Assembly (NCBI GenBank): GCA_004296455.1
Contig: AP018280.1
Span: 6,188,794-6,252,793, forward strand
Direction: 5' to 3'
Length of the DNA stretch: 64,000 nt
Source of the DNA: Calothrix sp. NIES-4101
Lineage (GTDB): Bacteria; Cyanobacteriota; Cyanobacteriia; Cyanobacteriales; Nostocaceae
Positions 1-64,000 of the stretch are shown piece after piece (the stretch's first letter is position 1; each line of letters begins with the position of its first letter). The position numbers and the translations under genes are program-made. Under the pieces are notes generated by a model. It was not told the origin of the DNA. It worked only from the letters and a program-made list of their open reading frames with translations, and searched no databases.

Positions 1-118
1 CGGCAGTGACGACCTCATATCCCCGGAATTCCAAGTAGTCCTTCACCAGCAATATCAGGTTTGGGTCGTCATCAATTAGTAAAAGTCGTTTGTGGTCTTT
101 CATGCTGGGTTCTTTCAT
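1..118 (-). CDS. Response regulator, N-terminal fragment (runs off left edge)
   Basis: Reading the minus strand from 118 gives a protein starting MKEPSMKDHKRLLLIDDDPN, continuing to an L-x-F-x-G-Y-E-V-V-T-A helix/strand end. This is the first beta strand, acidic pocket (three Asp) and first helix of a CheY-like receiver domain. The phospho-acceptor Asp and the output domain lie outside the window, so the subfamily cannot be told. A second in-frame ATG at 103 gives MKDHKRLLL and may be the true start. The gene is divergent from nothing close by; it shares orientation with the ferredoxin-like gene at 481-954. Confidence 0.8.
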   Translation of the reverse strand, partial: MKEPSMKDHKRLLLIDDDPNLILLVKDYLEFRGYEVVTA

Positions 119-480
119 AGCAGTGGCAATTGTCGCGCTTCGGTCCATCAGGGTATTGACTCGTTTCCTATGATGGTGGATCGTGAAAAAGTGTGTGAGC
201 TTTCCCCACTTAACTCGCCTTTGCCGCCTGCATGTCTAAAAAGTGAGAGTGACTTTTTTCGACATTAGGAAACTAGAGCTAAAGTACAGTAAGGATACGT
301 AGAGCAGTAGTATTTATAATGCGCTATTATATATCGCTTTGATGAGTGCGGGCGAAAAAACACTGATTAAATAATAATTATTCAAGTTCACATAAGTGTT
401 GGTTTAAGATGCTCCCAAAAATTAACCCACGCTAATCAATGCTCTATTAAAGCTTACTGCTTTTCATATCCTTTTCATGG
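119..480. other. Intergenic region with one small hairpin
   Basis: No convincing gene. A hairpin AAAAAGT / ACTTTTT with a 7-nt loop lies at 238-259 and runs into a T-tract on the plus strand. No plus-strand gene ends here, so it may simply be part of the leader of the minus-strand response regulator. The rest is AT-rich without clear repeats. Confidence 0.4.
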
Positions 481-954
481 TTAAGCCTCTATTAATTGTT
501 CGCCAACATTTTGGAAGCAATTTGGCAGAGAGTGGAGTAAAAATGCGTATTCTTCTACCACTTTATTGCCAATTAGATGTTCTTGAATAATTCGTTCGAT
601 TACTTCGGGAGTTGCTTGGCAATACCACACACCATCCGGGTAAACTACCATTATCGGCCCAGAACAACAAACTCGCAAGCAATTGGCTTTTGTTCTGAAG
701 ATGTAATTCAGGTTATTTTCTTGTGCTTGATCTAGTTTTAGCTCCTGAAGACGCTTTTTCAAATATTCCCATGATTCCAAAGAAGCTTGTTTAGAGCAAC
801 ATTTTGGAATTGTCTGGTCAGCACATAAAAAAATATGTCGCTGGATTTTGGAAAGTCCTAGAGATTCTACAGAATTACTTAGGAATTTCTTTGCGGAAAT
901 TTTAGTATTTTCCGGTATTCTCAGACCTGATAATTCCGCCGTATTGTTACTCAT
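481..954 (-). CDS. Thioredoxin-like [2Fe-2S] ferredoxin-domain protein
   Basis: About 157 aa. The N-terminal ~40 residues look like an extension; the rest matches the thioredoxin-fold [2Fe-2S] ferredoxins, with [10 protein letters not shown] followed ~40 residues later by CLRVCC and the typical GP[11 protein letters not shown] strand. These cysteines are the expected cluster ligands. Members are found fused to hydrogenase or Nuo subunits or as stand-alone soluble electron carriers; this one is stand-alone, so its partner is unknown. I chose the start at 954 (MSNNTAEL) because a strong AGGAGGTG ribosome-binding site lies just upstream; the longer frame to 1047 has no comparable signal. It is divergent from groES. 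Confidence 0.8.
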
Positions 955-1349
955 CTCGCACCTCCTGATTACTGTTCTATAACAATTTTCTGGGTTTGCA
1001 AATAAATTTGAAGATACAAAAATATTCATAAACCAAAGAAAAATCATCTGATGAACATTTTTGATCGAGTATTTTTACTTAATTAATTCCTGAAATCGTT
1101 ATGGGGCAAAGAAAAAATGCCAAGGAGTCAGGGAACATAAATAGGGGAGAAAAGGTATTCCAGAAGACAATGACGGGAAAGAGAAGATGGGGAGATAGGG
1201 AGAAAGAAATAATATTTTCTATATCTGTTTTTCCTAGTGTCCCCCTGTCCTCATATTCCCCCTTCCCCTGATGTCCACTGCCCATTCTCTAATAGTTCGG
1301 GAACCCGTACACACTAATTTCTTGCTATTTGAAGCTGTATTTAGGTAAA
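955..1349. other. Divergent promoter region between ferredoxin-like gene and groES
   Basis: Contains a purine-rich then pyrimidine-rich stretch (about 1120-1290) with phrases such as GATGGGGAGATAGGGAG. Similar low-complexity phrases recur in other intergenic regions of the window. An open frame of 68 codons on the minus strand (1079-1285) is compositionally just this repeat and is not called as a gene. The groES promoter should lie at the right end, next to the CIRCE operator. Confidence 0.5.
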
Positions 1350-1376
1350 TTAGCACTCAGGAGTTGAGAGTGCTAA
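1350..1376 (+). promoter_or_regulatory. CIRCE operator (HrcA binding site) of groESL
   Basis: TTAGCACTC - 9 nt - GAGTGCTAA is an exact match to the CIRCE inverted repeat, 17 nt upstream of the groES start. HrcA repressor binds CIRCE and releases it on heat shock; in cyanobacteria groESL is a known CIRCE/HrcA target. The hrcA gene is not in this window. The position next to the start suggests binding at or just downstream of the promoter and in the 5' UTR. Confidence 0.97.
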
Positions 1377-1393
1377 TAAGGCACGAATTAGTT

Positions 1394-1705
1394 ATGGCAG
1401 CAGTATCATTAAGCGTATCAACAGTAAAACCTTTAGGCGATCGCGTTTTCGTTAAAGTTAGTGCTTCTGAAGAAAAGACCGCAGGTGGTCTTTATTTGCC
1501 CGACACAGCCAAAGAAAAGCCCCAAGTTGGTGAAGTTGTTTCTATTGGCGATGGCAAGTTCAAAGATGATGGTAGCCGCATGTCAATGGATGTGAAAGTT
1601 GGAGATAAAGTTCTCTACTCCAAGTACGCTGGTACCGACATCAAACTAGGTACTGACGAGTATGTATTACTTTCGGAAAAAGACATTTTAGCAATTGTTA
1701 GCTAA
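1394..1705 (+). CDS. groES: Co-chaperonin GroES (Cpn10)
   Basis: 103 aa, normal length. Shows the family opening [22 protein letters not shown], the mobile loop (about residues 24-42) that binds GroEL, and the conserved [15 protein letters not shown] strand. Forms the heptameric lid of the GroEL folding chamber in the cytoplasm. I place the start at 1394 (MAAVSLSV); an upstream in-frame TTG at 1364 would put coding sequence inside the CIRCE operator. First gene of the groES-groEL operon, 157 nt before groEL, under CIRCE/HrcA control. Identification is certain. Confidence 0.98.
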
Positions 1706-1862
1706 GTGGGTAGCGGGTAATGGTTAATGAATGGGTAATAGTTAATGGGTATATAGTTAACTGTTAATCCTCATAACCAAACAACCACTAACCAAAAATC
1801 AACAATCAACTAATCGAACTAAACAAAAACAGAGAATAGCTTACAAAGCGAATTACATTATT

Positions 1863-3500
1863 ATGGCAAAGCGGATTATTTACAACGAAAACGCTCGTCG
1901 TGCTCTTGAGCGTGGTATGGATATTTTGGCAGAAGCGGTGGCTGTAACCCTTGGTCCTAAAGGTCGCAACGTCGTATTAGAAAAGAAATTTGGCGCACCT
2001 CAAATTATCAATGACGGTGTAACCATCGCTAAAGAAATTGAGCTAGAAGATCACGTTGAAAATACTGGTGTGGCTTTGATTCGTCAAGCAGCTTCTAAAA
2101 CTAATGATGCTGCTGGTGATGGCACCACAACCGCAACCGTTTTGGCTCACGCTGTTGTTAAAGAAGGTTTACGCAACGTTGCAGCTGGTGCAAACGCGAT
2201 CTTGTTGAAGCGCGGTATTGACAAAGCAACAGCTTTCTTGGTTGACAAAATCAAGCAACATGCGCGCTCCGTTGAAGATTCTAAAGCGATCGCTCAAGTT
2301 GGTTCAATCTCTGCTGGTAATGACGAAGAAGTCGGCAGCATGATTGCTCAAGCGATGGATAAGGTGGGTAAAGAAGGTGTGATTTCCTTGGAAGAAGGAA
2401 AATCCATGACCACCGAGTTGGAAATTACCGAAGGTATGCGCTTCGATAAGGGTTATATCTCGCCCTATTTTGCAACTGATGCTGAACGCATGGAAGTTGT
2501 GTTTGACGAGCCTTACTTGCTGTTAACTGATAAGAAAATCGGTTTGGTACAAGATTTGGTACCTATCCTCGAACAAGTTGCTCGTTCCGGTCGTCCTTTG
2601 GTAATTCTTGCTGAAGATATCGAGAAAGAAGCACTTGCTACCTTGGTTGTCAACCGTTTACGTGGTGTCTTGAATGTAGCTGCGGTTAAAGCTCCTGGAT
2701 TTGGCGATCGCCGGAAAGCTATGCTGGAAGATATCGCAGTTTTAACTGGTGGACAGTTAATTACTGAAGATGCTGGCTTGAAACTCGACGCAACCAAGAT
2801 TGATAGCTTGGGTAAAGCTCGCCGCATCACCATTACCAAAGACAACACCACCATTGTTGCTGAAGGTAACGAGCAAGCAGTTAAAGCGCGTTGCGAACAA
2901 ATTCGTCGGCAAATGGAAGAAACTGAATCTTCCTACGATAAGGAAAAACTCCAAGAACGTTTGGCTAAATTGTCCGGTGGTGTAGCAGTTGTGAAAGTTG
3001 GTGCTGCTACCGAAACCGAAATGAAGGACAAGAAACTCCGTTTGGAAGATGCTATCAACGCTACTAAAGCAGCAGTTGAAGAAGGTATCGTTCCTGGTGG
3101 TGGTACAACCTTGGCACACCTTGCACCTGAGTTGGAAACTTGGGCAAGCGGTAACCTCAAGGATGAAGAGTTAATTGGGGCAATGATTGTTGCTCGTGCA
3201 TTAACTGCTCCTTTGAAGAGAATTGCTGAAAATGCAGGTCAAAATGGTGCGGTAATTGCTGAATACGTGAAGCAGAAAGACTTCAACGTTGGTTTCAATG
3301 CTGCTACTAACGAATATGTTGACATGTTCGCTGCTGGTATTGTTGACCCTGCGAAAGTAACCCGTTCCGCACTCCAAAACGCAGCTTCCATCGCTGGTAT
3401 GGTGTTGACAACCGAATGTATCGTTGTTGACAAGCCAGAGCCTAAAGATGGCGCTCCTGCTGGCGCTGGTGCTGGTATGGGTGGAGATTTCGATTACTAA
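1863..3500 (+). CDS. groEL: Chaperonin GroEL1 (Cpn60)
   Basis: 545 aa, full length. Has the nucleotide-binding TLGPKGRN (29-36) and GDGTTT (85-90) motifs and the apical and intermediate domains in normal order. The tail is [12 protein letters not shown], short and Gly/Ala-rich, instead of the long GGM repeats of E. coli GroEL. It folds client proteins in an ATP-driven cycle with GroES. Cyanobacteria usually carry a second groEL elsewhere without groES; this copy, paired with groES and CIRCE, is the groEL1 type. The 157-nt gap to groES holds imperfect GTTAAT/GGGTAAT repeats and no obvious terminator, consistent with co-transcription. Confidence 0.98.
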
Positions 3501-3542
3501 AATTAATCATCTTGGGGTGGGTTTTGTGCCTGCCCTGCCCAA

Positions 3543-3583
3543 AAAACAGCTATCTCTTTTGAACGGGAGGTGGCTGTTTTTTT
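3543..3583 (+). terminator. Rho-independent terminator of groESL
   Basis: AAAACAGC pairs with GCTGTTTT across a loop that contains a further CTC/GAG pairing, followed by a run of seven T. It begins about 40 nt after the groEL stop codon. Good stem plus T-tract, so a convincing intrinsic terminator. Confidence 0.85.
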
Positions 3584-4289
3584 GTATGTAATTTTATATT
3601 CAATCATTAGGGAGATTTGTTTAGATGATAAATGGTGGAAACTGAGATGAAAGTTCCACAGGATTTTTAATTGTTTACTTGTCGAAGGAAATACGGCGTT
3701 ATTAAAGTCTCAACTGCAACGCATCTCTCATACCATTTCACGAAAAATCTGATACAGATGTAAATCCTGAAAGCTTTGCTGCTTCTAAGTTCTTTAATTG
3801 CGTAGCTTGCTTCACTCTTCGAGAAGGCTTGCGCCTACGCGACAGCGAGTATTGCGACTTGCGAATTGGTATTACAGGATGGGACTACGCACTTAATTGT
3901 CAGTGTTATCAGGAAAAAAATATTACTAACTCAAAAATAAATAAATATTGAAAATCAAAATTATTCATTAAAAAAATCTAAAATTGAAGGCTTTATGCTC
4001 ACTATTAACACTTGCCAGTAAAAAGTTTGTGCTAACACTAAAGAGTACATTAATTGAGATGGCAAGCACTTTTTAGTCTCTTCCTCTAATCTTGTCATCA
4101 TTTATAAATATAGGAATCCGCTTCCACAAAGCTCAAATAAAAACCTTACAGATGGATTCCCAATAATTAGTTTTAATACCACTAGAAATTCAATTTCTCA
4201 AAAATGATTCAAGTCATTCTGCGCCATCTTGCTACTGGCGGAGTCATGCTTTTTCAACTTTGACTTTGAAACTATCGTTAGGAAAATCA
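3584..4289. other. AT-rich intergenic region after groEL
   Basis: Apart from the palindromic repeat at 3800-3840 I see no gene. A 19-codon frame beginning MIQVILRH at 4204 has no supporting signal. The region separates the chaperonin operon from small hypothetical genes. Confidence 0.5.
3800..3840. repeat. Short palindromic cyanobacterial repeat
   Basis: GCGTAGCTTGCTTC ... GAAGGCTTGCGCCTACGC forms an imperfect inverted repeat whose ends are GCGTAG/CTACGC. Phrases of this kind (cttgc-cgtag, ttcgctt) are familiar as dispersed intergenic repeats in Nostocales genomes. It is GC-richer than the surrounding DNA. Confidence 0.6.
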
Positions 4290-4454
4290 ATGATTAGTTT
4301 TAAATACGTTTTTCTTTTGAGCTTTATTTTAGGAGCTATGCTTGCTTCCCTCTTTCAAATGGGATATGCACTTGACGAAGCGGATATTGAACGCTTTTCA
4401 GTCTGGACATTTATCGCGACTGTGCTTGCTAGCTTACCAAGCATTTTGTGGTGA
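4290..4454 (+). CDS. Small hypothetical membrane protein
   Basis: 54 aa starting MISFKYVFLLSFILGAM, with one strong hydrophobic segment (about residues 5-22) and a second weaker one near the C-terminus (SVWTFIATVLASLPSIL). An AGGAAA ribosome-binding site lies 7 nt before the ATG. I recognise no family. The frame is open upstream to 4260 but the ATG at 4290 has the better signal. It may be a real small protein or a chance frame in AT-rich DNA. Confidence 0.35.
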   Translation: MISFKYVFLLSFILGAMLASLFQMGYALDEADIERFSVWTFIATVLASLPSILW

Positions 4455-4791
4455 TTATAATAAGATTCATAACAAGGACAAAGTCTTAATTTTATTGAAA
4501 CTTTTAGCTGGTAATCAAACGTAGTCGGCATTCTCAATCGCCAATTTATTAATGTTTACATTCGGATTAATTTATGAACAAAAATGTATAATTGTACGAA
4601 AAAAATTACATTTATCCAGAAATGAAAGTGACTGAATTGTGATTTATGGGTGATGAGGAAAAGTTTGCAAATCTTTTATTTTTTATTCTCATCTACTTTT
4701 ATTAAGAAAAATCGCTGATTTACTACTTTCTCAGATATATTGCCTAACCTAGTAGCATCCTCAAATTGCCAAAGGAAGCCAATATACCAAT
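4455..4791. other. Intergenic, nothing recognised
   Basis: AT-rich spacer between two small hypothetical genes. No repeat, hairpin or coding frame that I can support. Confidence 0.4.
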
Positions 4792-5019
4792 ATGGATTTT
4801 AATAATAATAACCAGCATCTACCTGTACAAATATTTATCTTTATATTGAGCCTTGCTGACGATGTATTACTGTTAGGGCTTGCAAGAATCGGCATTCATT
4901 TTGCTTGGTTACATTGGCTCTCACCTGTGATTATTGGAGGCACGATTGTACATTTGGGATGGCATTTCTACCGCCATCGCCTAAAAAAAGGTCTACATAA
5001 CACGATGGGTGATTTTTAG
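4792..5019 (+). CDS. Small hypothetical membrane protein
   Basis: 75 aa: polar MDFNNNNQHL start, then two hydrophobic segments (about 12-30, FIFILSLADDVLLLGLA; and about 38-57, LHWLSPVIIGGTIVHLGW) and a basic C-terminal tail FYRHRLKKG. This pattern predicts a two-helix inner-membrane or thylakoid protein. No family recognised. An AAGGAAG site about 18 nt upstream is weakly placed. The composition looks like a real membrane protein rather than random sequence. Confidence 0.5.
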   Translation: MDFNNNNQHLPVQIFIFILSLADDVLLLGLARIGIHFAWLHWLSPVIIGGTIVHLGWHFYRHRLKKGLHNTMGDF

Positions 5020-5060
5020 TAATCTCTATTGCGAAATATACTACTTTTGGCATATAACCT

Positions 5061-5531
5061 TTGGCAGAAGTCTCATCCTCTCATCCTGGCGTAATCTGGA
5101 CTTATCCCTCAGAGGTATATTTTTTCACCTACTATTCAGCGCCAATCGAGGAGTATATAAGTTCAGTGAATCAAAATAGTTTAGACAAAATTAGGTCAAG
5201 TGCAAAATTTATACTATGGTTTCGTTCCGTTTTACCATCGGAAATTCAGCAAATCATACGACCGTATTTAGATCAACCCTATCGTTTGGCACTTAATATA
5301 TTGGATTGTTGCGATCGGGATAATCCTATTACTATTGATGCGATCGCACAAGAGATAAACTTGAATCGAGAAACAACTCGTCAAGTCCTCAAAGCTTTAG
5401 AATCAGGTGGAATGAAGTTTAATGTCAGTCGAGCCAGAAGCTGGCAAATCCTCGATTTAGACTCACAAACAATTGTAGATAACAAAGAAAAACTAACTGA
5501 AGAATTAAAACTAGAAACTTCATTAAGCTGA
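5061..5531 (+). CDS. Hypothetical protein with winged-HTH-like C-terminal half
   Basis: 156 aa, starting at a TTG (MAEVSSSHPGVIWTYPSE); there is no internal ATG near the N-terminus, so the TTG start is inferred. Residues ~95-135 (ITIDAIAQEINLNRETTRQVLKALE) fit a helix-turn-helix of MarR/GntR-like wing type, suggesting DNA binding. The N-terminal half is not recognised. It lies 41 nt after the small membrane protein and converges on psbV, sharing a hairpin terminator. Function as a transcription regulator is inference from the HTH pattern only. Confidence 0.55.
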   Translation: MAEVSSSHPGVIWTYPSEVYFFTYYSAPIEEYISSVNQNSLDKIRSSAKFILWFRSVLPSEIQQIIRPYLDQPYRLALNILDCCDRDNPITIDAIAQEINLNRETTRQVLKALESGGMKFNVSRARSWQILDLDSQTIVDNKEKLTEELKLETSLS

Positions 5532-5560
5532 CGACTGACAACTAATAGCCAGACAAAAAG

Positions 5561-5639
5561 AAGTAGGGATAGTAGAGGAAACAGGGTATTAGAAAAAGAA
5601 AATTTCTATTACTCCTGCTAACTCAACTCAACCCTACTT
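5561..5639. terminator. Long imperfect hairpin between convergent genes
   Basis: AAGTAGGG (5561-5568) pairs with CCCTACTT (5632-5639), and within it ATTAGAAA pairs with TTTCTATT. It sits between the 3' ends of the HTH gene (+) and psbV (-), so it probably terminates both directions. Confidence 0.6.
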
Positions 5640-5661
5640 GAACAAAAGTACAGCGTTTATT

Positions 5662-6153
5662 TTAGTAGTAGATTTTTCCACCACCCCATTGCGAACCAAC
5701 AATTTTAGGTTGCAAGAGGATATAACCTGCGATCGCTTCCAAATCTTTGTCAGTCAAATTACGCATTTCGGTGAAAATATCAGCACTCTTTGTACTGGGG
5801 TGTAGTTCGGAGATTTCTTCTTCTCCATCATAGGTTGTAGGGTTTTTCATGTAATCAACCAAACCCTCAATGCTGTTGCGGTTGGGTGTTGCACCAGCCA
5901 AAGCTTCAGGTTCAAGACCAACGTTCTGGTTTGTCTTGGTAACACCACCAGCATGGCATTGGGCACAAGCATATTGAAATAAACGTTTACCTTCTTTGAC
6001 TTGTTTAAGGCTTAGAACTGTGGTATTACCAGCCTCGTTAAGAGTTACAGTACGAGTAGCCGCAGAGAGTTCTACTGCACTCGCACTACCAATAACGAAT
6101 TGGAATGTTAACAGCACAGTAGCAACAAAAATGCCAACGAATTTTCTTAACAT
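5662..6153 (-). CDS. psbV: Photosystem II extrinsic cytochrome c550 (PsbV)
   Basis: 163 aa. Signal peptide 1-26 ending SASA, so the mature protein starts VELS and is lumenal. Haem-binding CAQCH at 63-67 gives the axial His at mature position 41; the second axial ligand is H118 in ELHPSTKS, mature position 92, as in known PsbV. Ends in the typical GGGKIYY. It binds the lumenal face of PSII and stabilises the Mn4Ca cluster with PsbU and PsbO. A good AGGGGAAAG site precedes the ATG. Monocistronic here. Confidence 0.98.
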   Translation of the reverse strand: MLRKFVGIFVATVLLTFQFVIGSASAVELSAATRTVTLNEAGNTTVLSLKQVKEGKRLFQYACAQCHAGGVTKTNQNVGLEPEALAGATPNRNSIEGLVDYMKNPTTYDGEEEISELHPSTKSADIFTEMRNLTDKDLEAIAGYILLQPKIVGSQWGGGKIYY

Positions 6154-6535
6154 CTTTCCCCTTAAAGATTTTGACGCTCAACACAGCAAATTTTTTGGCA
6201 AAACTCAATCTTAATCAAGCTGGTAGCTATTATTCATTAACTAATCCCCTTGTAATAACTTCGGTCGCACCATCGAAGTTATTGCCATCGGACTCGTTGT
6301 AGAACAATCGCAAAATACATAATTGCTATTTAGCTAACAAACAATATGATTGAGCCACAGTAATACAAATATCATGTTCGGGGCGCAAATGGTTGCCTAA
6401 ACTACAACTGAGGGGGCAGGAAGCTTTATAAATAGGGGAAATTGGAGGATATGGCAAGTATGAGTGCTGAAGTTCAAAAGTGATAAGTTTTGAGATGAGA
6501 AGAAAAGCCCAAACACAAACCAGAAAAATAAAAGA

Positions 6536-6581
6536 GCAGAAAGTTAGTGTCTTAAGTCAAAACAAACATCTAACTTTCTGC
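6536..6581. other. Stem-loop with 12-bp perfect stem
   Basis: GCAGAAAGTTAG (6536-6547) pairs perfectly with CTAACTTTCTGC (6570-6581) across a 22-nt loop. Read on the minus strand it is followed by TCTTTTATTTTT, a terminator-like U-tract, although no annotated gene ends there. The surrounding 6154-6894 interval contains the psbV promoter and no coding frame I can support. Confidence 0.6.
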
Positions 6582-6894
6582 AATGTTACGTAAGTAAATA
6601 AACCCATGAGTCCACTCATTATGACACTTGGTAACGATTAATTTCACTATGTAGTTGTAATTACAGAATTGATAACATGCAATAATTGCAACTAATGAAA
6701 GTTTTTATCCCCTGTTCCCTGATATTCTTCACATTATTTTTTAATATAAATGACACTTTATATGATATGTATTATTTCTCCACATACAATTTGCACACTT
6801 TTTTCCCACAAAGACATCAAGTATAATAATTTTCTTTCCTGCTCCTGTTGATTTAAAGCTCTTTAACTTTTTCTCACCCATCAGCAATTTACTA

Positions 6895-7416
6895 ATGAAA
6901 ATTTCAATTGATACTCATATTCCCTTCCCTCGTCAGATTGTGTACGCGACTTACAGAGATAAACTCACAGAACTTGTTCGCTACATCCCAGATATTCGTG
7001 ATATTAAAGTTAAGTCTCGAAAAGAAGTAGATGAAATAATTTACACAGTCAATGAATGGCATGGTGGTGGCGAAATTCCAATAGCTGCAAGAGCTTTACT
7101 TAGTGAAGATATGCTCTCCTGGCTTGAATATAATACTTGGAAGCAAACAGAATTTGTCTTGGAATGGCGACTGGAAACACGTGCTTTTACAGAAGCTGTT
7201 TATTGTGCTGGTAAAAATTATTTTCTCGAAGATGGGAATAATACTATTATCAAAAGTCGTGGTGAATTAACAATTGATCCCCAGAAAATTCATGGCGCAC
7301 CCCAGTTTATTACGGGACAAATTGCTCGCGTGGTCGAAGATTTTTTGGGTAGTAAGATTACACCTAGCTTAATGCAAATGAGTCAGGGGGTAAAAAAGTA
7401 TCTCGAAAAAAGTTAA
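6895..7416 (+). CDS. SRPBCC / START-like domain protein
   Basis: 173 aa. Opens with MKISIDTHIPFPRQIVYATYRDKL, the usual first strand and helix of the SRPBCC (polyketide cyclase/START-like) fold, and ends with a long helix (ITGQIARVVEDFLGSKITPSLMQMSQGVKKYL). Such proteins have a hydrophobic ligand cavity; the ligand cannot be told from sequence. Strictly cytoplasmic, with no signal peptide. It stands alone between long AT-rich spacers. Confidence 0.75.
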   Translation: MKISIDTHIPFPRQIVYATYRDKLTELVRYIPDIRDIKVKSRKEVDEIIYTVNEWHGGGEIPIAARALLSEDMLSWLEYNTWKQTEFVLEWRLETRAFTEAVYCAGKNYFLEDGNNTIIKSRGELTIDPQKIHGAPQFITGQIARVVEDFLGSKITPSLMQMSQGVKKYLEKS

Positions 7417-7907
7417 AGGTTAGAAATTGGCTTAGTATTCAACTCCATAAACTTCTCCGAATGTTACAGAATATAAAGTGTTTAAGAATACTTTATTTAG
7501 TTTAAAAGTACGAATTTCAATAAAAAAGTACTGCAATACAATGATGCAGAAAGATTTCAGCAAGGGAGATAAACCAATTTTTGAGAAATCTGGTAACATC
7601 AAATAACCTTCAAAGAAAGATATTGTCTTATCATTGGTAATTTGACTTGATATTCTACTCAAGTCCATGTTTTATCATTGACTAAGACTAAACTTCATTT
7701 CCGAGAAGGTAACTGTCGCTTGAACTGAATTTGGCTGTTTTCAATTGGCTTCTGATTAAGCCAGATAAAACCGTTTATTATTCAGTTAGCAGTTATTTGC
7801 CTAAATATTATCTTTGCCATTTCACAATTAATCTTTTTTTAAGATTTACTCCTCAATTGCACACACTCTTGAACTCATCGCTTCATTTATTCAATTTGGA
7901 GATAGAT
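7417..7907. other. Intergenic spacer before the BON lipoprotein
   Basis: AT-rich. A minus-strand frame of 78 codons (7432-7668) has no ribosome-binding site and an unremarkable composition; I do not call it. The lipoprotein promoter should lie in the right-hand part. Confidence 0.4.
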
Positions 7908-8357
7908 ATGAAAAAATTCATTCCTTTTTTAATTAGTGGTATTTTGGCAGTAGGTGCAGTAGCGTGCCAAGATGCATCTAAGACTTCTGATGCTGGTTCT
8001 TCTCCGACAGATTCTGTTAATAAAACAGCTAAAGATGTGGGTGCTAAAACTGAAACCGCAGCTAAAAATACAGCTGACGGTGCTAAAACTGCTGTTAATA
8101 AAACAACTACAGCTGCGAAAACTGCCTTAACTAGCACTTCTGGTGGTACAAAAACCATCGTTAAGAATAATCTGGAAAAGAAATTTCCCGGAAGCAAGCT
8201 TGATGTAGAAGAAAAAGACGGCGTTTTGACAGTTAAAGGTACTGTTCCTGACGAGGCGACTTTGAAAAAGATTGAGCCTACTGTTAAAGAATATAAGTTC
8301 CAAGGTGTTAAAACTGTGAAGGTTGAAGCTAAGGTTGCTGAGAAAAAAGCACAATAA
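7908..8357 (+). CDS. BON-domain lipoprotein with Ala/Lys/Thr-rich linker
   Basis: 149 aa. Lipoprotein signal MKKFIPFLISGILAVGAVAC with the lipid-modified Cys at 20. Residues ~25-85 are a low-complexity Ala/Lys/Thr stretch with repeats of the type AKTETAAKNTADGAKTAVN, resembling late-embryogenesis-abundant-like sequence. Residues ~85-145 (VKNNLEKKFPGSKLDVEEKDGVLTVKGTVPDEATLKKIE) fit a BON domain, which is linked to membrane or phospholipid association and stress. GGAG ribosome-binding site 7 nt before the ATG decides this start over the open frame upstream. Envelope-stress role is inference. Confidence 0.8.
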   Translation: MKKFIPFLISGILAVGAVACQDASKTSDAGSSPTDSVNKTAKDVGAKTETAAKNTADGAKTAVNKTTTAAKTALTSTSGGTKTIVKNNLEKKFPGSKLDVEEKDGVLTVKGTVPDEATLKKIEPTVKEYKFQGVKTVKVEAKVAEKKAQ

Positions 8358-8426
8358 TAAAGTTTTAGTATCCTTTTCAGTAGATACTTGATAATTCCTA
8401 GTGGTTAAAAAGTCTAGATTTATATC

Positions 8427-8462
8427 CAGGGTTTACTTAGTTTTCAGTAAGCCCTGTTTTCT
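8427..8462 (+). terminator. Intrinsic terminator of the BON lipoprotein gene
   Basis: CAGGGTTTACT pairs with AGTAAGCCCTG (11 bp, one G-T) across an 8-nt loop and is followed by TTTTCTT. It lies 70 nt after the stop codon. Confidence 0.85.
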
Positions 8463-8567
8463 TGATTTTCATAATGAACAAAAAATAAAAATTCCATTTT
8501 ATTCTGATTTTTGTGTTTAGAGTATTTAAAATCTTGAAAATATTTAGGGTGTTTAGTTTAGGCTCAT

Positions 8568-9497
8568 TTAATTTAGTTTAATTAAGATTGAAGAACCAAT
8601 ATTCTCATCATCTGTACCAAGTATAATTCCACCTTTTCCATTTGGTAAAAATTCCATAGCTTCGATTTTGTGTTTAGGGTAATTCCCTACAGTTGTAATT
8701 GCTGATTTAGGTTGAAAAATAATTTGCTGATTCTGTATCTTGAAAGTGCCTATTATATAAACACCAGATTCAAAAGGTCCATCATTACCATTATCCATAG
8801 CTGATGTAATATATACAACTCCTGATGAATCTACTTTCAGATCAGAAATATGACGCAAATTAGGGGATTTTAAAGGCACTTTTACAGGATTAGAACCAGC
8901 TAAATTTATTTTATAGGTAGCTAAATCAAGAATCCCCCAATACATAATTGCTGGTTTTTCTCCCTCGCCTCGCTCCGCCCATATTGCTATTAATTTACCA
9001 TCTATTTCTTGAAGGGCAAATGCTTCTAAATTACTATCTTTATTTAATCCTGGTAAATCGAATATTTTAATTAGTGAAATAGTGTTATTAGAGGCAAGCT
9101 TGAAATGATAAATTTGACCCGAACTACTCAGTGCCATATGAGAAGTACTATTTTCATTTACTAATCCTTTAGTTGGTACAAATGTTAAACTTTCCAAATC
9201 TATCGGTAATTTTGTATTTGTTTGCCATTGCAAGGGCAAATATTGAGGTGAATTATTTCCTTGAATTTTAACTATACCTAAACGTACCTGATTCGGCTTT
9301 TTATTATCATGTACAACCAGTAAATCTAGGGAATTATTTTGCTGTTGTAACACAGTCATACCGCTAATTCCGTAAGTAATGCTATTTTGCACAGACAACC
9401 ATTGTTCTTGTTTTAATGGCTTCTGGGAGAGAAATAACAAGGTACTGACACCTGCAATGGGGATAATGGCAATAATTAATTTGAGGAATCTACGCAT
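8568..9497 (-). CDS. Exported hypothetical protein, predicted beta-propeller
   Basis: 309 aa. N-terminal MRRFLKLIIAIIPIAGVSTLLFL is a signal peptide or membrane anchor. The rest is strand-rich with repeated patterns (DLESLTFVPTKG, DSNLEAFALQEIDGK, ISDLKVDSSGVVYITSAMD, IEAMEFLPNGKGGIILGTDDE) that resemble blades of a propeller as in esterase-like/phytase-like or SdiA-regulated families. No catalytic motif can be assigned. Converges with the BON lipoprotein gene across a terminator. Function unknown. Confidence 0.65.
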   Translation of the reverse strand: MRRFLKLIIAIIPIAGVSTLLFLSQKPLKQEQWLSVQNSITYGISGMTVLQQQNNSLDLLVVHDNKKPNQVRLGIVKIQGNNSPQYLPLQWQTNTKLPIDLESLTFVPTKGLVNENSTSHMALSSSGQIYHFKLASNNTISLIKIFDLPGLNKDSNLEAFALQEIDGKLIAIWAERGEGEKPAIMYWGILDLATYKINLAGSNPVKVPLKSPNLRHISDLKVDSSGVVYITSAMDNGNDGPFESGVYIIGTFKIQNQQIIFQPKSAITTVGNYPKHKIEAMEFLPNGKGGIILGTDDENIGSSILIKLN

Positions 9498-9747
9498 ATA
9501 GCTGTACAGAGAGTTTAGAAAGAAAGTAGAAAAAATCAGGTGTCATGCCAGCTTTGTCTCAATATAGGCATAATTATCAATGTTCGGGTATCCGGTCATT
9601 CCAAAATGAAAACGTTATGACTACACTTAAATAATAGTAATAAAGTTAATAGCTAATAGTTAATGGTTAGTGGGTATTGTATCCAATAACAAATAACCAA
9701 CAAATAGCCATACTACGTACTGAATCTAATCATCACACACAAAATCT

Positions 9748-11859
9748 ATGACCGAAAGCGCAACTGTAGCAAAATCTCACAATCCCTTATTGATTGGTTC
9801 TGGTTTACCTCCATTTGCAGATATCAAACCTGAACATGTGGTTCCAGCCATCAATGAGTTAATTGAGCAACTCGATCGCGAACTGGCACAATTAGAAAGT
9901 AATGTTGAAGCAACTTGGACAGGATTAGTCGAGCCACTGGAAAAAATAGGCGATCGCTTATACTGGACATGGGGTGCGGTGAGTCATCTCATGGGCGTAA
10001 AAAATAGCAACGAACTCCGTGAAGCTTACGAAAATGTGCAGCCTTTGGTAATCCAGTTTTCTAATAAACTCAGCCAAAGTCAACCCATTTACAAGGCATT
10101 CAAGTCTATTCGCAACAGCAATACTTGGCCAAATCTCGAACCCGCACAACAGCGTATAGTTGATTCAGCGATTCGCGATGCAGAACTTTCTGGTGTTGGC
10201 TTACAAGGAGAGGCAAAGGAGCGTTTCAACGCCATTCAAATGGAGTTGGGCGAACTTTCCACCAAATACTCGAATCATGTTCTCGATGCGACTAAAGCTT
10301 TTAGCTTAAAGCTGACGAATCAAGAGGAAATATCCGGTTTACCACCGAGTTTATTGAGTCTGGCGGCTCAAAATGCTCGGAGTATGGGAGATGAAAATGC
10401 AACAGTTGAAAATGGCCCTTGGGTAATTACACTTGATATCCCCAGTTACGCACCCTTCTTACAACACAGTACCCGTCGCGATTTGCGCGAAAAATTATAC
10501 AAGGCTTACCTTTCCCGCGCAGCTTCTGGAGAACTCAACAATAACCCGCTCATCGAGCGGATTTTAGAACTGCGTCAAGAATTAGCACAATTATTAGGTT
10601 ACAACAATTACGCTGAAGTTAGCCTCGCCAGTAAGATGGCTCCTAATGTCCAAGCTGTAGAAAAGCTTTTGGAAGAGTTACGGAGTTCCAGTTACACTGC
10701 AGCAGTGAATGAATTAGAGGAACTCAAAGCCTTTGCTGCCTCGAAAGGTGCCACTGAAGCTAGCGATTTGAAGCACTGGGATATTAGTTTTTGGGCGGAA
10801 CGTCAGCGCGAAGCTAAATTTAATTTCACTGACGAAGAATTACGTCCTTATTTTCCTCTTCCCCAAGTTCTGGATGGGCTATTTGGTTTGGTAAAACGCT
10901 TATTTGGTGTCACCGTCACTCCTGCTGATGGACAAGCTCCTGTATGGCAAGAAGATGTGCGCTATTTCCAAATTGCTGATGATAGTGGCACACCCATAGC
11001 TTACTTCTATCTTGACCCCTATAGTCGCCCAGCCGAAAAACGTGGTGGTGCGTGGATGGATACTTGCATTAACCGCGCCAAATTTATCGAAAACGGCAAG
11101 ACTTCAACCCGTTTACCTGTTGCTTACCTGATATGTAACCAAACTCCACCCATTGATGGTAAACCCAGCTTGATGACATTTGACGAAGTCGAAACCCTAT
11201 TCCACGAGTTCGGGCATGGGTTGCATCATATGCTGACAAAGGTTGACTATACTAGTGCGGCGGGTATTAATAATGTCGAATGGGATGCCGTAGAATTGCC
11301 GAGCCAGTTTATGGAAAACTGGTGCTACGAAAGGCAAACATTGTTTGGGATGGCAAAGCATTACGAAACTGGCGAAACCCTACCGGAACATTATTATCAA
11401 AAACTATTGGCGGCGAAAAATTACATGAGTGGTAGTGGTATGCTGCGGCAAATCCACTTTAGTCTAGTGGATTTGGAACTGCACTATAGTTACCGCCCCG
11501 GTGGGACTCAAACTGCAAAAGATGTCAGAAGCGCGATCGCCAAAACAACTACTGTTCTCACACCACTGCCGGAAGACGAATTTTTATGTGCATTTGGGCA
11601 CATTTTTGCGGGTGGTTATGCGGCTGGTTATTACAGCTATAAATGGGCGGAAGTACTGAGTGCAGATGCTTTTGCGGCATTTGAAGAGGCTGGGCTGGAA
11701 AATGAAGCTGCCCTCAAAGATACAGGTAAGCGTTATCGCGAAACTGTTCTCGCCCTTGGTGGAAGCAAACATCCGATGGAAGTATTTAAGAATTTCCGAG
11801 GAAGGGAGCCAAGTACCGAACCGTTGTTACGACATAATGGTTTAGCTACAGCAGCTTGA
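9748..11859 (+). CDS. prlC: Oligopeptidase A-like M3 metallopeptidase
   Basis: 703 aa, normal for the thimet-oligopeptidase family. The zinc-binding motif HEFGH is at 486-490, with the downstream helix ending EWDAVELPSQFMENW that supplies the third ligand. N-terminal ~200 residues form the helical channel half. Cytoplasmic enzyme that degrades short peptides, including signal-peptide remnants in E. coli. It is monocistronic and converges with the DUF58 gene. The symbol follows the closest family; activity on a given substrate is not shown by sequence. Confidence 0.93.
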   Translation: MTESATVAKSHNPLLIGSGLPPFADIKPEHVVPAINELIEQLDRELAQLESNVEATWTGLVEPLEKIGDRLYWTWGAVSHLMGVKNSNELREAYENVQPLVIQFSNKLSQSQPIYKAFKSIRNSNTWPNLEPAQQRIVDSAIRDAELSGVGLQGEAKERFNAIQMELGELSTKYSNHVLDATKAFSLKLTNQEEISGLPPSLLSLAAQNARSMGDENATVENGPWVITLDIPSYAPFLQHSTRRDLREKLYKAYLSRAASGELNNNPLIERILELRQELAQLLGYNNYAEVSLASKMAPNVQAVEKLLEELRSSSYTAAVNELEELKAFAASKGATEASDLKHWDISFWAERQREAKFNFTDEELRPYFPLPQVLDGLFGLVKRLFGVTVTPADGQAPVWQEDVRYFQIADDSGTPIAYFYLDPYSRPAEKRGGAWMDTCINRAKFIENGKTSTRLPVAYLICNQTPPIDGKPSLMTFDEVETLFHEFGHGLHHMLTKVDYTSAAGINNVEWDAVELPSQFMENWCYERQTLFGMAKHYETGETLPEHYYQKLLAAKNYMSGSGMLRQIHFSLVDLELHYSYRPGGTQTAKDVRSAIAKTTTVLTPLPEDEFLCAFGHIFAGGYAAGYYSYKWAEVLSADAFAAFEEAGLENEAALKDTGKRYRETVLALGGSKHPMEVFKNFRGREPSTEPLLRHNGLATAA

Positions 11860-11912
11860 TGATTATGCCGATGCCGCGAATCGGGTAATCCGCAAAGAAC
11901 CAACATCCCAAC

Positions 11913-11976
11913 AAGTGGGTTTCTGCCTCCACGTCATATCTAAGAAATAAGTATGACAAAAACAAGAAACCTACTT
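11913..11976. terminator. Inverted repeat between convergent prlC and DUF58 genes
   Basis: AAGTGGGTTTCT (11913-11924) pairs with AGAAACCTACTT (11965-11976), 12 bp with one G-T. It lies 54 nt after the prlC stop and 90 nt before the end of the opposite gene. A bidirectional terminator or a dispersed repeat; there is no strong T-tract. Confidence 0.45.
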
Positions 11977-12066
11977 TCTCCGTGTTTCCATGTCTCCCCA
12001 TCTCCCCGTCTGTGTTATCGCGATTTTTGAGGCAAACCTGATCATCATAGGCGATCGCATAATTAG

Positions 12067-13230
12067 CTAAATAATTTTTTGTAATTGGTTTTGTAATTGT
12101 TCTTCTTTGCTAATAATTAAACCTGGAATATCCTGGTTGATGACTTGATGCGGCTCAGATTCGTGATTCTGCCATAACGCCCAACGACTACCATTTGGTA
12201 ATGAAGAAATGGTAGTTACATTTTCAGTCAACCAAATCAAAGGTATATTTGGTGGCTCGGTGCTAATTACGTCTTCTTGAGGCAATGTCGCCGCTAATGT
12301 TTCCAAAATCCGCCGATTTTCTCCCCTTACCAAACCCGTGCCAGCTGTCCACAGTTGCACCTTCATTTGCTGACGTTGGGCATAAAAGTATAGTGAAGTT
12401 GCTGCAATTACAGCTTGCTCAAAGTTTTCTTCATTCCATTGGGCAGCGCTATCTAAAGCAATAATAATATCTTCTCCACCTGTAATTACTTCCAGTTCCC
12501 GCACCCGTAGTTCCCCATAACGGGCACTTGTGCGCCAATGCACTAAACGGATTGGATCGCCTGTACGATAGGGACGCAAGGAACGTATAAGCCCCTCTGT
12601 TGCCGCATAGGCTGGGTTTCCTTGGTAATGGTTTCTACGACTTTCATCTTTGCCCAATTCATCAATGAGGGGGCAACTAACTAGCGGTAAAATTTGCGGA
12701 TAAACGATCGCCGTTGCCGGACAATTGCGATCGCGGCGACTCCAAAATAAGCCTAATGGCGCACCACTAATTAATTGTACGGTTTGCCAGCGATAAATAC
12801 CTCGGCGCTGAGTTGGATAGTAATATTCCCATTCATAATTATTTTTTGGTTCAATTTGATTGATTGTGTGTTCGAGTGGCTTTTGAGCGAATTTGTCTTT
12901 CAGTACCAAGGGCAATATATCGGTGATTTTTAACAGGCTGACATTTTGCTGGGATTGGTTGATAACTTCTAGCTGGATTCTTAAGTCTTCACCTGCGGTA
13001 ACTGGTTCAATCAAACGACGACTGACCTTTAATCTAGACAAGGAACGAGGCGGTAAAATGGCAGCGATAGCCAGAATCGCACAACTAAGACCGCTACTAA
13101 CGTATAACCAACCTGCCATTGTGTTAATTGCTGCCCCGAAAAAACAAATGGCTATTCCTGCTAGCACCCAACCGCTATATGCTGGGGCACAAGCACGAGT
13201 TTCCAGGTAATTGGTAATGCGTTTAATCAT
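12067..13230 (-). CDS. DUF58 domain protein (membrane-anchored)
   Basis: 387 aa. Two hydrophobic segments near the N-terminus (GWVLAGIAICFFGAA and AGWLYVSSGLSCAILAIAAIL), then a beta-rich region and the DUF58 signature SLRPYRTGDPIRLVHWRTSAR around residues 190-210, leading into a von Willebrand A-like fold. DUF58 proteins often work with MoxR AAA+ ATPases; none is adjacent here. Start at 13230 (MIKRITNYLE) is chosen because the extra 29 residues of the longer frame do not resemble the family. Function not established. Confidence 0.85.
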   Translation of the reverse strand: MIKRITNYLETRACAPAYSGWVLAGIAICFFGAAINTMAGWLYVSSGLSCAILAIAAILPPRSLSRLKVSRRLIEPVTAGEDLRIQLEVINQSQQNVSLLKITDILPLVLKDKFAQKPLEHTINQIEPKNNYEWEYYYPTQRRGIYRWQTVQLISGAPLGLFWSRRDRNCPATAIVYPQILPLVSCPLIDELGKDESRRNHYQGNPAYAATEGLIRSLRPYRTGDPIRLVHWRTSARYGELRVRELEVITGGEDIIIALDSAAQWNEENFEQAVIAATSLYFYAQRQQMKVQLWTAGTGLVRGENRRILETLAATLPQEDVISTEPPNIPLIWLTENVTTISSLPNGSRWALWQNHESEPHQVINQDIPGLIISKEEQLQNQLQKII

Positions 13231-13622
13231 GGGTAATTGAAGGGAAAAGGGAAAACAAGTAATAAATAATACATTGTATTCTTGATTGTCGCATTGTGAA
13301 GAGTCAGTAGCCAACAATTAAGCAGCAATTAACTAGCTAAATAACAACGATTATGTTGTGCAAATAAAATTTAAAAACACCCTGAATTTACAAGCTCTTA
13401 GTAGTTTGATGAAATGACTGTAAAGATGAGCCTGTAGCTAAGTTGATTAACGAATATAGGTGTACATTAATCAATATACATATCAGTAAGTTTACGGTTG
13501 TCCAATCAATAACAAAACTTTTGTATTCAGTTAAGTTACGGAGTGATGTTTTTAAGAATTGGAAAAACCGATGTTTATATTCTGAATTACATTAATTGAT
13601 AATTGCCGAAAGGACCGCAGTC
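13231..13622. other. Divergent promoter region, DUF58 gene and pilT-like gene
   Basis: About 390 bp of AT-rich DNA that must carry both promoters. The only clear signal is GAAAGGAC just before the pilT-like start at 13623. No repeat recognised. Confidence 0.4.
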
Positions 13623-14903
13623 ATGGACGAATCAGTAACGTCCCCGTTACCAAATCACAAACCAACGCATTTACCACCAAAAGAAACTTTGCATTCATCA
13701 ACCCCAGCAACGCGCAATCCACCGCCGCCTTTACCAAGCAAATTGCTGCCCATTCCGCTCGCGCAAATGCAAGCCAGGTTTATAACGATCCAAAAAATGG
13801 TAAGTGATGCTTATGAACAACAAGCATCAGATATACATATTCGTGTTGGGGAAGTACCGCGCCTTCGAGTTCGCAGTCAAATGGTGCTGTATAACAAGGG
13901 TGAAGTCATTACCCCGCAAATTTTTGAAGCATTTTTAACCGAGATACTTACGCCTTCACAGCGACAGCGATTTGCGGAAATGAAAGAACTCGATACGGGG
14001 ATTTTTTATCCGGGATTTTTGCGCTGTCGGGTTAATTGTTTTGAAACCCTGACGGGTGGGGCGATGGTGCTGCGTCTGATTACCCTCGAAGTCCCTTCGA
14101 TTGATAGCTTGGGTTTACCTGCGGTTCTCAAAGATATTGTCACCAAAAGACAAGGTTTAATTTTAGTTACAGGTCCTACAGGTTCTGGAAAAACCACAAC
14201 ATTGGCTGCAATGTTACGTTTTTTGAATGAAACCGCCCCCAAACATATTGTCACGATTGAAGACCCAATTGAATATGTTCATACTTCGCAAAAAAGTTTA
14301 ATTAGTCAACGAGAAGTGGGTTTACATACCCATGAATATCATGATGCATTGCGATCGGTGTTACGGGAAGACCCTGATGTCATACTAATTGGGGAGATGC
14401 GCGATCGCATTTCCGTCGATACTGCTCTGAAGGCAGCCCAAACTGGTCATTTGGTTTTGGGTACACTACATACGAAAAATGCGATCGCAGTGATAAATCG
14501 CTTGTTAAACATTTATAATCCCGAAGAACAAGCAGCAATGCGCGTGCAAATCGTAGATTCGCTAGTGGCAGTCATCGCCCAGCAGCTAATCCCCACAACC
14601 AACGCACGCCGTACAGCCGTGATGGAAATTTTGCTGAATACTCCAGCAATGCAAGATTATTTACTTAAAGGTGAAGAGATTGAAGCCTATCAACTGATGG
14701 AAAATAACACCAGTGAGGGTATGCAAATCATGAACCAAGCCCTGTGCGAGTTAATGCTCAATGGCAAAATTAAAATAGAAGATGCTGTTAATGCATCTCC
14801 TGATGTGGGAGATTTGCGCCGACGTGCCCGCAATGATGGGTTTAATCCTTCGCATTCGTCAAGACGAGACATGCAGGACAATTTTAATTTTTTCCCCAGA
14901 TAG
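13623..14903 (+). CDS. pilT: Type IV pilus retraction ATPase, PilT family (PilT2-like)
   Basis: 426 aa. Proline-rich N-terminal extension (~60 residues), then a PAS-like N2 domain and the RecA-like core with Walker A GPTGSGKTTT (184-193), Asp box DPIEYVH, Walker B-like VILIGEMRD and His box GHLVLGTLHT. These mark the GspE/PilT secretion ATPase superfamily, PilT branch, which depolymerises pilin to retract type IV pili. Length with extension fits the second cyanobacterial PilT (PilT2) better than PilT1, which normally sits in a pilB-pilT-pilC operon; no other pil gene is adjacent. A GAAAGGAC site supports the ATG start over the longer frame. Confidence 0.93.
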   Translation: MDESVTSPLPNHKPTHLPPKETLHSSTPATRNPPPPLPSKLLPIPLAQMQARFITIQKMVSDAYEQQASDIHIRVGEVPRLRVRSQMVLYNKGEVITPQIFEAFLTEILTPSQRQRFAEMKELDTGIFYPGFLRCRVNCFETLTGGAMVLRLITLEVPSIDSLGLPAVLKDIVTKRQGLILVTGPTGSGKTTTLAAMLRFLNETAPKHIVTIEDPIEYVHTSQKSLISQREVGLHTHEYHDALRSVLREDPDVILIGEMRDRISVDTALKAAQTGHLVLGTLHTKNAIAVINRLLNIYNPEEQAAMRVQIVDSLVAVIAQQLIPTTNARRTAVMEILLNTPAMQDYLLKGEEIEAYQLMENNTSEGMQIMNQALCELMLNGKIKIEDAVNASPDVGDLRRRARNDGFNPSHSSRRDMQDNFNFFPR

Positions 14904-14952
14904 TTTCTAGGATTTTTGCAACTAGCAGAGTAATTAACCGCAGATATAGAAA

Positions 14953-14988
14953 CCACTATCTACCTAAGGGATACGTAGATAGCAGTGG
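14953..14988. other. Stem-loop downstream of pilT-like gene
   Basis: CCACTATCTAC pairs with GTAGATAGCAGTGG (one bulged C) across an 11-nt loop, 50 nt after the stop codon. No T-tract follows. The remainder of 14904-15239 contains a CTCCGCGTCCCCGCGTCTC low-complexity phrase at ~15055 and no gene. Confidence 0.5.
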
Positions 14989-15239
14989 ATTCGTATTTGT
15001 CACGAATATGTCGAATACGTATCATGCTGGGTTAATCACTTACAATTAATATTTCTCCGCGTCCCCGCGTCTCTCACCCCGTGTCAGTCTTAATAATAAG
15101 TATTCAACCGGAGATGATATCAGAGGTAGGAAACACAAAACCAGATGTTCCACCTCTTTTTTTTGTGCCAATCAAAGCATGTATAATAGACAGCCATCTC
15201 AACTAGCCTAAATTGCAGCACAAAATATCCCACTTTCCC

Positions 15240-17054
15240 ATGATTAACGTATTATCAGGTTCTCGCCGTAAATGGATTGCATTTGCCTTAATATTCGCAT
15301 TCTTGATCTTTTTCCAATTCGTCATTACCAGTTGTAATCCTAGTAACTTTAAAACCAAAGCGGCGCAAGTTCCCCAGTGGATTACCACAACATTAGGCGA
15401 TCCCAAAACTTTTAATTTTGCTCTCAACGAAGAATTTCCCAACGTTTTTTTATTCACAGCCGAAGGTTTAACGACAATTAATGGAGTGACGCGGCAAATT
15501 GAACCAGCATTAGCAGAATCATGGCAAATTTCTAACGATAAAAAACAAATTACTTTTACTCTACGTGAAAATCTGAAATGGTCAGATGGTCAACCTTTAA
15601 CAGCAGATGATGTCATTTTTACTTATCAAGATATTGTCTTTAATCAAAATATTCCTACCAGTTGGCAAGATACACTCAAAATTGGGAAAAGTCGTGTCTT
15701 CCCTGAAGTTCGTAAAATTGATAATCGTCGAGTTGAATTTATCTTTCCAGAACCATTTGCACCATTTTTATTTTCGACCACTGGCGCACCCGATGGTGTG
15801 GGCATTTTACCAAAACATATTTTAGAAAAAACGACTAAAACCAAAGATGCTAATGGGAATCCATTATTTTTATCGACTTGGGGAACAGGTACGAATCCTC
15901 AAGAGATAGTGGTAAATGGGCCATATATGATCGACAGATATATTCCTAGTCAAAGAATTATATTTCGCCGCAATCCTTATTATTGGCGCAAAGATAGCCA
16001 AGGTCAACAATTACCTTATGTAGAAAGAATTATTTGGCAAATTATTGAATCCACAGATACAGGGGTGTTGCAATTTCGTTCCGGTGGTTTAGATACCCTG
16101 ACTGTTTCACCGGAAAACTTTTCTTTGTTAAAGAATGAAGAGAAACGTGGTAATTTTTCTGTTTATAATGGTGGCCCAGCTTTTAGTAAAACTTTTATAT
16201 CCTTTAATTTAAATACAGGGAAAAGAAAGAACGGGCAGCCGATAGTTGACCCCATTAAATCACGTTGGTTTAATAATGTGAATTTTCGTCGCGCCGTTGC
16301 CCATGCAATTGATCGGCAAACGATGATTAATAACGTTTTCCGTGGTTTGGGAGAATTACATAATTCCCCAATTGATATCCAAAGTCCCTATTATTTATCA
16401 CCAGAGAAAGGTTTAAAAGTTTACGAATATAATCAAAACCAAGCTAGACAATTACTACTCAAATCTGGCTTTAAATATGATGCCAAAAACCAGTTATTAG
16501 ATGCTGATGGAAATCGCGTTAGTTTTACTTTAATGACGAATGTGGAAAACAAAACTCGTGTGACTATGGCGGCACAAATCAAAACAGATTTAGAAAAAAT
16601 TGGCATCAAAGTTAATTTTCAGCCAATTTCGTTTAATACCCTTGTTGGGAAGTTAAATGAAACATTAGATTGGGAATGTTATTTACTGGGCTTTACTGGT
16701 TCCTTAGAACCTAATGATGGTGCGAACAAATGGTCTCCCGATGGGAATTCTCACACTTTTAACCAACAGCCACAACGAGGACAGGAATTATTAATAGACA
16801 GAAAAGTGAGTGATTGGGAAGAAGAAATTGGACGTTTATATATTGAAGCAGCACAGGAATTAGATGAGAATAAACGTCAGGAAATTTACGCAAAAACACA
16901 ACAAATTACTCAAGAATATTTACCAGAGATATACTTGGTAACTCCCTTATCCCTAGTAGCAGTGCGAAATCGTCTGGAAAATGTCAAATTCTCCGCGCTG
17001 GGTTCTCAAGGTGCAACATTGTGGAACAAATATGAATTGAAGGTGAAAGAATAG
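15240..17054 (+). CDS. Peptide/oligopeptide ABC transporter substrate-binding lipoprotein
   Basis: 604 aa. Lipoprotein signal with transmembrane stretch WIAFALIFAFLIFFQFVITSC, lipidated Cys near residue 31. The body is a family 5 solute-binding protein (OppA/DppA type): LAESWQISNDKKQITFTLRENLKWSDGQPLTADDV is the family signature region, with VNFRRAVAHAIDRQTMI later. Captures peptides or related ligands outside the inner membrane and delivers them to an ABC permease; no permease or ATPase gene is adjacent. Start at 15240 gives the expected short basic n-region. It is 47 nt upstream of larB, perhaps co-transcribed. Confidence 0.92.
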   Translation: MINVLSGSRRKWIAFALIFAFLIFFQFVITSCNPSNFKTKAAQVPQWITTTLGDPKTFNFALNEEFPNVFLFTAEGLTTINGVTRQIEPALAESWQISNDKKQITFTLRENLKWSDGQPLTADDVIFTYQDIVFNQNIPTSWQDTLKIGKSRVFPEVRKIDNRRVEFIFPEPFAPFLFSTTGAPDGVGILPKHILEKTTKTKDANGNPLFLSTWGTGTNPQEIVVNGPYMIDRYIPSQRIIFRRNPYYWRKDSQGQQLPYVERIIWQIIESTDTGVLQFRSGGLDTLTVSPENFSLLKNEEKRGNFSVYNGGPAFSKTFISFNLNTGKRKNGQPIVDPIKSRWFNNVNFRRAVAHAIDRQTMINNVFRGLGELHNSPIDIQSPYYLSPEKGLKVYEYNQNQARQLLLKSGFKYDAKNQLLDADGNRVSFTLMTNVENKTRVTMAAQIKTDLEKIGIKVNFQPISFNTLVGKLNETLDWECYLLGFTGSLEPNDGANKWSPDGNSHTFNQQPQRGQELLIDRKVSDWEEEIGRLYIEAAQELDENKRQEIYAKTQQITQEYLPEIYLVTPLSLVAVRNRLENVKFSALGSQGATLWNKYELKVKE

Positions 17055-17101
17055 ATGATAGATAATTCGCCATTCGTAATTAACCAGTAATCATCTACAA
17101 A

Positions 17102-17896
17102 ATGACAAATGACAAAAATTTAAGACATTTACTCGAATCTGTCGCCAAAGGTAACATATCGAGCGATCGCGCATTTGAAAAACTCAAAAATCTCGCTTAT
17201 GAATCTGTCGGAGAATTTGCCAAAATTGATCACCATCGCGAACTCAGAACTGGTTTTCCCGAGGTAATTTGGGGACAAGGCAAAACTCCCGAACAAATTG
17301 CCCACATCATGCAAGTCATGCGGGAAAGAAACCCCGTAGTTATGGCAACACGCATCTACCCCGATGTCTATGCTTTACTACAACCCAAAGTGCGCGGCTT
17401 ACAATATTACGAAATGGCCAGAATTTGCGCGATCGTTCCTGCAACTATAGAAGCTAAATATACTGGCACAATCGGTATAATTTCGGCGGGGACTGCTGAC
17501 TTACCCATCGCCGAAGAAGCTGCTGTCACTGCTGAACTGTCTGGCTTTCCCGTGCAGCGACTTTGGGATGTGGGAGTTGCTGGCATCCATCGTTTACTTG
17601 ACAACCGTCACGTTCTCGAATCGGCATCAGTGTTAATCGTTGTCGCGGGTATGGAAGGGGCGCTTCCGAGTGTGGTTGCTGGTTTAACTGATTGTCCCGT
17701 GGTTGCTGTACCTACAAGTATTGGTTATGGTGCTAGTTTTGGGGGACTGGCACCACTTTTAACGATGTTAAACTCCTGTGCCGCAGGGGTTGGTGTAGTC
17801 AATATAGATAATGGTTTTGGTGCGGCTGTATTGGCAGGGCAAATTTTGCGAACAGCCGAGAAATTGCGGTTGGCATCATCACAAGAGTGGGGTTAA
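17102..17896 (+). CDS. larB: LarB, pyridinium-3,5-biscarboxylate synthase (nickel-pincer cofactor)
   Basis: 264 aa. N-terminal ~90 residues carry the LarB-specific HHRELRTGFPEVIWGQGKTPEQI motif, and the C-terminal domain is PurE-like (GTIGIISAGTADLPIAEEAAVTAE, GMEGALPSVVAGL, AVPTSIGYGASFGG). LarB carboxylates and hydrolyses nicotinic acid adenine dinucleotide in the first step of the nickel-pincer cofactor of lactate racemase-type enzymes. larC, larE and larA are not in the window. LarB is common in cyanobacteria without adjacent partners. Confidence 0.93.
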   Translation: MTNDKNLRHLLESVAKGNISSDRAFEKLKNLAYESVGEFAKIDHHRELRTGFPEVIWGQGKTPEQIAHIMQVMRERNPVVMATRIYPDVYALLQPKVRGLQYYEMARICAIVPATIEAKYTGTIGIISAGTADLPIAEEAAVTAELSGFPVQRLWDVGVAGIHRLLDNRHVLESASVLIVVAGMEGALPSVVAGLTDCPVVAVPTSIGYGASFGGLAPLLTMLNSCAAGVGVVNIDNGFGAAVLAGQILRTAEKLRLASSQEWG

Positions 17897-17942
17897 GACT
17901 GTGGTGCAAACCGCAAATTTACCTTGAATCAAGCACATAATT

Positions 17943-18023
17943 ATGAATTTTTTCATAAAAAATTGGCTACCTTTAGCTGCATTTACTTTGAGCTTTTTAT
18001 TAACGATTGGTATTACTCGGTAA
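17943..18023 (+). CDS. Possible 26-aa membrane peptide or gene remnant
   Basis: MNFFIKNWLPLAAFTLSFLL followed by TIGITR: one predicted transmembrane helix. There is no strong ribosome-binding site. Its last six codons overlap the left end of a short dispersed repeat (18006-18098), so the frame may have been cut short by that element. I recognise no family. Confidence 0.25.
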   Translation: MNFFIKNWLPLAAFTLSFLLTIGITR

Positions 18024-18098
18024 GAAAGTAATAGATGGAGAGACGCGAAGATTGGTTTTATGTGTTGCCAGATTTTTCAGAAACGATATTGTACCAAT
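18006..18098. repeat. Dispersed intergenic repeat, copy 1
   Basis: Bounded by ATTGGTA (18006-18012) and TACCAAT (18092-18098). The 59 nt at 18033-18091 match 53685-53743 at 50 of 59 positions with no gaps, same strand. Common core: TTTATGTGTTGCCAGATTTT. Non-coding, MITE-like in size. Confidence 0.7.
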
Positions 18099-18260
18099 TC
18101 GTAATGCTCATCCCCTGGACATTAGTGACCAGTTGAGGTTATGACATTAAGGTTATCTTCTTGACTTTTGTCTTGCGGATTTATACTTAATTTCTCCTAT
18201 TCCCCGATTTTTAAGTGTCAATTGTTTTTAACCATTAAATTTTGAGTATTTTGAGGCGAT

Positions 18261-18467
18261 ATGGAATTAATTAGCGATTGGGTGTTTCAATTTATCGGAC
18301 AGCCTCCTGTCGATTTAACCATCTTTGCCCAAACAATCAATGATCCGAATGTTTTAGGTCAAATTCAAAAGTCATTTTCGCACTTTGTACAGACTGGACA
18401 AGCCTGGGCACTATTGATTGGTCTGGTTATTGGCTATATGATTCGGAATCTAACTAGTTATGGTTGA
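18261..18467 (+). CDS. Small conserved hypothetical protein upstream of argH
   Basis: 68 aa, [20 protein letters not shown]... with a C-terminal hydrophobic segment ([14 protein letters not shown]). Looks like a peripheral or single-span membrane protein. It ends 71 nt before argH in the same direction, so they may be co-transcribed. Family not named; the sequence composition and GAGGCGATATG context support a real gene. Confidence 0.6.
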
Positions 18468-18538
18468 TTGGGTATTTGGCATTTCCCTTGCCCTTTAACC
18501 TTCATCCTTTACCCATTCCCATCCCAACATCAGCATCT

Positions 18539-19924
18539 ATGACTCAGCAACAAACTTGGAGCCAGCGATTTGAATCGGTATTACATCCCGCGATCGCTCG
18601 CTTTAACGCAAGTATTAATTTTGACATCGAATTGATTGAGTACGATATCACAGGGTCGCAAGCTCATGCCAAAATGCTGGCACATACTGGTATCATTTCT
18701 CTCGAAGAAGGTGAAAAACTCGTTTCCGGTTTAGAACAGGTTCGTCAAGAATATCGTCAAGGTAATTTTCATCCTGGTATTGACGCGGAAGATGTCCACT
18801 TTGCTGTGGAACGACGATTAACGGAAATCATTGGGGATGTTGGTAAAAAGCTACATACCGCCCGCTCCCGAAATGATCAAGTTGGCACTGATACCCGTCT
18901 TTATCTCCGTGAGCAAATTCAGCAAATTCGTCAGCAATTACGGGATTTTCAAGCTGTTTTACTTGATATTGCCGAACAAAATATAGAAACTCTCATACCT
19001 GGTTATACACACCTACAACGCGCTCAACCCCTGAGCTTGGCGCACCATTTACTGGCATATTTCCAAATGACACAGCGCGACTGGGAACGGTTGGGGGATG
19101 TGCTGCGACGGGTAAATATTTCGCCTCTGGGTTGCGGAGCTTTGGCGGGAACAACTTTCCCCATCGATCGCCACTATAGTGCTCAATTACTCAACTTTGA
19201 TGCAGTTTATGAAAATAGCCTCGATGGAGTCAGCGATCGTGATTTTGCCATAGAATTTCTTGCTGCTTCAAGTCTAATCATGGTTCACCTCAGTCGCCTC
19301 TCTGAGGAAGTTATATTTTGGGCAAGCGAAGAATTTCGCTTTGTCATCCTCAAAGATAGCTGTGCGACGGGTTCCAGTATCATGCCCCAAAAGAAAAACC
19401 CAGATGTCCCAGAACTGGTACGGGGAAAAACAGGTCGTGTATTTGGTCATCTCCAAGCACTATTGGTAATGATGAAGGGATTACCTTTGGCATATAACAA
19501 GGATTTACAAGAAGACAAAGAAGCCTTATTTGATAGTGTCAATACAGTCAAAGCTTGTTTAGAAGCAATGACTATTCTCCTACGTGAAGGTTTGGAATTT
19601 CGGACTCAGCGTTTGGCGGAAGCTGTTTGCGAAGATTTTTCCAATGCAACTGATGTTGCTGATTATTTAGCTGCCAAGGGTGTCCCATTTCGAGAAGCTT
19701 ATAATCTTGTCGGTAAAGTTGTCAAAACCTGTATCGCCTCTCAAAAGCTACTCAAAGATTTGAGTTTGGAGGAATGGAAACAATTACATACTGCTTTTGA
19801 AACAGATATTTACGCAGCAATTTCGCCTCGACAAGTAGTTGCCGCACGTAATAGCTATGGAGGCACTGGTTTTAGTCAAATTAGCACAGCACTTAGTCAT
19901 GCTCGTTCCCAAATGACTACTTAG
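18539..19924 (+). CDS. argH: Argininosuccinate lyase
   Basis: 461 aa, standard length. Fumarase/aspartase superfamily signature [11 protein letters not shown] at 278-288, with the THLQRAQP motif earlier carrying the catalytic His and TARSRNDQV near residue 110. Splits argininosuccinate to arginine and fumarate, the last step of arginine synthesis; in heterocystous cyanobacteria arginine also feeds cyanophycin. Start at the ATG before [12 protein letters not shown]; the frame is open further upstream but overlaps the preceding gene. A hairpin terminator follows. Confidence 0.98.
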
Positions 19925-19960
19925 ATTTCAAGAAAAACAAAAAGTAAATAAAACAACTTA

Positions 19961-19985
19961 GGGCGTACAAATAAAATGTACGCCC
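19961..19985. terminator. Bidirectional terminator between argH and small basic protein gene
   Basis: GGGCGTACA (19961-19969) pairs perfectly with TGTACGCCC (19977-19985) across a 7-nt AT loop. It lies 37 nt after argH and 51 nt after the end of the opposite gene. On the minus strand a T-rich stretch follows. Confidence 0.75.
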
Positions 19986-20036
19986 CAATTGATAAAACAA
20001 CTATAAAACAGCTTTAGAGTTAAATACTGAGCAAAA

Positions 20037-20210
20037 TTATGAGTCAGCAGCACCCATATCCGATGCTGCACCCTCTTCCTCTTCACTCTTAGGCGATCGT
20101 TGTTGGAATCTTCGATTCATTCTTCCTGTAGTAGTCCGTTTACGAAACTTGCGGGCATAAGCCTGGTTCCGTAGCGCCTTTTCTTTTTTCGGATTACGGC
20201 GCTTTGCCAT
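20037..20210 (-). CDS. Small basic conserved cyanobacterial protein
   Basis: 57 aa: MAKRRNPKKEKALRNQAYAR, then a further Arg/Lys-rich stretch and an acidic tail (SEEEEGAASDMGAADS). Strongly basic first 40 residues suggest nucleic-acid or ribosome binding; this is inference. TGAGGTGAAT ribosome-binding site directly precedes the ATG at 20210, which decides the start over the longer frame at 20231. Family function unknown. Confidence 0.75.
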   Translation of the reverse strand: MAKRRNPKKEKALRNQAYARKFRKRTTTGRMNRRFQQRSPKSEEEEGAASDMGAADS

Positions 20211-20985
20211 ATTCACCTCATGAATAAACAACAGAAAAGCAGCATCTAGGCATCAATTAGGTAACATTAGCTTTAGCTACTGAACGACTATTGACATACT
20301 TTAAGCCTAGTCTAGCTTTATTTTATATTTTAAGCAGCAATATAGCTTACCTTATTTACTTAAAATATGTCAACTTGAGAAAACTTAACCTACCAGGCAC
20401 CTTGCTAGATATAATTTCTTTGAAATTAAAATAAAAAATATATGGTTTTTATTGAGTTATTCAAGGCAAAATTATCTCCAAATACAATTTTATTTTTGGT
20501 TCAAAATATTCAAAATAATATTCTAGATGAATGACACTATACTTTGTCAGAGCTTTAGAAGTATAGATATTAACTGGGTTCAGATTTGAATTGATCAACT
20601 TTTTGCTTATCGGCATTATATTTATTTTTCGTTAAATAGTCGGGGCTGACTTTTGTTGTTACAGGAGTAAGTAGACAAATGATTTCGGATTGCTAGATAC
20701 ATAATTTTCTCAACATAATTTATTGTTACTTGAGACAACTTTATTTTTCTCAGAATTTTCCAAAATAATGATTGCCAAGAATTGGGAGATAAATCGTACG
20801 TATTTTTTGGCACTGACCTTAACTTACTTTTTCAGTAGATGATAATATTGATTTGTTCTACGCTAGTCGTTAGAATAAAGCCCGGAACCACAGGTGTTAT
20901 CCAACAACGCATAGCTTAATATCAGATTGATTTAAGTAAATGTCAGTGGTAAATCATACTAAGTAAAATAACCAAAAATTGAAGA
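20211..20985. other. Long AT-rich intergenic region
   Basis: 775 bp. A 63-codon minus-strand frame at 20622-20813 has no ribosome-binding site and is not called. I see no repeat or hairpin of note. Confidence 0.4.
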
Positions 20986-21480
20986 TTGAATATTTTTGCT
21001 TTGTTTGCTGTCGGAATCCAGTCCACACGTAGTCTATGGCGTTTTGGACAAACTGTACTTGGTGTGATATTTCGCCATCCTGTCCCAGGTACCAGTATTA
21101 TCCCAGTTTTACCAGATGGTCGGCTTGTCCTGATTCGACGACGTGATAATGGTCTTTGGGCTTTGCCTGGTGGTATGGTAGATTGGGGAGAAGATATACC
21201 TACTACAATTGACCGAGAATTGAAAGAAGAAACAGGGCTGGAATTAGTAAGAATTCGGCGCTTGGTTGGTGTTTATTCTGCACCAGATCGTGACCCCAGA
21301 ATTCATTCAATTTGTGTTGTGGTAGAAGCCGAAGTTCGGGGCAATATGGAGGTGCAGGATACCTTAGAAGTTATGGATATTCAAGCTTTTCATCCCGATT
21401 CCCTACCTCCCGAACCAATGTCTCATGACCATACCCAACAGTTACAAGATTACCTCAAAGGCTTGACAACGTTGGCATAA
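20986..21480 (+). CDS. NUDIX hydrolase
   Basis: 164 aa starting at a TTG (MNIFALFAVGIQSTRSLWRF). The Nudix box runs from about G62 to L85: GGMVDWGED-IPTTIDRELKEETGLEL, with all consensus residues G-x5-E-x7-RE-x2-EE-x-G present. It hydrolyses nucleoside diphosphate-linked compounds with Mg; the substrate is unknown. N-terminal hydrophobic helix may attach it to a membrane. Start is inferred because no ATG is available upstream of the domain. Confidence 0.9.
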   Translation: MNIFALFAVGIQSTRSLWRFGQTVLGVIFRHPVPGTSIIPVLPDGRLVLIRRRDNGLWALPGGMVDWGEDIPTTIDRELKEETGLELVRIRRLVGVYSAPDRDPRIHSICVVVEAEVRGNMEVQDTLEVMDIQAFHPDSLPPEPMSHDHTQQLQDYLKGLTTLA

Positions 21481-21694
21481 GAATTATGTTTAAGTATGTA
21501 TTTGGTAGTGAATTGTTGCTTGCTAGTGCTCTGTCCCATTAGCTTGGATGTTTTTTTGTAGTAGGGGCATCTTAGCCGCGTGAGTAAGACTTTTGTCCGT
21601 TGAATCAAGCTAGGGTAACATACTAAAGTTTACCCTTTTGATCTTGACAGACTAGTAGTTCCTAATCTGGCGATACAATAACAAATGATTTCCA

Positions 21695-21896
21695 ACCCCA
21701 AAAGACTACCCCTGTTAAGGTGTACCAACCTAGTACTAGCCGAAAGCCTTATTCTTACGTTGTGTCCCTAATCCGTGAACCGAAAATTGAGCGCAAACAT
21801 TATTTTTCTGCTTTCAGATTTTAATTAGTGCAAGGCTGAAGCCCTTATTAATACGTTGGAAAAAACCTCACCTTAACAGGGGTACCCCAAAAGACT
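21695..21896. mobile_element. MITE-like element with 15-bp terminal inverted repeats and 13-bp direct repeats
   Basis: Perfect terminal inverted repeats ACCCCTGTTAAGGTG (21708-21722) and CACCTTAACAGGGGT (21869-21883) bound a 176-bp element with no coding capacity. Immediately outside, ACCCCAAAAGACT occurs at 21695-21707 and again at 21884-21896: a 13-bp perfect direct repeat, as expected for a target-site duplication. Inside there are two related segments (AAGCCTTATTCTTACGTTG and AAGCCCTTATTAATACGTTG). Duplications of 10-13 bp are known for the IS4 family, so a non-autonomous IS4-type derivative is possible. No transposase is in the window. Confidence 0.85.
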
Positions 21897-22303
21897 CAAC
21901 TATATGTCATGTGTCATGAAATATATCTCTGATACCATTTTAAAGTCGGTAAGCTAAAACGCACTTACTTTGTAAACCCGAAAACGTTACAGCAAGACTT
22001 TCAGGTTCCAAAAGATGTCACTTAGATGCGTCCAAGCTTATTCAGCTAAATCTTAGGAGCCTTGTAAAAATAAATTGAACAACTTTTATATAGAAACTGA
22101 GTCTAGTAAGCATTCCAAAATAAAGTTGTACAACTTATTCTGATATTAGTCCTTATGGTAATAAATGCAGTGCCTCACTAAACAAGTACGATTCTAGATA
22201 CTTAAACTCCAGAAATAAAATTTGGGTTGGTTTAGTTTATAAACAGCCTTTCATCTTGTCTGAAATTATATTAACGATTAGCCATTAACTATTAAATACA
22301 TAA

Positions 22304-23122
22304 ATGAAAATGGAGACTTTATTTCGTAACTCCCGGATTAAACTCTCTCAAGGACTAATATTCTGGCGTGAGGTTGGTGAAGGGATTCCTGTTATTTTTC
22401 TGCATGGTAGTTGGCATGAGGGTAGTCAATGGGTTCCCATCATGCAAACTTTGTCCCGGGAATTTCATTGTCTAACACCAGATTTATTGGGTTTTGGAGA
22501 ATCTGAGATACCTGACATTCACTACTCTATTGATTTGCAAGTCGAATGTTTAGCTGAATTTTTACAGGCATTAAGATTAGAAAATGTATATTTAGTCGGA
22601 CATTCATTAGGAGCATGGGTAGCAGCTAGTTATGCTCTCAAATATCCAGATCATGTTCAAGGATTAGTTTTAATTGCACCCGAAGGTGTAGCGACAGAAG
22701 TAACAGAAAAGCACTTAAAGCAAATGCGGAATTTACTACATCGTTCGGAGTTCATGTTTACTTTATTGCGGTTATTGCGTCCCATTGCTAAATTATTTGG
22801 TTGGCAAATTAATGTTAACGAAGAGTTGAAACTACGTCGTCAAATCGAAGAATATCCAACAGCTTGTGAATTATTATATCAGCGTCAAAAAGCTGAAATC
22901 TATGCAGAATATTTAGAAACACGGCTTCATTTACTCCAGGCTCCATCTGTAATTTTACAAGGTGGAAAAGATAGCCCAGAAGCATTAGCTGCTAGCCAAG
23001 TTTACGCAAAATCAATACCAAGTGCAAATTTCAAAACGATCGCCCATGGAGAAAATAATTTACCAGAAAAATGCGCTCTGGTAGTTGTACAGGAAATCCG
23101 CGATTTTGTCAAAAGTTATTAA
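22304..23122 (+). CDS. Alpha/beta hydrolase
   Basis: 272 aa. Oxyanion region FLHGSWHEG, nucleophile elbow GHSLG (Ser), likely catalytic Asp in QGGKDSPEA and His in IAHGENN. Typical length for a single-domain esterase/haloperoxidase-like hydrolase. No signal peptide. Substrate unknown. It converges with coaX. A second ATG two codons downstream (MET) is an equally possible start. Confidence 0.85.
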   Translation: MKMETLFRNSRIKLSQGLIFWREVGEGIPVIFLHGSWHEGSQWVPIMQTLSREFHCLTPDLLGFGESEIPDIHYSIDLQVECLAEFLQALRLENVYLVGHSLGAWVAASYALKYPDHVQGLVLIAPEGVATEVTEKHLKQMRNLLHRSEFMFTLLRLLRPIAKLFGWQINVNEELKLRRQIEEYPTACELLYQRQKAEIYAEYLETRLHLLQAPSVILQGGKDSPEALAASQVYAKSIPSANFKTIAHGENNLPEKCALVVVQEIRDFVKSY

Positions 23123-23205
23123 TTTATCAGCATCAGTTTCGTAACTATAGATTTAGCTATAGATTTAGCTTCCTGTGAACGATTTCAGTTAGGAATTAAT
23201 TCTTT

Positions 23206-23994
23206 TTAACCATTAATCATTACTAATTCTCTCATCCCCCACAAGATTAAATTGCGTTCAACTCGAATACGATCGCTAGTGTGGGGATCATGCGATCGCC
23301 AATAAGCATGAATTCTTTCACTATCTCCTCCCGTCATGATCACTTTCCCATTGGGAAAATCACACCACCAAGTCTCAACAAAATCTTTAATTCCTGCAAC
23401 TAAGGTATAAATTACACCGCTTTGTATGGCTTCCTGTGTATTCATTGCCAAGCGTTGGGGTAATTGTTGCGGTAATTCAACATTGGGCAACTGTCCAGTT
23501 TGATTTGCCAAAGTTGCTAGTTGCAAACCCAATCCTGGTAAAATTGCCCCTCCTATAAATTCTTGGTGATGATTTGCAGCAGTAAATGTCAGTGCAGTTC
23601 CTGCATCTATTACTAATATGGGAAAGCCCCAATTATTTCCGGCACCATATAAAGCTAAGGCTCTATCAATACCCAAAGTTGGATACATCCCTTTTAAAGG
23701 TACATCTGGTAAAGTAATTATTTTGATATTAGTATAATTTTGCCAGATTTCAGTTTGTCGAGGGACTACAGAGGCGATCGCAATTTGCTCAAAATGTGTC
23801 GGTAAACTGATGGGAATCTCGGAAAAGTCCCCACCAGAAAATAGCTTTGATATTTTTCTACTTGTGGCTAACTCTTGTACCGCATCCACAGATATATGAG
23901 AGCTATCCCAAGCAGAAATCAGGGTTTTATCTGTAAATAATCCCCAATGCGATCGAGAATTTCCAATTATTAAAGCTAACCAAGTTTTGGGCAT
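23206..23994 (-). CDS. coaX: Type III pantothenate kinase
   Basis: 262 aa. ASKHA-fold features: LALIIGNSRSHWGLF (phosphate 1 loop, here IGN-x-R instead of the more common DxGNT), VIDAGTALTFTA (phosphate 2) and GGAILPGLGLQLATLA. Phosphorylates pantothenate in the first step of CoA synthesis; type III enzymes do not respond to CoA feedback. Long HIP1-containing region near the C-terminus. The IGNSR variant is common in cyanobacterial CoaX-like proteins, as far as I recall; activity is therefore likely but not certain. Confidence 0.9.
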   Translation of the reverse strand: MPKTWLALIIGNSRSHWGLFTDKTLISAWDSSHISVDAVQELATSRKISKLFSGGDFSEIPISLPTHFEQIAIASVVPRQTEIWQNYTNIKIITLPDVPLKGMYPTLGIDRALALYGAGNNWGFPILVIDAGTALTFTAANHHQEFIGGAILPGLGLQLATLANQTGQLPNVELPQQLPQRLAMNTQEAIQSGVIYTLVAGIKDFVETWWCDFPNGKVIMTGGDSERIHAYWRSHDPHTSDRIRVERNLILWGMRELVMING

Positions 23995-24205
23995 ATAATG
24001 TCAGAGTTTTTGCTCTACAAATCTACCCTAAGTCGGTTAAAAATATGTCCTGTGTAGGAACAAATCTACCTGTAGCTAATGGAAGATTAAAATATCTCGT
24101 CACAAATAAAATTCGCCACTGCTGAGAGAACCGTAATTGAGACTAATTAGTAACTTACGAGAATTTAACTTTTGTTTCATTTTTTTAATTACAGGATATA
24201 AAGCA

Positions 24206-24508
24206 ATGAAAAGCACAAAAGTTTTATTAACTGCAATCGCGCTAAGTTTGAGCATGATACCGACATTACCTGCTCAAGCAGCGAATGGTCAAATTACTTG
24301 CGATCGCTTAATTAGAAACAATGGCTACTCAGTCGTTTCTCGACAAGCTGGTCAACCCACCTACCGCAATGGACGTATTGCTAATTATCGTTATGTTTAC
24401 ACCATTCGTAACAATCGTTTTGGAAGGAGGGAACGTCCAGGACGAGGACGTTATGTAACTTGTATCTGGAACGTTAGACGCGACTCTGCGAGACTAGTCT
24501 CCCGTTAA
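24206..24508 (+). CDS. Small secreted basic protein
   Basis: 100 aa. Clear signal peptide MKSTKVLLTAIALSLSMIPT ending LPAQA-A. The mature ~75 residues are Arg/Asn/Tyr-rich with two cysteines (TCDRL near the start, TCIWN near the end) that could form a disulfide. No family recognised. AGGA ribosome-binding site precedes the ATG at 24206 and decides the start over the longer frame. A good terminator follows. Confidence 0.7.
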   Translation: MKSTKVLLTAIALSLSMIPTLPAQAANGQITCDRLIRNNGYSVVSRQAGQPTYRNGRIANYRYVYTIRNNRFGRRERPGRGRYVTCIWNVRRDSARLVSR

Positions 24509-24542
24509 ATAAACTTAATTGGCAATTTTGACATCACTTTTT

Positions 24543-24574
24543 ACACCCGCAAAGTTTTGTGGGTGTTTAGTTTT
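24543..24574 (+). terminator. Intrinsic terminator of the small secreted protein gene
   Basis: ACACCCGCA pairs with TGTGGGTGT (9 bp, one G-T) around AAGTTT, followed by TTAGTTTT. 34 nt after the stop codon. Confidence 0.85.
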
Positions 24575-24645
24575 AAAATTGCAACTTTCACCCCTGTACC
24601 CGTTTCGCGGTATATTCAAATTATGTCAGCGTCGCTATCTAAACA

Positions 24646-25278
24646 GTGCCAAAAATTATTGCAGTTGTTAATGGTAAAGGCGGAGTTGGTAAAACAACTA
24701 CCGCAGTTAATCTGGCAGCAACTTTCGCAGAACAGCAAAAAGTGCTTCTTGTTGATGCCGATATTCAAGGTTCTGCAAGCTGGTGGTTTGGACGCAGCCA
24801 GAATGGAATGGGATTTGACCTATCTCAAGATACAAATCCTCAACTTTTAAGTCATTTGCGTAAAATAAAAGGTTACGATTTAGTTATAGTAGATACGCCT
24901 CCAGCGCTACACTCAGAAGCTTTAGCAGCAGTTGTGGGAATTGCTGATTACTTAGTTTTACCCACTCCTCCAGCACCAATGGATTTAGCTGTGCTTGTTG
25001 ATACGGTGAAATCAGCAGTTGCTCCTGTGGGAACTCCTCACCGAGTCCTGTTGACAAAAGTTGATACGCGAAGTTTAGGAGAAGCTCTGGAAGCTCAAAA
25101 TGCTTTGATGGAGCTAGAAATTCCTGCCTGTAATGCTTTCATTCGTATTTATAAAGCTCACGAGCGAGCAGTGCTTGATGGTGTACCAATTACACAATGG
25201 CGGGGAAAAAATGGGCGCGAGGCAGAATCTGACTACCGTCGCGTTGCCGAAGAATTACAACGAGACTGGAGAAAATAA
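24646..25278 (+). CDS. mcdA: ParA-family ATPase, probable McdA (carboxysome positioning)
   Basis: 210 aa starting at GTG (MPKIIAVVNGKGGVGKTT). Deviant Walker A KGGVGKTT at 11-18 keeps the signature Lys, then VLLVDADIQGSASWW and VIVDTPPA. Short, without the N-terminal HTH of plasmid ParA. Its stop codon shares one base with the next start, so the two genes are translationally coupled. Known cyanobacterial McdA forms ATP-dependent gradients on the nucleoid that space carboxysomes; type 2 McdA keeps the signature Lys. The coiled-coil partner and nearby ccmK3-ccmK4 support this reading. The alternative is an orphan ParA/MinD-like ATPase for another cargo. Confidence 0.7.
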   Translation: MPKIIAVVNGKGGVGKTTTAVNLAATFAEQQKVLLVDADIQGSASWWFGRSQNGMGFDLSQDTNPQLLSHLRKIKGYDLVIVDTPPALHSEALAAVVGIADYLVLPTPPAPMDLAVLVDTVKSAVAPVGTPHRVLLTKVDTRSLGEALEAQNALMELEIPACNAFIRIYKAHERAVLDGVPITQWRGKNGREAESDYRRVAEELQRDWRK

Positions 25279-25934
25279 TGGCTAAGAGACAACTCACCGA
25301 CTTAATACAAGACGAAGCGAAAAAGATTCCGACCCCTGCTCAAGATTCAGTAATTGATGTTACCGCAACAGCAGTTAAACCTTCTGAGCAAAAAGAAGAC
25401 AAGGAAGCAAAAATCTCGGATATTAAAGCAAAAACCGAAACGGAAAATACTGAAAATATAGAAGAAGAAGAAAAAAACAACTCAAAACGTACTCATCCCA
25501 CAAAAGCAGACTTAGAAGTAACCGTCAACGACTTAAACGAATTGCTCACAGAAGCTCGCGATCGCCAAACTAATTTACAACAAGAAATTGACAATTTACA
25601 GTCAACTTTATCTGAACAACAAGCCAAATCGAACGCTTTAGCAAAAGAGCTTCAAGAAGCAAAAACAGCAGCTATACATCTTGCAGATGCTAATTCACAA
25701 TTAAACGCAGAAATTAACACATTGAAGCAGGAAAAAGCTGAATTTGAGCAAGAAAAAGCACAAATTGCCTTAGTTCAACAAACAAAGCAAAAACCAGCCC
25801 AAGAAACTTACAAACCAGTATTACACCATAAAAAATCCTATCACGCATTTGATAGAAGACCGATTGAACCATTACCAACAAGAGAATCGGAAGAACAAAA
25901 AGAGAATTCTTCTCCAATGTGGCTGCTAGACTAA
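25278..25934 (+). CDS. mcdB: Coiled-coil partner of ParA-type ATPase, probable McdB
   Basis: 218 aa. Charged N-terminus MAKRQLTDLIQDEAKK, a disordered Glu/Lys/Thr region (30-75), a long Gln/Glu-rich coiled coil (about 78-165) and a disordered C-terminal part ending MWLLD with Trp at 215. McdB proteins, as described, have a disordered charged N-terminus, a central Gln-rich coiled coil and an invariant C-terminal Trp; this matches. McdB links carboxysomes to McdA and can form condensates. Start overlaps the stop of the ATPase gene by one base. Sequence similarity between McdB proteins is low, so this is a call from architecture and context. Confidence 0.65.
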   Translation: MAKRQLTDLIQDEAKKIPTPAQDSVIDVTATAVKPSEQKEDKEAKISDIKAKTETENTENIEEEEKNNSKRTHPTKADLEVTVNDLNELLTEARDRQTNLQQEIDNLQSTLSEQQAKSNALAKELQEAKTAAIHLADANSQLNAEINTLKQEKAEFEQEKAQIALVQQTKQKPAQETYKPVLHHKKSYHAFDRRPIEPLPTRESEEQKENSSPMWLLD

Positions 25935-26019
25935 GATAATTAGTCTCATGGCAATTTAGTCTAATTTAGAGTTTAAATACAAAATAAATACAAGACTAAA
26001 TGCAACAATAGAAGCAAAA

Positions 26020-26090
26020 CTGGTGCTGTATTTATGAGCAAGCGTTCCCTTATAGAACGCTTATTTGCTATGTTTTAAGTGCAGCACCAG
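26020..26090. repeat. 71-nt two-part inverted repeat between mcdB-like gene and ilvE
   Basis: Outer arms CTGGTGCTG (26020-26028) and CAGCACCAG (26082-26090) pair perfectly; inner arms AGCAA-GCGTTC and GAACGC-TT-x-TTGCT pair with a 4-nt bulge. No T-tract follows. Could be a dispersed palindromic repeat, a processing site or a small structured RNA; it lies in the 191-nt gap upstream of ilvE. Confidence 0.75.
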
Positions 26091-26125
26091 AGAATTAACA
26101 GAATTAAAAGGCTACAGTATTTCCC

Positions 26126-27040
26126 ATGTACAACTTCTTACCTATTGCTTTCTTTGAAAATAAATTTGTACCATTTGCTGAAGCAAAAATTTCTATTGCT
26201 ACCCATGCACTTCACTATGGAACTGGCGCTTTAGGCGGTTTACGCGGTATTCCTAACCCCCAAAATCCTAATCAAGTATTATTATTTAGATTAGATCGTC
26301 ACTGTCAAAGATTAAGTACTAGTGCTAGGTTTCTTCATTACGATATTTCAGCCGAAAAAATTCAAGAAACAATTATTGATTTCGTTAAAAAAAATCGTCC
26401 TTCAGTTTCATTTTATATGCGTCCTTTTGTCTACACTGCTGACTTAGGAATTGCGCCCAGATTACACAATATTCAAAAAGATTTCTTTGTTTATGGCTTG
26501 GAATTGGGTGAATATTCTTCACCTGAGGGTGTCAGTTGTCGAATTAGTTCCTGGTATCGTCAAAATGATGTGAGCTTCCCATTGCGAGGTAAAATTAGCG
26601 CTGCTTACATCACTTCTTCGCTGGCAAAAACAGAAGCAATTGAATCTGGTTTTGATGAAGCCATTTTGATGAACTCCCAAGGAAAAGTCAGCGAAGCTTC
26701 GGGAATGAATATTTTTATAGTTAGAAATGGGCAGATTTTCACACCTGGATTTGAACAAGATATTTTAGAAGGAATTACCCGTGATAGCGTGATGAAAATT
26801 GCTGGTGATTTGGGTATTAAAGTTGTTGAAAGACCAATTGATAAGTCAGAATTGTTTATTGCCGATGAAGTTTTTTTGTGCGGGACTGCGGCTAAGGTTT
26901 TACCTGTCAAGCAAATAGAAAATTTTACCTTACCAGAAACTAGACCTGTCACTGAAAAATTGCGAGAAAAATTTACAGCAATTACAGAGAATCGTGAACC
27001 AGATTATCAAGATTGGGTTTTTCCTATTTCGATTGACTAG
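26126..27040 (+). CDS. ilvE: Branched-chain amino-acid aminotransferase (class IV)
   Basis: 304 aa, family length. Opening F-x-x-x-x-VPFAEAKISIATHALHYGTGALGGLRG is the class IV aminotransferase N-terminus; the PLP Lys is in PLRGKISAAYITSS, and SEASGMNIFIV corresponds to the cofactor-binding turn. Transaminates leucine, isoleucine and valine with 2-oxoglutarate. Monocistronic; ends in a hairpin shared with the convergent hydrolase gene. D-alanine or aminodeoxychorismate lyase relatives share the fold, but length and motifs favour IlvE. Confidence 0.93.
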   Translation: MYNFLPIAFFENKFVPFAEAKISIATHALHYGTGALGGLRGIPNPQNPNQVLLFRLDRHCQRLSTSARFLHYDISAEKIQETIIDFVKKNRPSVSFYMRPFVYTADLGIAPRLHNIQKDFFVYGLELGEYSSPEGVSCRISSWYRQNDVSFPLRGKISAAYITSSLAKTEAIESGFDEAILMNSQGKVSEASGMNIFIVRNGQIFTPGFEQDILEGITRDSVMKIAGDLGIKVVERPIDKSELFIADEVFLCGTAAKVLPVKQIENFTLPETRPVTEKLREKFTAITENREPDYQDWVFPISID

Positions 27041-27052
27041 TTTAAAATTTTT

Positions 27053-27085
27053 AGATTCTCGTTTCTTTCAAGAAGACGAGAGTCT
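27053..27085. terminator. Bidirectional terminator between ilvE and hydrolase gene
   Basis: AGATTCTCGTTT pairs with AGACGAGAGTCT (12 bp with two G-T pairs) between two convergent genes whose stop codons are only 50 bp apart. Ends almost on the hydrolase stop codon at 27088. Confidence 0.7.
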
Positions 27086-27087
27086 GA

Positions 27088-27999
27088 TCATTTGTTTGAT
27101 CTGGCAAAATCTAGTATATGGTTCGCAGTTATTTGTGGTTGTTCTAAATGCGGGACATGTCCGGAATCTTGAATCCAAATTAGTTCACTATTGGGAATAG
27201 CTCGTTTAAATCTTGCGGCATCTTTTGTGCCCAATATTTTATCAGAATCACCCCACAAAATTAGTGTTTCTTGTTGAATGTTCATTAATTCTTTGAATCT
27301 AAAAGCACTATAACCACCGCTTTTGGTAAAATCAATTAAAGCTGTATTCCAGTTAGGTAATTCTAAATGCAAAGCCGCACAAAGTTGAGCATCAATAGAA
27401 GCTAGTTCCTTATTTTTATAGGCAGCACGGGATATATTCTGACGAACTTTTGGACTTCTCAAAAAATTTGTGAGCCAAGTATCTAAAGGCGAAAACATGA
27501 ATTTGACTAATGGAGAACCACCAGCTAAACCCGCACTATCAATTAATATTAGTTTTTCGACAATTTCCGGATAAGTAATAGTAAAATCTATAGCTGCGGC
27601 ACCGCCCATCGAAGCGCCAACTAAAATAACTGGTTGGTTAATCAGTGTTTTCCAGAAATAATAAAGGTGGGTTTTGATAGCTGCTGGACTATATTTAATT
27701 CCCGGAATTCTATCGGTAAAACCAAAACCTAAAATATCAACTACCCAAGTATCCCTTTCTGCTGCTAGAAGTGGCAAAAGACGGCGGAATTCTAATAAAG
27801 AACTATCAAAACCATGAATTAGCAAAAATGGCGTTTTCCCATTACCTTGCCCTTGGGGAACTTGATGAACATAGGCAGTAGTAACGGTTTTCTCTGCAAG
27901 CGGAGTAGAGATTTCGGCAAGCTCAATTTGTTGCGCGATCGCAATTGAAGCCGCTTCGGTAAGTTGTGCGACTTTAGTAGGTAAGAAACTTGGAAACAT
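27088..27999 (-). CDS. Alpha/beta hydrolase
   Basis: 303 aa. HGFDSSLLEFRRLLP oxyanion region, GASMGG nucleophile elbow, DSDKILG acid and DSGHVPHLEQP catalytic His. Matches the large cyanobacterial/plastid family of epoxide-hydrolase-like or haloperoxidase-like hydrolases. No signal peptide. Substrate unknown. Sits between ilvE and ccmK3 on the opposite strand, so it is not part of a carboxysome operon. Confidence 0.88.
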   Translation of the reverse strand: MFPSFLPTKVAQLTEAASIAIAQQIELAEISTPLAEKTVTTAYVHQVPQGQGNGKTPFLLIHGFDSSLLEFRRLLPLLAAERDTWVVDILGFGFTDRIPGIKYSPAAIKTHLYYFWKTLINQPVILVGASMGGAAAIDFTITYPEIVEKLILIDSAGLAGGSPLVKFMFSPLDTWLTNFLRSPKVRQNISRAAYKNKELASIDAQLCAALHLELPNWNTALIDFTKSGGYSAFRFKELMNIQQETLILWGDSDKILGTKDAARFKRAIPNSELIWIQDSGHVPHLEQPQITANHILDFARSNK

Positions 28000-28173
28000 A
28001 AATATTATTTTACCCCGAAATGAGTATCGGGGAAAGCAAAAAACAAGATTGAGAAATTAGGAGAAATTATCTCGTTGTCCTCAGCTATCTATAAATTCCC
28101 TGTCTTCCCCTTCTCCCCTTTTCCCTGTAAAATTAAATTCACTCTCTTAGAAAGCCTGTTGGAGATAAAATTA

Positions 28174-28485
28174 ATGCCCCAAGCGGTTGGCGTAATCGAA
28201 ACTTTGGGTTTTCCTGCTGTACTCGCCGCAGCAGATGCGATGGTAAAAGCCGCCGAAGTGGCGATCGTATATTACGATATTGCAGAAAGCGGACGCTTAA
28301 TAGTTGCCGTGCGCGGACATGTATCAGAAGTTCAGCGTGCGATGGAATCCGGAATTGCAGCAGGTGAAGCCACTTTTGGCGGTCAAGTTATAACCCACTA
28401 TATAGTCCCTAATCCACCAGAAAATGTAGAAGCCGTTTTACCAATTCATTTCACCAGAAAATCAGAACCATTCCGAATTTTTTAA
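28174..28485 (+). CDS. ccmK3: Carboxysome shell protein CcmK3-type (BMC hexamer domain)
   Basis: 103 aa. Single BMC domain: MPQAVGVIETLGFPAVLAAADAM is the family start. Where CcmK2/CcmK4 have an (R/K)-x-G-S pore loop, this protein has YYDIAESGRLIV, lacking the pore motif, which is the hallmark of CcmK3. CcmK3 does not form homo-hexamers well and assembles with CcmK4. GGAGAT ribosome-binding site precedes the ATG at 28174; the open frame upstream is not coding. First gene of the satellite ccmK3-ccmK4 locus, separate from the main ccm operon, which is not in the window. Confidence 0.93.
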   Translation: MPQAVGVIETLGFPAVLAAADAMVKAAEVAIVYYDIAESGRLIVAVRGHVSEVQRAMESGIAAGEATFGGQVITHYIVPNPPENVEAVLPIHFTRKSEPFRIF

Positions 28486-28515
28486 ATAACAGAGTAGGGA
28501 TTAGGAGAATTAGGA

Positions 28516-28566
28516 GTTAAAGCTTCGACTTCGCTCAGCTTTAACATCTCGGCTTCGCTCGATGTT
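28516..28566. repeat. Two overlapping hairpins between ccmK3 and ccmK4
   Basis: GTTAAAGCT (28516-28524) pairs with AGCTTTAAC (28537-28545), and AACATC (28543-28548) pairs with GATGTT (28561-28566). Loops are TCGACTTCGCTC and TCGGCTTCGCTC, a familiar Nostocales repeat phrase. The two stems share bases, so they would compete. They sit in the 219-nt gap between the shell genes. Confidence 0.75.
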
Positions 28567-28704
28567 AATGAATTCATAAATTCCCTCTCCCAATGTCCAA
28601 TACCCAAGACTTCTTATTTTGAAAAATATCTTCCAAAAGATGTAAGAACATTCGTACAATTAGTTTTTAACGCCACATACGTTTACTGATATAGGAGATA
28701 ATCA

Positions 28705-29046
28705 ATGTCGCTACAGGCAGTTGGAGCACTTGAAACAAAAGGATTTCCTGCTGTACTCGCAGCAGCTGATGCAATGGTAAAAGCTGGACGAGTTACTCTT
28801 GTTGGTTACATTCGGGTAGGTAGCGCTCGTTTTACAGTTAACATTCGCGGGGATGTCTCAGAAGTTAAAGCCGCAATGGCTGCGGGTGTTGAAGCTGCTG
28901 AAAACTGCCACGGTGGTGTTTTAGAATCCTGGGTAATCATTCCCCGTCCTCATGAAAATGTTGAGGCTGTTCTACCAATTGCTTATACTGACCAAGTAGA
29001 TCAATATCGACAATCTGTAGAAAACCCAATAGTTCGCAGAAGTTAA
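28705..29046 (+). CDS. ccmK4: Carboxysome shell protein CcmK4-type (BMC hexamer domain)
   Basis: 113 aa. MSLQAVGALETKGFPAVLAAADAM, pore loop GYIRVGSARFTV with the R-V-G-S pore motif, and a C-terminal tail YTDQVDQYRQSVENPIVRRS. This is the CcmK4 pattern. Forms a facet tile of the beta-carboxysome shell, alone or with CcmK3. GGAG ribosome-binding site 8 nt upstream. Its 219-nt distance from ccmK3, with competing hairpins, would allow independent dosage. Confidence 0.94.
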   Translation: MSLQAVGALETKGFPAVLAAADAMVKAGRVTLVGYIRVGSARFTVNIRGDVSEVKAAMAAGVEAAENCHGGVLESWVIIPRPHENVEAVLPIAYTDQVDQYRQSVENPIVRRS

Positions 29047-29067
29047 TCAACAAGATCAAATCCAAGC

Positions 29068-29126
29068 AGAGTTTAGTCAGTCTGTTCCCAGAATGAGCAG
29101 ACTAAATTCTCTTTGCTGGTTTTGAT
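29068..29126 (+). terminator. Probable terminator of ccmK4
   Basis: AGAGTTTAGTC (29068-29078) pairs with GACTAAATTCT (29100-29110), 11 bp with one G-T, followed by a T-rich stretch CTTTGCTGGTTTTG. 22 nt after the ccmK4 stop. Confidence 0.65.
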
Positions 29127-29190
29127 CATAACTACGTACTCAATCTATAAAAAATACACAATGGTTAGTATGATGTTAATTGCTGCTTAA

Positions 29191-29212
29191 AAAGTACCCA
29201 TATGGGTACTTT
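29191..29212. promoter_or_regulatory. 22-bp perfect palindrome in the hetZ upstream region
   Basis: AAAGTACCCAT followed directly by its reverse complement. No loop, so more like a dimeric protein-binding site than a terminator. It is about 640 nt upstream of hetZ in an 800-nt intergenic region that is otherwise AT-rich and holds no gene. A matching 12-mer (CATATGGGTACT) occurs before the response regulator at 34124. Confidence 0.6.
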
Positions 29213-29847
29213 GAAATGTATGATATTTTTCTAAAAATGATTTATGGAGAGTAAATTTGAATGCAAACACAAGGATATCTATGTTGATAATTTTACGGTG
29301 AAATCAACGCTATTAACAGGAAAACTCAATTTGAGGCTTCTGTATATTGCTTTCACTGTGTCAAAAAAAGTAGTTTTTAGCGGCAAAAATAGGTTTATAC
29401 TAGTATAAAAAATATCCATTATTCTGTGTCAATGGCGAAATCCATAGGCATGAAACCTGAGTCTAAAAAACAGCGTCTTTAATGCCAATAAACCTTATTT
29501 ATATGTTGTACATAATTTGTAGGTGCATAATGTCATAAGCTCACAACTGTGCATAACTTGAGACGCTCTGCCACTATATACTCAATAGACTGGTGTCAGG
29601 TAGCTCAAGAGAATTTATGTAATTTACAAAAATTTACATAATAACCAATTCGGTAAAAATGTTTAGAGTTTTGAAAACTCCAATCTCAGAAATGGGAAGA
29701 AAGCATAAAAATCCCGAAAAGACTGCATAAATTGAATGAGTTAAAACGTAATAAAAGTGTAGCTACAGAAAAGTGATAATAACATCACCAATTAGGGTGC
29801 AACTGCCAGTTAATTAAGGTGTATAAGCGGGATAACAGGGGGTTGTG

Positions 29848-31023
29848 ATGCAAACTTTAAAACAGGGTTTCGAGGAGCGCAATCTCACAATGGCAACGGT
29901 TGCGGAAAAACTGGCACAAGAATGGCACTCACGCTTGGAAGTTGAGTGTCCAGAACAAAGTGCAGTCAATCGAGAAAGCATAGTTAATTGGTTATTAGGG
30001 AGCGATCGCAATCGGCTTGACGAGCTAGATCGAAAAGATTTAGAAATTGCCAAGCAAGCGATGGAGTACCGCTATCGAATTTTACAGCAGCGTTATTTGA
30101 ATAAAGGGCGCGATGTTGCTTATCGCAACCTAATTACTCGCTTGGGCAGTTTAGTAACACTGCGGAACAAAATTCAGACTTGGGTAGCATTGAGTCGAGA
30201 CAGACAGCGTTCGGTTATGGACGTATTGCAAGAAGTAATTCAAGAACTATTGCAAAGTGATAATTATATGCTGTCGCAGATGGCTTATATTTCCCAATGC
30301 ACCAGCGAACCCAAGTTAAAAAACACGCTCTTATTTGCTAGCGTTGAAGAATATTGCCTGCGTCCGATCCGTAATCAGCCCTTACTGGTATATCGGTTCG
30401 TTAATTATTTAAGACGCACGCAACGAGGTGGATTAACTCAAGTTCCCACCAGCGACTTAGTGAAATTGGTATCGGAAGAAGTTTTAACCGATGATAGTGA
30501 TAATCGGATCAATTTAGCAGACAATCAAGCAATCGCCGACTACCAAGAAGAGCAGGAACTGGAAGAACAGCAAACCCTGCGAAACGAAGTCAAAGAAGAA
30601 TTTGAGAATTACTTAAGAGAAAACCTTGGGGAAGAAGCAGTATTGTGGTTACGCATGTACCTGCAAGGGAAAACCCAAGATGCGATCGCCAAAAAATTAG
30701 AGAAGCCAATTCGAGAAATTTATCGATTGCGAGAAAAAATTAGCTACCATGCAGTGCGTGTCTTTGCCCTCAAAGGCAGACCTGAACTCGTCGATAGTTG
30801 GTTAGGTACATCCCTGAGCGAACATAACTTTGGCTTGACACAACAACAATGGCAGCAGTTATTAGCAAAAATATCTCCCACCCAAAAGCAAATATTAGAA
30901 TTGCGAAAGGCCGGAGAAAATATCGAAATAATTGCTCAGAAGTTGAAATTAAAAGCACATCAAGCAATGGGAGAATGGACAAAAGTCTATCTCACCGCCC
31001 AGTCATTGCGAAGTGAAGAGTAG
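29848..31023 (+). CDS. hetZ: Heterocyst differentiation regulator HetZ
   Basis: 391 aa. The sequence (MQTLKQGFEERNLTMATVAE, later RGGLTQVPTSDLVKLVSEEV and NFGLTQQQWQQL) is recognisable as HetZ, a conserved DNA-binding regulator of heterocyst differentiation that acts with HetR and HetP. C-terminal helices (KISPTQKQILELRKAGENIEII) look like an HTH of sigma-like type. A GGGG site precedes the start; GTG three bases upstream is an alternative. The 800-nt leader suits a gene with distant, developmentally regulated promoters. I could not identify the published HetR target sequence in it. Confidence 0.92.
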   Translation: MQTLKQGFEERNLTMATVAEKLAQEWHSRLEVECPEQSAVNRESIVNWLLGSDRNRLDELDRKDLEIAKQAMEYRYRILQQRYLNKGRDVAYRNLITRLGSLVTLRNKIQTWVALSRDRQRSVMDVLQEVIQELLQSDNYMLSQMAYISQCTSEPKLKNTLLFASVEEYCLRPIRNQPLLVYRFVNYLRRTQRGGLTQVPTSDLVKLVSEEVLTDDSDNRINLADNQAIADYQEEQELEEQQTLRNEVKEEFENYLRENLGEEAVLWLRMYLQGKTQDAIAKKLEKPIREIYRLREKISYHAVRVFALKGRPELVDSWLGTSLSEHNFGLTQQQWQQLLAKISPTQKQILELRKAGENIEIIAQKLKLKAHQAMGEWTKVYLTAQSLRSEE

Positions 31024-31285
31024 AAACAAGGGAGAGAAAACACAAGGAAGAAACTTCTTTCTTGTTCCTCTTATCCCCTGTCCTAGATTCAGTTCAGCTA
31101 ATTACTGGTGATCAAAAATTCTCCGTGTTTCCCTATCTCTCCATCTCCATATAAATTTGATCGTCAGTATCTAGGTGAACCTGAATATCACTCTCTCTCA
31201 CCCAACAAAGAAAAAATCGAAATTTGTTAACTCCCCCTCAACTTCTGGGCAATATAGGAAAGTAGGATAATCGAGCGATCGGACT

Positions 31286-32428
31286 ATGTTGTCTTCAGAA
31301 GGCAAACCAATTGACACCGAAGTACTAGGGGAAAAAGTGTCACCTGACACAGAGCTTCAATGGAATCACGAACCAGAGCGAGAGCAAATAATTCAGCTCA
31401 TTGAGAATTTTTTATCCTTTGAAGTCTGTCTTTATCATCAAATTTTGCCTCTGCGACTCGAAGACAAAAGCCTGATACTTGGCATGGTGAATCCAGAGGA
31501 TGAGGCTGCACTAGATTATGTCAACCGCATTTTAATATATGTAAATTACACAATGACGATTCAGGCAATGTCTGCCGAGAATCATCGTGGAATACTTTCA
31601 GCTTATTTAAATTACAAAAATACATCTCAACCTCTTTCCCAGCAAGTAACAGCAAACCAGGCAAATTCCCCAGAATTATCGCCACAAGCCAACTCAACAG
31701 AAACATCTTCAGACTCTCAAGTAGAAGCACAAGTAGAAGCAGAAGCAGAAGAGGTAAATTCTCATCAAATACAACCAGAACATAACACCGAAACCACACC
31801 TGCGATCGAGATACCACATTTACTAGTACCTGAACCTAACGAATTTACACCAGTAGAACTGCTATCAACACTACCACCCAAAAAATTTTTAGAAGAATTA
31901 TTAGGCAGAGTCATCACTGGAGGAATTGGTAGGCTTTACTTTGAACGTCTACCCTACGAAGGAAAAATCCTCTGGAGTGAAAATGGTGTCTTACAGTCAG
32001 TGTTGGAAAAACTACCACTTTCTGTATTTCAAGGTGCCCTGAACGAACTCAAAAAATTTGCTGGCTTACGCTTCAATACCCTATCAGAGGCAAAGCAAGT
32101 TGAAAAAGAATACTTATATCAAAAACAACGAATATTATTGCGCTTGCGAGTCATGCCGGGAATGTATGGCGACGAGGCAACCCTGCAAGTCCTCAGGGGA
32201 GCAGCATTAAAGTTTTATCAACAACAACAGTTCTCGCGTATTAGCCGTGATGCTATTGGTATTTCGCAACAATTGAGTTATAAACTACACGAACTCCAAC
32301 AGAGAATGCTCGCGAATCGCAATATCAGCAGCGAAAGCCTAGAGACATTAAAAGTTCTCAACAGACTCTTAAATAACCTAGATAATCAAATCAAAGACCT
32401 GACAGAATCAGAGGAAAGTAAAAAATAG
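31286..32428 (+). CDS. patU: PatU, heterocyst patterning protein (undivided)
   Basis: 380 aa. N-terminal ~110 residues (HEPEREQIIQLIENFLSFEVC, LRLEDKSLILGMVNPEDEAALDYVNRIL) resemble the N-terminal domain of GspE/PilB-type ATPases (MshEN-like), but no ATPase follows. A Gln/Ser/Glu-rich linker (115-180) leads to a C-terminal domain (PPKKFLEELLGRVITGGIGRLYFER onward). In Anabaena PCC 7120 the gene is split into patU5 and patU3 next to hetZ and affects heterocyst spacing; other species carry one gene, as here. 262 nt after hetZ in the same direction. Confidence 0.85.
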   Translation: MLSSEGKPIDTEVLGEKVSPDTELQWNHEPEREQIIQLIENFLSFEVCLYHQILPLRLEDKSLILGMVNPEDEAALDYVNRILIYVNYTMTIQAMSAENHRGILSAYLNYKNTSQPLSQQVTANQANSPELSPQANSTETSSDSQVEAQVEAEAEEVNSHQIQPEHNTETTPAIEIPHLLVPEPNEFTPVELLSTLPPKKFLEELLGRVITGGIGRLYFERLPYEGKILWSENGVLQSVLEKLPLSVFQGALNELKKFAGLRFNTLSEAKQVEKEYLYQKQRILLRLRVMPGMYGDEATLQVLRGAALKFYQQQQFSRISRDAIGISQQLSYKLHELQQRMLANRNISSESLETLKVLNRLLNNLDNQIKDLTESEESKK

Positions 32429-32495
32429 TCATTTTACCCGTCGCATCTATAATTAAATTTGATTTGTTTTTACAAGCATACGCGGATTAGTAATT

Positions 32496-32843
32496 ATGAC
32501 AGGAAAAGGACAGGGATTTGGCTTTGGTTTGGGTAAGATGAAGGAATTGGCAGATGCCTTCAAAAAAGCCCAACAAGTTCAGGAAGGTGCCAAAAAACTC
32601 CAAGAAGAATTGGAGGTAATGGAAATTCAAGGGGAAGCTGGTGGTGGTTTAGTTAAAGTAGTTGTTAGCGGCAACCAAGAACCAAAACGAGTTGAAATTT
32701 CAGCTGATGCTTTGGGCGAAGGGGCTGACGTGCTTTCTGACTTGGTTACTGCTGCAATGAAAGATGCTTACACCAAGTCCACAGCGACAATGCGCGAACG
32801 CATGGAAGAACTAACTAGCGGGCTAGAATTACCAGGATTTTAG
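32496..32843 (+). CDS. YbaB/EbfC family nucleoid-associated protein
   Basis: 115 aa. [43 protein letters not shown] and a later [13 protein letters not shown] strand are characteristic of the YbaB/EbfC fold, a tweezer-shaped dimer that binds DNA without strong sequence preference. 67 nt after patU, so possibly read from the same transcript, although it is a general cyanobacterial gene. Confidence 0.95.
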
Positions 32844-33057
32844 CCCACCATCGTTAATTATTAGTCATTAGTTATTTAGTGATTAGTTATTAAGCAGGTA
32901 GGTTTAATTAAATATAAAACCCGAAGAGAGTGCAGTGTGCGCCTAGAGGGACACTACACTCTCTTGATTGGTTTTGATGGTAATTACATACTTGGCTTAA
33001 TTACCAATAACTAATATCTAACGTTATGATCGCCTATTAGACATTGCCCAAACTCAC

Positions 33058-33534
33058 ATGCCATACAAGTTATTATTTGTCTGCCTTGGTAATATTTGTC
33101 GATCGCCAGCCGCAGAAAATATTATGAATCATCTTGTTGCGGAAAAAGGACTGAGCGATCGTATAATTTGTGATTCCGCAGGCACATCAAGTTACCATAT
33201 CGGTAGTTCTCCAGACCGTCGTATGAGTATTGCTGCAACTCAAAAATTAGGAATTTCTCTCAAGGGCAGAGCGCGCCAGTTTCAAAAATCTGATTTTCGG
33301 GACTTTGATTTAATTTTGGCAATGGATAAAGATAACTATGCCAATATTTTGAGTCTCGACTCATCGGGGCAATATGGCGAGAAAGTGCAGTTAATGTGCG
33401 ATTTTTGTTCACGCCACACCCTCAAAGAAGTACCTGACCCTTACTATGGTGGTACTGAGGGATTTAACCGCGTCATTGACTTACTTGTTGATGCCTGTGA
33501 GGGCTTGTTAAATCAAGTTGATAGTAACGACTAG
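33058..33534 (+). CDS. Low-molecular-weight protein-tyrosine phosphatase
   Basis: 158 aa. P-loop VCLGNICRSPAAE gives the CX5R catalytic signature (CLGNICR), and VPDPYYGGTEGF carries the general acid Asp. Cytoplasmic; may act on phosphotyrosine proteins or arsenate. Same direction as the YbaB gene, 214 nt apart. Confidence 0.95.
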   Translation: MPYKLLFVCLGNICRSPAAENIMNHLVAEKGLSDRIICDSAGTSSYHIGSSPDRRMSIAATQKLGISLKGRARQFQKSDFRDFDLILAMDKDNYANILSLDSSGQYGEKVQLMCDFCSRHTLKEVPDPYYGGTEGFNRVIDLLVDACEGLLNQVDSND

Positions 33535-33802
33535 ATTAGTCTTTAGTCACAGAGCATTGATTGTAAAGTTAGTATTCAGCTTAATTCTTTAGAGAACAGC
33601 AGGTTTTCAACAAGCAATTAAGATTATGCTAGCTGCCTAAATCCCAGAAACCGACTTTTTTGGCTTTTAGGTTTAGTTTATCAGTCGCCCCTCAAACCCA
33701 ACTTTTGGGAAAAATTTGATACTATCTCTTAGCTAAGATGATATTGCCATATCATTAAAACTGAGGATTTGCAAATAAAAAAGTATCCCAAAATTCCTTG
33801 TG

Positions 33803-33824
33803 GTACGGGCATAAATGCCCGTAC
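33803..33824. repeat. 22-bp inverted repeat
   Basis: GTACGGGCAT-AA-ATGCCCGTAC, a 10-bp perfect stem with a 2-nt centre. GC-rich island in an AT-rich 589-nt intergenic region (33535-34123). Likely a dispersed palindromic repeat; it is also compatible with an operator. Confidence 0.65.
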
Positions 33825-34031
33825 AATATTTCTCACCCAAAGATTTAGCAAGGGCAAGTAATTGATTTGCCAACAAAGCATAGTTCAATATCTCAATGGC
33901 TTGGGCAAGTATTTTTACTCACAAGTACCGGAGTTAAAAGTAACTTTAATTAATTGCTAAATATTCCAAATATCTGATTGGTAAATTAACTTCGAGAGAA
34001 TATCAGCTAATTATCATGCAATAGTATGAAA

Positions 34032-34043
34032 CATATGGGTACT
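34032..34043 (+). promoter_or_regulatory. 12-mer shared with the hetZ-upstream palindrome
   Basis: CATATGGGTACT here is identical to 29199-29210, one half-plus of the palindrome before hetZ. It is flanked by ATAGTA ... TACTAT (34021-34046), a second inverted pairing. It lies 92 nt upstream of the response regulator start. Role unknown. Confidence 0.35.
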
Positions 34044-34123
34044 ATATCCTTATGCCAGTGGTTACTGATAGGGCTTATACAAGAGAATTTTTAGGCAAGC
34101 AAACTGTAAGGGGTTTAACATTC

Positions 34124-34825
34124 ATGCCCTTAACAATCCTTGTTGTGGATGATGATTTAGGCACTCGTTTGTCTATCTGTGACTATCTTGAACTGTCTGG
34201 TTACTCAGTCATTGTTGCTGACGACGGTCAACAGGCTTTGGGGATGGTAGAACAATACCATCCCGATTTAATCGTCACTGATATTGTGATGCCACGAATG
34301 AACGGTTACGAACTAGTACGTCGGGTGCGTCAGCAGTCGATGTTTCGGCTATTGCCCGTAATTTTATTGACAGGAAGAACCAAGACTCAGGAACGAATCT
34401 TAGGTTATCAGTCGGGATGCGATTTATATTTACCCAAACCTTTTGAACTCGAAGAATTAGCTGCTGCAATTCGGAATTTGTTGGAGCGATCGCAAATTAT
34501 TCAATCGGAATATCGCCTCTCGCAAACAGATCATTTAGAATCCGAAAATTTTGCCAATCCCCATAGCCCCAGTAAAACTGAGGAAAACTACCACCACAAA
34601 TCCATTTCCTCACCAATCCCTCTGGCTTTTGAATCGTTGAGTGTTCGCGAACAAGAAGTACTTCGGCTGCTAACAGAAGGACTTTCTAACATCGAAATGG
34701 GGGACAAACTCCATCTTAGCCCCCGCACCGTCGAAAAATATGTCAGCAGTTTGTTAAGAAAAACGGAAACTAGTAACCGCGCTCAACTTGTTCGATTCGC
34801 GATTAAACATGGGTTGGTAGAATAA
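34124..34825 (+). CDS. NarL/FixJ-type response regulator (receiver plus LuxR HTH)
   Basis: 233 aa from MPLTILVVDDD. Receiver domain with acidic pair DDD, phospho-acceptor in DLIVTDIVMPRMNG and conserved Lys in YLPKPFE; variable linker (~125-165); LuxR HTH at the C-terminus (LSVREQEVLRLLTEGLSNIEM, SPRTVEKYVSSLLRKTE). Transcription regulator; no histidine kinase gene is adjacent. I favour the internal ATG at 34124 because the receiver begins there and AAGGGG precedes it; the longer frame from 34052 would add 24 residues. Confidence 0.93.
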   Translation: MPLTILVVDDDLGTRLSICDYLELSGYSVIVADDGQQALGMVEQYHPDLIVTDIVMPRMNGYELVRRVRQQSMFRLLPVILLTGRTKTQERILGYQSGCDLYLPKPFELEELAAAIRNLLERSQIIQSEYRLSQTDHLESENFANPHSPSKTEENYHHKSISSPIPLAFESLSVREQEVLRLLTEGLSNIEMGDKLHLSPRTVEKYVSSLLRKTETSNRAQLVRFAIKHGLVE

Positions 34826-35073
34826 GTGCTGAATTTCGAGTGTTCACGCCATGTCGGCTGAAAAATTGACCATTAAGACTGACGCAAAGATGGGGAGAGA
34901 CAGAGAAAATTACTTCAAAACTGATTAGCCAGACTTAATATTTAATGGGGAGTTAGAGGTGCTGAACTGTTTAACTTAACTTTTCGCTAGGTATTACGAA
35001 TGTTTTGAAATTCTCCCCTATCTCCCCATTTCCGTGGTAGTTTTAGCGTAGGTATTTAGGTGTATCCTATTAT

Positions 35074-36072
35074 TTAGGCTCCGACAAACTCACCAATCAT
35101 CTTTACTTCTGGCTCTAAAGCAATTGACCAGTTTTCTTTGACATGGTGTTGGACATGATGGATCAGATTAAAGATGTCCCTGGCGCTTGCACCACCACAA
35201 TTAATAATAAAATTAGCGTGGCGAGGAGCTACTTGGGCTTTCCCGATTTGGAAGCCTTTTAAACCAGATTGTTCGATTAACCAGCCTGCGGAATAAGGTT
35301 TCGGATTACGAAAAACGCTACCACAACTAGGTTTATCGTAGGGTTGGGTATTGAGACGATGCTCTTTGTGATGTTTGGTGGTTGCTTTAACTACTGCTGG
35401 ATCAACCCCCGGTAGCAGTTGGAAGGTTGCTTGAGTGACTACAAGCTGACTTCCCTGTAGTTTCGATGTACGATAAGCATAACCCATTTCCTCTGCCGTG
35501 AAAGTACGTAGTGTCCCATCAGGTAACAGGACTTGGGCGCTGACGAATATATCTGCGATACAGCCGTTGTGTGCGCCAGCGTTCATAACTACAGCACCAC
35601 CTACAGTTCCAGGTATCCCGACTGACCATTCCAGTCCTTCTAAACCATATTCGGCTGCTGCCCAAGCCAAGGCAGGAATGGCTTCGCCAGCTGCGACTGT
35701 GACTAGGCCCGTTTCTGCATCAAGAGAACTGTAACGTAGATGACGAGTTCCAATCACTAAACCGGAGATACCGCGATCGCTCACCAATAAATTAGAGCCA
35801 GCCCCTAAAATCGTTACTGGCAATTGCTGTTCTTTGGCGTATTCAATACTTGCTTGTAACATTTCTACGTTGCGAGGCGCAACATACCATTCTGCCGGAC
35901 CACCCACCCGGTAAGAAGTATATCCTGAAAGCGACACTTGCGATTTAATTGCACAATCCGTACCAGGTAAATAAATCACGTTTTTATTTTGGCTGGAGTT
36001 TCCTGCTGTTTTGGTGTTTGTACTAGCTGCTGAAATATTGCAGACATCCACAGTTGCCTGGGAAATGGTCAT
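35074..36072 (-). CDS. murB: UDP-N-acetylenolpyruvoylglucosamine reductase
   Basis: 332 aa. FAD-binding [16 protein letters not shown] and [23 protein letters not shown], catalytic Ser in [11 protein letters not shown] and a C-terminal Glu ([10 protein letters not shown]). Reduces UDP-GlcNAc-enolpyruvate to UDP-MurNAc. N-terminal ~40 residues are a Ser/Asn-rich extension. Transcribed after murC in the same direction with a 162-nt gap. Confidence 0.98.
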
Positions 36073-36108
36073 ATCTACCTTGATGATTATCTTTAATAAA
36101 CTTGTGAA

Positions 36109-36126
36109 AACCGTATTTATACGGTT
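36109..36126. other. Small hairpin between murC and murB
   Basis: AACCGTA-TTTA-TACGGTT, a 7-bp perfect stem 37 nt before the murB start. On the coding (minus) strand it is followed by TTTTCAC. Could attenuate or process the murC-murB transcript; weak signal. Confidence 0.45.
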
Positions 36127-36234
36127 GTAAAAACGAGATGCTTTAAAACCCTAACCAAACAAAATCAAGCCTATGTGGGTATGAGGAAGTAAAATTAATT
36201 AAAATCACTTCCTACCCGGTTGATAATGAGAAAT

Positions 36235-37707
36235 TTATAAAGTGGCTGATGTTACTGGTGCTGGTTGACGCATCGCCGTAATTACATCGGGAATCGTTTG
36301 GTTGAGATTTCCCGCACCCAAGAATAAGGCTAAATCACCAGGGCGCAATGTTTTGAGCAAATACTCGCAAATTGTGTCCAGATTGGGTTGATAATCAACG
36401 TGATGATGTTGTTTAGCGATTTCGACTGCTAATGTTTCGCCGCTAATTTGTTCTAAATTGGCTTCACCAGCGCTATAAATATCAGTGAGAACAACTAAAT
36501 CCGCATGTGCAAAGCTTCCCGCAAATTCGTCTAAAAACGCTAGCGTGCGACTATAACGGTGGGGTTGGAAAATTGCGACTACTCGCTGCCCAGGACATGC
36601 TTGTAGGCGTGCTGCTGCCAATGTCGCGCGAATTTCGCTAGGGTGGTGAGCATAGTCGTCGATAAAGGTAACACCATTAACTTCACCTCGGAACTCAAAT
36701 CGGCGGCGTGCACCTTCAAACGTTGCCAGTCCTTTGGCTATTTCACCAAATTCTAAACCTAAAGCGCGACCAACGGCGACGGAGGCAAGAGCATTACTCA
36801 GATTGTGACGACTCAGAAGCTTAACGGTGAGAACTCCTAGTGCTTTGCCCTTTTCCCAAACTAGCGCCCGAGTCCCTTCGGCATGATAATCAACGTCGGT
36901 GACATGGTAATCTGCGCCAGCATCAGGATATAAACTGTAGGTTATAGTTGGTTTGATGCGATCGCGTACCGTTTCGCAATCAATACAACCAATTACGGTT
37001 TTGCAACTTTGGGCAAAGGTTTGGAAAGTATCAATTACTTGCTCTAAAGTATCATAGTGGTCAGGGTGGTCTAGTTCAATATTGGTAATGATACCAATTT
37101 CCGGCGCATGTTTGACTAGTGAACCATCGGACTCATCAGCCTCTGCAACTAGATATTGACTTTCTCCCAGTCTAGCGTTACCTTCCCAAGCTTTGACTTC
37201 TCCACCAACTAATATAGTTGGATCAATACCAGCTTCCACTAACATGTAACCAATCATGCTACTGGTGGTGGTTTTTCCGTGAGTCCCGGCAACCGCAATA
37301 CTGTAATATTCAGCAATTAGGGCTGCAAGCACATCGGAACGGTGGAAAATTGGGCAACCTAACTCTATTGCCGCTTTGTATTCCAAATTATTTGTATTAA
37401 TAGCAGTTGAACATATTACTTGAGGCAATTGGGCGACATCATCTGCCGACAATTCACTTGAAGTATTTAATAATACTCCATCTACCGTTTTTTGGGGCTT
37501 AAAGAATTCGAGATTGCTTGCTTCTTGCTTACTAAAAATATGAGCGCCAATAGATTCCAACTTATGAGTTATGTGATTTGGACGTACATCCGAACCCGAT
37601 ACTGGTAGTTGCCGTTTTGCAATTACATAGGCAAGTGCAGACATTCCAATTCCGCCAATACCAATGAAATGAAAAGGTCTACCGTTAAAATCTACAACAT
37701 TTTTCAT
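36235..37707 (-). CDS. murC: UDP-N-acetylmuramate-L-alanine ligase
   Basis: 490 aa. HFIGIGGIGMSALAYV Rossmann start, ATP loop AVAGTHGKTTTSSM, and DDYAHHPSEIRATL in the central/C-terminal domain, all MurC hallmarks. Adds L-Ala to UDP-MurNAc in the cytoplasm. GGAGTAATTTC ribosome-binding site upstream. First gene of the murC-murB unit; divergent from gap2 across 1 kb. Confidence 0.98.
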   Translation of the reverse strand: MKNVVDFNGRPFHFIGIGGIGMSALAYVIAKRQLPVSGSDVRPNHITHKLESIGAHIFSKQEASNLEFFKPQKTVDGVLLNTSSELSADDVAQLPQVICSTAINTNNLEYKAAIELGCPIFHRSDVLAALIAEYYSIAVAGTHGKTTTSSMIGYMLVEAGIDPTILVGGEVKAWEGNARLGESQYLVAEADESDGSLVKHAPEIGIITNIELDHPDHYDTLEQVIDTFQTFAQSCKTVIGCIDCETVRDRIKPTITYSLYPDAGADYHVTDVDYHAEGTRALVWEKGKALGVLTVKLLSRHNLSNALASVAVGRALGLEFGEIAKGLATFEGARRRFEFRGEVNGVTFIDDYAHHPSEIRATLAAARLQACPGQRVVAIFQPHRYSRTLAFLDEFAGSFAHADLVVLTDIYSAGEANLEQISGETLAVEIAKQHHHVDYQPNLDTICEYLLKTLRPGDLALFLGAGNLNQTIPDVITAMRQPAPVTSATL

Positions 37708-38747
37708 TTTGAAATTACTCCTCTAACACCACACCACACCGGAATCAAAAATAACACGGGTATCATAACAGGTCTTTAATTCTTAGAGATACTGCTGATT
37801 TATCACTTTTGAAATCTTTTGCACGAAATATTACTTCCTTACAAATCGACTCATTGAAGATGATTTTACCCGCACTTACATTTTTTCTCTGACTATATCA
37901 ATATTTCGTTTATTCTGATATTTTCTCTACAATCGGGACGCATAAGGCTGCGATCGTAAATACATAATTTTGCTGATTTCCACACTTTGCCATCTGCTAA
38001 ACTTTTGTTCGGCTTAGTTATTCATTGCTGAAAAAAAATCAGCAAACAGGAAAATGTATGTCCAAGGCTTTGTTTTGTATAAGTTAAGTAGGCTCCTGCT
38101 GATAGGGGACATTTAATCCTAGCCGATGCAGCAAAAATCAGCTATCAATTTAGCATTTTTAGTCAAAATTCAGGTTGTGTAATCCTCCTTAATTTTTTTC
38201 AGTAAAAGCAAGTCTAGATATATTCCCACATGTATTTAGGTAAATTCAGGCCAAATTTTAGATTTAAATACATGTTTTGATTCAAAATTCGGCATGAAGA
38301 ATGTTTGAACGAGTTTTGTGACAAGCAGTAAATAGGTATTATGTCGTAGGCAATGGCTTTGCCCTCACCCATACAAAAAGCCCTATCAATATACTATTCC
38401 CCAGTTCTCGTCAAAAATCTTCTTTAGGCTGTATCCCATATAGTGCCAAACTTCCAGGTGGTGAGAATATAACTTAAACTTGGTTAATGTGCAAGCAAAC
38501 AGAGCCACTACTTATAAAGTCGAGCATATTAGCATATACTCGCACTTATTGCATACACCTTGCGGACAATATTTGTCAAGCTTGATATACAACCAGGAAA
38601 AAAAAACCTAAGGAGGTAAGGTAGATTCTATAAACATATTTTTTTTGGAGAATCTAACACTTAATAGTTATAAATACTCCCCCTTTGCGATATGATTGGG
38701 GTCATAAGTAGCATTTCATTAGGCATAAATACAGAGGGCAAGACGCA
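37708..38747. other. 1-kb divergent regulatory region between murC and gap2
   Basis: No gene found. Holds an isolated AAGGAGGTAAGG at 38609-38620 not followed by any reading frame, then a hairpin TAGATTCT (38622-38629) / AGAATCTA (38649-38656) enclosing an A/T loop with eight T. The hairpin ends 92 nt before the gap2 start, so it probably lies in the gap2 leader RNA. A stretch at ~38338-38370 (GTCGTAGGCAATGGCTTTGCC) looks like a dispersed repeat. Confidence 0.5.
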
Positions 38748-39761
38748 GTGATTAGAGTTGCAATCAACGGTTTCGGTCGCATTGGGCGTAACTTTGCGCG
38801 TTGCTGGGTGGGTCGGGAAAATAGCAACATTGAACTTGTTGCCATTAACGACACATCCGATCCAAAAACTAACGCGCACCTACTCAAGTACGACACCATG
38901 CTTGGGAAAATCAAAAATGCTGAAATTACCGCCGATGATAACTCGATTATCATGAACGGTAAAACAGTTAAGTGTGTATCGGACCGGAACCCGGAAAACT
39001 TGCCCTGGAAAGAGTGGGGAATTGACTTAATTATCGAGGCGACGGGTGTATTTACATCCAAAGAAGGCGCATTGAAGCACGTCAATGCTGGCGCTAAAAA
39101 GGTTCTAATTACCGCTCCGGGCAAAAACGAAGATGGTACGTTTGTAATGGGTGTAAATCATCATGATTACGACCATAACATTCACCATATCATCAGTAAT
39201 GCAAGCTGTACTACGAACTGCTTGGCTCCGATCGCGAAAGTGTTGCATGAGAGATTCAACATTATTAAAGGCACCATGACAACTACCCACAGTTATACTG
39301 GTGACCAACGAATTCTTGATGCTAGCCACCGCGATTTGAGAAGAGCTAGAGCAGCAGCAGTAAATATTGTACCAACCTCGACTGGGGCAGCTAAAGCTGT
39401 AGCTTTAGTACTTCCTGATTTGAAGGGCAAATTGAACGGTGTGGCGCTGCGCGTACCCACTCCCAACGTCTCGATGGTGGACTTTGTGGTTCAGGTTGAG
39501 AAGCGCACTATCACAGAAGAAGTTAACGAAGCACTCAAACATGCTTCTGAAAACGATTTGAAAGGAATTCTTGCCTATAGTGAGTTGCCTTTAGTTTCTT
39601 CTGATTACCAAGGTACTGATGAATCTTCTATTGTTGATGCTAACTTGACAATGGTCATGGGTAGCGACATGGTGAAGGTTATGGCTTGGTATGATAACGA
39701 GTGGGGCTATAGCCAACGTGTACTTGACTTAGCGGAATTAGTTGCTGCTAAGTGGGCGTAA
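38748..39761 (+). CDS. gap2: Glyceraldehyde-3-phosphate dehydrogenase, Gap2 type
   Basis: 337 aa, GTG start. Rossmann start [17 protein letters not shown], catalytic Cys in [12 protein letters not shown], and [19 protein letters not shown]. The sequence belongs to the Gap2/GapA-B branch, which uses NADPH or NADH in the Calvin cycle of cyanobacteria and plastids. GTG is chosen because no ATG precedes the glycine-rich loop. A long leader with a hairpin precedes it. Confidence 0.95.
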
Positions 39762-39801
39762 AATTCAGGCGGCAATTAAGAGTTAGAAGTTGAGATTTAG
39801 G

Positions 39802-39847
39802 AGTTAGAAGTAATAATTTTCAACTCATAACTTTATAACTTCTAACT
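39802..39847. terminator. Hairpin between convergent gap2 and thiL
   Basis: AGTTAGAAGT (39802-39811, also repeated at 39781-39790) pairs with ACTTCTAACT (39838-39847). It lies 40 nt after gap2 and ends 15 nt before the thiL stop. Probable bidirectional terminator built from a tandem repeat. Confidence 0.55.
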
Positions 39848-39862
39848 TATAAACCCTGACTA

Positions 39863-40891
39863 TCACTCATCTAAATTATCACTAAAATGTTGAAATCCCC
39901 GATTAAGCGTCAAAACTTGGTCGGGATTCGTGTTTGTTTGATCTTGTAATATTACTTGCGTATCTGAGGTAATAATTCCAATAATTGCGGCGTTATTACC
40001 GACTTGCTGAACGAAAATTTCCGCTATTTGATGGGGCATACACAGCACTAATTCAAAATCTTCGCCACCGTAAAGTGTATATTCTAAAATTTGTGCGGGT
40101 GTAAGCGAGTTTTGCAAGGCTTGGGGAACTGGGATTTTTTGCCATTCTAAAATCGCACCCACATGACTCGCATGGCAAATTTGTAGGATGGCATCCGCTA
40201 AACCATCGCTACTATCCATTCCGGATACAGAGATAGTATCGGGAAGCATACACTGTCTAGCTTCCAGAGTATTCCAGAGTATTGGTAATACATCAAGACG
40301 GGGCTGGGGACGTTGGTGAGCGCGAATTAAGGCTTGTTGATCTATTGGGTTGATACTTTGCCGTAATTCCCGCTTGAGGAGCAATTCTAAGCCTGCACGG
40401 GAAGCTCCATGAACACCAGTAATAACGATCGCATCGCCAACTTTTGCTGTGTTGCGGCGAATCACACGTTGGGGGCAAATTTCCCCAAAGGCGGTAATCG
40501 CAATAGTTGTAATGGGCGATCGCACTAAATCTCCGCCGACAATTGCTGTATCATACTTTTGCAAGCATTCTGTCATTCCTTGGTATAAACGCTCAACCCA
40601 ATCAACTTCTCGGTCTCTTGGCAAACCTAAGCCGACAGTAATGCCCAAGGGTGAAGCACCCATAGCTGCTAAATCAGATAGATTTGCTGCCGCAGAACGC
40701 CAGCCTACATCTTCTGGTTTAGTAGTAATTTCACTGAAGTGAATATTGTCAATTAATACATCAGTTGTTACTACTAAAGAGCGATCGGGATTCATTTTTA
40801 GTACTGCTGCATCATCACCAATAATATCCGCAGGACAAAAACGTTGGAGAATTTTTAAAAGTCCTTGTTCGCCAATATCGCTGACTTTCAT
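39863..40891 (-). CDS. thiL: Thiamine-monophosphate kinase
   Basis: 342 aa. AIR synthase-like fold: IGDDAAVLKMNPDRSLVVTTD, NLSDLAAMGASPLG, GVHGASRAGLELLL and SGMDSSDGLADAILQ. Converts thiamine monophosphate to the diphosphate cofactor. Convergent with gap2. Complete and of normal length. Confidence 0.96.
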   Translation of the reverse strand: MKVSDIGEQGLLKILQRFCPADIIGDDAAVLKMNPDRSLVVTTDVLIDNIHFSEITTKPEDVGWRSAAANLSDLAAMGASPLGITVGLGLPRDREVDWVERLYQGMTECLQKYDTAIVGGDLVRSPITTIAITAFGEICPQRVIRRNTAKVGDAIVITGVHGASRAGLELLLKRELRQSINPIDQQALIRAHQRPQPRLDVLPILWNTLEARQCMLPDTISVSGMDSSDGLADAILQICHASHVGAILEWQKIPVPQALQNSLTPAQILEYTLYGGEDFELVLCMPHQIAEIFVQQVGNNAAIIGIITSDTQVILQDQTNTNPDQVLTLNRGFQHFSDNLDE

Positions 40892-41146
40892 TTTTGCATT
40901 TAATTTGAATTTAATAGTGAATAATGATGCATAGTTGGAATTAGATAATTATATAGCGGTTCCAAATCTGGTGAAGTACATTTTCCAAGCTAATAACCTT
41001 TTCCTACGAGACTTAAATATACCTCAGTAGCTTAGGAACGGCTATATTATTTTTGACTTGTACAGTCAGTTTTGAAAGCATATAACTTTGTTAGAATATA
41101 CTGAATTGATGAGGAAAATAGTTAATACTCAAAAAATATATTTCCC

Positions 41147-41172
41147 TTTCCGACTTCTTAAGAAGTCGGAAA
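41147..41172. terminator. 26-bp perfect palindrome after the cyclophilin gene
   Basis: TTTCCGACTTCTT followed by its exact reverse complement, 15 nt after the stop codon of the minus-strand cyclophilin gene. On that strand it is followed by GGGAAATATATTTTTT. Works as a terminator stem; symmetry also allows plus-strand function for anything from the thiL side. Confidence 0.7.
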
Positions 41173-41187
41173 TCCCAAAATCTCAAT

Positions 41188-42330
41188 TTACACACTTGGC
41201 TCTTGTAGGTTTTCTAAGCCATCAATGACTTTTGCAGAAATGATTTTGTCGCCAGCTTTGAGTTCGTCTAATACTTCTTGCCCTTCCGTTAAATAGCCAA
41301 AAATTGCGTACCTTCCATCTAATAAATTACGTCCGGCAGGTGTTAATTCTGGTTCAAATAAGAAAAAGAAAAATTGAGAAGAGCCACCATTAACATCACG
41401 TTCTGGGCGTGCTAAAGCCAACGCTCCAAAGGATGAAAAAGGTAGTACGGGCATGTCTGTATATCGTCCAGCTTCTTCTAAGGTAATACCATAAGTTGGC
41501 TTTTTATCACCTTCTACTAATACTTCAAAGGGAACTGCTCGATATTTCTTCGTTTTAGGATCTATAAAACCATCAGCATCCTTTGGTTTTCCTGTTTGTA
41601 AAACGTAGGATTCTTCCGAGCGGGTAAATTCTAAACCATCATAAAAACCGCGTTTAACTAAATCAACAAAATTCCCAGCAGTCACAGGAGCGCTATAACC
41701 ATCCAGAACCATTGTTAAATCGCCCTTGCTGGTTTTCATTGCCACAGTCGCACGTCCTTTTAATTGTGGCAAATTGCTATATTCACTAGGGACTTCATAG
41801 GGAAATCCTTTTACCATTGCTTGCTCTAATTCACCAACTAAATTGAGAACTTCAGCGCGTTTTTCTTTGACTTTTTCTTTATCTTTTGTTTCCGCAAGTT
41901 CTTGGAGGGAAGCAACACCTGTTTTAATTTGTGCAATTAAAGTTTGTGCTTCTGTTTGCCGTGCTTCTGGAACACTAGAGAGGATTTTTTCTGGTTTTTC
42001 CAGTAGGCGAGATGCTTTTTTCACGTCGCTACTAACTGCACTCCAACGTTTATTGGCACGAAGTTGGTTAGAAATGTCCTCAATACTTGCCTGGAGTTGT
42101 CGCACGGGTTTATTGTCAATGGGAAGTGCGTAACGCAATAGTGCTTTTCCATCGGTAATAGCGTTTCCAGCAGGTAATGCAGCATATGCGGGAGTCCACC
42201 CAACTGTGGTTATACCTAAAAATAGAGTTAGTGATAGCAGTAAAGTCAGCTTTTTCCTGAGGCTGTTCTTTAAGCTATTCTTGAGTTTGGCTTTTAATAA
42301 ATTCAACATGGAATCACTCAAACGCAGCAT
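41188..42330 (-). CDS. TLP40/CYP38-type peptidyl-prolyl isomerase, thylakoid lumen
   Basis: 380 aa. Signal peptide (LTLLLSLTLFLGITTVGWTPAYA) after a basic n-region, then an N-terminal helical bundle (~50-170) and a C-terminal cyclophilin domain (MKTSKGDLTMVLDGYSAPVTAGNFVDLVKRGFYDG onward, with SSQFFFFLFEPELTPAGRNLLDGRYAIFGYL). This architecture is that of spinach TLP40 and Arabidopsis CYP38, needed for PSII assembly, and of the Anabaena 40-kDa cyclophilin. An internal ATG 7 codons in (MLNLLKAK) could be the real start. Confidence 0.92.
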   Translation of the reverse strand: MLRLSDSMLNLLKAKLKNSLKNSLRKKLTLLLSLTLFLGITTVGWTPAYAALPAGNAITDGKALLRYALPIDNKPVRQLQASIEDISNQLRANKRWSAVSSDVKKASRLLEKPEKILSSVPEARQTEAQTLIAQIKTGVASLQELAETKDKEKVKEKRAEVLNLVGELEQAMVKGFPYEVPSEYSNLPQLKGRATVAMKTSKGDLTMVLDGYSAPVTAGNFVDLVKRGFYDGLEFTRSEESYVLQTGKPKDADGFIDPKTKKYRAVPFEVLVEGDKKPTYGITLEEAGRYTDMPVLPFSSFGALALARPERDVNGGSSQFFFFLFEPELTPAGRNLLDGRYAIFGYLTEGQEVLDELKAGDKIISAKVIDGLENLQEPSV

Positions 42331-42909
42331 TAATTATTATCAACTGGGTGTAACCCATTCATAATCTTCCCACAGGAAAGTGCATGGTTAATGAGGATGA
42401 GGGTTCCTAATGTTGAATTGATGTGGAGATAGGGAGATGGAAAGACTGGGAAGATGAGAATCCATCAAGCTATTAGCTGTTCCAGCAGTTTCTGCTTGTA
42501 GGAGATACTCTTGGAGAAAAGATGATTGGGGATGAGAAATTTACATAAATATTAAGAATACTCTTTGCTATGGCTTGAGTAAGATGACTTTTAACTTTAA
42601 CCGACTATTTGATAGATAACTCATATCATCATGTAGTAGTTAGCAGCCAGAGAGAAAGCGGTGAGCTTTTCCGACAAGAGCGATCGCATGAAAGGTTATT
42701 GATATAATTAAGATAGTTTAAACGAGGTAAAATCTAGTTTAATAATAGGTAATTAAAAGATTACAAATTAAAGTAAGGTAGCCTCGATAATCAAGTTTGG
42801 TCATTAATTACTTGAGCAAAATTTTAGAAAAAAGTTGCAGATAAGTAAGCAAACTATGTAAATGATTTGGTAAGCTGAAAACGCTGGTACGAGAAGTGAG
42901 TCTGACCTT
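42331..42909. other. Divergent region, cyclophilin and metallophosphoesterase genes
   Basis: Around 42425-42460 there is a GATAGGGAGATGG-type purine-rich phrase shared with other spacers. One HIP1-like GAGCGATCGCATG at ~42680. No gene or strong hairpin seen. Confidence 0.4.
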
Positions 42910-43746
42910 ATGCACTGGTTGTTGTCTGGAGCATTGAGTGTAGAAAAACTAACGGTTAAGATTCCTGATTTACCACCATCATTAGATGGCGTAAGATTAG
43001 TGCAATTATCTGACTTACATTATGATGGTTTACGTTTATCTAACCAAATGTTAGAAAAGGCGATCGCAATTTGCAATGGTGCGGAAGCAGATTTAATTGT
43101 ACTTACTGGTGATTATGTTACTGATGATCCATCACCAATTTACCAGCTAGTCAAACACCTAAAAAATCTCCAAGCCACAGGTGGTATTTACGCTGTTTTG
43201 GGTAATCATGATGTTTACTATCAGCATTCTCAAACTGTAATTACTGATGCCTTCACTAATATTGGTATTCAAGTATTATGGAACGAAATTGCTTATCCAC
43301 TGGGTCAAGATTTAGCAATTGTTGGACTTGCTGATTATTGGTCGGGAGAGTTTAAACCAGCACAAGTAATGCAATTAGTTGATGAGGCAATCCCTCGCAT
43401 TGTTTTGTCTCATAACCCAGATACAGCAGAGTTTCTCCAAAAATGGCGCGTGGATTTACAATTATCTGGTCATACCCACGGCTCACAAATTGTTATTCCA
43501 GGTGTTGGCCCTTTAGTCGTTTATTACAACAAATTCACTCGTAAAATTAACCGCAAAGTCCGCAAGTACATACCATTCTTACGGGCTAATTGTGGTAAAG
43601 TTGTGCGTCATTGGGAATGGGCGCAAGGGTTCCACACAATCGGTACAAATCAACTTTATGTTAATCGTGGTTTAGGAACATATCCCCCTGGAAGATTATT
43701 CTGTCCTCCAGAAGTGACTATTATTACTTTAGTTACGAGTATGTAG
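42910..43746 (+). CDS. Metallophosphoesterase (YkuE/YaeI-like)
   Basis: 278 aa. All calcineurin-like motifs: LSDLHYDG, VLTGDYVTD, GNHDVYY, LSHNPD and GHTHGSQ. N-terminal hydrophobic residues (MHWLLSGAL) are short. The extension YYNKFTRKINRKVRKYIPFLRAN near the C-terminus is basic and could bind membrane or RNA. Probably a phosphodiesterase; substrate unknown. Confidence 0.9.
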   Translation: MHWLLSGALSVEKLTVKIPDLPPSLDGVRLVQLSDLHYDGLRLSNQMLEKAIAICNGAEADLIVLTGDYVTDDPSPIYQLVKHLKNLQATGGIYAVLGNHDVYYQHSQTVITDAFTNIGIQVLWNEIAYPLGQDLAIVGLADYWSGEFKPAQVMQLVDEAIPRIVLSHNPDTAEFLQKWRVDLQLSGHTHGSQIVIPGVGPLVVYYNKFTRKINRKVRKYIPFLRANCGKVVRHWEWAQGFHTIGTNQLYVNRGLGTYPPGRLFCPPEVTIITLVTSM

Positions 43747-43765
43747 TGTCACAATTTCCTTGGCA

Positions 43766-44554
43766 TTAAATTGGTAAATTGTCTGGATCAAGACCTTGCG
43801 ATCGCAAATATTCGGCTAATTTTTCTGCTCGTTGGCGTTCAGATTCCGCCCGTTGGCGTTCAGATTCTGCTCGTTGGCGTTCAGATTCCGCGATTTCTGC
43901 CTGGGTAGGTATCCAACCCTGATGATTATACCAACGTAGCCACAAACGCGGGAAACCTTGATAATTCCCTTGCCATAGTCCTAAGCCTATTTCTAATTCT
44001 TCAAACCAGAAGCGTTTTTCGGTCAAGTTTTCTGGTAAAGGTACAGCTTGATAGCGACTACCATTTAACTTAAACACACGTAAATTATTTGTATAGCGGT
44101 CATAAACTACATAATAAGGAACCGCCAAAATCCGCTCATAAACTTCCCATTTTGTTGGGGGTTTACTTACATCCCGTAATGTTTCTCCTAAATCTTCGGC
44201 TTCAGTACCAGGGGAGAGCAATTCTACCATTAAAAATGGACGTACTCCTTCTTGCCAGACAACATAACTCCACCTCAAATCATTTTCCCATTCGGGAGCG
44301 ACACCAACTACCAAATACCAATCAGGACGTTTGTACCAATTAGTATGGCGGGGATCATAGTAAAGATTTAAGTCACTGGGCGTAAATATTTCCGATGTAT
44401 CGATATTTGGAGGTTGACAAGTTTCTGATAATAAATTCGCCTGGAGGCGATGAAATTCATCCGGCAAACCAGATTCTCCTATTTCCTCGCTTGGCAAATC
44501 GTACATTGTGGGCAGAGTTTCCCTGGCGGGACGTGGGGGAATTGGTTCGTACAT
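43766..44554 (-). CDS. Uma2/DUF820 family protein (PD-(D/E)XK-like)
   Basis: 262 aa. Matches the large cyanobacterial DUF820 family: DLNLYYDPRHTNWYKRPDWYLVVGV and PFLMVELLSPGTEAEDLG carry the P-D-x and E-x-x-S-P motifs of the restriction-endonuclease fold. C-terminus has a tandem AESERQR heptapeptide repeated three times, forming a charged helix, then KLAEYLRSQGLDPDNLPI, a common tail in this family. Often present in many copies per genome; function unproven. Confidence 0.88.
   Translation of the reverse strand: MYEPIPPRPARETLPTMYDLPSEEIGESGLPDEFHRLQANLLSETCQPPNIDTSEIFTPSDLNLYYDPRHTNWYKRPDWYLVVGVAPEWENDLRWSYVVWQEGVRPFLMVELLSPGTEAEDLGETLRDVSKPPTKWEVYERILAVPYYVVYDRYTNNLRVFKLNGSRYQAVPLPENLTEKRFWFEELEIGLGLWQGNYQGFPRLWLRWYNHQGWIPTQAEIAESERQRAESERQRAESERQRAEKLAEYLRSQGLDPDNLPI
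43830..43892 (-). repeat. In-frame tandem repeat, 3 x 21 bp
   Basis: Three copies of CGTTGGCGTTCAGATTC plus four variable bases at 43830, 43851 and 43872, encoding heptapeptide AESERQR in the DUF820 protein. Differences are synonymous (TCC/TCT, GCC/GCT). Expansion or contraction keeps frame. Confidence 0.95.
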
Positions 44555-45226
44555 AGCACAATTAGCTGTTGCATAGTCATTTCATTTTAGCTATTTTGTT
44601 GTCAGTAATTACCGATTAATTTAGTGCATATATGATTAACCGCTAAAAGCTATGATCGATTTTCACCAGTAGCTTTTAGCGGTTATTAAAAAATATGGGC
44701 TTAATTCGTAAAAGTAGGAAATTCAGTGGAAGCAACTCAACTAAGGTGGACAAAGTTCGCAATCAAAAACCTGTTTTTGTAGTATTTACTATCATGCATC
44801 CTAATTCTTATAGCTAGGCAGGCATTTCGGTTGTGCGTTCAATAACCTCCAATACAATCTAGTAAGTGAAAATCAAGGCGAAAACACATATACTAGGACG
44901 CAACTACATAACAGCGATCGCGATAATATTAAAGCTCGGAGGCACTGGCTTCAATATTTGATTGGCTTTTTGTCTGGTTGAAATCTTTATCTGTGCCTTG
45001 TTTATAAATTATCACTCTTATCCTGAATTTAACCATATATTTACCAAAGTTGATGACTGTTTACTTTTTGCAAACTATTCGCAGTTCAGGTTTATATTCA
45101 TAGGAGTAATTACTCTCTTAATAATATTTAGAAGTTACCATCTGAGAGTTTTGTTTTGTAAGACAAAATCTGATTGAGGATGGGTATATGCTTTGTAAAA
45201 CTTAATATTTAAGCTAAATTTTCGGC
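44555..45226. other. Intergenic region with doubtful 71-codon frame
   Basis: Plus-strand frame 44962-45177 (TTG start, MAFCLVEIFICALFIN...) has two hydrophobic stretches and several Cys but no ribosome-binding site; I rate it unlikely (about 0.2). Two copies of the sequence TAGCTTTTAGCGGTTA/TTAACCGCTAAAAGCTA at 44637-44653 and 44670-44686 form an inverted repeat around ~44660. Confidence 0.4.
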
Positions 45227-45985
45227 TTATTTGCGTTTGAAGCGGAACCAATTTTGAAATACTTGATTAAATGTATTGCAAATGCGATCGCGGTAGCCAG
45301 TTCCTCTAGGAGTATTGTGTACCGAAGATTTAGGCTGATATGTGCTTCTAGGGGGGGAACTAGAGTAAGTTGGGGGTGCTGTTGGTGATGCTGCTGGCGG
45401 TTGACGATACTGACTCCGAAAATGCAGTTCGAGTTGTTTCGCTTTGGTTAAATCTGCTGTTGCGCGTAGTTCATAACCCAGTTGCGAACAAAGTAACCCA
45501 CGATATTTGTAAGCTTCAATGTAATAGGGATTAATCCGAATCGCTTGGGTAAAGTCGTTAATCGCATCCTCGTATTTACCCAATCTCACATTTTCAATCC
45601 CATATTCATAAAATCTTTCTGCACTTGAAGCTTTTTGTTGTGGATTCGCTGGGTTTGTGTTTTCTGGTTTGGGACTAACTTTTGTCTTAGTTTTTATTGG
45701 GGGAGAATATTGAGAATTCGGGGGAGTTGAAGCCTGGGTTTTCGGTTGGGGATTTCTTGTCGGCGGAATTACATCACTTGCGGCATCCGACTTGAGCTTT
45801 TTATAAGCAGCATTAATAATCTTAGTTCTTTCTTCAGCTTCCTGCTTTTTCACAGTATCGGTAAAGCCATCAGGATGCCAAATTTTCATCAACTGTCGAT
45901 AAGCCTGCTTGATTTCCTCTTGCGAAGCACCTGGCATTAAGCTGAGAACCTCATAAGCACGATAAATATCCATGCGATCGCTCAT
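45227..45985 (-). CDS. J-domain protein with TPR repeats
   Basis: 252 aa. J domain at residues ~7-65 with the HPD motif in KIWHPDGF, giving a DnaK-stimulating co-chaperone. Pro-rich linker (~72-115), then TPR motifs (RFYEYGIENVRLGKYEDAIN and YIEAYKYRGLLCSQLGYELRA) for protein binding, and a Pro/Ser-rich tail. Class C J-protein; client unknown. Same direction as and 79 nt after the WD40 gene. Confidence 0.9.
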   Translation of the reverse strand: MSDRMDIYRAYEVLSLMPGASQEEIKQAYRQLMKIWHPDGFTDTVKKQEAEERTKIINAAYKKLKSDAASDVIPPTRNPQPKTQASTPPNSQYSPPIKTKTKVSPKPENTNPANPQQKASSAERFYEYGIENVRLGKYEDAINDFTQAIRINPYYIEAYKYRGLLCSQLGYELRATADLTKAKQLELHFRSQYRQPPAASPTAPPTYSSSPPRSTYQPKSSVHNTPRGTGYRDRICNTFNQVFQNWFRFKRK

Positions 45986-46064
45986 AATATAGGAAATTAA
46001 GCAACACTTGTGAATCTATTTTAACAAGGGAAAAAGGGGACGCAAAATATTCTGATTTGCCCAA

Positions 46065-48533
46065 CTAATCATTCCCATTTGGTATTGGTAATTGAGTTCT
46101 TTTACCGGCGGTATTACTGGGATCATTAACTGGTGTTAACATGATGGTGCGATCGCCACTACCACTGGCTAATGTTTTACCATCGGGACTAAAGGCAACG
46201 CTGAATACTCTATCGTCATGTCCGGTATAACTCCGCACTATTCTACCAGAATCAACTTGCCAGAGTTTTACAGTCTTATCTCTACTACCACTAGCTAAAG
46301 TTTTTCCATTCGGACTAAAGGCAACAGTGTAAATACGGTCTTCATGCCCAGCGAATGTATCAATTTCTTTACCATTATCTAAGTTCCATAATTTAATCAA
46401 TTTATCCCAGCTACCACTAGCCAAAGTTTTTCCATCTGGACTACAAGCAACTGAATAAACATCATCAGCATGACCGGAAATAGTCAGAAATTTATAATGG
46501 TCTAAATGCCAAACTTTAATAGTTTTATCTTTACCACCAGAGCCGCTAACTAAGATTTTGCCATTAGGAGTAAAAGCCAAACATAAAACATCATCAGCAT
46601 GACCTTTGAGGGTATCAATTTCTTTACCAGATTCCACCGACCAGATTTTAATATCTTTGTCTTGGCTACCACTTGCTAATATTTTACCATCAGGGCTAAA
46701 GGCAACAGCATAAACGCGATCGCGATGACCTCTCAATGTGTAAATTTCTTCTCCAGTTTGCACATCCCAAATTTTCACAGTTGTATCATCGCTAGCACTT
46801 GCTAAAATTTTTCCATCGGGGCTAAAGACAACAGAATTAACACTTCCTGAAGATGATGCATCGCGATGTCCACTTAAAGTAATATATTCTTGATTGCTTA
46901 AGTCCCAAATATTAATTGTTTCGTCGTTGCTACCACTCGCCAATAGGTTGCCATCGGGATTAAATATAACTGACAATACCAAGTCTGAATGCCCTTTGAG
47001 GATTTGTGCTGAGTCAATTGGTGAGGTGGAAAATTTATGTTTAGTTAATTTCTGATTACTCACTGGTGGGGTAACAATTGATGGCTGACTAATTACTGGA
47101 GGGAAATTTTTCTCTTCTCCAGCAAGCTTTTGAGGTTGATAAGTATTATCTAAGCGGTTTTCTGAGCGTTGAATATTAGATGAATTGGTTGGTTGTGAAA
47201 GTTGATTTTCTTTCTGAGATATATTATTAGAATTATTAGAATTACTAATATCACCAGAATTGCTCGGATTATTCAAACTTCTTAATGTTGAATTATTGCG
47301 CTGGTCGAACCGGGCTAAAAGCTGCGATATTGACCCTTTGACTTCAGATATATCATCCTGTGTTTTCTTCGTTAATTGTTGTTGATTTAGCTGTAATTGT
47401 TGGATTTGTTGTTGAATATTATTGAAATATTGTGTAACTGTATCTACTTGTCCCAAACGCTGATTAATTGCATTGACATTAGCTTGTTGATTTGCTTGAA
47501 TCTGCTCAATTTGCTTGCTGGAATTGGCACTGAGGTGTTGTGTTAAACTATCAATTTTGGATAATCTTTGGTTAATCCCATCAATACTTCTTTGCTGATT
47601 TTTTTGTAATTCTTCTATTTGCTGTTGTGTTGTATTTAGCTGTTGATTAAAACCACTCACTAAAGCACTAATATTCAACTGTTGATTTGTCTGGAATTGC
47701 TCAGCTTGTTTTGCAGAAGCCACTGTTAATTGCTGCGTAAATACATCAATCTCCCCCAGCTTTTGATTAATTGCTTGTGCATTTTGAGTTTGATTTTGGC
47801 GTAATTGATCAACTTGCTGCCGGATTACATTTATCTGTTGGGCAAAACTATCAATTTGAGTTAAACGCTGATTAATTATATTCAGATTTTGGGCTTGTTT
47901 TTCGCGTAATTGTTCGAGGCTCTGTTGAGTAGTCGCTAATTGTTGGGCAAAATTATCAACTTGATTTATACGCTGGTTAATCGCCTTGCTATTTACTTGT
48001 TGCTTCGCAGATGCATCCAGTTGCTGCAAACGCTGGTTAATTGCATTGACATTTTGCTGTTGATTTTGGCGTAATTGTTCGAGTAATTGCTGCGTATCTT
48101 TCAACTGTTTCGCTATATCATCGGATTGAGTCATACGCTGGTTCAGAGCGATCGCAAAATTCTGCTGGGTTTGTTGAGTTTGTCCGAGTTGCTTTTGCAA
48201 AGTATCAAACTGCGCCAAACGTAAATTAATCGCTTCTACATCTTGTTGTTGGAGATTACGCAATCTTTCGACTTGCTTTTCTAAGTGCTGCTCAATTTGT
48301 TTCTGGGTAATGCTTAACTGCGGTTCTACCTGACTAATCTCACCAATAGAATTTTCTTGGCGCTGCTGTAACCTTCGTAACCTTTGTTGACTCAACAAAT
48401 TTAACGCCACGCTCACAGTCAAAGGAATAACCGCATAAGCATAATCGTAACTAATCCAAGCCGCTAATACCCCCCATACAGAGAGTCCCATCGAGAGATA
48501 TTCAACAAATTCGAGAATGCGGCTTTTAGTCAT
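46065..48533 (-). CDS. Membrane-anchored coiled-coil protein with C-terminal WD40 propeller
   Basis: 822 aa. Two hydrophobic segments at ~10-50 (LSMGLSVWGVLAAWISY, YAVIPLTVSVALNLL), then ~350 residues of Gln/Asn-rich coiled coil made of about nine imperfect ~34-residue units with the core NAINQRLxQID. A Ser/Asn-rich linker (~400-500) leads to seven WD40 repeats (SVAFSPDGKTLASGS-type, each with a W-D/W-x end), forming one propeller. No kinase, NTPase or protease domain is visible. Likely a scaffold at the membrane; partner unknown. Confidence 0.9.
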   Translation of the reverse strand: MTKSRILEFVEYLSMGLSVWGVLAAWISYDYAYAVIPLTVSVALNLLSQQRLRRLQQRQENSIGEISQVEPQLSITQKQIEQHLEKQVERLRNLQQQDVEAINLRLAQFDTLQKQLGQTQQTQQNFAIALNQRMTQSDDIAKQLKDTQQLLEQLRQNQQQNVNAINQRLQQLDASAKQQVNSKAINQRINQVDNFAQQLATTQQSLEQLREKQAQNLNIINQRLTQIDSFAQQINVIRQQVDQLRQNQTQNAQAINQKLGEIDVFTQQLTVASAKQAEQFQTNQQLNISALVSGFNQQLNTTQQQIEELQKNQQRSIDGINQRLSKIDSLTQHLSANSSKQIEQIQANQQANVNAINQRLGQVDTVTQYFNNIQQQIQQLQLNQQQLTKKTQDDISEVKGSISQLLARFDQRNNSTLRSLNNPSNSGDISNSNNSNNISQKENQLSQPTNSSNIQRSENRLDNTYQPQKLAGEEKNFPPVISQPSIVTPPVSNQKLTKHKFSTSPIDSAQILKGHSDLVLSVIFNPDGNLLASGSNDETINIWDLSNQEYITLSGHRDASSSGSVNSVVFSPDGKILASASDDTTVKIWDVQTGEEIYTLRGHRDRVYAVAFSPDGKILASGSQDKDIKIWSVESGKEIDTLKGHADDVLCLAFTPNGKILVSGSGGKDKTIKVWHLDHYKFLTISGHADDVYSVACSPDGKTLASGSWDKLIKLWNLDNGKEIDTFAGHEDRIYTVAFSPNGKTLASGSRDKTVKLWQVDSGRIVRSYTGHDDRVFSVAFSPDGKTLASGSGDRTIMLTPVNDPSNTAGKRTQLPIPNGND

Positions 48534-48608
48534 GTTTGTTTTTCAACACTTTCGGAAATCAGAAAAACTCCCTAGAGTCAGGTTTGCGAGTTACTGGTTG
48601 TCAGGTAA

Positions 48609-49899
<1,291 letters not shown>

Positions 49900-49901
<2 letters not shown>

Positions 49902-49931
49902 AACTGCTATAATCCTACATAGCAGTTTTTT
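49900..49931 (+). terminator. Terminator overlapping the tocopherol cyclase stop codon and abutting a tRNA gene
   Basis: AAAACTGCTAT (49900-49910) pairs perfectly with ATAGCAGTTTT (49919-49929), 8-nt loop, then TT. The TAA stop is at 49899-49901, within the 5' arm. The tRNA starts at 49932, so there is no room for a separate tRNA promoter downstream of the hairpin. Confidence 0.9.
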
Positions 49932-50360
49932 GGGGCTGTAGCTCAGCTGGATAGAGCGAGCGCCTCCTGAATAATCGGGCACTACAAAGGAAACTTTGTA
50001 CGTGAATGTGGTTAAACTCGGTGAAACCTAAAAAGTGAAAGATGTATCTGTAACTTTATGGCAATACCGAACCAAGCCGAGATACATTTCAGGTGCTGAT
50101 CAGGTGTTGAGTGTTGTACAGGCTTTGCTTTCTCTTCGAGTCTGCTAAGTGCTAATAACAAAAAGTAATTGAAATTGCTCACTGACAACGCCTAACTCAG
50201 AACTAATCAATATTTCGGAAGGTCGAGAGACTAAACAGCCACCACCTAAAGGTAAAAAGCAACTCAAGCAAAAACCTATGGTGAAGATATAGTCCGGAGA
50301 GTGGGGAAACTCACACAAATCTGAAGCGCTAGGTCGCCGGTTCGAATCTGGCCAGTCCCG
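49932..50360 (+). tRNA. tRNA-Arg(CCU), interrupted by a group I intron
   Basis: Exons 49932-49968 and 50324-50360 join to a 74-nt tRNA. Acceptor GGGGCTG pairs with CAGTCCC (one G-T); D stem GCTC/GAGC; anticodon stem AGCGC/GCGCT around loop CTCCTAA, anticodon CCT; T stem GCCGG/CTGGC with loop TTCGAAT; discriminator G. CCA is not encoded. The intron lies directly after the last anticodon base. Confidence 0.95.
49969..50323 (+). ncRNA. Group I intron, 355 nt, in tRNA-Arg(CCU)
   Basis: 5' splice site follows a T (CTCCT|GAAT) and the intron ends in G (CTG|AAGC), as required for group I. Core elements: P2 stem TACAAAG-GAAA-CTTTGTA (49983-50000); P-like CTCGGTGAAACC around 50017-50028 with Q-like GCAATACCGAACCAAG (50061-50076), pairing TCGGT/ACCGA; R-like GAGAGACTAAAC (50225-50236) with S-like AAGATATAGTCC (50284-50295), forming P7 GACTA/TAGTC; P9 GTGGG-GAAA-CTCAC (50301-50314). 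No reading frame for a homing endonuclease. Confidence 0.93.
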
Positions 50361-50683
50361 CTAAAAATAATCAATATAAAGTAGTGACAGGTTATTTGTA
50401 TTCACCACTGCCACTGACAAACTTTTTTGCTATAACATTTAATTTCTGAGTAATTTTAAACTTTGCTTTTCGCCGAAGCCAATCATTGATTGTTTGTCAA
50501 AGGCTGAAAAATGCAAAGCTGGAAAGTAGATTTGCCTTGTACTGGTGTTTGTGAAACGCAGTTCCGCAAAAATTATCAAAATTAAACCCAGTTTAGTTTG
50601 GGTAATTTTCCATACCTCTGCTAATCTACATAATTAATCTTGTTCAAAGCAAAACTTATATCGGCTACAAGTGTTACAGAACC
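50361..50683. other. Intergenic region after tRNA-Arg
   Basis: 323 bp, no gene. I see no clear terminator for the tRNA; AAACTTTTTTGC at ~50419-50430 is only a T-run. Confidence 0.4.
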
Positions 50684-51256
50684 TTGAATAAGTTACTTTT
50701 TAAAACTGTTCCCAATCGGTTAACAATTCTCGCCCTCCCACTAATACTACTGTGGGGTTATAAAGAGATTCAGAGTCAACTTGTTAAACCTCAAGCGATT
50801 TTAGTCTTGGGTGGTTCAACCACAAGATTAGAAAGAGAAAAATTTACGGCTAACTTTGCCAAGCAGCATCCAAACATACCAATTTGGATATCTGGAGGTA
50901 GCCCCAAAGCACCGACAAGGAAGGAATTCTCCAAGCGAGGAGTCGATTTAAAGCGCCTGCATTTAGACTATGATGCCGTCGATACTGTGACAAATTTTAC
51001 AACTGTCGTCGATGAACTCGAAGCTCGTAAAATCAAGAAAGTATATTTGATTACTTCAGATTTTCATATGCGACGTGCCACCGTCATTGGTGAAATTGTC
51101 CTTGGCAGTCGAGGAATTGCATTGAAGCCTGTACCAGTACCCTCCAATGATAAATCACCTGAGCCGATAGGAAAATCTCTTCGCGATGGCGCGCGTGCAG
51201 TTCTGTGGTTAACGACTGGTTACACAGGAGCTAAAGGAGAACAGCCGAAGAAGTAA
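50684..51256 (+). CDS. YdcF/SanA-like (DUF218) protein
   Basis: 190 aa, TTG start. N-terminal hydrophobic segment (LTILALPLILLWGY) anchors it. QAILVLGGSTTRLEREKFTA, ISGGSPK, DAVDTVTNFT and YLITSDFHMRRA are the DUF218 motifs. E. coli relatives (SanA, ElyC/YdcF) affect envelope barrier and peptidoglycan/lipid carrier metabolism. Exact substrate unknown. Confidence 0.9.
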   Translation: MNKLLFKTVPNRLTILALPLILLWGYKEIQSQLVKPQAILVLGGSTTRLEREKFTANFAKQHPNIPIWISGGSPKAPTRKEFSKRGVDLKRLHLDYDAVDTVTNFTTVVDELEARKIKKVYLITSDFHMRRATVIGEIVLGSRGIALKPVPVPSNDKSPEPIGKSLRDGARAVLWLTTGYTGAKGEQPKK

Positions 51257-51288
51257 TTTTAGATAATCTACGAGAGAGAATCTACCAG

Positions 51289-51576
51289 TTATTTTTCTTG
51301 TACCAATACATAAGGCTGAACAATGAGAGTATGGAAACGCTGGCTGGGGTTTGTGTTCCACTTACCAAGTTGTTCGTTAGAAGGTTTGGTTATTAAAGCT
51401 TCATCAATCCAGACTTGAACATCAGAGGTTTTATCAGAAGCGATCGCAACTCCGACATCAACTAAATTAACCAGTTCCGAAACCACAATCACTGCATCCC
51501 GTTGTGCGTGAGGAATCAACCATTCCCATTCTGCTTCATCAAGGTTCTCAGATAATTCGGCTCTAATATCTGGCAT
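51289..51576 (-). CDS. DUF2288 domain protein
   Basis: 95 aa. AELSENLDEAEWEWLIPHAQRDAVIVV and the C-terminal WNTNPSQRFHTLIVQPYVLVQ fit the small DUF2288 family of unknown function. Acidic and soluble, no signal peptide. It converges with the YdcF-like gene, leaving only 32 bp between stops. Confidence 0.85.
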   Translation of the reverse strand: MPDIRAELSENLDEAEWEWLIPHAQRDAVIVVSELVNLVDVGVAIASDKTSDVQVWIDEALITKPSNEQLGKWNTNPSQRFHTLIVQPYVLVQEK

Positions 51577-51719
51577 AATCCCCTACTTTATTGCCTTTAC
51601 TTTATGCTATTTATTTTTCAATTTTACCTGATAATTAAACAATTTATGAATTCATGTCTGCTAATTATGGAGTCATAATCACTCCCTATTCTCAGCAGTA
51701 ACAGACATGCACCACTATT

Positions 51720-52757
51720 TTATACTTCGGATTTCATCTCATCAATATCAAACATGGAAACAATAACTCCGGCAATGGGAATTGAGATAAAAATGCCCAA
51801 TAAGCCTGCAACTTTTGCTCCAACTAATAATGCAAAAAAAACAACTACAGGGTTTAAGTTTAGTGCATCTTGCATGATACGTGGTGAAATCAAATTGTCT
51901 TGAATTTGTTGTAAAATAACCGAGATAATTAATACTTTTAATGCTAGCCAAAAACTTTGAGATAGAACAATTACAGTAACTACGCCAACTCCTAAAGTTG
52001 CTCCGATTCCCGGAATTATATCAAGTATACCAACTATGATTGATAGAATTAGAGCAAAAGGAACTTGGAGAAGTGTAAAAGCGATAAATGTTGTGCTAGT
52101 CAAAAATAACATTAATATCAGTTGACCCCGAAAAAAGCCTAGGAAATTTCTTTTGACAATATTTGTTAAGTTCTTCCGGCGTTGTTTAGGGACAACTTTA
52201 ATTAAAAACAACCAGAGCTTGTTGCCATCAAGCAACATAAAAAAGGCAATAACAGCAATTAAAATGAAAGTGACGAAATTAGTAATAAAGCTTTGAAAGA
52301 TTGTCAAACTGTTCGCTAAGGCTGATATTGCCTGATTGCGTAATTGCTCTTCAAAAATACTTAAATCAATTTGTAAATTGCGATCGCGTAAAAATGCTTC
52401 TAACTTATTTGAGATGGGAACCAAGGAGTTGAGGAAACTAGTGACACTATTAATTAATTGTTGTCCTTGGGATAAAACTGTCAAGCTAACTGTGACGCTT
52501 AATCCTCCTAAAATAATAATACTCAATAGAAAAACTACAGTGACAGCGATACCATGCGGTAAATATCGACTTAACCACTGCACGGGATAACTAAGCAAAA
52601 AAGCCAGAATAGCAGCAAATGTAAAAACCACAATTACTGATTCAAAATAGGCGATCAGTTGGACAATTGCCCAACCCGATGCGACAAAAAGTAAAAAGCG
52701 AACTAAACTTGAATTATTTAATCGCGACCAAATATTTTTGGCTTCTAAGCCATTCAT
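51720..52757 (-). CDS. AI-2E family transporter-like permease
   Basis: 345 aa with about eight hydrophobic segments. Contains the family's typical paired N-terminal helices, a central amphipathic region (~100-150), then QIQDNLISPRIMQDALNLNPVVVFFALLVGAKVAGLLGI near the C-terminus, the signature of the family. Named for TqsA; other members transport Na/Li or unknown solutes. Substrate unknown. Confidence 0.93.
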   Translation of the reverse strand: MNGLEAKNIWSRLNNSSLVRFLLFVASGWAIVQLIAYFESVIVVFTFAAILAFLLSYPVQWLSRYLPHGIAVTVVFLLSIIILGGLSVTVSLTVLSQGQQLINSVTSFLNSLVPISNKLEAFLRDRNLQIDLSIFEEQLRNQAISALANSLTIFQSFITNFVTFILIAVIAFFMLLDGNKLWLFLIKVVPKQRRKNLTNIVKRNFLGFFRGQLILMLFLTSTTFIAFTLLQVPFALILSIIVGILDIIPGIGATLGVGVVTVIVLSQSFWLALKVLIISVILQQIQDNLISPRIMQDALNLNPVVVFFALLVGAKVAGLLGIFISIPIAGVIVSMFDIDEMKSEV

Positions 52758-52964
52758 AGGAAGTAATTTATTTTAATTTGATGTCAAATGTACACAAATT
52801 TGCATAAATGAACTACTTCCCTTGAGAGTATTTTCTCAAATCCCCAAGTTATAGATTAATGCAGTCAGGAAACGTAAAACACACTAGCAAGATTTAAAGG
52901 TGTGTTGATTGATGTCGCCTATACAAAGTTATAGTGCTTGAGAATGTCTAAAATGTAACATCCT

Positions 52965-53600
52965 CTATCTCCCCAAATCATGTAATGTATTAATGACATC
53001 GGCACATTTTTGCGTTATTGCTTCTAATTCATCCTTATCCCCTGAAGTTGGTGGAGCAATCAGTTCCCCAATTCGTACCGTTACCGGAACAGGACGCGGA
53101 AAAGCGCCATTTTTCTCAATTTCCTCTGTACCCCAGACAGATACTGGTAATAATGGAGCTTTTGCCTTTGCCGCTAACAAGGCTGCACCTCTTTTTGGCT
53201 CCGTAATTTTACCGTTTTTAGTGCGTGTCCCCTGTAAAAAAACACCAACAGCCCAATTTTTCTCTAAATAATCCAAAGCCGCACGAATCGCCGCCCTATC
53301 TGCACTACCGCGACTCACAGGATAGGCACCGTACAGCTGAATTGCTTTGTTAAATAGAGGAATATCGAATAATTCCTTCTTCGCCATGTATGCTACAGGA
53401 CGACGCACACAATTGGAAACAATAGGAGGATCATAATTACTTGCGTGGTTACTGACTATAACCAATGCACCTTCTTGCGGTACATTTTCCACACCATAAA
53501 TTCGTCCTTGAAAGTATCTACGCAACATTGGGTCAACGATTGACCACTTTAAGGCATGGTAGAGGAGGAGACTTGTAAATGGTTCGCGGTTTTGAGTCAC
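52965..53600 (-). CDS. plsC: 1-acyl-glycerol-3-phosphate acyltransferase-like (PlsC)
   Basis: 211 aa. Catalytic NHASNYD at 51-57 (NHx4D) and VGVFLQGTRTKNG (the second, phosphate-binding motif, normally FPEGTR, here LQGTR). AALLAAKAKAPLLPVSVWGT is the third block. Adds the second acyl chain in phospholipid and galactolipid synthesis at the membrane. The Q in place of E in the second motif is a variant worth noting; other family members also vary here. Confidence 0.92.
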   Translation of the reverse strand: MTQNREPFTSLLLYHALKWSIVDPMLRRYFQGRIYGVENVPQEGALVIVSNHASNYDPPIVSNCVRRPVAYMAKKELFDIPLFNKAIQLYGAYPVSRGSADRAAIRAALDYLEKNWAVGVFLQGTRTKNGKITEPKRGAALLAAKAKAPLLPVSVWGTEEIEKNGAFPRPVPVTVRIGELIAPPTSGDKDELEAITQKCADVINTLHDLGR

Positions 53601-53634
53601 TGCTGCTAATTAAACTGAGACTGACATTTAGGAT

Positions 53635-53749
53635 AATACCAATTCTCCAAAAGTAAAGTAACAAATGGTGACGCGGGGACGCACAGATGGAGAGACACGG
53701 AGCTTTAGTTTATGTGTTGCCAGATTTTGGAGAAATGATATTGGATATT
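53635..53749. repeat. Dispersed intergenic repeat, copy 2 (MITE-like)
   Basis: Outer inverted arms AATACCAATTCTCCAAAA (53635-53652) and TTTTGGAGAA...ATATTGGATATT (53725-53749) share a perfect 10-bp core. Nucleotides 53685-53743 match 18033-18091 at 50 of 59 positions. Contains a GACGCGGGGACGC phrase. No coding capacity; rest of 53601-53936 holds nothing else I recognise. Confidence 0.7.
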
Positions 53750-53936
53750 TGGCACGATCACAGAAAATATTTTGATGATCTGTTTACCGAAAAATATCCC
53801 CAACTTGAAGAAAGTCGGGGATAGGCACATCACAGATTTACTGACATGTTACTTGCATCAGATAGACTTTATATTTCCTCTTTTTTTACTACTACTTTAG
53901 TAACTTTCACTTTGATGTCGAAAGTTTGAGAACAAT

Positions 53937-54380
53937 TTAGCCACGATTTTTAATGAGCATTACTTCTACAATACGAGTGGCGACATCAATATCTAAACCC
54001 AAAGCTTGGTATAAATCATTTAAAAATTCTTGTTCTTCTGGAGCCACAACACCATCAGCAAGAATTAAATCAGTTGCTACCGCAAACGCTGACTCACGCA
54101 TTTCGTAGGGTAACGAATCTTTCGCGCTATCAAACAAGCTATTCATTCCTTCACGCCGCAAAATTCCCAAAAGCTTGTCAAACATACGCTGCATCACCTC
54201 ATTTGGGTAGCTGCGATACATTTTCATCCTTGATAATGCTAGGGAAATACCCCGTGATTCTTCGTCTGAAAGGTATCCATCAGATGCGATCGCTGATAAA
54301 GTGATGGCAGCAAAAGCCTCCGCCGGGGTGAGAGCGTCTTTAACCGTATGATTACCTATTACTTTGTCAAATAAACCCAT
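53937..54380 (-). CDS. TerB-like (tellurite resistance B fold) protein
   Basis: 147 aa. LTPAEAFAAITLSAIASDGYLSDEESRGISLAL and AFAVATDLILADGVVAPEEQEFLNDL are the two TerB half-repeats with their acidic metal-binding residues. All-alpha, cytoplasmic. Cyanobacteria carry several such genes; role unknown. No ter operon partners are near. Confidence 0.9.
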   Translation of the reverse strand: MGLFDKVIGNHTVKDALTPAEAFAAITLSAIASDGYLSDEESRGISLALSRMKMYRSYPNEVMQRMFDKLLGILRREGMNSLFDSAKDSLPYEMRESAFAVATDLILADGVVAPEEQEFLNDLYQALGLDIDVATRIVEVMLIKNRG

Positions 54381-55039
54381 TTTAGTGTTATCCTTTGTTT
54401 GGAAATATTTAGAGATGACGTTGCACTAGTTAAACAGCGAGTAGGCATAGTAACTCGTGTAACGTCGCTTTTTTGTTAATCTCAGTATTCCCAAGTTTTG
54501 GTAAAAAGTAACACCACAGTCTCAGTATAGAGATTGAAGTGGGCATGACATATTAGTGCTCACGCAAATTCTTGTACTTTCTGCCCATGCGACAAAGGTT
54601 ATGGGTTTGAGTACATACAAGTCAAATATTTTTGAGATGGCAATGTCTGGTTGATATCTTGCCAACGCTTGAATTCAAAATGCTTTGTCAAACGTTTCTC
54701 TGCGTTTGCACGCCCGAAAATATTGTTTACCTAAAGACTAATTTCAGCCAGCACGACTAAATACCATCTGTGCCGTCATGAGAAATATTATGCGATCGCA
54801 TTGTGTGGTGTTGCGTAAGTTCAGTCGCGATCATTAAATTTAGCATTGCAGAGAATGCAGCCAAAAGAGGAAAATATATAAACTTCTATTACGGCGATAA
54901 TTTAGCGAAAGCCGTATTTTGGGATGAGAATCGCTTTTTGATGGAAATAATGGTTTTACAGCACTGCTAGGTGAATCAAATGCAAATTATAGGCGGGGAT
55001 GCCTAGTTATTAAGCTTTCGACTTTTGTATCTTGCTAGA
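54381..55039. other. Intergenic region
   Basis: 659 bp. A HIP1 site (GCGATCGC) near 54792 and scattered T/A-rich stretches. I tested the short frames by eye and found none with a ribosome-binding site. Confidence 0.4.
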
Positions 55040-55177
55040 CTACCTGTCGCTGGTTTTTTCAAATGATTCAATTACTGCTAGACCAATGCCTGAAGCCGCC
55101 ATGAGTAGTACGACTGAAGCGAGAAAAGCATTTACAAGCATCCGGAGGGCATCGCCAAAGAAAATATAATTGTCCAT
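55040..55177 (-). CDS. 45-aa single-span membrane protein
   Basis: MDNYIFFGDALRMLVNAFLA, then a hydrophobic helix (SVVLLMAASGIGLAVI, residues 21-36) and a charged tail ESFEKTSDR. An AGGAAG ribosome-binding site lies 8 nt before the ATG. Its size and shape resemble small subunits of thylakoid complexes, but I do not match it to a known Psb, Psa, Pet or Ndh subunit. It stands alone, with long spacers on both sides, in an apparently single-gene unit. Confidence 0.6.
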   Translation of the reverse strand: MDNYIFFGDALRMLVNAFLASVVLLMAASGIGLAVIESFEKTSDR

Positions 55178-55472
55178 TTTTTTATCTTCCTAAGTTTTGT
55201 GTGGTATTTGGTTATGTGTTTATTCCTTCACACCCCAGGCATCAAATTTCGTTGGAAATTTCCTAGTAATCGTATCTTAACAAAACTTTAGCAAAATAAC
55301 GATACGATTTTGAAAAAATCTTTCTCAGGATTAACTGACTTTTGGATGATATTTTGTTAAACATTGATATCTACGATAGATATTCTGTAATATGTGTTTC
55401 TACCGTTAAGTAAGTATTTTCCCAGTTTATATATTATTTCATCTAGTCACATTAAGTATCAGCAAAGCAACG

Positions 55473-56003
55473 ATGAATTTACTGGAAATTGAAATAATTA
55501 GCGATCGACTTGTGCTGAAAGCAATTGATATGCAATACAATGCAGAGATTTTTAGAGAGTTTACACCGGAAATTACAACGTACATGTTTCCTCGCCCTGC
55601 TAATGACATATCGGAGACAAAATCATTTATTCGCGATTCTTTAAACGCATTGAGTCAGGGGTATAATTTGGAACTTGTTATTTTGAAAAAAGACACAAAA
55701 GAATTTTTAGGATGTACGGGAATTCACAAAATTAATACCAAAACGCCGGAATTTGGCATCTGGCTCAAGAAATCCGCACAGGGCAATTATTACGGTTTTG
55801 AAACAATTACTGCACTTAAGCAATGGGCTGAGGAAAATTTGGACTGCGAGGGCTTTGTTTATCCTGTTGATAGAGATAATTACTCCAGTCGGAGAATCCC
55901 TGAAAGGTTAGGAGGTCAAATTGTTAAGGAATATGACAAAGTTAATTTGAGTGGGAAGATTCTACATGTAGTGGAATATTGGATTGTTAAGCAGAATGTC
56001 TAG
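55473..56003 (+). CDS. GNAT family N-acetyltransferase (RimJ-like)
   Basis: 176 aa. ISDRLVLKAIDMQYNAEIFREF start, FLGCTGIHKINTKTPEFGIWLKKSAQGNYYGFETI with the acetyl-CoA-binding Q/R-x-x-G region, and a Y-S-S-R-R-IPERLGG stretch typical of RimJ/RimL-type GNATs. The substrate, an amino group on protein or small molecule, is unknown. It ends one base before the convergent HDAC-like gene. Confidence 0.9.
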   Translation: MNLLEIEIISDRLVLKAIDMQYNAEIFREFTPEITTYMFPRPANDISETKSFIRDSLNALSQGYNLELVILKKDTKEFLGCTGIHKINTKTPEFGIWLKKSAQGNYYGFETITALKQWAEENLDCEGFVYPVDRDNYSSRRIPERLGGQIVKEYDKVNLSGKILHVVEYWIVKQNV

Positions 56004-56921
56004 CTAAACCAGACATTTTTCAATTGTGGCGACAACCGACTGTGAAAGCGCATCCAAATCGTAACCACCTTCCAAACCAAATAAAATCTTGCGAGTCGCC
56101 CCTAAGCAATACTCGGTAAATAACCCGTAATCTTGGGGTTGGAGGTTAATATTTGCTAGAGGGTCATCGGCGTTTGCGTCATAACCAGCACTGACAATGA
56201 GTAAATCTGGTTGAAATTCTGCCAAAAAAGGTACAACCATCCTTTCAAATATTGGTTGATAAATAGTAATATCGCTACCTGGTGGAATTGGAATATTGAG
56301 GACGTTGTTATGAAAACCTTTCTCTGTATGCTTTCCAGTGCCGGGATAGCATGGGTATTGGTGTAGCGAACAATATTTAATTTGGGGATTATTTTCGACA
56401 ATATTTTGGGTTCCGTTGCCGTGATGTACATCCCAATCGAGGATAGCAACGCGATTAATTCCTGGTTGTTCGAGAGCATAATGTGCTGCGATCGCGGCAT
56501 TAGAAAATAGGCAAAAGCCCATCCCTGTCTCGCGTTCGGCGTGATGTCCAGGTGGACGTGCCATGACAAAAGCTGGTTCTTGACGTTCGAGAACAATATC
56601 AACTCCATCTAACCAAGCGCTCAAAGCTAGTAATGCAACATCATAACTACGGGGTGAAATGGTAGTTTCGTTGTCGATATAACCCCCACCAGTTGTTGCT
56701 ATTTCTTTGACTTTCTCAATGTAACTAATGTCATGTGCTTGTTCTAGAAGTCGCATCAAATGACGTTGAGATGCAGGAGTTGGTAACTTCCACTCGATTT
56801 GTGAAGCAATTTTACCTTGTTTTAAAGCCGCAGTAATAGCACTCAAGCGAGCGGGTCTTTCTGGATGCATTGTCCCGGTTTGATGTTCCAGAAACTCGTC
56901 GGAATAAATAACTGGCAGCAT
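56004..56921 (-). CDS. Histone deacetylase-family amidohydrolase
   Basis: 305 aa. Class II HDAC/acetoin-utilisation motifs: RPPGHHAERETGMGFC (catalytic His pair), LDWDVHHGNGTQ (zinc ligands Asp and His), VSAGYDANADDPL and EGGYDLDAL (catalytic Tyr). Removes acetyl groups from lysine or polyamine-type substrates. Its stop is adjacent to the GNAT stop; an acetyltransferase and a deacetylase side by side is a notable pairing but they are convergent, not an operon. Confidence 0.93.
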   Translation of the reverse strand: MLPVIYSDEFLEHQTGTMHPERPARLSAITAALKQGKIASQIEWKLPTPASQRHLMRLLEQAHDISYIEKVKEIATTGGGYIDNETTISPRSYDVALLALSAWLDGVDIVLERQEPAFVMARPPGHHAERETGMGFCLFSNAAIAAHYALEQPGINRVAILDWDVHHGNGTQNIVENNPQIKYCSLHQYPCYPGTGKHTEKGFHNNVLNIPIPPGSDITIYQPIFERMVVPFLAEFQPDLLIVSAGYDANADDPLANINLQPQDYGLFTEYCLGATRKILFGLEGGYDLDALSQSVVATIEKCLV

Positions 56922-57720
56922 GTCACTTTTTCAAGGATGGTTAGGAGAATATTGAAATTGTACAGGGAAAGGGAAAAGGCGGTGAGAGAAAAAGAGGGGG
57001 AGAGGGAAAGACGCGGTGACGAGGGAGAAGAAGAAGTTACAATATCTCTTTGTCTAAGATTTTGGGGACTAAAGCTTGATTGACTTTGAGTTCATCGGGG
57101 GCAAATCATGCATTATATCGTCTATTTTACTAGGGTGTTTAATCATATATAATATATCGGGTTCCAGTTAAGTGGCTTCGCTTTCATAAGTAGTTTTTTT
57201 AGTTTGATTGATTTCTTTTTTATGGTTAATAATTTTTATTTCGCGATCGCATAATCATCTCCCCATGCCTAAAGGTCTTGACTTAACAATATTTTTGAGC
57301 TTAAATTCTAGTTTGAAAGTTTATGTTTAACCAGTTTTTTTGATTTCATCTCTCCTGTTTAATTCTGCAAAAACCTATAGCAACAAGACTTTTTAGAAAA
57401 AATAGACTGAAAATATAAATATTTAAATATTTAATATTTACGCCAATTAATATTAATAAATCAAGGGGTTTTTAGGAGGTTGGATTGTCATAAAAAATCG
57501 GCAATAAATTATTGACTCCTTATTTCCAAATCCCCGTTTTAATTTTTAATTTTTAATTTGGATTTTCTGCCGCATTAATTAGTGAATTTGACGGCAAAAA
57601 AAGATAGTCTATGTTAGAATTGTAGCAAAATATAGCAATTATTCAAAAATATTTAGGAATAATTTTGCTTTTTTCCCGCAATAAAGGCTAAAAGTAGCGA
57701 ATTTTGGAGTTATTTAGGCT
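56922..57720. other. Intergenic region upstream of gyrA
   Basis: 799 bp. Left part (56960-57040) is a purine-rich GAGAGGGAAAGACGCGGTGACGAGG-type phrase of the kind seen in other spacers. Right part is very AT-rich (TAAATATTTAAATATTTAATATTT near 57415), likely the gyrA promoter region and perhaps supercoiling-sensitive. No gene. Confidence 0.45.
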
Positions 57721-60351
57721 ATGACATTCTCTCAGGAGAGGATTATCCCGACAGACCTGCGAAATGAAATGTCCAGGTCTTACCTGGAATACGCGATGAG
57801 CGTCATCGTAGGTAGGGCGCTACCTGATGCCAGGGATGGTCTGAAGCCTGTACATCGCCGGATTTTGTACGCTATGCATGAGTTGGGGCTATCTGCGGAT
57901 CGACCCTTCCGGAAATGTGCGCGTGTAGTCGGGGAAGTATTGGGTAAATATCACCCGCATGGTGATACGGCGGTATATGATGCCTTGGTGCGGATGGCGC
58001 AGGATTTTTCCATGCGATCGCCTCTCATCAACGGGCATGGAAACTTCGGTTCGGTGGATAATGACCCCCCGGCGGCGATGCGGTACACTGAATGTCGCTT
58101 GCAAGCTCTAACAAGTGCCGCTTTACTGCAAGATATTGAGTCGGAAACTGTCGATTTTGTCAACAACTTCGATGGTTCACAACAGGAACCAACGGTATTA
58201 CCATCGCGAATCCCCCAGCTATTGCTGAATGGTTCGTCGGGTATTGCCGTGGGCATGGCGACGAATATACCACCCCACAACTTGGGTGAATTGATTGATG
58301 GGTTAGTGGCATTAATTCACAACTCGGAAATCACCAATAACCAGTTGATGCAGTATATTCACGGCCCTGATTTTCCGACGGGGGCGCAGGTATTAGGGAC
58401 TTCGGGAATTCGTGAGGCTTATACTACTGGGCGCGGTTCAATTACAATGCGCGGTGTTGCCAATATCGAAACCATCGAACAGCGCAACCGCCCGGATCGG
58501 GAAGCAATTATTATTACCGAATTGCCTTATCAAACTAATAAGGCAGCTTTAATTGAAAAAATTGCCGAATTGGTCAACGATAAGCGGATTGATGGGATCG
58601 CAGATATTCGTGACGAAAGCGATCGCGATGGGATGCGAATAGTTATCGAACTCAAGCGCGATGCCTATCCTCGTGTGGTTCTCAACAACCTCTACAAGCA
58701 AACCCCACTGCAAGCCAACTTCGGTGCCAACATGTTGGCTTTGGTGAATGGGGAACCACAAATTCTCACCATCAAGCAGTTCCTGCAAGTATTCCTCGAT
58801 TTTCGCATCGATGCGATCGCTCGCCGTACCCGCTATGAACTCCGTAAGGCAGAGGAACGGGATCATCTCCTACAAGGTTTGTTGATTGCGCTGTCACGCC
58901 TAGATGAGATTATTGCCCTGATTCGTCATGCAGCCGACGCTCCCACAGCCAAAGGTGAATTGATTAGCACCTATGGACTATCGGAAGTGCAAGCTGATGC
59001 AATCTTACAAATGCAATTGCGGCGTTTGACTGCGTTGGAAGCAGATAAAATTCGCCTTGAGCATGAAGAATTGCAGGTTTTGATTGCAGACTTGCGCGAT
59101 ATCTTGGCAAAACGTGAGCGGATTCTGGAAATTATTGAAACCGAGATTACGCAAATTAGAGAAAGATTTGCAACCCCTCGGCGCACGGTAATTACTCATG
59201 CAGATGGGGAATTAGATGATATTGACCTCATTGCTAACGAAAAAGCGATCATTTTGATCACGCAGCAAGGTTATATCAAACGAATGCCCGTCAACACCTT
59301 TGAAGCTCAAAGTCGCGCTACTCGCGGGAAAGCGGCAGCAAAAGTGAAAGACGATGATACCGTCGAGCATTTCTTGACATGTTGCGATCACGATAGCGTT
59401 CTGTTTTTTAGCGATCGCGGCGTTGTTTACTGCTTAAGAGCTTATCAAATCCCAGTTGGTTCGCGCACCAGTCGAGGAACTCCAATAGTGCAAATGCTAC
59501 CAATTCCTAAGGAGGAAAAAATTACATCCATTGTCCCTGTGGATGAGTTTAGTGCTGAAGAGTATCTGGTAATGCTCACCAAGGGCGGCAACATTAAAAA
59601 AACCGCCTTGGAAGCCTTTAGTAATATTCGTTCCAACGGTTTAATTGCCATTTCTTTGGAAGAAGGAGATCAACTGCGCTGGGTACGTCGTGCCAAACCC
59701 ACAGATAGCGTCCTTGTGGGTTCGCGTCAAGGCATGGCAATCCACTTCCGATGCAACCACGAACAATTGCGTCCATTAGGAAGGGCGACTCGTGGTGTGA
59801 AGGCAATGAAGTTGAAAAAAGGTGACGAACTCGTGGGTATGGATATATTACCTGCGGCAATCCTCGACAACTTAGCAGATGTTTCCGAGGCTGAAACCGA
59901 AGAAATTGAAGCTCCAGAAGTTGAAATTGTCGAGAATATCGAGGGTGAAGAAACTGTGGAGGTTTCGGAAACTACCAGTGTTGGCCCTTGGGTATTAGTC
60001 ATTACCACTGGTGGGTATGGCAAGCGCGTTCCAGTTGCTCAATTCCGCTTACAAAACCGTGCTGGACAGGGTTTAATGGCAACTAAATTCAAGAGTAAAA
60101 AAAGTAAAGATAATCTAGCAACACTACGTATTGTCCACAGTGACGACGAAATCATGATGGTGACCAATCGTGGTATCATCATTCGCCAAGCCACAAATGC
60201 AATTTCTATTCAATCGCGATCGGCGACTGGGGTGAGGGTACAACGTCTTGATGAAGATGATGCAATTACAGGAGTTGCAATTGTACCACCAGATACGGGT
60301 GAAGGCGCAGAAGTTGAGGTTGAAGGAGAAGGCGAAGGCGAAGAGGAATAA
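57721..60351 (+). CDS. gyrA: DNA gyrase subunit A
   Basis: 876 aa. N-terminal breakage-reunion domain with catalytic Tyr in [11 protein letters not shown] and quinolone-region [19 protein letters not shown] (Thr at the Ser83-equivalent, Asp at 87). The C-terminal pinwheel has the GyrA-box position written QSRATRGK (about residue 530), degenerate against Q-R/K-RGG-R/K-G. Residues ~720-760 are an acidic insertion ([21 protein letters not shown]) and the tail is Gly/Glu-rich. Introduces negative supercoils with GyrB. The gene is separate from gyrB. Confidence 0.95.
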
Positions 60352-60572
60352 ATTGTAATGTTGATCCTGGCTACAGGTAAGTAGTTAAGCAAAATGAAAT
60401 ATATACTGCGATTGCTACCCTGCGGGAAGTCTTCGTCTACGTTCCTCGCAATGACAGGAGCTTGAAGTTTTCGGAATGTATGATTAATTTTGCACTACCA
60501 CTTAAATGCGATCGCAATTCTTCGTTTAGCCAAGTCATTCCCGCAACGTAGAGTCACACTCACACCAGATAA

Positions 60573-60600
60573 TTCGTAGTTCGTAATTCGTAATTCGTAA
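60573..60600. repeat. Short tandem heptamer repeat (STRR type), 4 units
   Basis: TTCGTAG followed by three TTCGTAA units. Heptamer tandem repeats of this sort are well known in heterocystous cyanobacteria. The rest of 60352-60661 holds only a further AATTACGAATTATT inverse copy at ~60638 and no gene. Confidence 0.9.
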
Positions 60601-60661
60601 TTAAAGACTCTTAAAATGACGAATAGCCAATTATCAATTACGAATTATTTTGGCAAAGGTG

Positions 60662-62347
60662 ATGAATTTAAAAAATCTACGTCAATTCGCAACTCAAAAC
60701 TCCAAACTCATAATTGCCTTAGTTAGTGGGGTGTTGATGGGAGTCACCGTCGCACCCTTTAACGTTTGGTTCTTAGCCTGGTTTGCCCTTTCCCCCCTTT
60801 GGGTTTTGGTTCTCCTTCACAAAAAATCCCCCAAAATAACAGGGAAAAATAATATTTCCCCTTTCTCTCTGGCAATCCTTCCCCTGCTTTGGGGAATTGG
60901 TTATCACGGGACTGCATTATTTTGGATTACAGGGATTCACCCAATGACATGGATGGGTGTAACTTGGTTAGCCAGTGTGGCGATCGCTTTTTTTGTTTGG
61001 ACTTTTATTACTCTCTGGGGTGCAGCATTAGTAACTATTTGGGCAATCAGTTTATTTTGGATTCATCAAAAATTCACCAGCAAAAACACCAAGTCCAAAA
61101 CCCTTACTTCTAGTATTTCCTCTTTACCGCCCTTAATACGTGTCCTGATTGCGACAGCACTTTGGTGTGGACTCGAACGATTATGGAGTTTAGGCTCCCT
61201 GTGGTGGAGTTCGCTTTCATACACTCAGTCACCGCATAATTTGGTAATTTTACACCTGGGACAACTCGCCGGCACAACTGCAATTACTGCTGCGATCGTT
61301 GCTATCAATGGCTTAATTGCCGAAGCATTTTTAGCTTTTATCTGCAATAACCCCCATAATTCCACATCTTTTCAACTATTCGTCAAAAAATCACCTGTAA
61401 CTAAATATCTAGCGATCGCTGCCGGGTTATTTATCACTCTACATATAATTGGTTACAGTTTATACTCTTTACCTCTCCCACAAACAGCAACAACAGCACT
61501 GAAAATTGGGATTATTCAAGGTAACATTCCCAACACAATTAAGCTGTTTCCAGAAGGATTTCGACGTGCCATTCAAGGCTACACAAACGGATATTTAACC
61601 TTAGCAGCGCAAAATGTAGACGCAGTATTAACACCCGAAGGTGCCCTACCATTTTACCTGCGCGACATTCAACAAGGCTCGTTAGTAAAAGCTATTCGTG
61701 AAAAAGGAGTAGTTGCTTGGGTTGGGGGATTTGGTGAAAGAGGAAACAGCTATAACAATAGCTTGTTCACATTTACGGGTAAAGGCGAAGTCTTCAGTCG
61801 CTACGACAAACATAAATTAGTTCCCCTGGGAGAATATATCCCCTTTGAAGAAATTTTAGGCGGAATCATCAACCGCTTATCACCTCTAGAAGCACATCAA
61901 GTACCAGGTGCATCGAACCAGTTATTTAATACTCCCTTTGGACGTGCCATAGTTGGGATTTGCTACGAATCGGCATTTCCCGAACAATTTCGTCGTCAAG
62001 CTGCTGCTGGTGGGGAATTTATTCTCAGTGCTGCCAACAATGCCCATTACAGCAAAGCCATGCCAGCACAACACCATGCCCAAGATATCATGCGGGCGAT
62101 CGAAACTGACAGATGGGCAGTAAGGGCAACTAATACAGGATATTCAGGTTTTGTAAATCCTCATGGCAAAACCCTGTGGATATCAGGACATAATACCTAC
62201 GAAACCCATGCCGAAACAATTTATAAACAACAAACAAAAACTCTGTATGTACGTTGGGGAGATTGGCTAACACCGTCATTACTTGGTTTATCAATTTTAG
62301 CTTTGTGTTTACATATCTTCTCGCAGAAAGATGATTTTCATCAGTAG
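60662..62347 (+). CDS. lnt: Apolipoprotein N-acyltransferase
   Basis: 561 aa. Six or so N-terminal transmembrane helices (1-270) and a C-terminal nitrilase domain with the catalytic triad Glu in LTPEGALPFYL, Lys in DKHKLVPLGEY and Cys in GICYESAFPE. N-acylates the lipidated Cys of lipoproteins, three of which are predicted in this window. The start is uncertain: an in-frame TTG at 60650 lies before AAAGGTG, which is close to the ATG at 60662. Confidence 0.94.
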   Translation: MNLKNLRQFATQNSKLIIALVSGVLMGVTVAPFNVWFLAWFALSPLWVLVLLHKKSPKITGKNNISPFSLAILPLLWGIGYHGTALFWITGIHPMTWMGVTWLASVAIAFFVWTFITLWGAALVTIWAISLFWIHQKFTSKNTKSKTLTSSISSLPPLIRVLIATALWCGLERLWSLGSLWWSSLSYTQSPHNLVILHLGQLAGTTAITAAIVAINGLIAEAFLAFICNNPHNSTSFQLFVKKSPVTKYLAIAAGLFITLHIIGYSLYSLPLPQTATTALKIGIIQGNIPNTIKLFPEGFRRAIQGYTNGYLTLAAQNVDAVLTPEGALPFYLRDIQQGSLVKAIREKGVVAWVGGFGERGNSYNNSLFTFTGKGEVFSRYDKHKLVPLGEYIPFEEILGGIINRLSPLEAHQVPGASNQLFNTPFGRAIVGICYESAFPEQFRRQAAAGGEFILSAANNAHYSKAMPAQHHAQDIMRAIETDRWAVRATNTGYSGFVNPHGKTLWISGHNTYETHAETIYKQQTKTLYVRWGDWLTPSLLGLSILALCLHIFSQKDDFHQ

Positions 62348-62510
62348 GACTAAGCGAGGATGACAGCTTGCGTCTTTGTGTGGTGTCATATTCAGCTTTG
62401 CCTAAATACTGACAAGAAAATAGACGTGGAGAATTTTTAACTACAAATGATTAGCTAAAGTTAATATAATTATCGACTACTACATCTAAAAATCTACTAG
62501 GAAAGTATAA

Positions 62511-62849
62511 ATGGAAAATATACCCCAACAACGTAAACTATTATCTGCTCTATCCCACGGGGCGATATTTTTGAGTTCTACTGTTATTTCTATTGGTATA
62601 CCAATCGCCATATTTGTAATTAGTGAAGACCCAGTTGTCAAAGAAAACGCGAAAGAATCCCTCAATTTCCACATTAATCTCTATATTGCCGCAATTTTGT
62701 TTGCATTCCTAATTTTGGTTGCGATCGGTATTCCCTTGTTAATACTATTAGGAATAGCTAGTTTCGTGATGCCAATTCTAGCAATTATTCGAGTAATTGA
62801 AAACGAAAATGTAGCATTTCGGTATCCATTTATCTTCCGTTTTTTCTAA
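62511..62849 (+). CDS. DUF4870 small membrane protein
   Basis: 112 aa. LSALSHGAIFLSS, then three hydrophobic segments (STVISIGIPIAIFVI; LYIAAILFAFLILVAIGIPLL; IASFVMPILAIIRVI) with KENAKESLNFHINLYI between, the DUF4870 signature. Family function unknown; shares a fold with chloroplast TIC20-like proteins by annotation only. GGAAAG ribosome-binding site upstream. Confidence 0.9.
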   Translation: MENIPQQRKLLSALSHGAIFLSSTVISIGIPIAIFVISEDPVVKENAKESLNFHINLYIAAILFAFLILVAIGIPLLILLGIASFVMPILAIIRVIENENVAFRYPFIFRFF

Positions 62850-62968
62850 TTTAGATTTATTGATTTTATGGAAATAAAATCTATAGAATCAGCAAGGATA
62901 CAGGGAAAAATGATAACTGAATCAGCGAAAAATGATATCAGATTCTGATATTAGAATAATAAAATATC

Positions 62969-63001
62969 GGGTTAAGCGAATATTACTAGTTCGATTAACC
63001 C
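62969..63001 (-). terminator. Terminator of the WD40 gene at the right edge
   Basis: GGGTTAAGCGAA pairs with TTCGATTAACCC (11 of 12 bp) across 9 nt. Read on the minus strand it is followed by a T-rich stretch and lies 58 nt after the WD40 stop codon. Confidence 0.75.
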
Positions 63002-63058
63002 AAAAGATGTTGAATAATTTTAATTTATTGACACTTGTTATTTTTTTATTCCTAATAA

Positions 63059-64000
63059 TTACGGTGTGATTCGCCAAATTTTCACCGTCTCATCTTCGCT
63101 ACTACTAGCTAAGGTTCTGCCATCAGTTGTAAAGGCAACAGACCAAATGCGACTATCATGTCCTTGCAGGGTACGAATTTCATCGCCATTAAAGGGATTC
63201 CACAACTTAATCATTTTGTCGCTACCGGCACTGGCAAGTATTGTTGAGTCAAAGCTCAAAGCAATCGACCAAACTGTATCGCTATGACCTTTAATCGTTC
63301 GGTATTCTTGTCCGTTTTCGATATTCCAAAGCTTGATTGTTCGATCTGCACTACTACTGACTAAAGTGTTGCCGTCAGGGGTGAAGAGTATTTGAGTAAC
63401 AGCGTTATTATGACCTTTGAAAGTACGTAATTCTTCACCAGTCAAAGCATTCCATAATTTGATATTTTTATCATTGCTACCTGTGGCAATTGTTTTACCA
63501 TCGGGACTGAAGACTACTGAAGTAACTCTACTAGTATGTCCTTTGAAAGCACGAATTTCTTCGCCCGTTCCTAGATTCCAAAGTTTAACAGTTTTGTCGC
63601 TACTGCTACTGACAAGAGTCTTTTTATCTGGACTAAAGGCAATGTCTGTAACTCCATCACTATGACCTCTGAATGTGCGTATGGCTTCACCTGTTTCCAC
63701 ATCCCAAAGTTTAATAGTTCTGTCATTACTACCGCTTGCAACTGTTCTCCCGTCCTGGCTAAATGCAACTTTGACTACTGCTTCAGTGTGTCCTTTGAGA
63801 GTGCGTATTTCCTCACCAGTTTCCAAAGTCCAGATTTTAATAGTTCTGTCACTACTAGCACTAGCTAAAGTCTTACTATCAGGCGCGATCGCAACTGACA
63901 TAACATAACTAGAATGTCCTGCTAGAGTCTTTTGTAAAAAAGTGCTACTAGCTAAACCACTAATTAAAAATGTAGGTGCTGATGGAAACACTCTATAGCG
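63059..64000 (-). CDS. WD40 repeat protein, C-terminal part (runs off right edge)
   Basis: The frame is open to the last base of the window, so the N-terminus is missing; a GTG at 63991 could act as a start but no ribosome-binding site supports it. Visible are seven WD40 repeats (SVAFSPDGKT-type strands, each ending in IKLW or VKLW), 310 aa, making one complete propeller. Upstream residues (FPSAPTFLISGLASSTFL) look like a linker, so a further domain, for example a kinase, may precede it. Second WD40 protein of the window. Confidence 0.92.
   Translation of the reverse strand, partial: RYRVFPSAPTFLISGLASSTFLQKTLAGHSSYVMSVAIAPDSKTLASASSDRTIKIWTLETGEEIRTLKGHTEAVVKVAFSQDGRTVASGSNDRTIKLWDVETGEAIRTFRGHSDGVTDIAFSPDKKTLVSSSSDKTVKLWNLGTGEEIRAFKGHTSRVTSVVFSPDGKTIATGSNDKNIKLWNALTGEELRTFKGHNNAVTQILFTPDGNTLVSSSADRTIKLWNIENGQEYRTIKGHSDTVWSIALSFDSTILASAGSDKMIKLWNPFNGDEIRTLQGHDSRIWSVAFTTDGRTLASSSEDETVKIWRITP

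What the first reader, a model, noticed from the sequence alone, without database searches (positions are those of the whole stretch)
24646..29046. Candidate McdA/McdB carboxysome-positioning pair about 2.2 kb from ccmK3-ccmK4
Seen: a short ParA-type ATPase with KGGVGKTT, overlapping by one base a 218-aa disordered/coiled-coil protein that ends MWLLD; ~2.2 kb on, two BMC shell genes. Known: McdA is ParA-type and McdB has a disordered charged N-terminus, Gln-rich coiled coil and an invariant C-terminal Trp; type 2 McdA keeps the signature Lys. Inferred: this is a type 2 McdAB system, and its proximity to the shell genes suggests a loose carboxysome locus, although ilvE and a hydrolase on the other strand break any operon.
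Basis: partly seen in the sequence, partly recalled or inferred. Interest (0 to 1): 0.7.

Follow-up and report, generated by a model that had tools for sequence, protein, structure and literature searches.

The report
Carboxysome-positioning pair McdA-McdB beside shell genes
The window carries an ordinary, intact two-gene motor that should space CO2-fixing carboxysomes along the DNA of a cyanobacterium; many related species, bloom formers among them, have lost the motor gene but kept its carboxysome-binding partner, which hints that the partner has a second job.

Summary
Observation and interpretation hold. A 210-aa ParA ATPase with KGGVGKTT (24646-25278) overlaps by one base a 218-aa partner (25278-25934: N-terminal helix, disordered stretch, central coiled coil, end MWLLD); ccmK3-ccmK4 begin 2.24 kb downstream. 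The defining features of beta-McdAB type 2 that I tested are met, except Gln-richness (inconclusive). McdB is single-copy; the main ccm cluster lies 1.25 Mb away. The linkage is conserved: of 129 family genomes with both coordinates listed, mcdB lies within 10 kb of ccmK3 in 83, same strand and upstream in all 83. So: a new member of a known kind. What the search added: of 217 family genomes held, 166 have both genes, 44 mcdB without mcdA, 0 the reverse, 7 neither. In 11 of the 44, remnants of mcdA stand just upstream of mcdB (a shared internal deletion in Nodularia kin, a split by an insertion, stubs), so mcdA was lost in place, about five times on a tree of 37 rows, while mcdB stayed under purifying selection and kept its C-terminal Trp. 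Orphan McdB proteins are already in print; the decay series is the useful part.

The parts
24646..25278 (+). mcdA, type 2: ParA-type ATPase, GTG start, signature Lys in KGGVGKTT, 210 aa
25278..25934 (+). mcdB, type 2: 218 aa partner; overlaps mcdA by one base
25278..25337 (+). McdB residues 1-20 with a predicted helix at 4-14; the matching region of Halothiobacillus neapolitanus McdB binds McdA (paper)
   Evidence: (paper passages)
25503..25787 (+). McdB residues 76-170, predicted single long helix (coiled coil)
25920..25931 (+). McdB C-terminal tip WLLD (Trp215); this Trp binds carboxysomes in other McdB proteins (paper)
   Evidence: (paper passages)
26126..27040 (+). ilvE branched-chain aminotransferase, present between mcdB and the hydrolase in few of the loci seen
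27088..27999 (-). alpha/beta hydrolase, conserved neighbour, divergent from ccmK3
28174..28485 (+). ccmK3-like BMC shell gene
28705..29046 (+). ccmK4-like BMC shell gene

Best explanation
This is a complete beta-McdAB type 2 carboxysome-positioning system. McdB sits on the carboxysome surface through its C-terminal Trp tip, self-associates by its central coiled coil, and its N-terminal helix stimulates nucleoid-bound McdA; McdA is released near each carboxysome and carboxysomes move toward the remaining McdA (Brownian ratchet). Shown here: gene identity, order, conserved residues, predicted architecture, conserved linkage to ccmK3-ccmK4. Inferred from published work on S. elongatus and H. neapolitanus: every step of the mechanism.
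For: ParA family match; signature Lys and short length; one-base overlap; McdB architecture; C-terminal Trp in 55 of 55 paired and 40 of 41 orphan McdB aligned, the exception running off its contig end; outside the family, 6 of 8 McdA loci inspected (L067, L068, L070, L072, L073, L074) have a downstream protein with a Trp within the last four residues, 2 (L069, L071) show none; 166 of 166 McdA-bearing family genomes have McdB; linkage in 83 of 129; the host has a ccm cluster. Type 2 definition: PMC8262871, passages.
Against: Gln-richness is weak (9% overall, best 8 of 40 residues, 141-180). No published type 2 McdB sequence was at hand. NCBIfam's ParA_partition model is matched only below its cut-off (117.5 against 180 bits). 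Linkage to ccmK3 is a family trait: of 41 McdA genomes outside the family, 29 have a ccmK3 match, 11 of these on the same contig, and none within 10 kb. No experiment.
Confidence: 0.93

Rival explanations
1. A plasmid- or chromosome-type ParA with a DNA-bound partner that only happens to lie near shell genes.
For: The ATPase is a generic ParA; three other ParA genes of 30-33% identity lie on contigs C5 and C4 and elsewhere on C1.
Against: The partner has no DNA-binding family match but the McdB C-terminal Trp and architecture; McdA is found in 166 of 217 family genomes; linkage to ccmK3 in 83 of 129 scored, all in one orientation. The ParA elsewhere on C1 (L004) is followed by an 86-aa protein that does not look like McdB.
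Confidence: 0.03
2. In this family McdB is mainly a carboxysome assembly or condensate factor and McdA an optional add-on; positioning happens only where mcdA survives.
For: 44 genomes keep mcdB without mcdA, none the reverse; orphan McdB is under purifying selection (dN/dS 0.39 orphan, 0.36 paired) with an unvarying W-L tip; ccmS lies 59-230 bases upstream of mcdB in 7 of 44. PMC8406218 (passage) reports that in S. elongatus loss of McdB has a stronger division phenotype than loss of McdA.
Against: Does not contradict positioning in the window, where mcdA is intact. The N-terminal helix persists in orphans, so another ATPase is not excluded. Selection estimates are pairwise and not independent; two of 44 orphan McdB genes look damaged or incomplete (G596, G583). 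The same asymmetry is not shown outside the family, where L069 and L071 have McdA with no evident McdB just downstream.
Confidence: 0.3
3. Orphan McdB proteins use a different ParA/MinD ATPase encoded elsewhere.
For: N-terminal helix retained in orphans.
Against: 31 of 44 orphan genomes have no intact match to McdA at E <= 1e-8 (26 no match, 5 remnants only); 13 do have a ParA-like match. More distant ATPases such as MinD were not tested.
Confidence: 0.25

Closest known systems
beta-McdAB type 2 (more ancestral type in beta-cyanobacteria; the McdB of Synechococcus sp. PCC 7002 was studied in vitro)
   Same: McdA with signature Lys and no mid insertion; McdB with charged N-terminus, central coiled coil, C-terminal Trp; adjacent genes
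   Different: Nothing decisive; Gln-rich region weak. Here in a satellite locus with ccmK3-ccmK4
beta-McdAB type 1 (Synechococcus elongatus PCC 7942)
   Same: Same two-gene logic and C-terminal Trp
   Different: Type 1 McdA lacks the signature Lys and has a large mid extension; its McdB has a C-terminal coiled coil (PMC8262871, passages)
alpha-McdAB (Halothiobacillus neapolitanus)
   Same: N-terminal helix with basic residues, C-terminal Trp
   Different: alpha-McdB lacks the coiled coil and has a C-terminal R(V/I)WPD consensus; serves alpha-carboxysomes (passages)
Orphan McdB proteins of cyanobacteria and proteobacteria (mentioned in PMC8406218, passage)
   Same: mcdB kept without mcdA, as in 44 relatives here
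   Different: The window's mcdB is paired; 11 of the 44 relatives still show mcdA remnants in place

Membership tests
[quoted passage not shown]
   KGGVGKTT near the N-terminus; Pfam AAA_31/CbiA
beta-McdAB type 2 | McdA lacks the large mid-protein extension | tested here: met
   210 aa; aligns over residues 4-205 with a 209-aa ParA (3cwq) without long insertion
beta-McdAB type 2 | mcdB directly downstream | tested here: met
   one-base overlap; co-transcription itself not tested
beta-McdAB type 2 | McdB: disordered region plus centrally placed coiled coil | tested here: met
   AlphaFold2: helix 4-14, pLDDT under 50 at 21-68, helix 76-170, low-confidence tail
beta-McdAB type 2 | central Gln-rich region | tested here: inconclusive
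   9% Gln overall, best window 8 of 40 at 141-180
beta-McdAB type 2 | invariant C-terminal Trp | tested here: met
   W215 of 218; in all 14 rows of A1 and 95 of 96 McdB aligned, the other cut by its contig end
beta-McdAB type 2 | low hydrophobicity, biased composition, multivalency | not tested
   only A/I/L/M/F/W/V content was printed (30%), with no comparison set
beta-McdAB type 2 | sequence match to published type 2 McdB proteins | not tested
   no published type 2 sequence was at hand; MacCready 2020 is not held
beta-McdAB type 2 | host encodes beta-carboxysome genes | tested here: met
   four more BMC domains at C1:4.96 Mb; ORFs there read as ccmK1-K2-L-M and N-O (gene names by order and recall)
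beta-McdAB type 2 | McdA nucleoid binding, McdB-stimulated ATPase, McdB on carboxysomes | not testable with these tools
   needs experiment

The most novel reading that the evidence does not exclude
In Nostocaceae McdB is a carboxysome factor in its own right, tied to the ccmK3-ccmK4 and ccmS satellite genes, and McdA is a dispensable motor that has been lost in place about five times, largely in small-genome planktonic bloom formers; the retained N-terminal helix of orphan McdB has a second, unknown partner.
Probability: 0.4. Interest if true: 0.6.

Novelty: new member of a known kind. Interest (0 to 1): 0.4.

Why it matters
The window's pair is textbook. The family around it is a natural deletion series: close species with and without McdA, nearly all with McdB (for example Anabaena catenula, mcdA intact, against Anabaena lutea, a 31-codon stub). 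That makes the open question of what McdB does apart from McdA testable in named strains, and points to CcmK3-CcmK4 and CcmS as the place to look.

Tried and rejected
(1) Chance neighbourhood: rejected by 83 of 129 linked, all co-oriented. Only 129 of the 210 McdB genomes could be scored, because the match tables are cut off (a few rows were filled); 81 were not scored. By plain arithmetic a random gene pair in a 7 Mb genome falls within 10 kb about 0.3% of the time; shared ancestry makes the 83 far fewer than 83 independent events. Outside the family the linkage was absent in the sample (0 of the 11 genomes with McdA and ccmK3 matches on one contig), but in the named locus L127 (Lyngbya confervoides) mcdAB ends 0.2 kb before ccmK3, and in L149 mcdAB is about 6 kb away on the other strand.

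(2) Orphans as assembly gaps: unlikely for most; 16 of the 44 orphan genomes are in 5 contigs or fewer (contig counts), and 11 of 44 carry mcdA remnants in place (the one in G441 is weak by itself, E 8e-3).

(3) Idea that the McdA-binding N-terminus decays once McdA is gone: inconclusive. For: dN/dS of residues 2-20 is 0.37 in orphans against 0.23 in paired, while the coiled coil is 0.34 against 0.30, and D8 is Asp in 54 of 55 paired but 18 of 41 orphans. Against: at positions conserved in paired genera, orphan clades deviate 0.17 (N-terminus), 0.30 (21-56) and 0.18 (coiled coil), against 0.09, 0.08 and 0.07 for paired genera left out one at a time, so the N-terminus is not singled out. The C-terminal tip deviates 0.00 against 0.04.

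(4) Number of losses: the tree asks for 6 changes, 5 forced by starred branches, but it puts intact L108 inside a group whose members share one deletion scar, so one change may be a tree error; I say about five. The tree holds 36 of the 49 named loci and the window; 13 were left out for lack of a linked hydrolase (12 with McdA, 1 without). The 49 are those I chose, as heterocystous-looking, from 75 cyanobacterial loci.

(5) Three of 44 orphan McdB (G478, G583, G596) had no findable start and were dropped; G478 begins at a contig edge or stop, G596 has an internal stop and G583 matches weakly. Paired McdB used there: 55 of 166.

(6) The higher dN/dS of the C-terminal 17 residues in paired genomes (0.49 against 0.21) mixes two versions of the tip (MWLLD and NTWLYD) and should not be read as looser constraint.

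(7) McdA without McdB: none in the family, but L069 and L071 outside it show McdA with no evident McdB just downstream.
Full report
The observation. Pfam gives ParA/AAA_31 for the first protein, nothing for the second, BMC for the two shell proteins, aminotransferase IV and alpha/beta hydrolase for the genes between; NCBIfam calls the aminotransferase ilvE. The window lies at 6.19-6.25 Mb of contig C1 of a 7.59 Mb genome in 6 contigs. No second McdB was found (next match E 0.25). McdA's nearest paralogues are 30-33% identical, on contigs C5 and C4 and once more on C1. The six BMC matches are the two here and four in a cluster 1.25 Mb away; ORFs there read as ccmK1-K2-L-M and N-O (gene names by order and recall).

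What it is. Published type 2 beta-McdAB: McdA keeps the signature Lys and lacks the mid extension; McdB has a charged N-terminus, a Gln-rich middle, a central coiled coil and an invariant C-terminal Trp (PMC8262871, passages; PMC11321042, passages). The features tested are met apart from Gln-richness, which is weak. AlphaFold2 on 18 aligned rows gives a helix at 4-14, low confidence at 21-68, one helix at 76-170 and a low-confidence tail (mean pLDDT 70, pTM 0.34). An orphan McdB (L104, Anabaenopsis elenkinii) gives the same plan: helices 3-16 and 59-138 (mean pLDDT 69). In H. neapolitanus the first 20 residues of McdB are necessary and sufficient to bind McdA and are predicted helical (PMC12204374, abstract and passages), so by inference the helix here is the contact with McdA. 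I could not compare with a published type 2 sequence; the defining paper (MacCready 2020) is not held.

Neighbourhood. In the 217 genomes held of the window's family, ccmK3 is matched in 207, McdB in 210, McdA in 166. Of 129 genomes with listed coordinates for both, mcdB is within 10 kb of ccmK3 in 83 (33 of 40 orphan, 50 of 89 paired), in each case on the same strand with ccmK3 downstream. The usual order is mcdA, mcdB, hydrolase on the other strand, ccmK3, ccmK4; ilvE lies between in the window, L075, L110, L130 and L148, and follows mcdB in G091, where ccmK3 is elsewhere. So it is a conserved satellite carboxysome locus in this family and not an operon. Outside the family the linkage was absent in 11 of 11 genomes where it could be measured on one contig; L127 is an exception among the named loci.

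The orphan series. 166 genomes have both genes, 44 have mcdB only, 0 mcdA only, 7 neither (one of the 7 is 54% complete). The 44 fall in 18 genus codes. A low-threshold search of the 44, with all first-look candidates scored, finds no intact McdA; 26 have no match at E <= 1e-8, 5 have only remnants and 13 have distant ParA-like matches. Among 49 named genomes, 26 have McdA of at least 72% identity; the other 23 have distant ParA matches (about 34%, up to 46% over part of the protein), remnants, or nothing. In fetched regions of all 44 orphans, 11 show mcdA remnants upstream of mcdB. In five Nodularia-type genomes residues 1-53 abut residues 177-210 out of frame with a stop at the junction, and the same scar is readable in G441 and G608. 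G438 keeps the last 31 residues; G470 keeps scraps. G284's main contig has the length reported for Nodularia spumigena CCY9414 (5,462,271 bases; start of the abstract of PMC3610870 in the listing). In 7 of 44 the gene 59-230 bases upstream of mcdB is ccmS, identified by match to the All1292 and Slr1911 structures; the CcmS paper (PMC11635287, passages) describes a chaperone for CcmK1 and has no occurrence of McdB. In 4 of the 16 long paired regions ccmS stands 1.0-3.2 kb upstream of mcdA, so loss of mcdA with what lay between would bring it next to mcdB (inference).

How often. A tree of hydrolase plus K3 plus K4 from 36 named loci and the window needs 6 changes of McdA state, 5 forced by well supported branches. 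The shared Nodularia scar suggests one of these is a tree error, so about five losses. The count does not by itself tell loss from gain; the remnants do.

Is orphan McdB alive? Pairwise dN/dS is 0.39 for orphans (41 sequences, 266 pairs) and 0.36 for paired (55 sequences, 532 pairs). By region, orphan against paired: N-terminus 0.37 and 0.23, residues 21-56 0.67 and 0.46, coiled coil 0.34 and 0.30, last 17 residues 0.21 and 0.49 (the paired set mixes two tip versions). Trp is kept in 40 of 41 orphans, the other running off its contig. Whether the N-terminal helix is specifically relaxed is unsettled: dN/dS and residue D8 say somewhat, the conserved-position count says no more than the rest of the protein. 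These figures are pairwise, share ancestry, and are a guide only.

Literature. PMC8406218 (passages) already says that numerous species have orphan McdB proteins and that McdB seems to have a role outside positioning in S. elongatus. A full-text search for the phrase 'orphan McdB' found that one paper. The listings (titles and beginnings of abstracts) showed no account of mcdA decay in Nostocaceae or of mcdB beside ccmS, but I did not read those papers whole, most subscription papers and MacCready 2020 are not in the library, and I make no claim that either is unpublished.

Verdict. The finding is right and ordinary: a new member of the known type 2 McdAB kind. The added value is the in-place decay series, which turns a known suspicion (McdB works without McdA) into a test in named strains.

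Noticed in passing
window 27088-27999 (-): An alpha/beta hydrolase of unknown substrate is a frequent neighbour of mcdB and, divergently, of ccmK3 in the family; it stays with mcdB in fetched regions without ccmK3 (G592, G593, G596, G499) and with ccmK3 where no mcdB is near (L094, L099, L109).
   Followed up: partly
L199-L205 (G231, G573, G233, G051, G595, G022, G328): ccmS, a CcmK1 chaperone gene, 59-230 bases upstream of orphan mcdB.
   Followed up: partly
window 29845-31023 (+): HetZ-related protein 2 (NF037965, 613.8 bits, cut-off 400), a relative of a heterocyst differentiation factor, downstream of ccmK4; a similar ORF follows ccmK4 in L102.
   Followed up: no
McdB C-termini in the family: Two main versions of the tip, MWLLD and NTWLYD; the large genus g7 holds both. 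They may reflect different shell partners.
   Followed up: no
44 orphan genomes: Orphan genomes are small (median 5.4 Mb; no matching median was computed for paired ones), and named McdA-lacking records include many planktonic genera (Dolichospermum, Aphanizomenon, Cuspidothrix, Nodularia, Anabaenopsis, Sphaerospermopsis; planktonic by recall). Relatedness not controlled.
   Followed up: no
L069, L071: McdA outside the family with no evident McdB immediately downstream, beside an upstream ORF that looks like pheS (pheS by recall).
   Followed up: no
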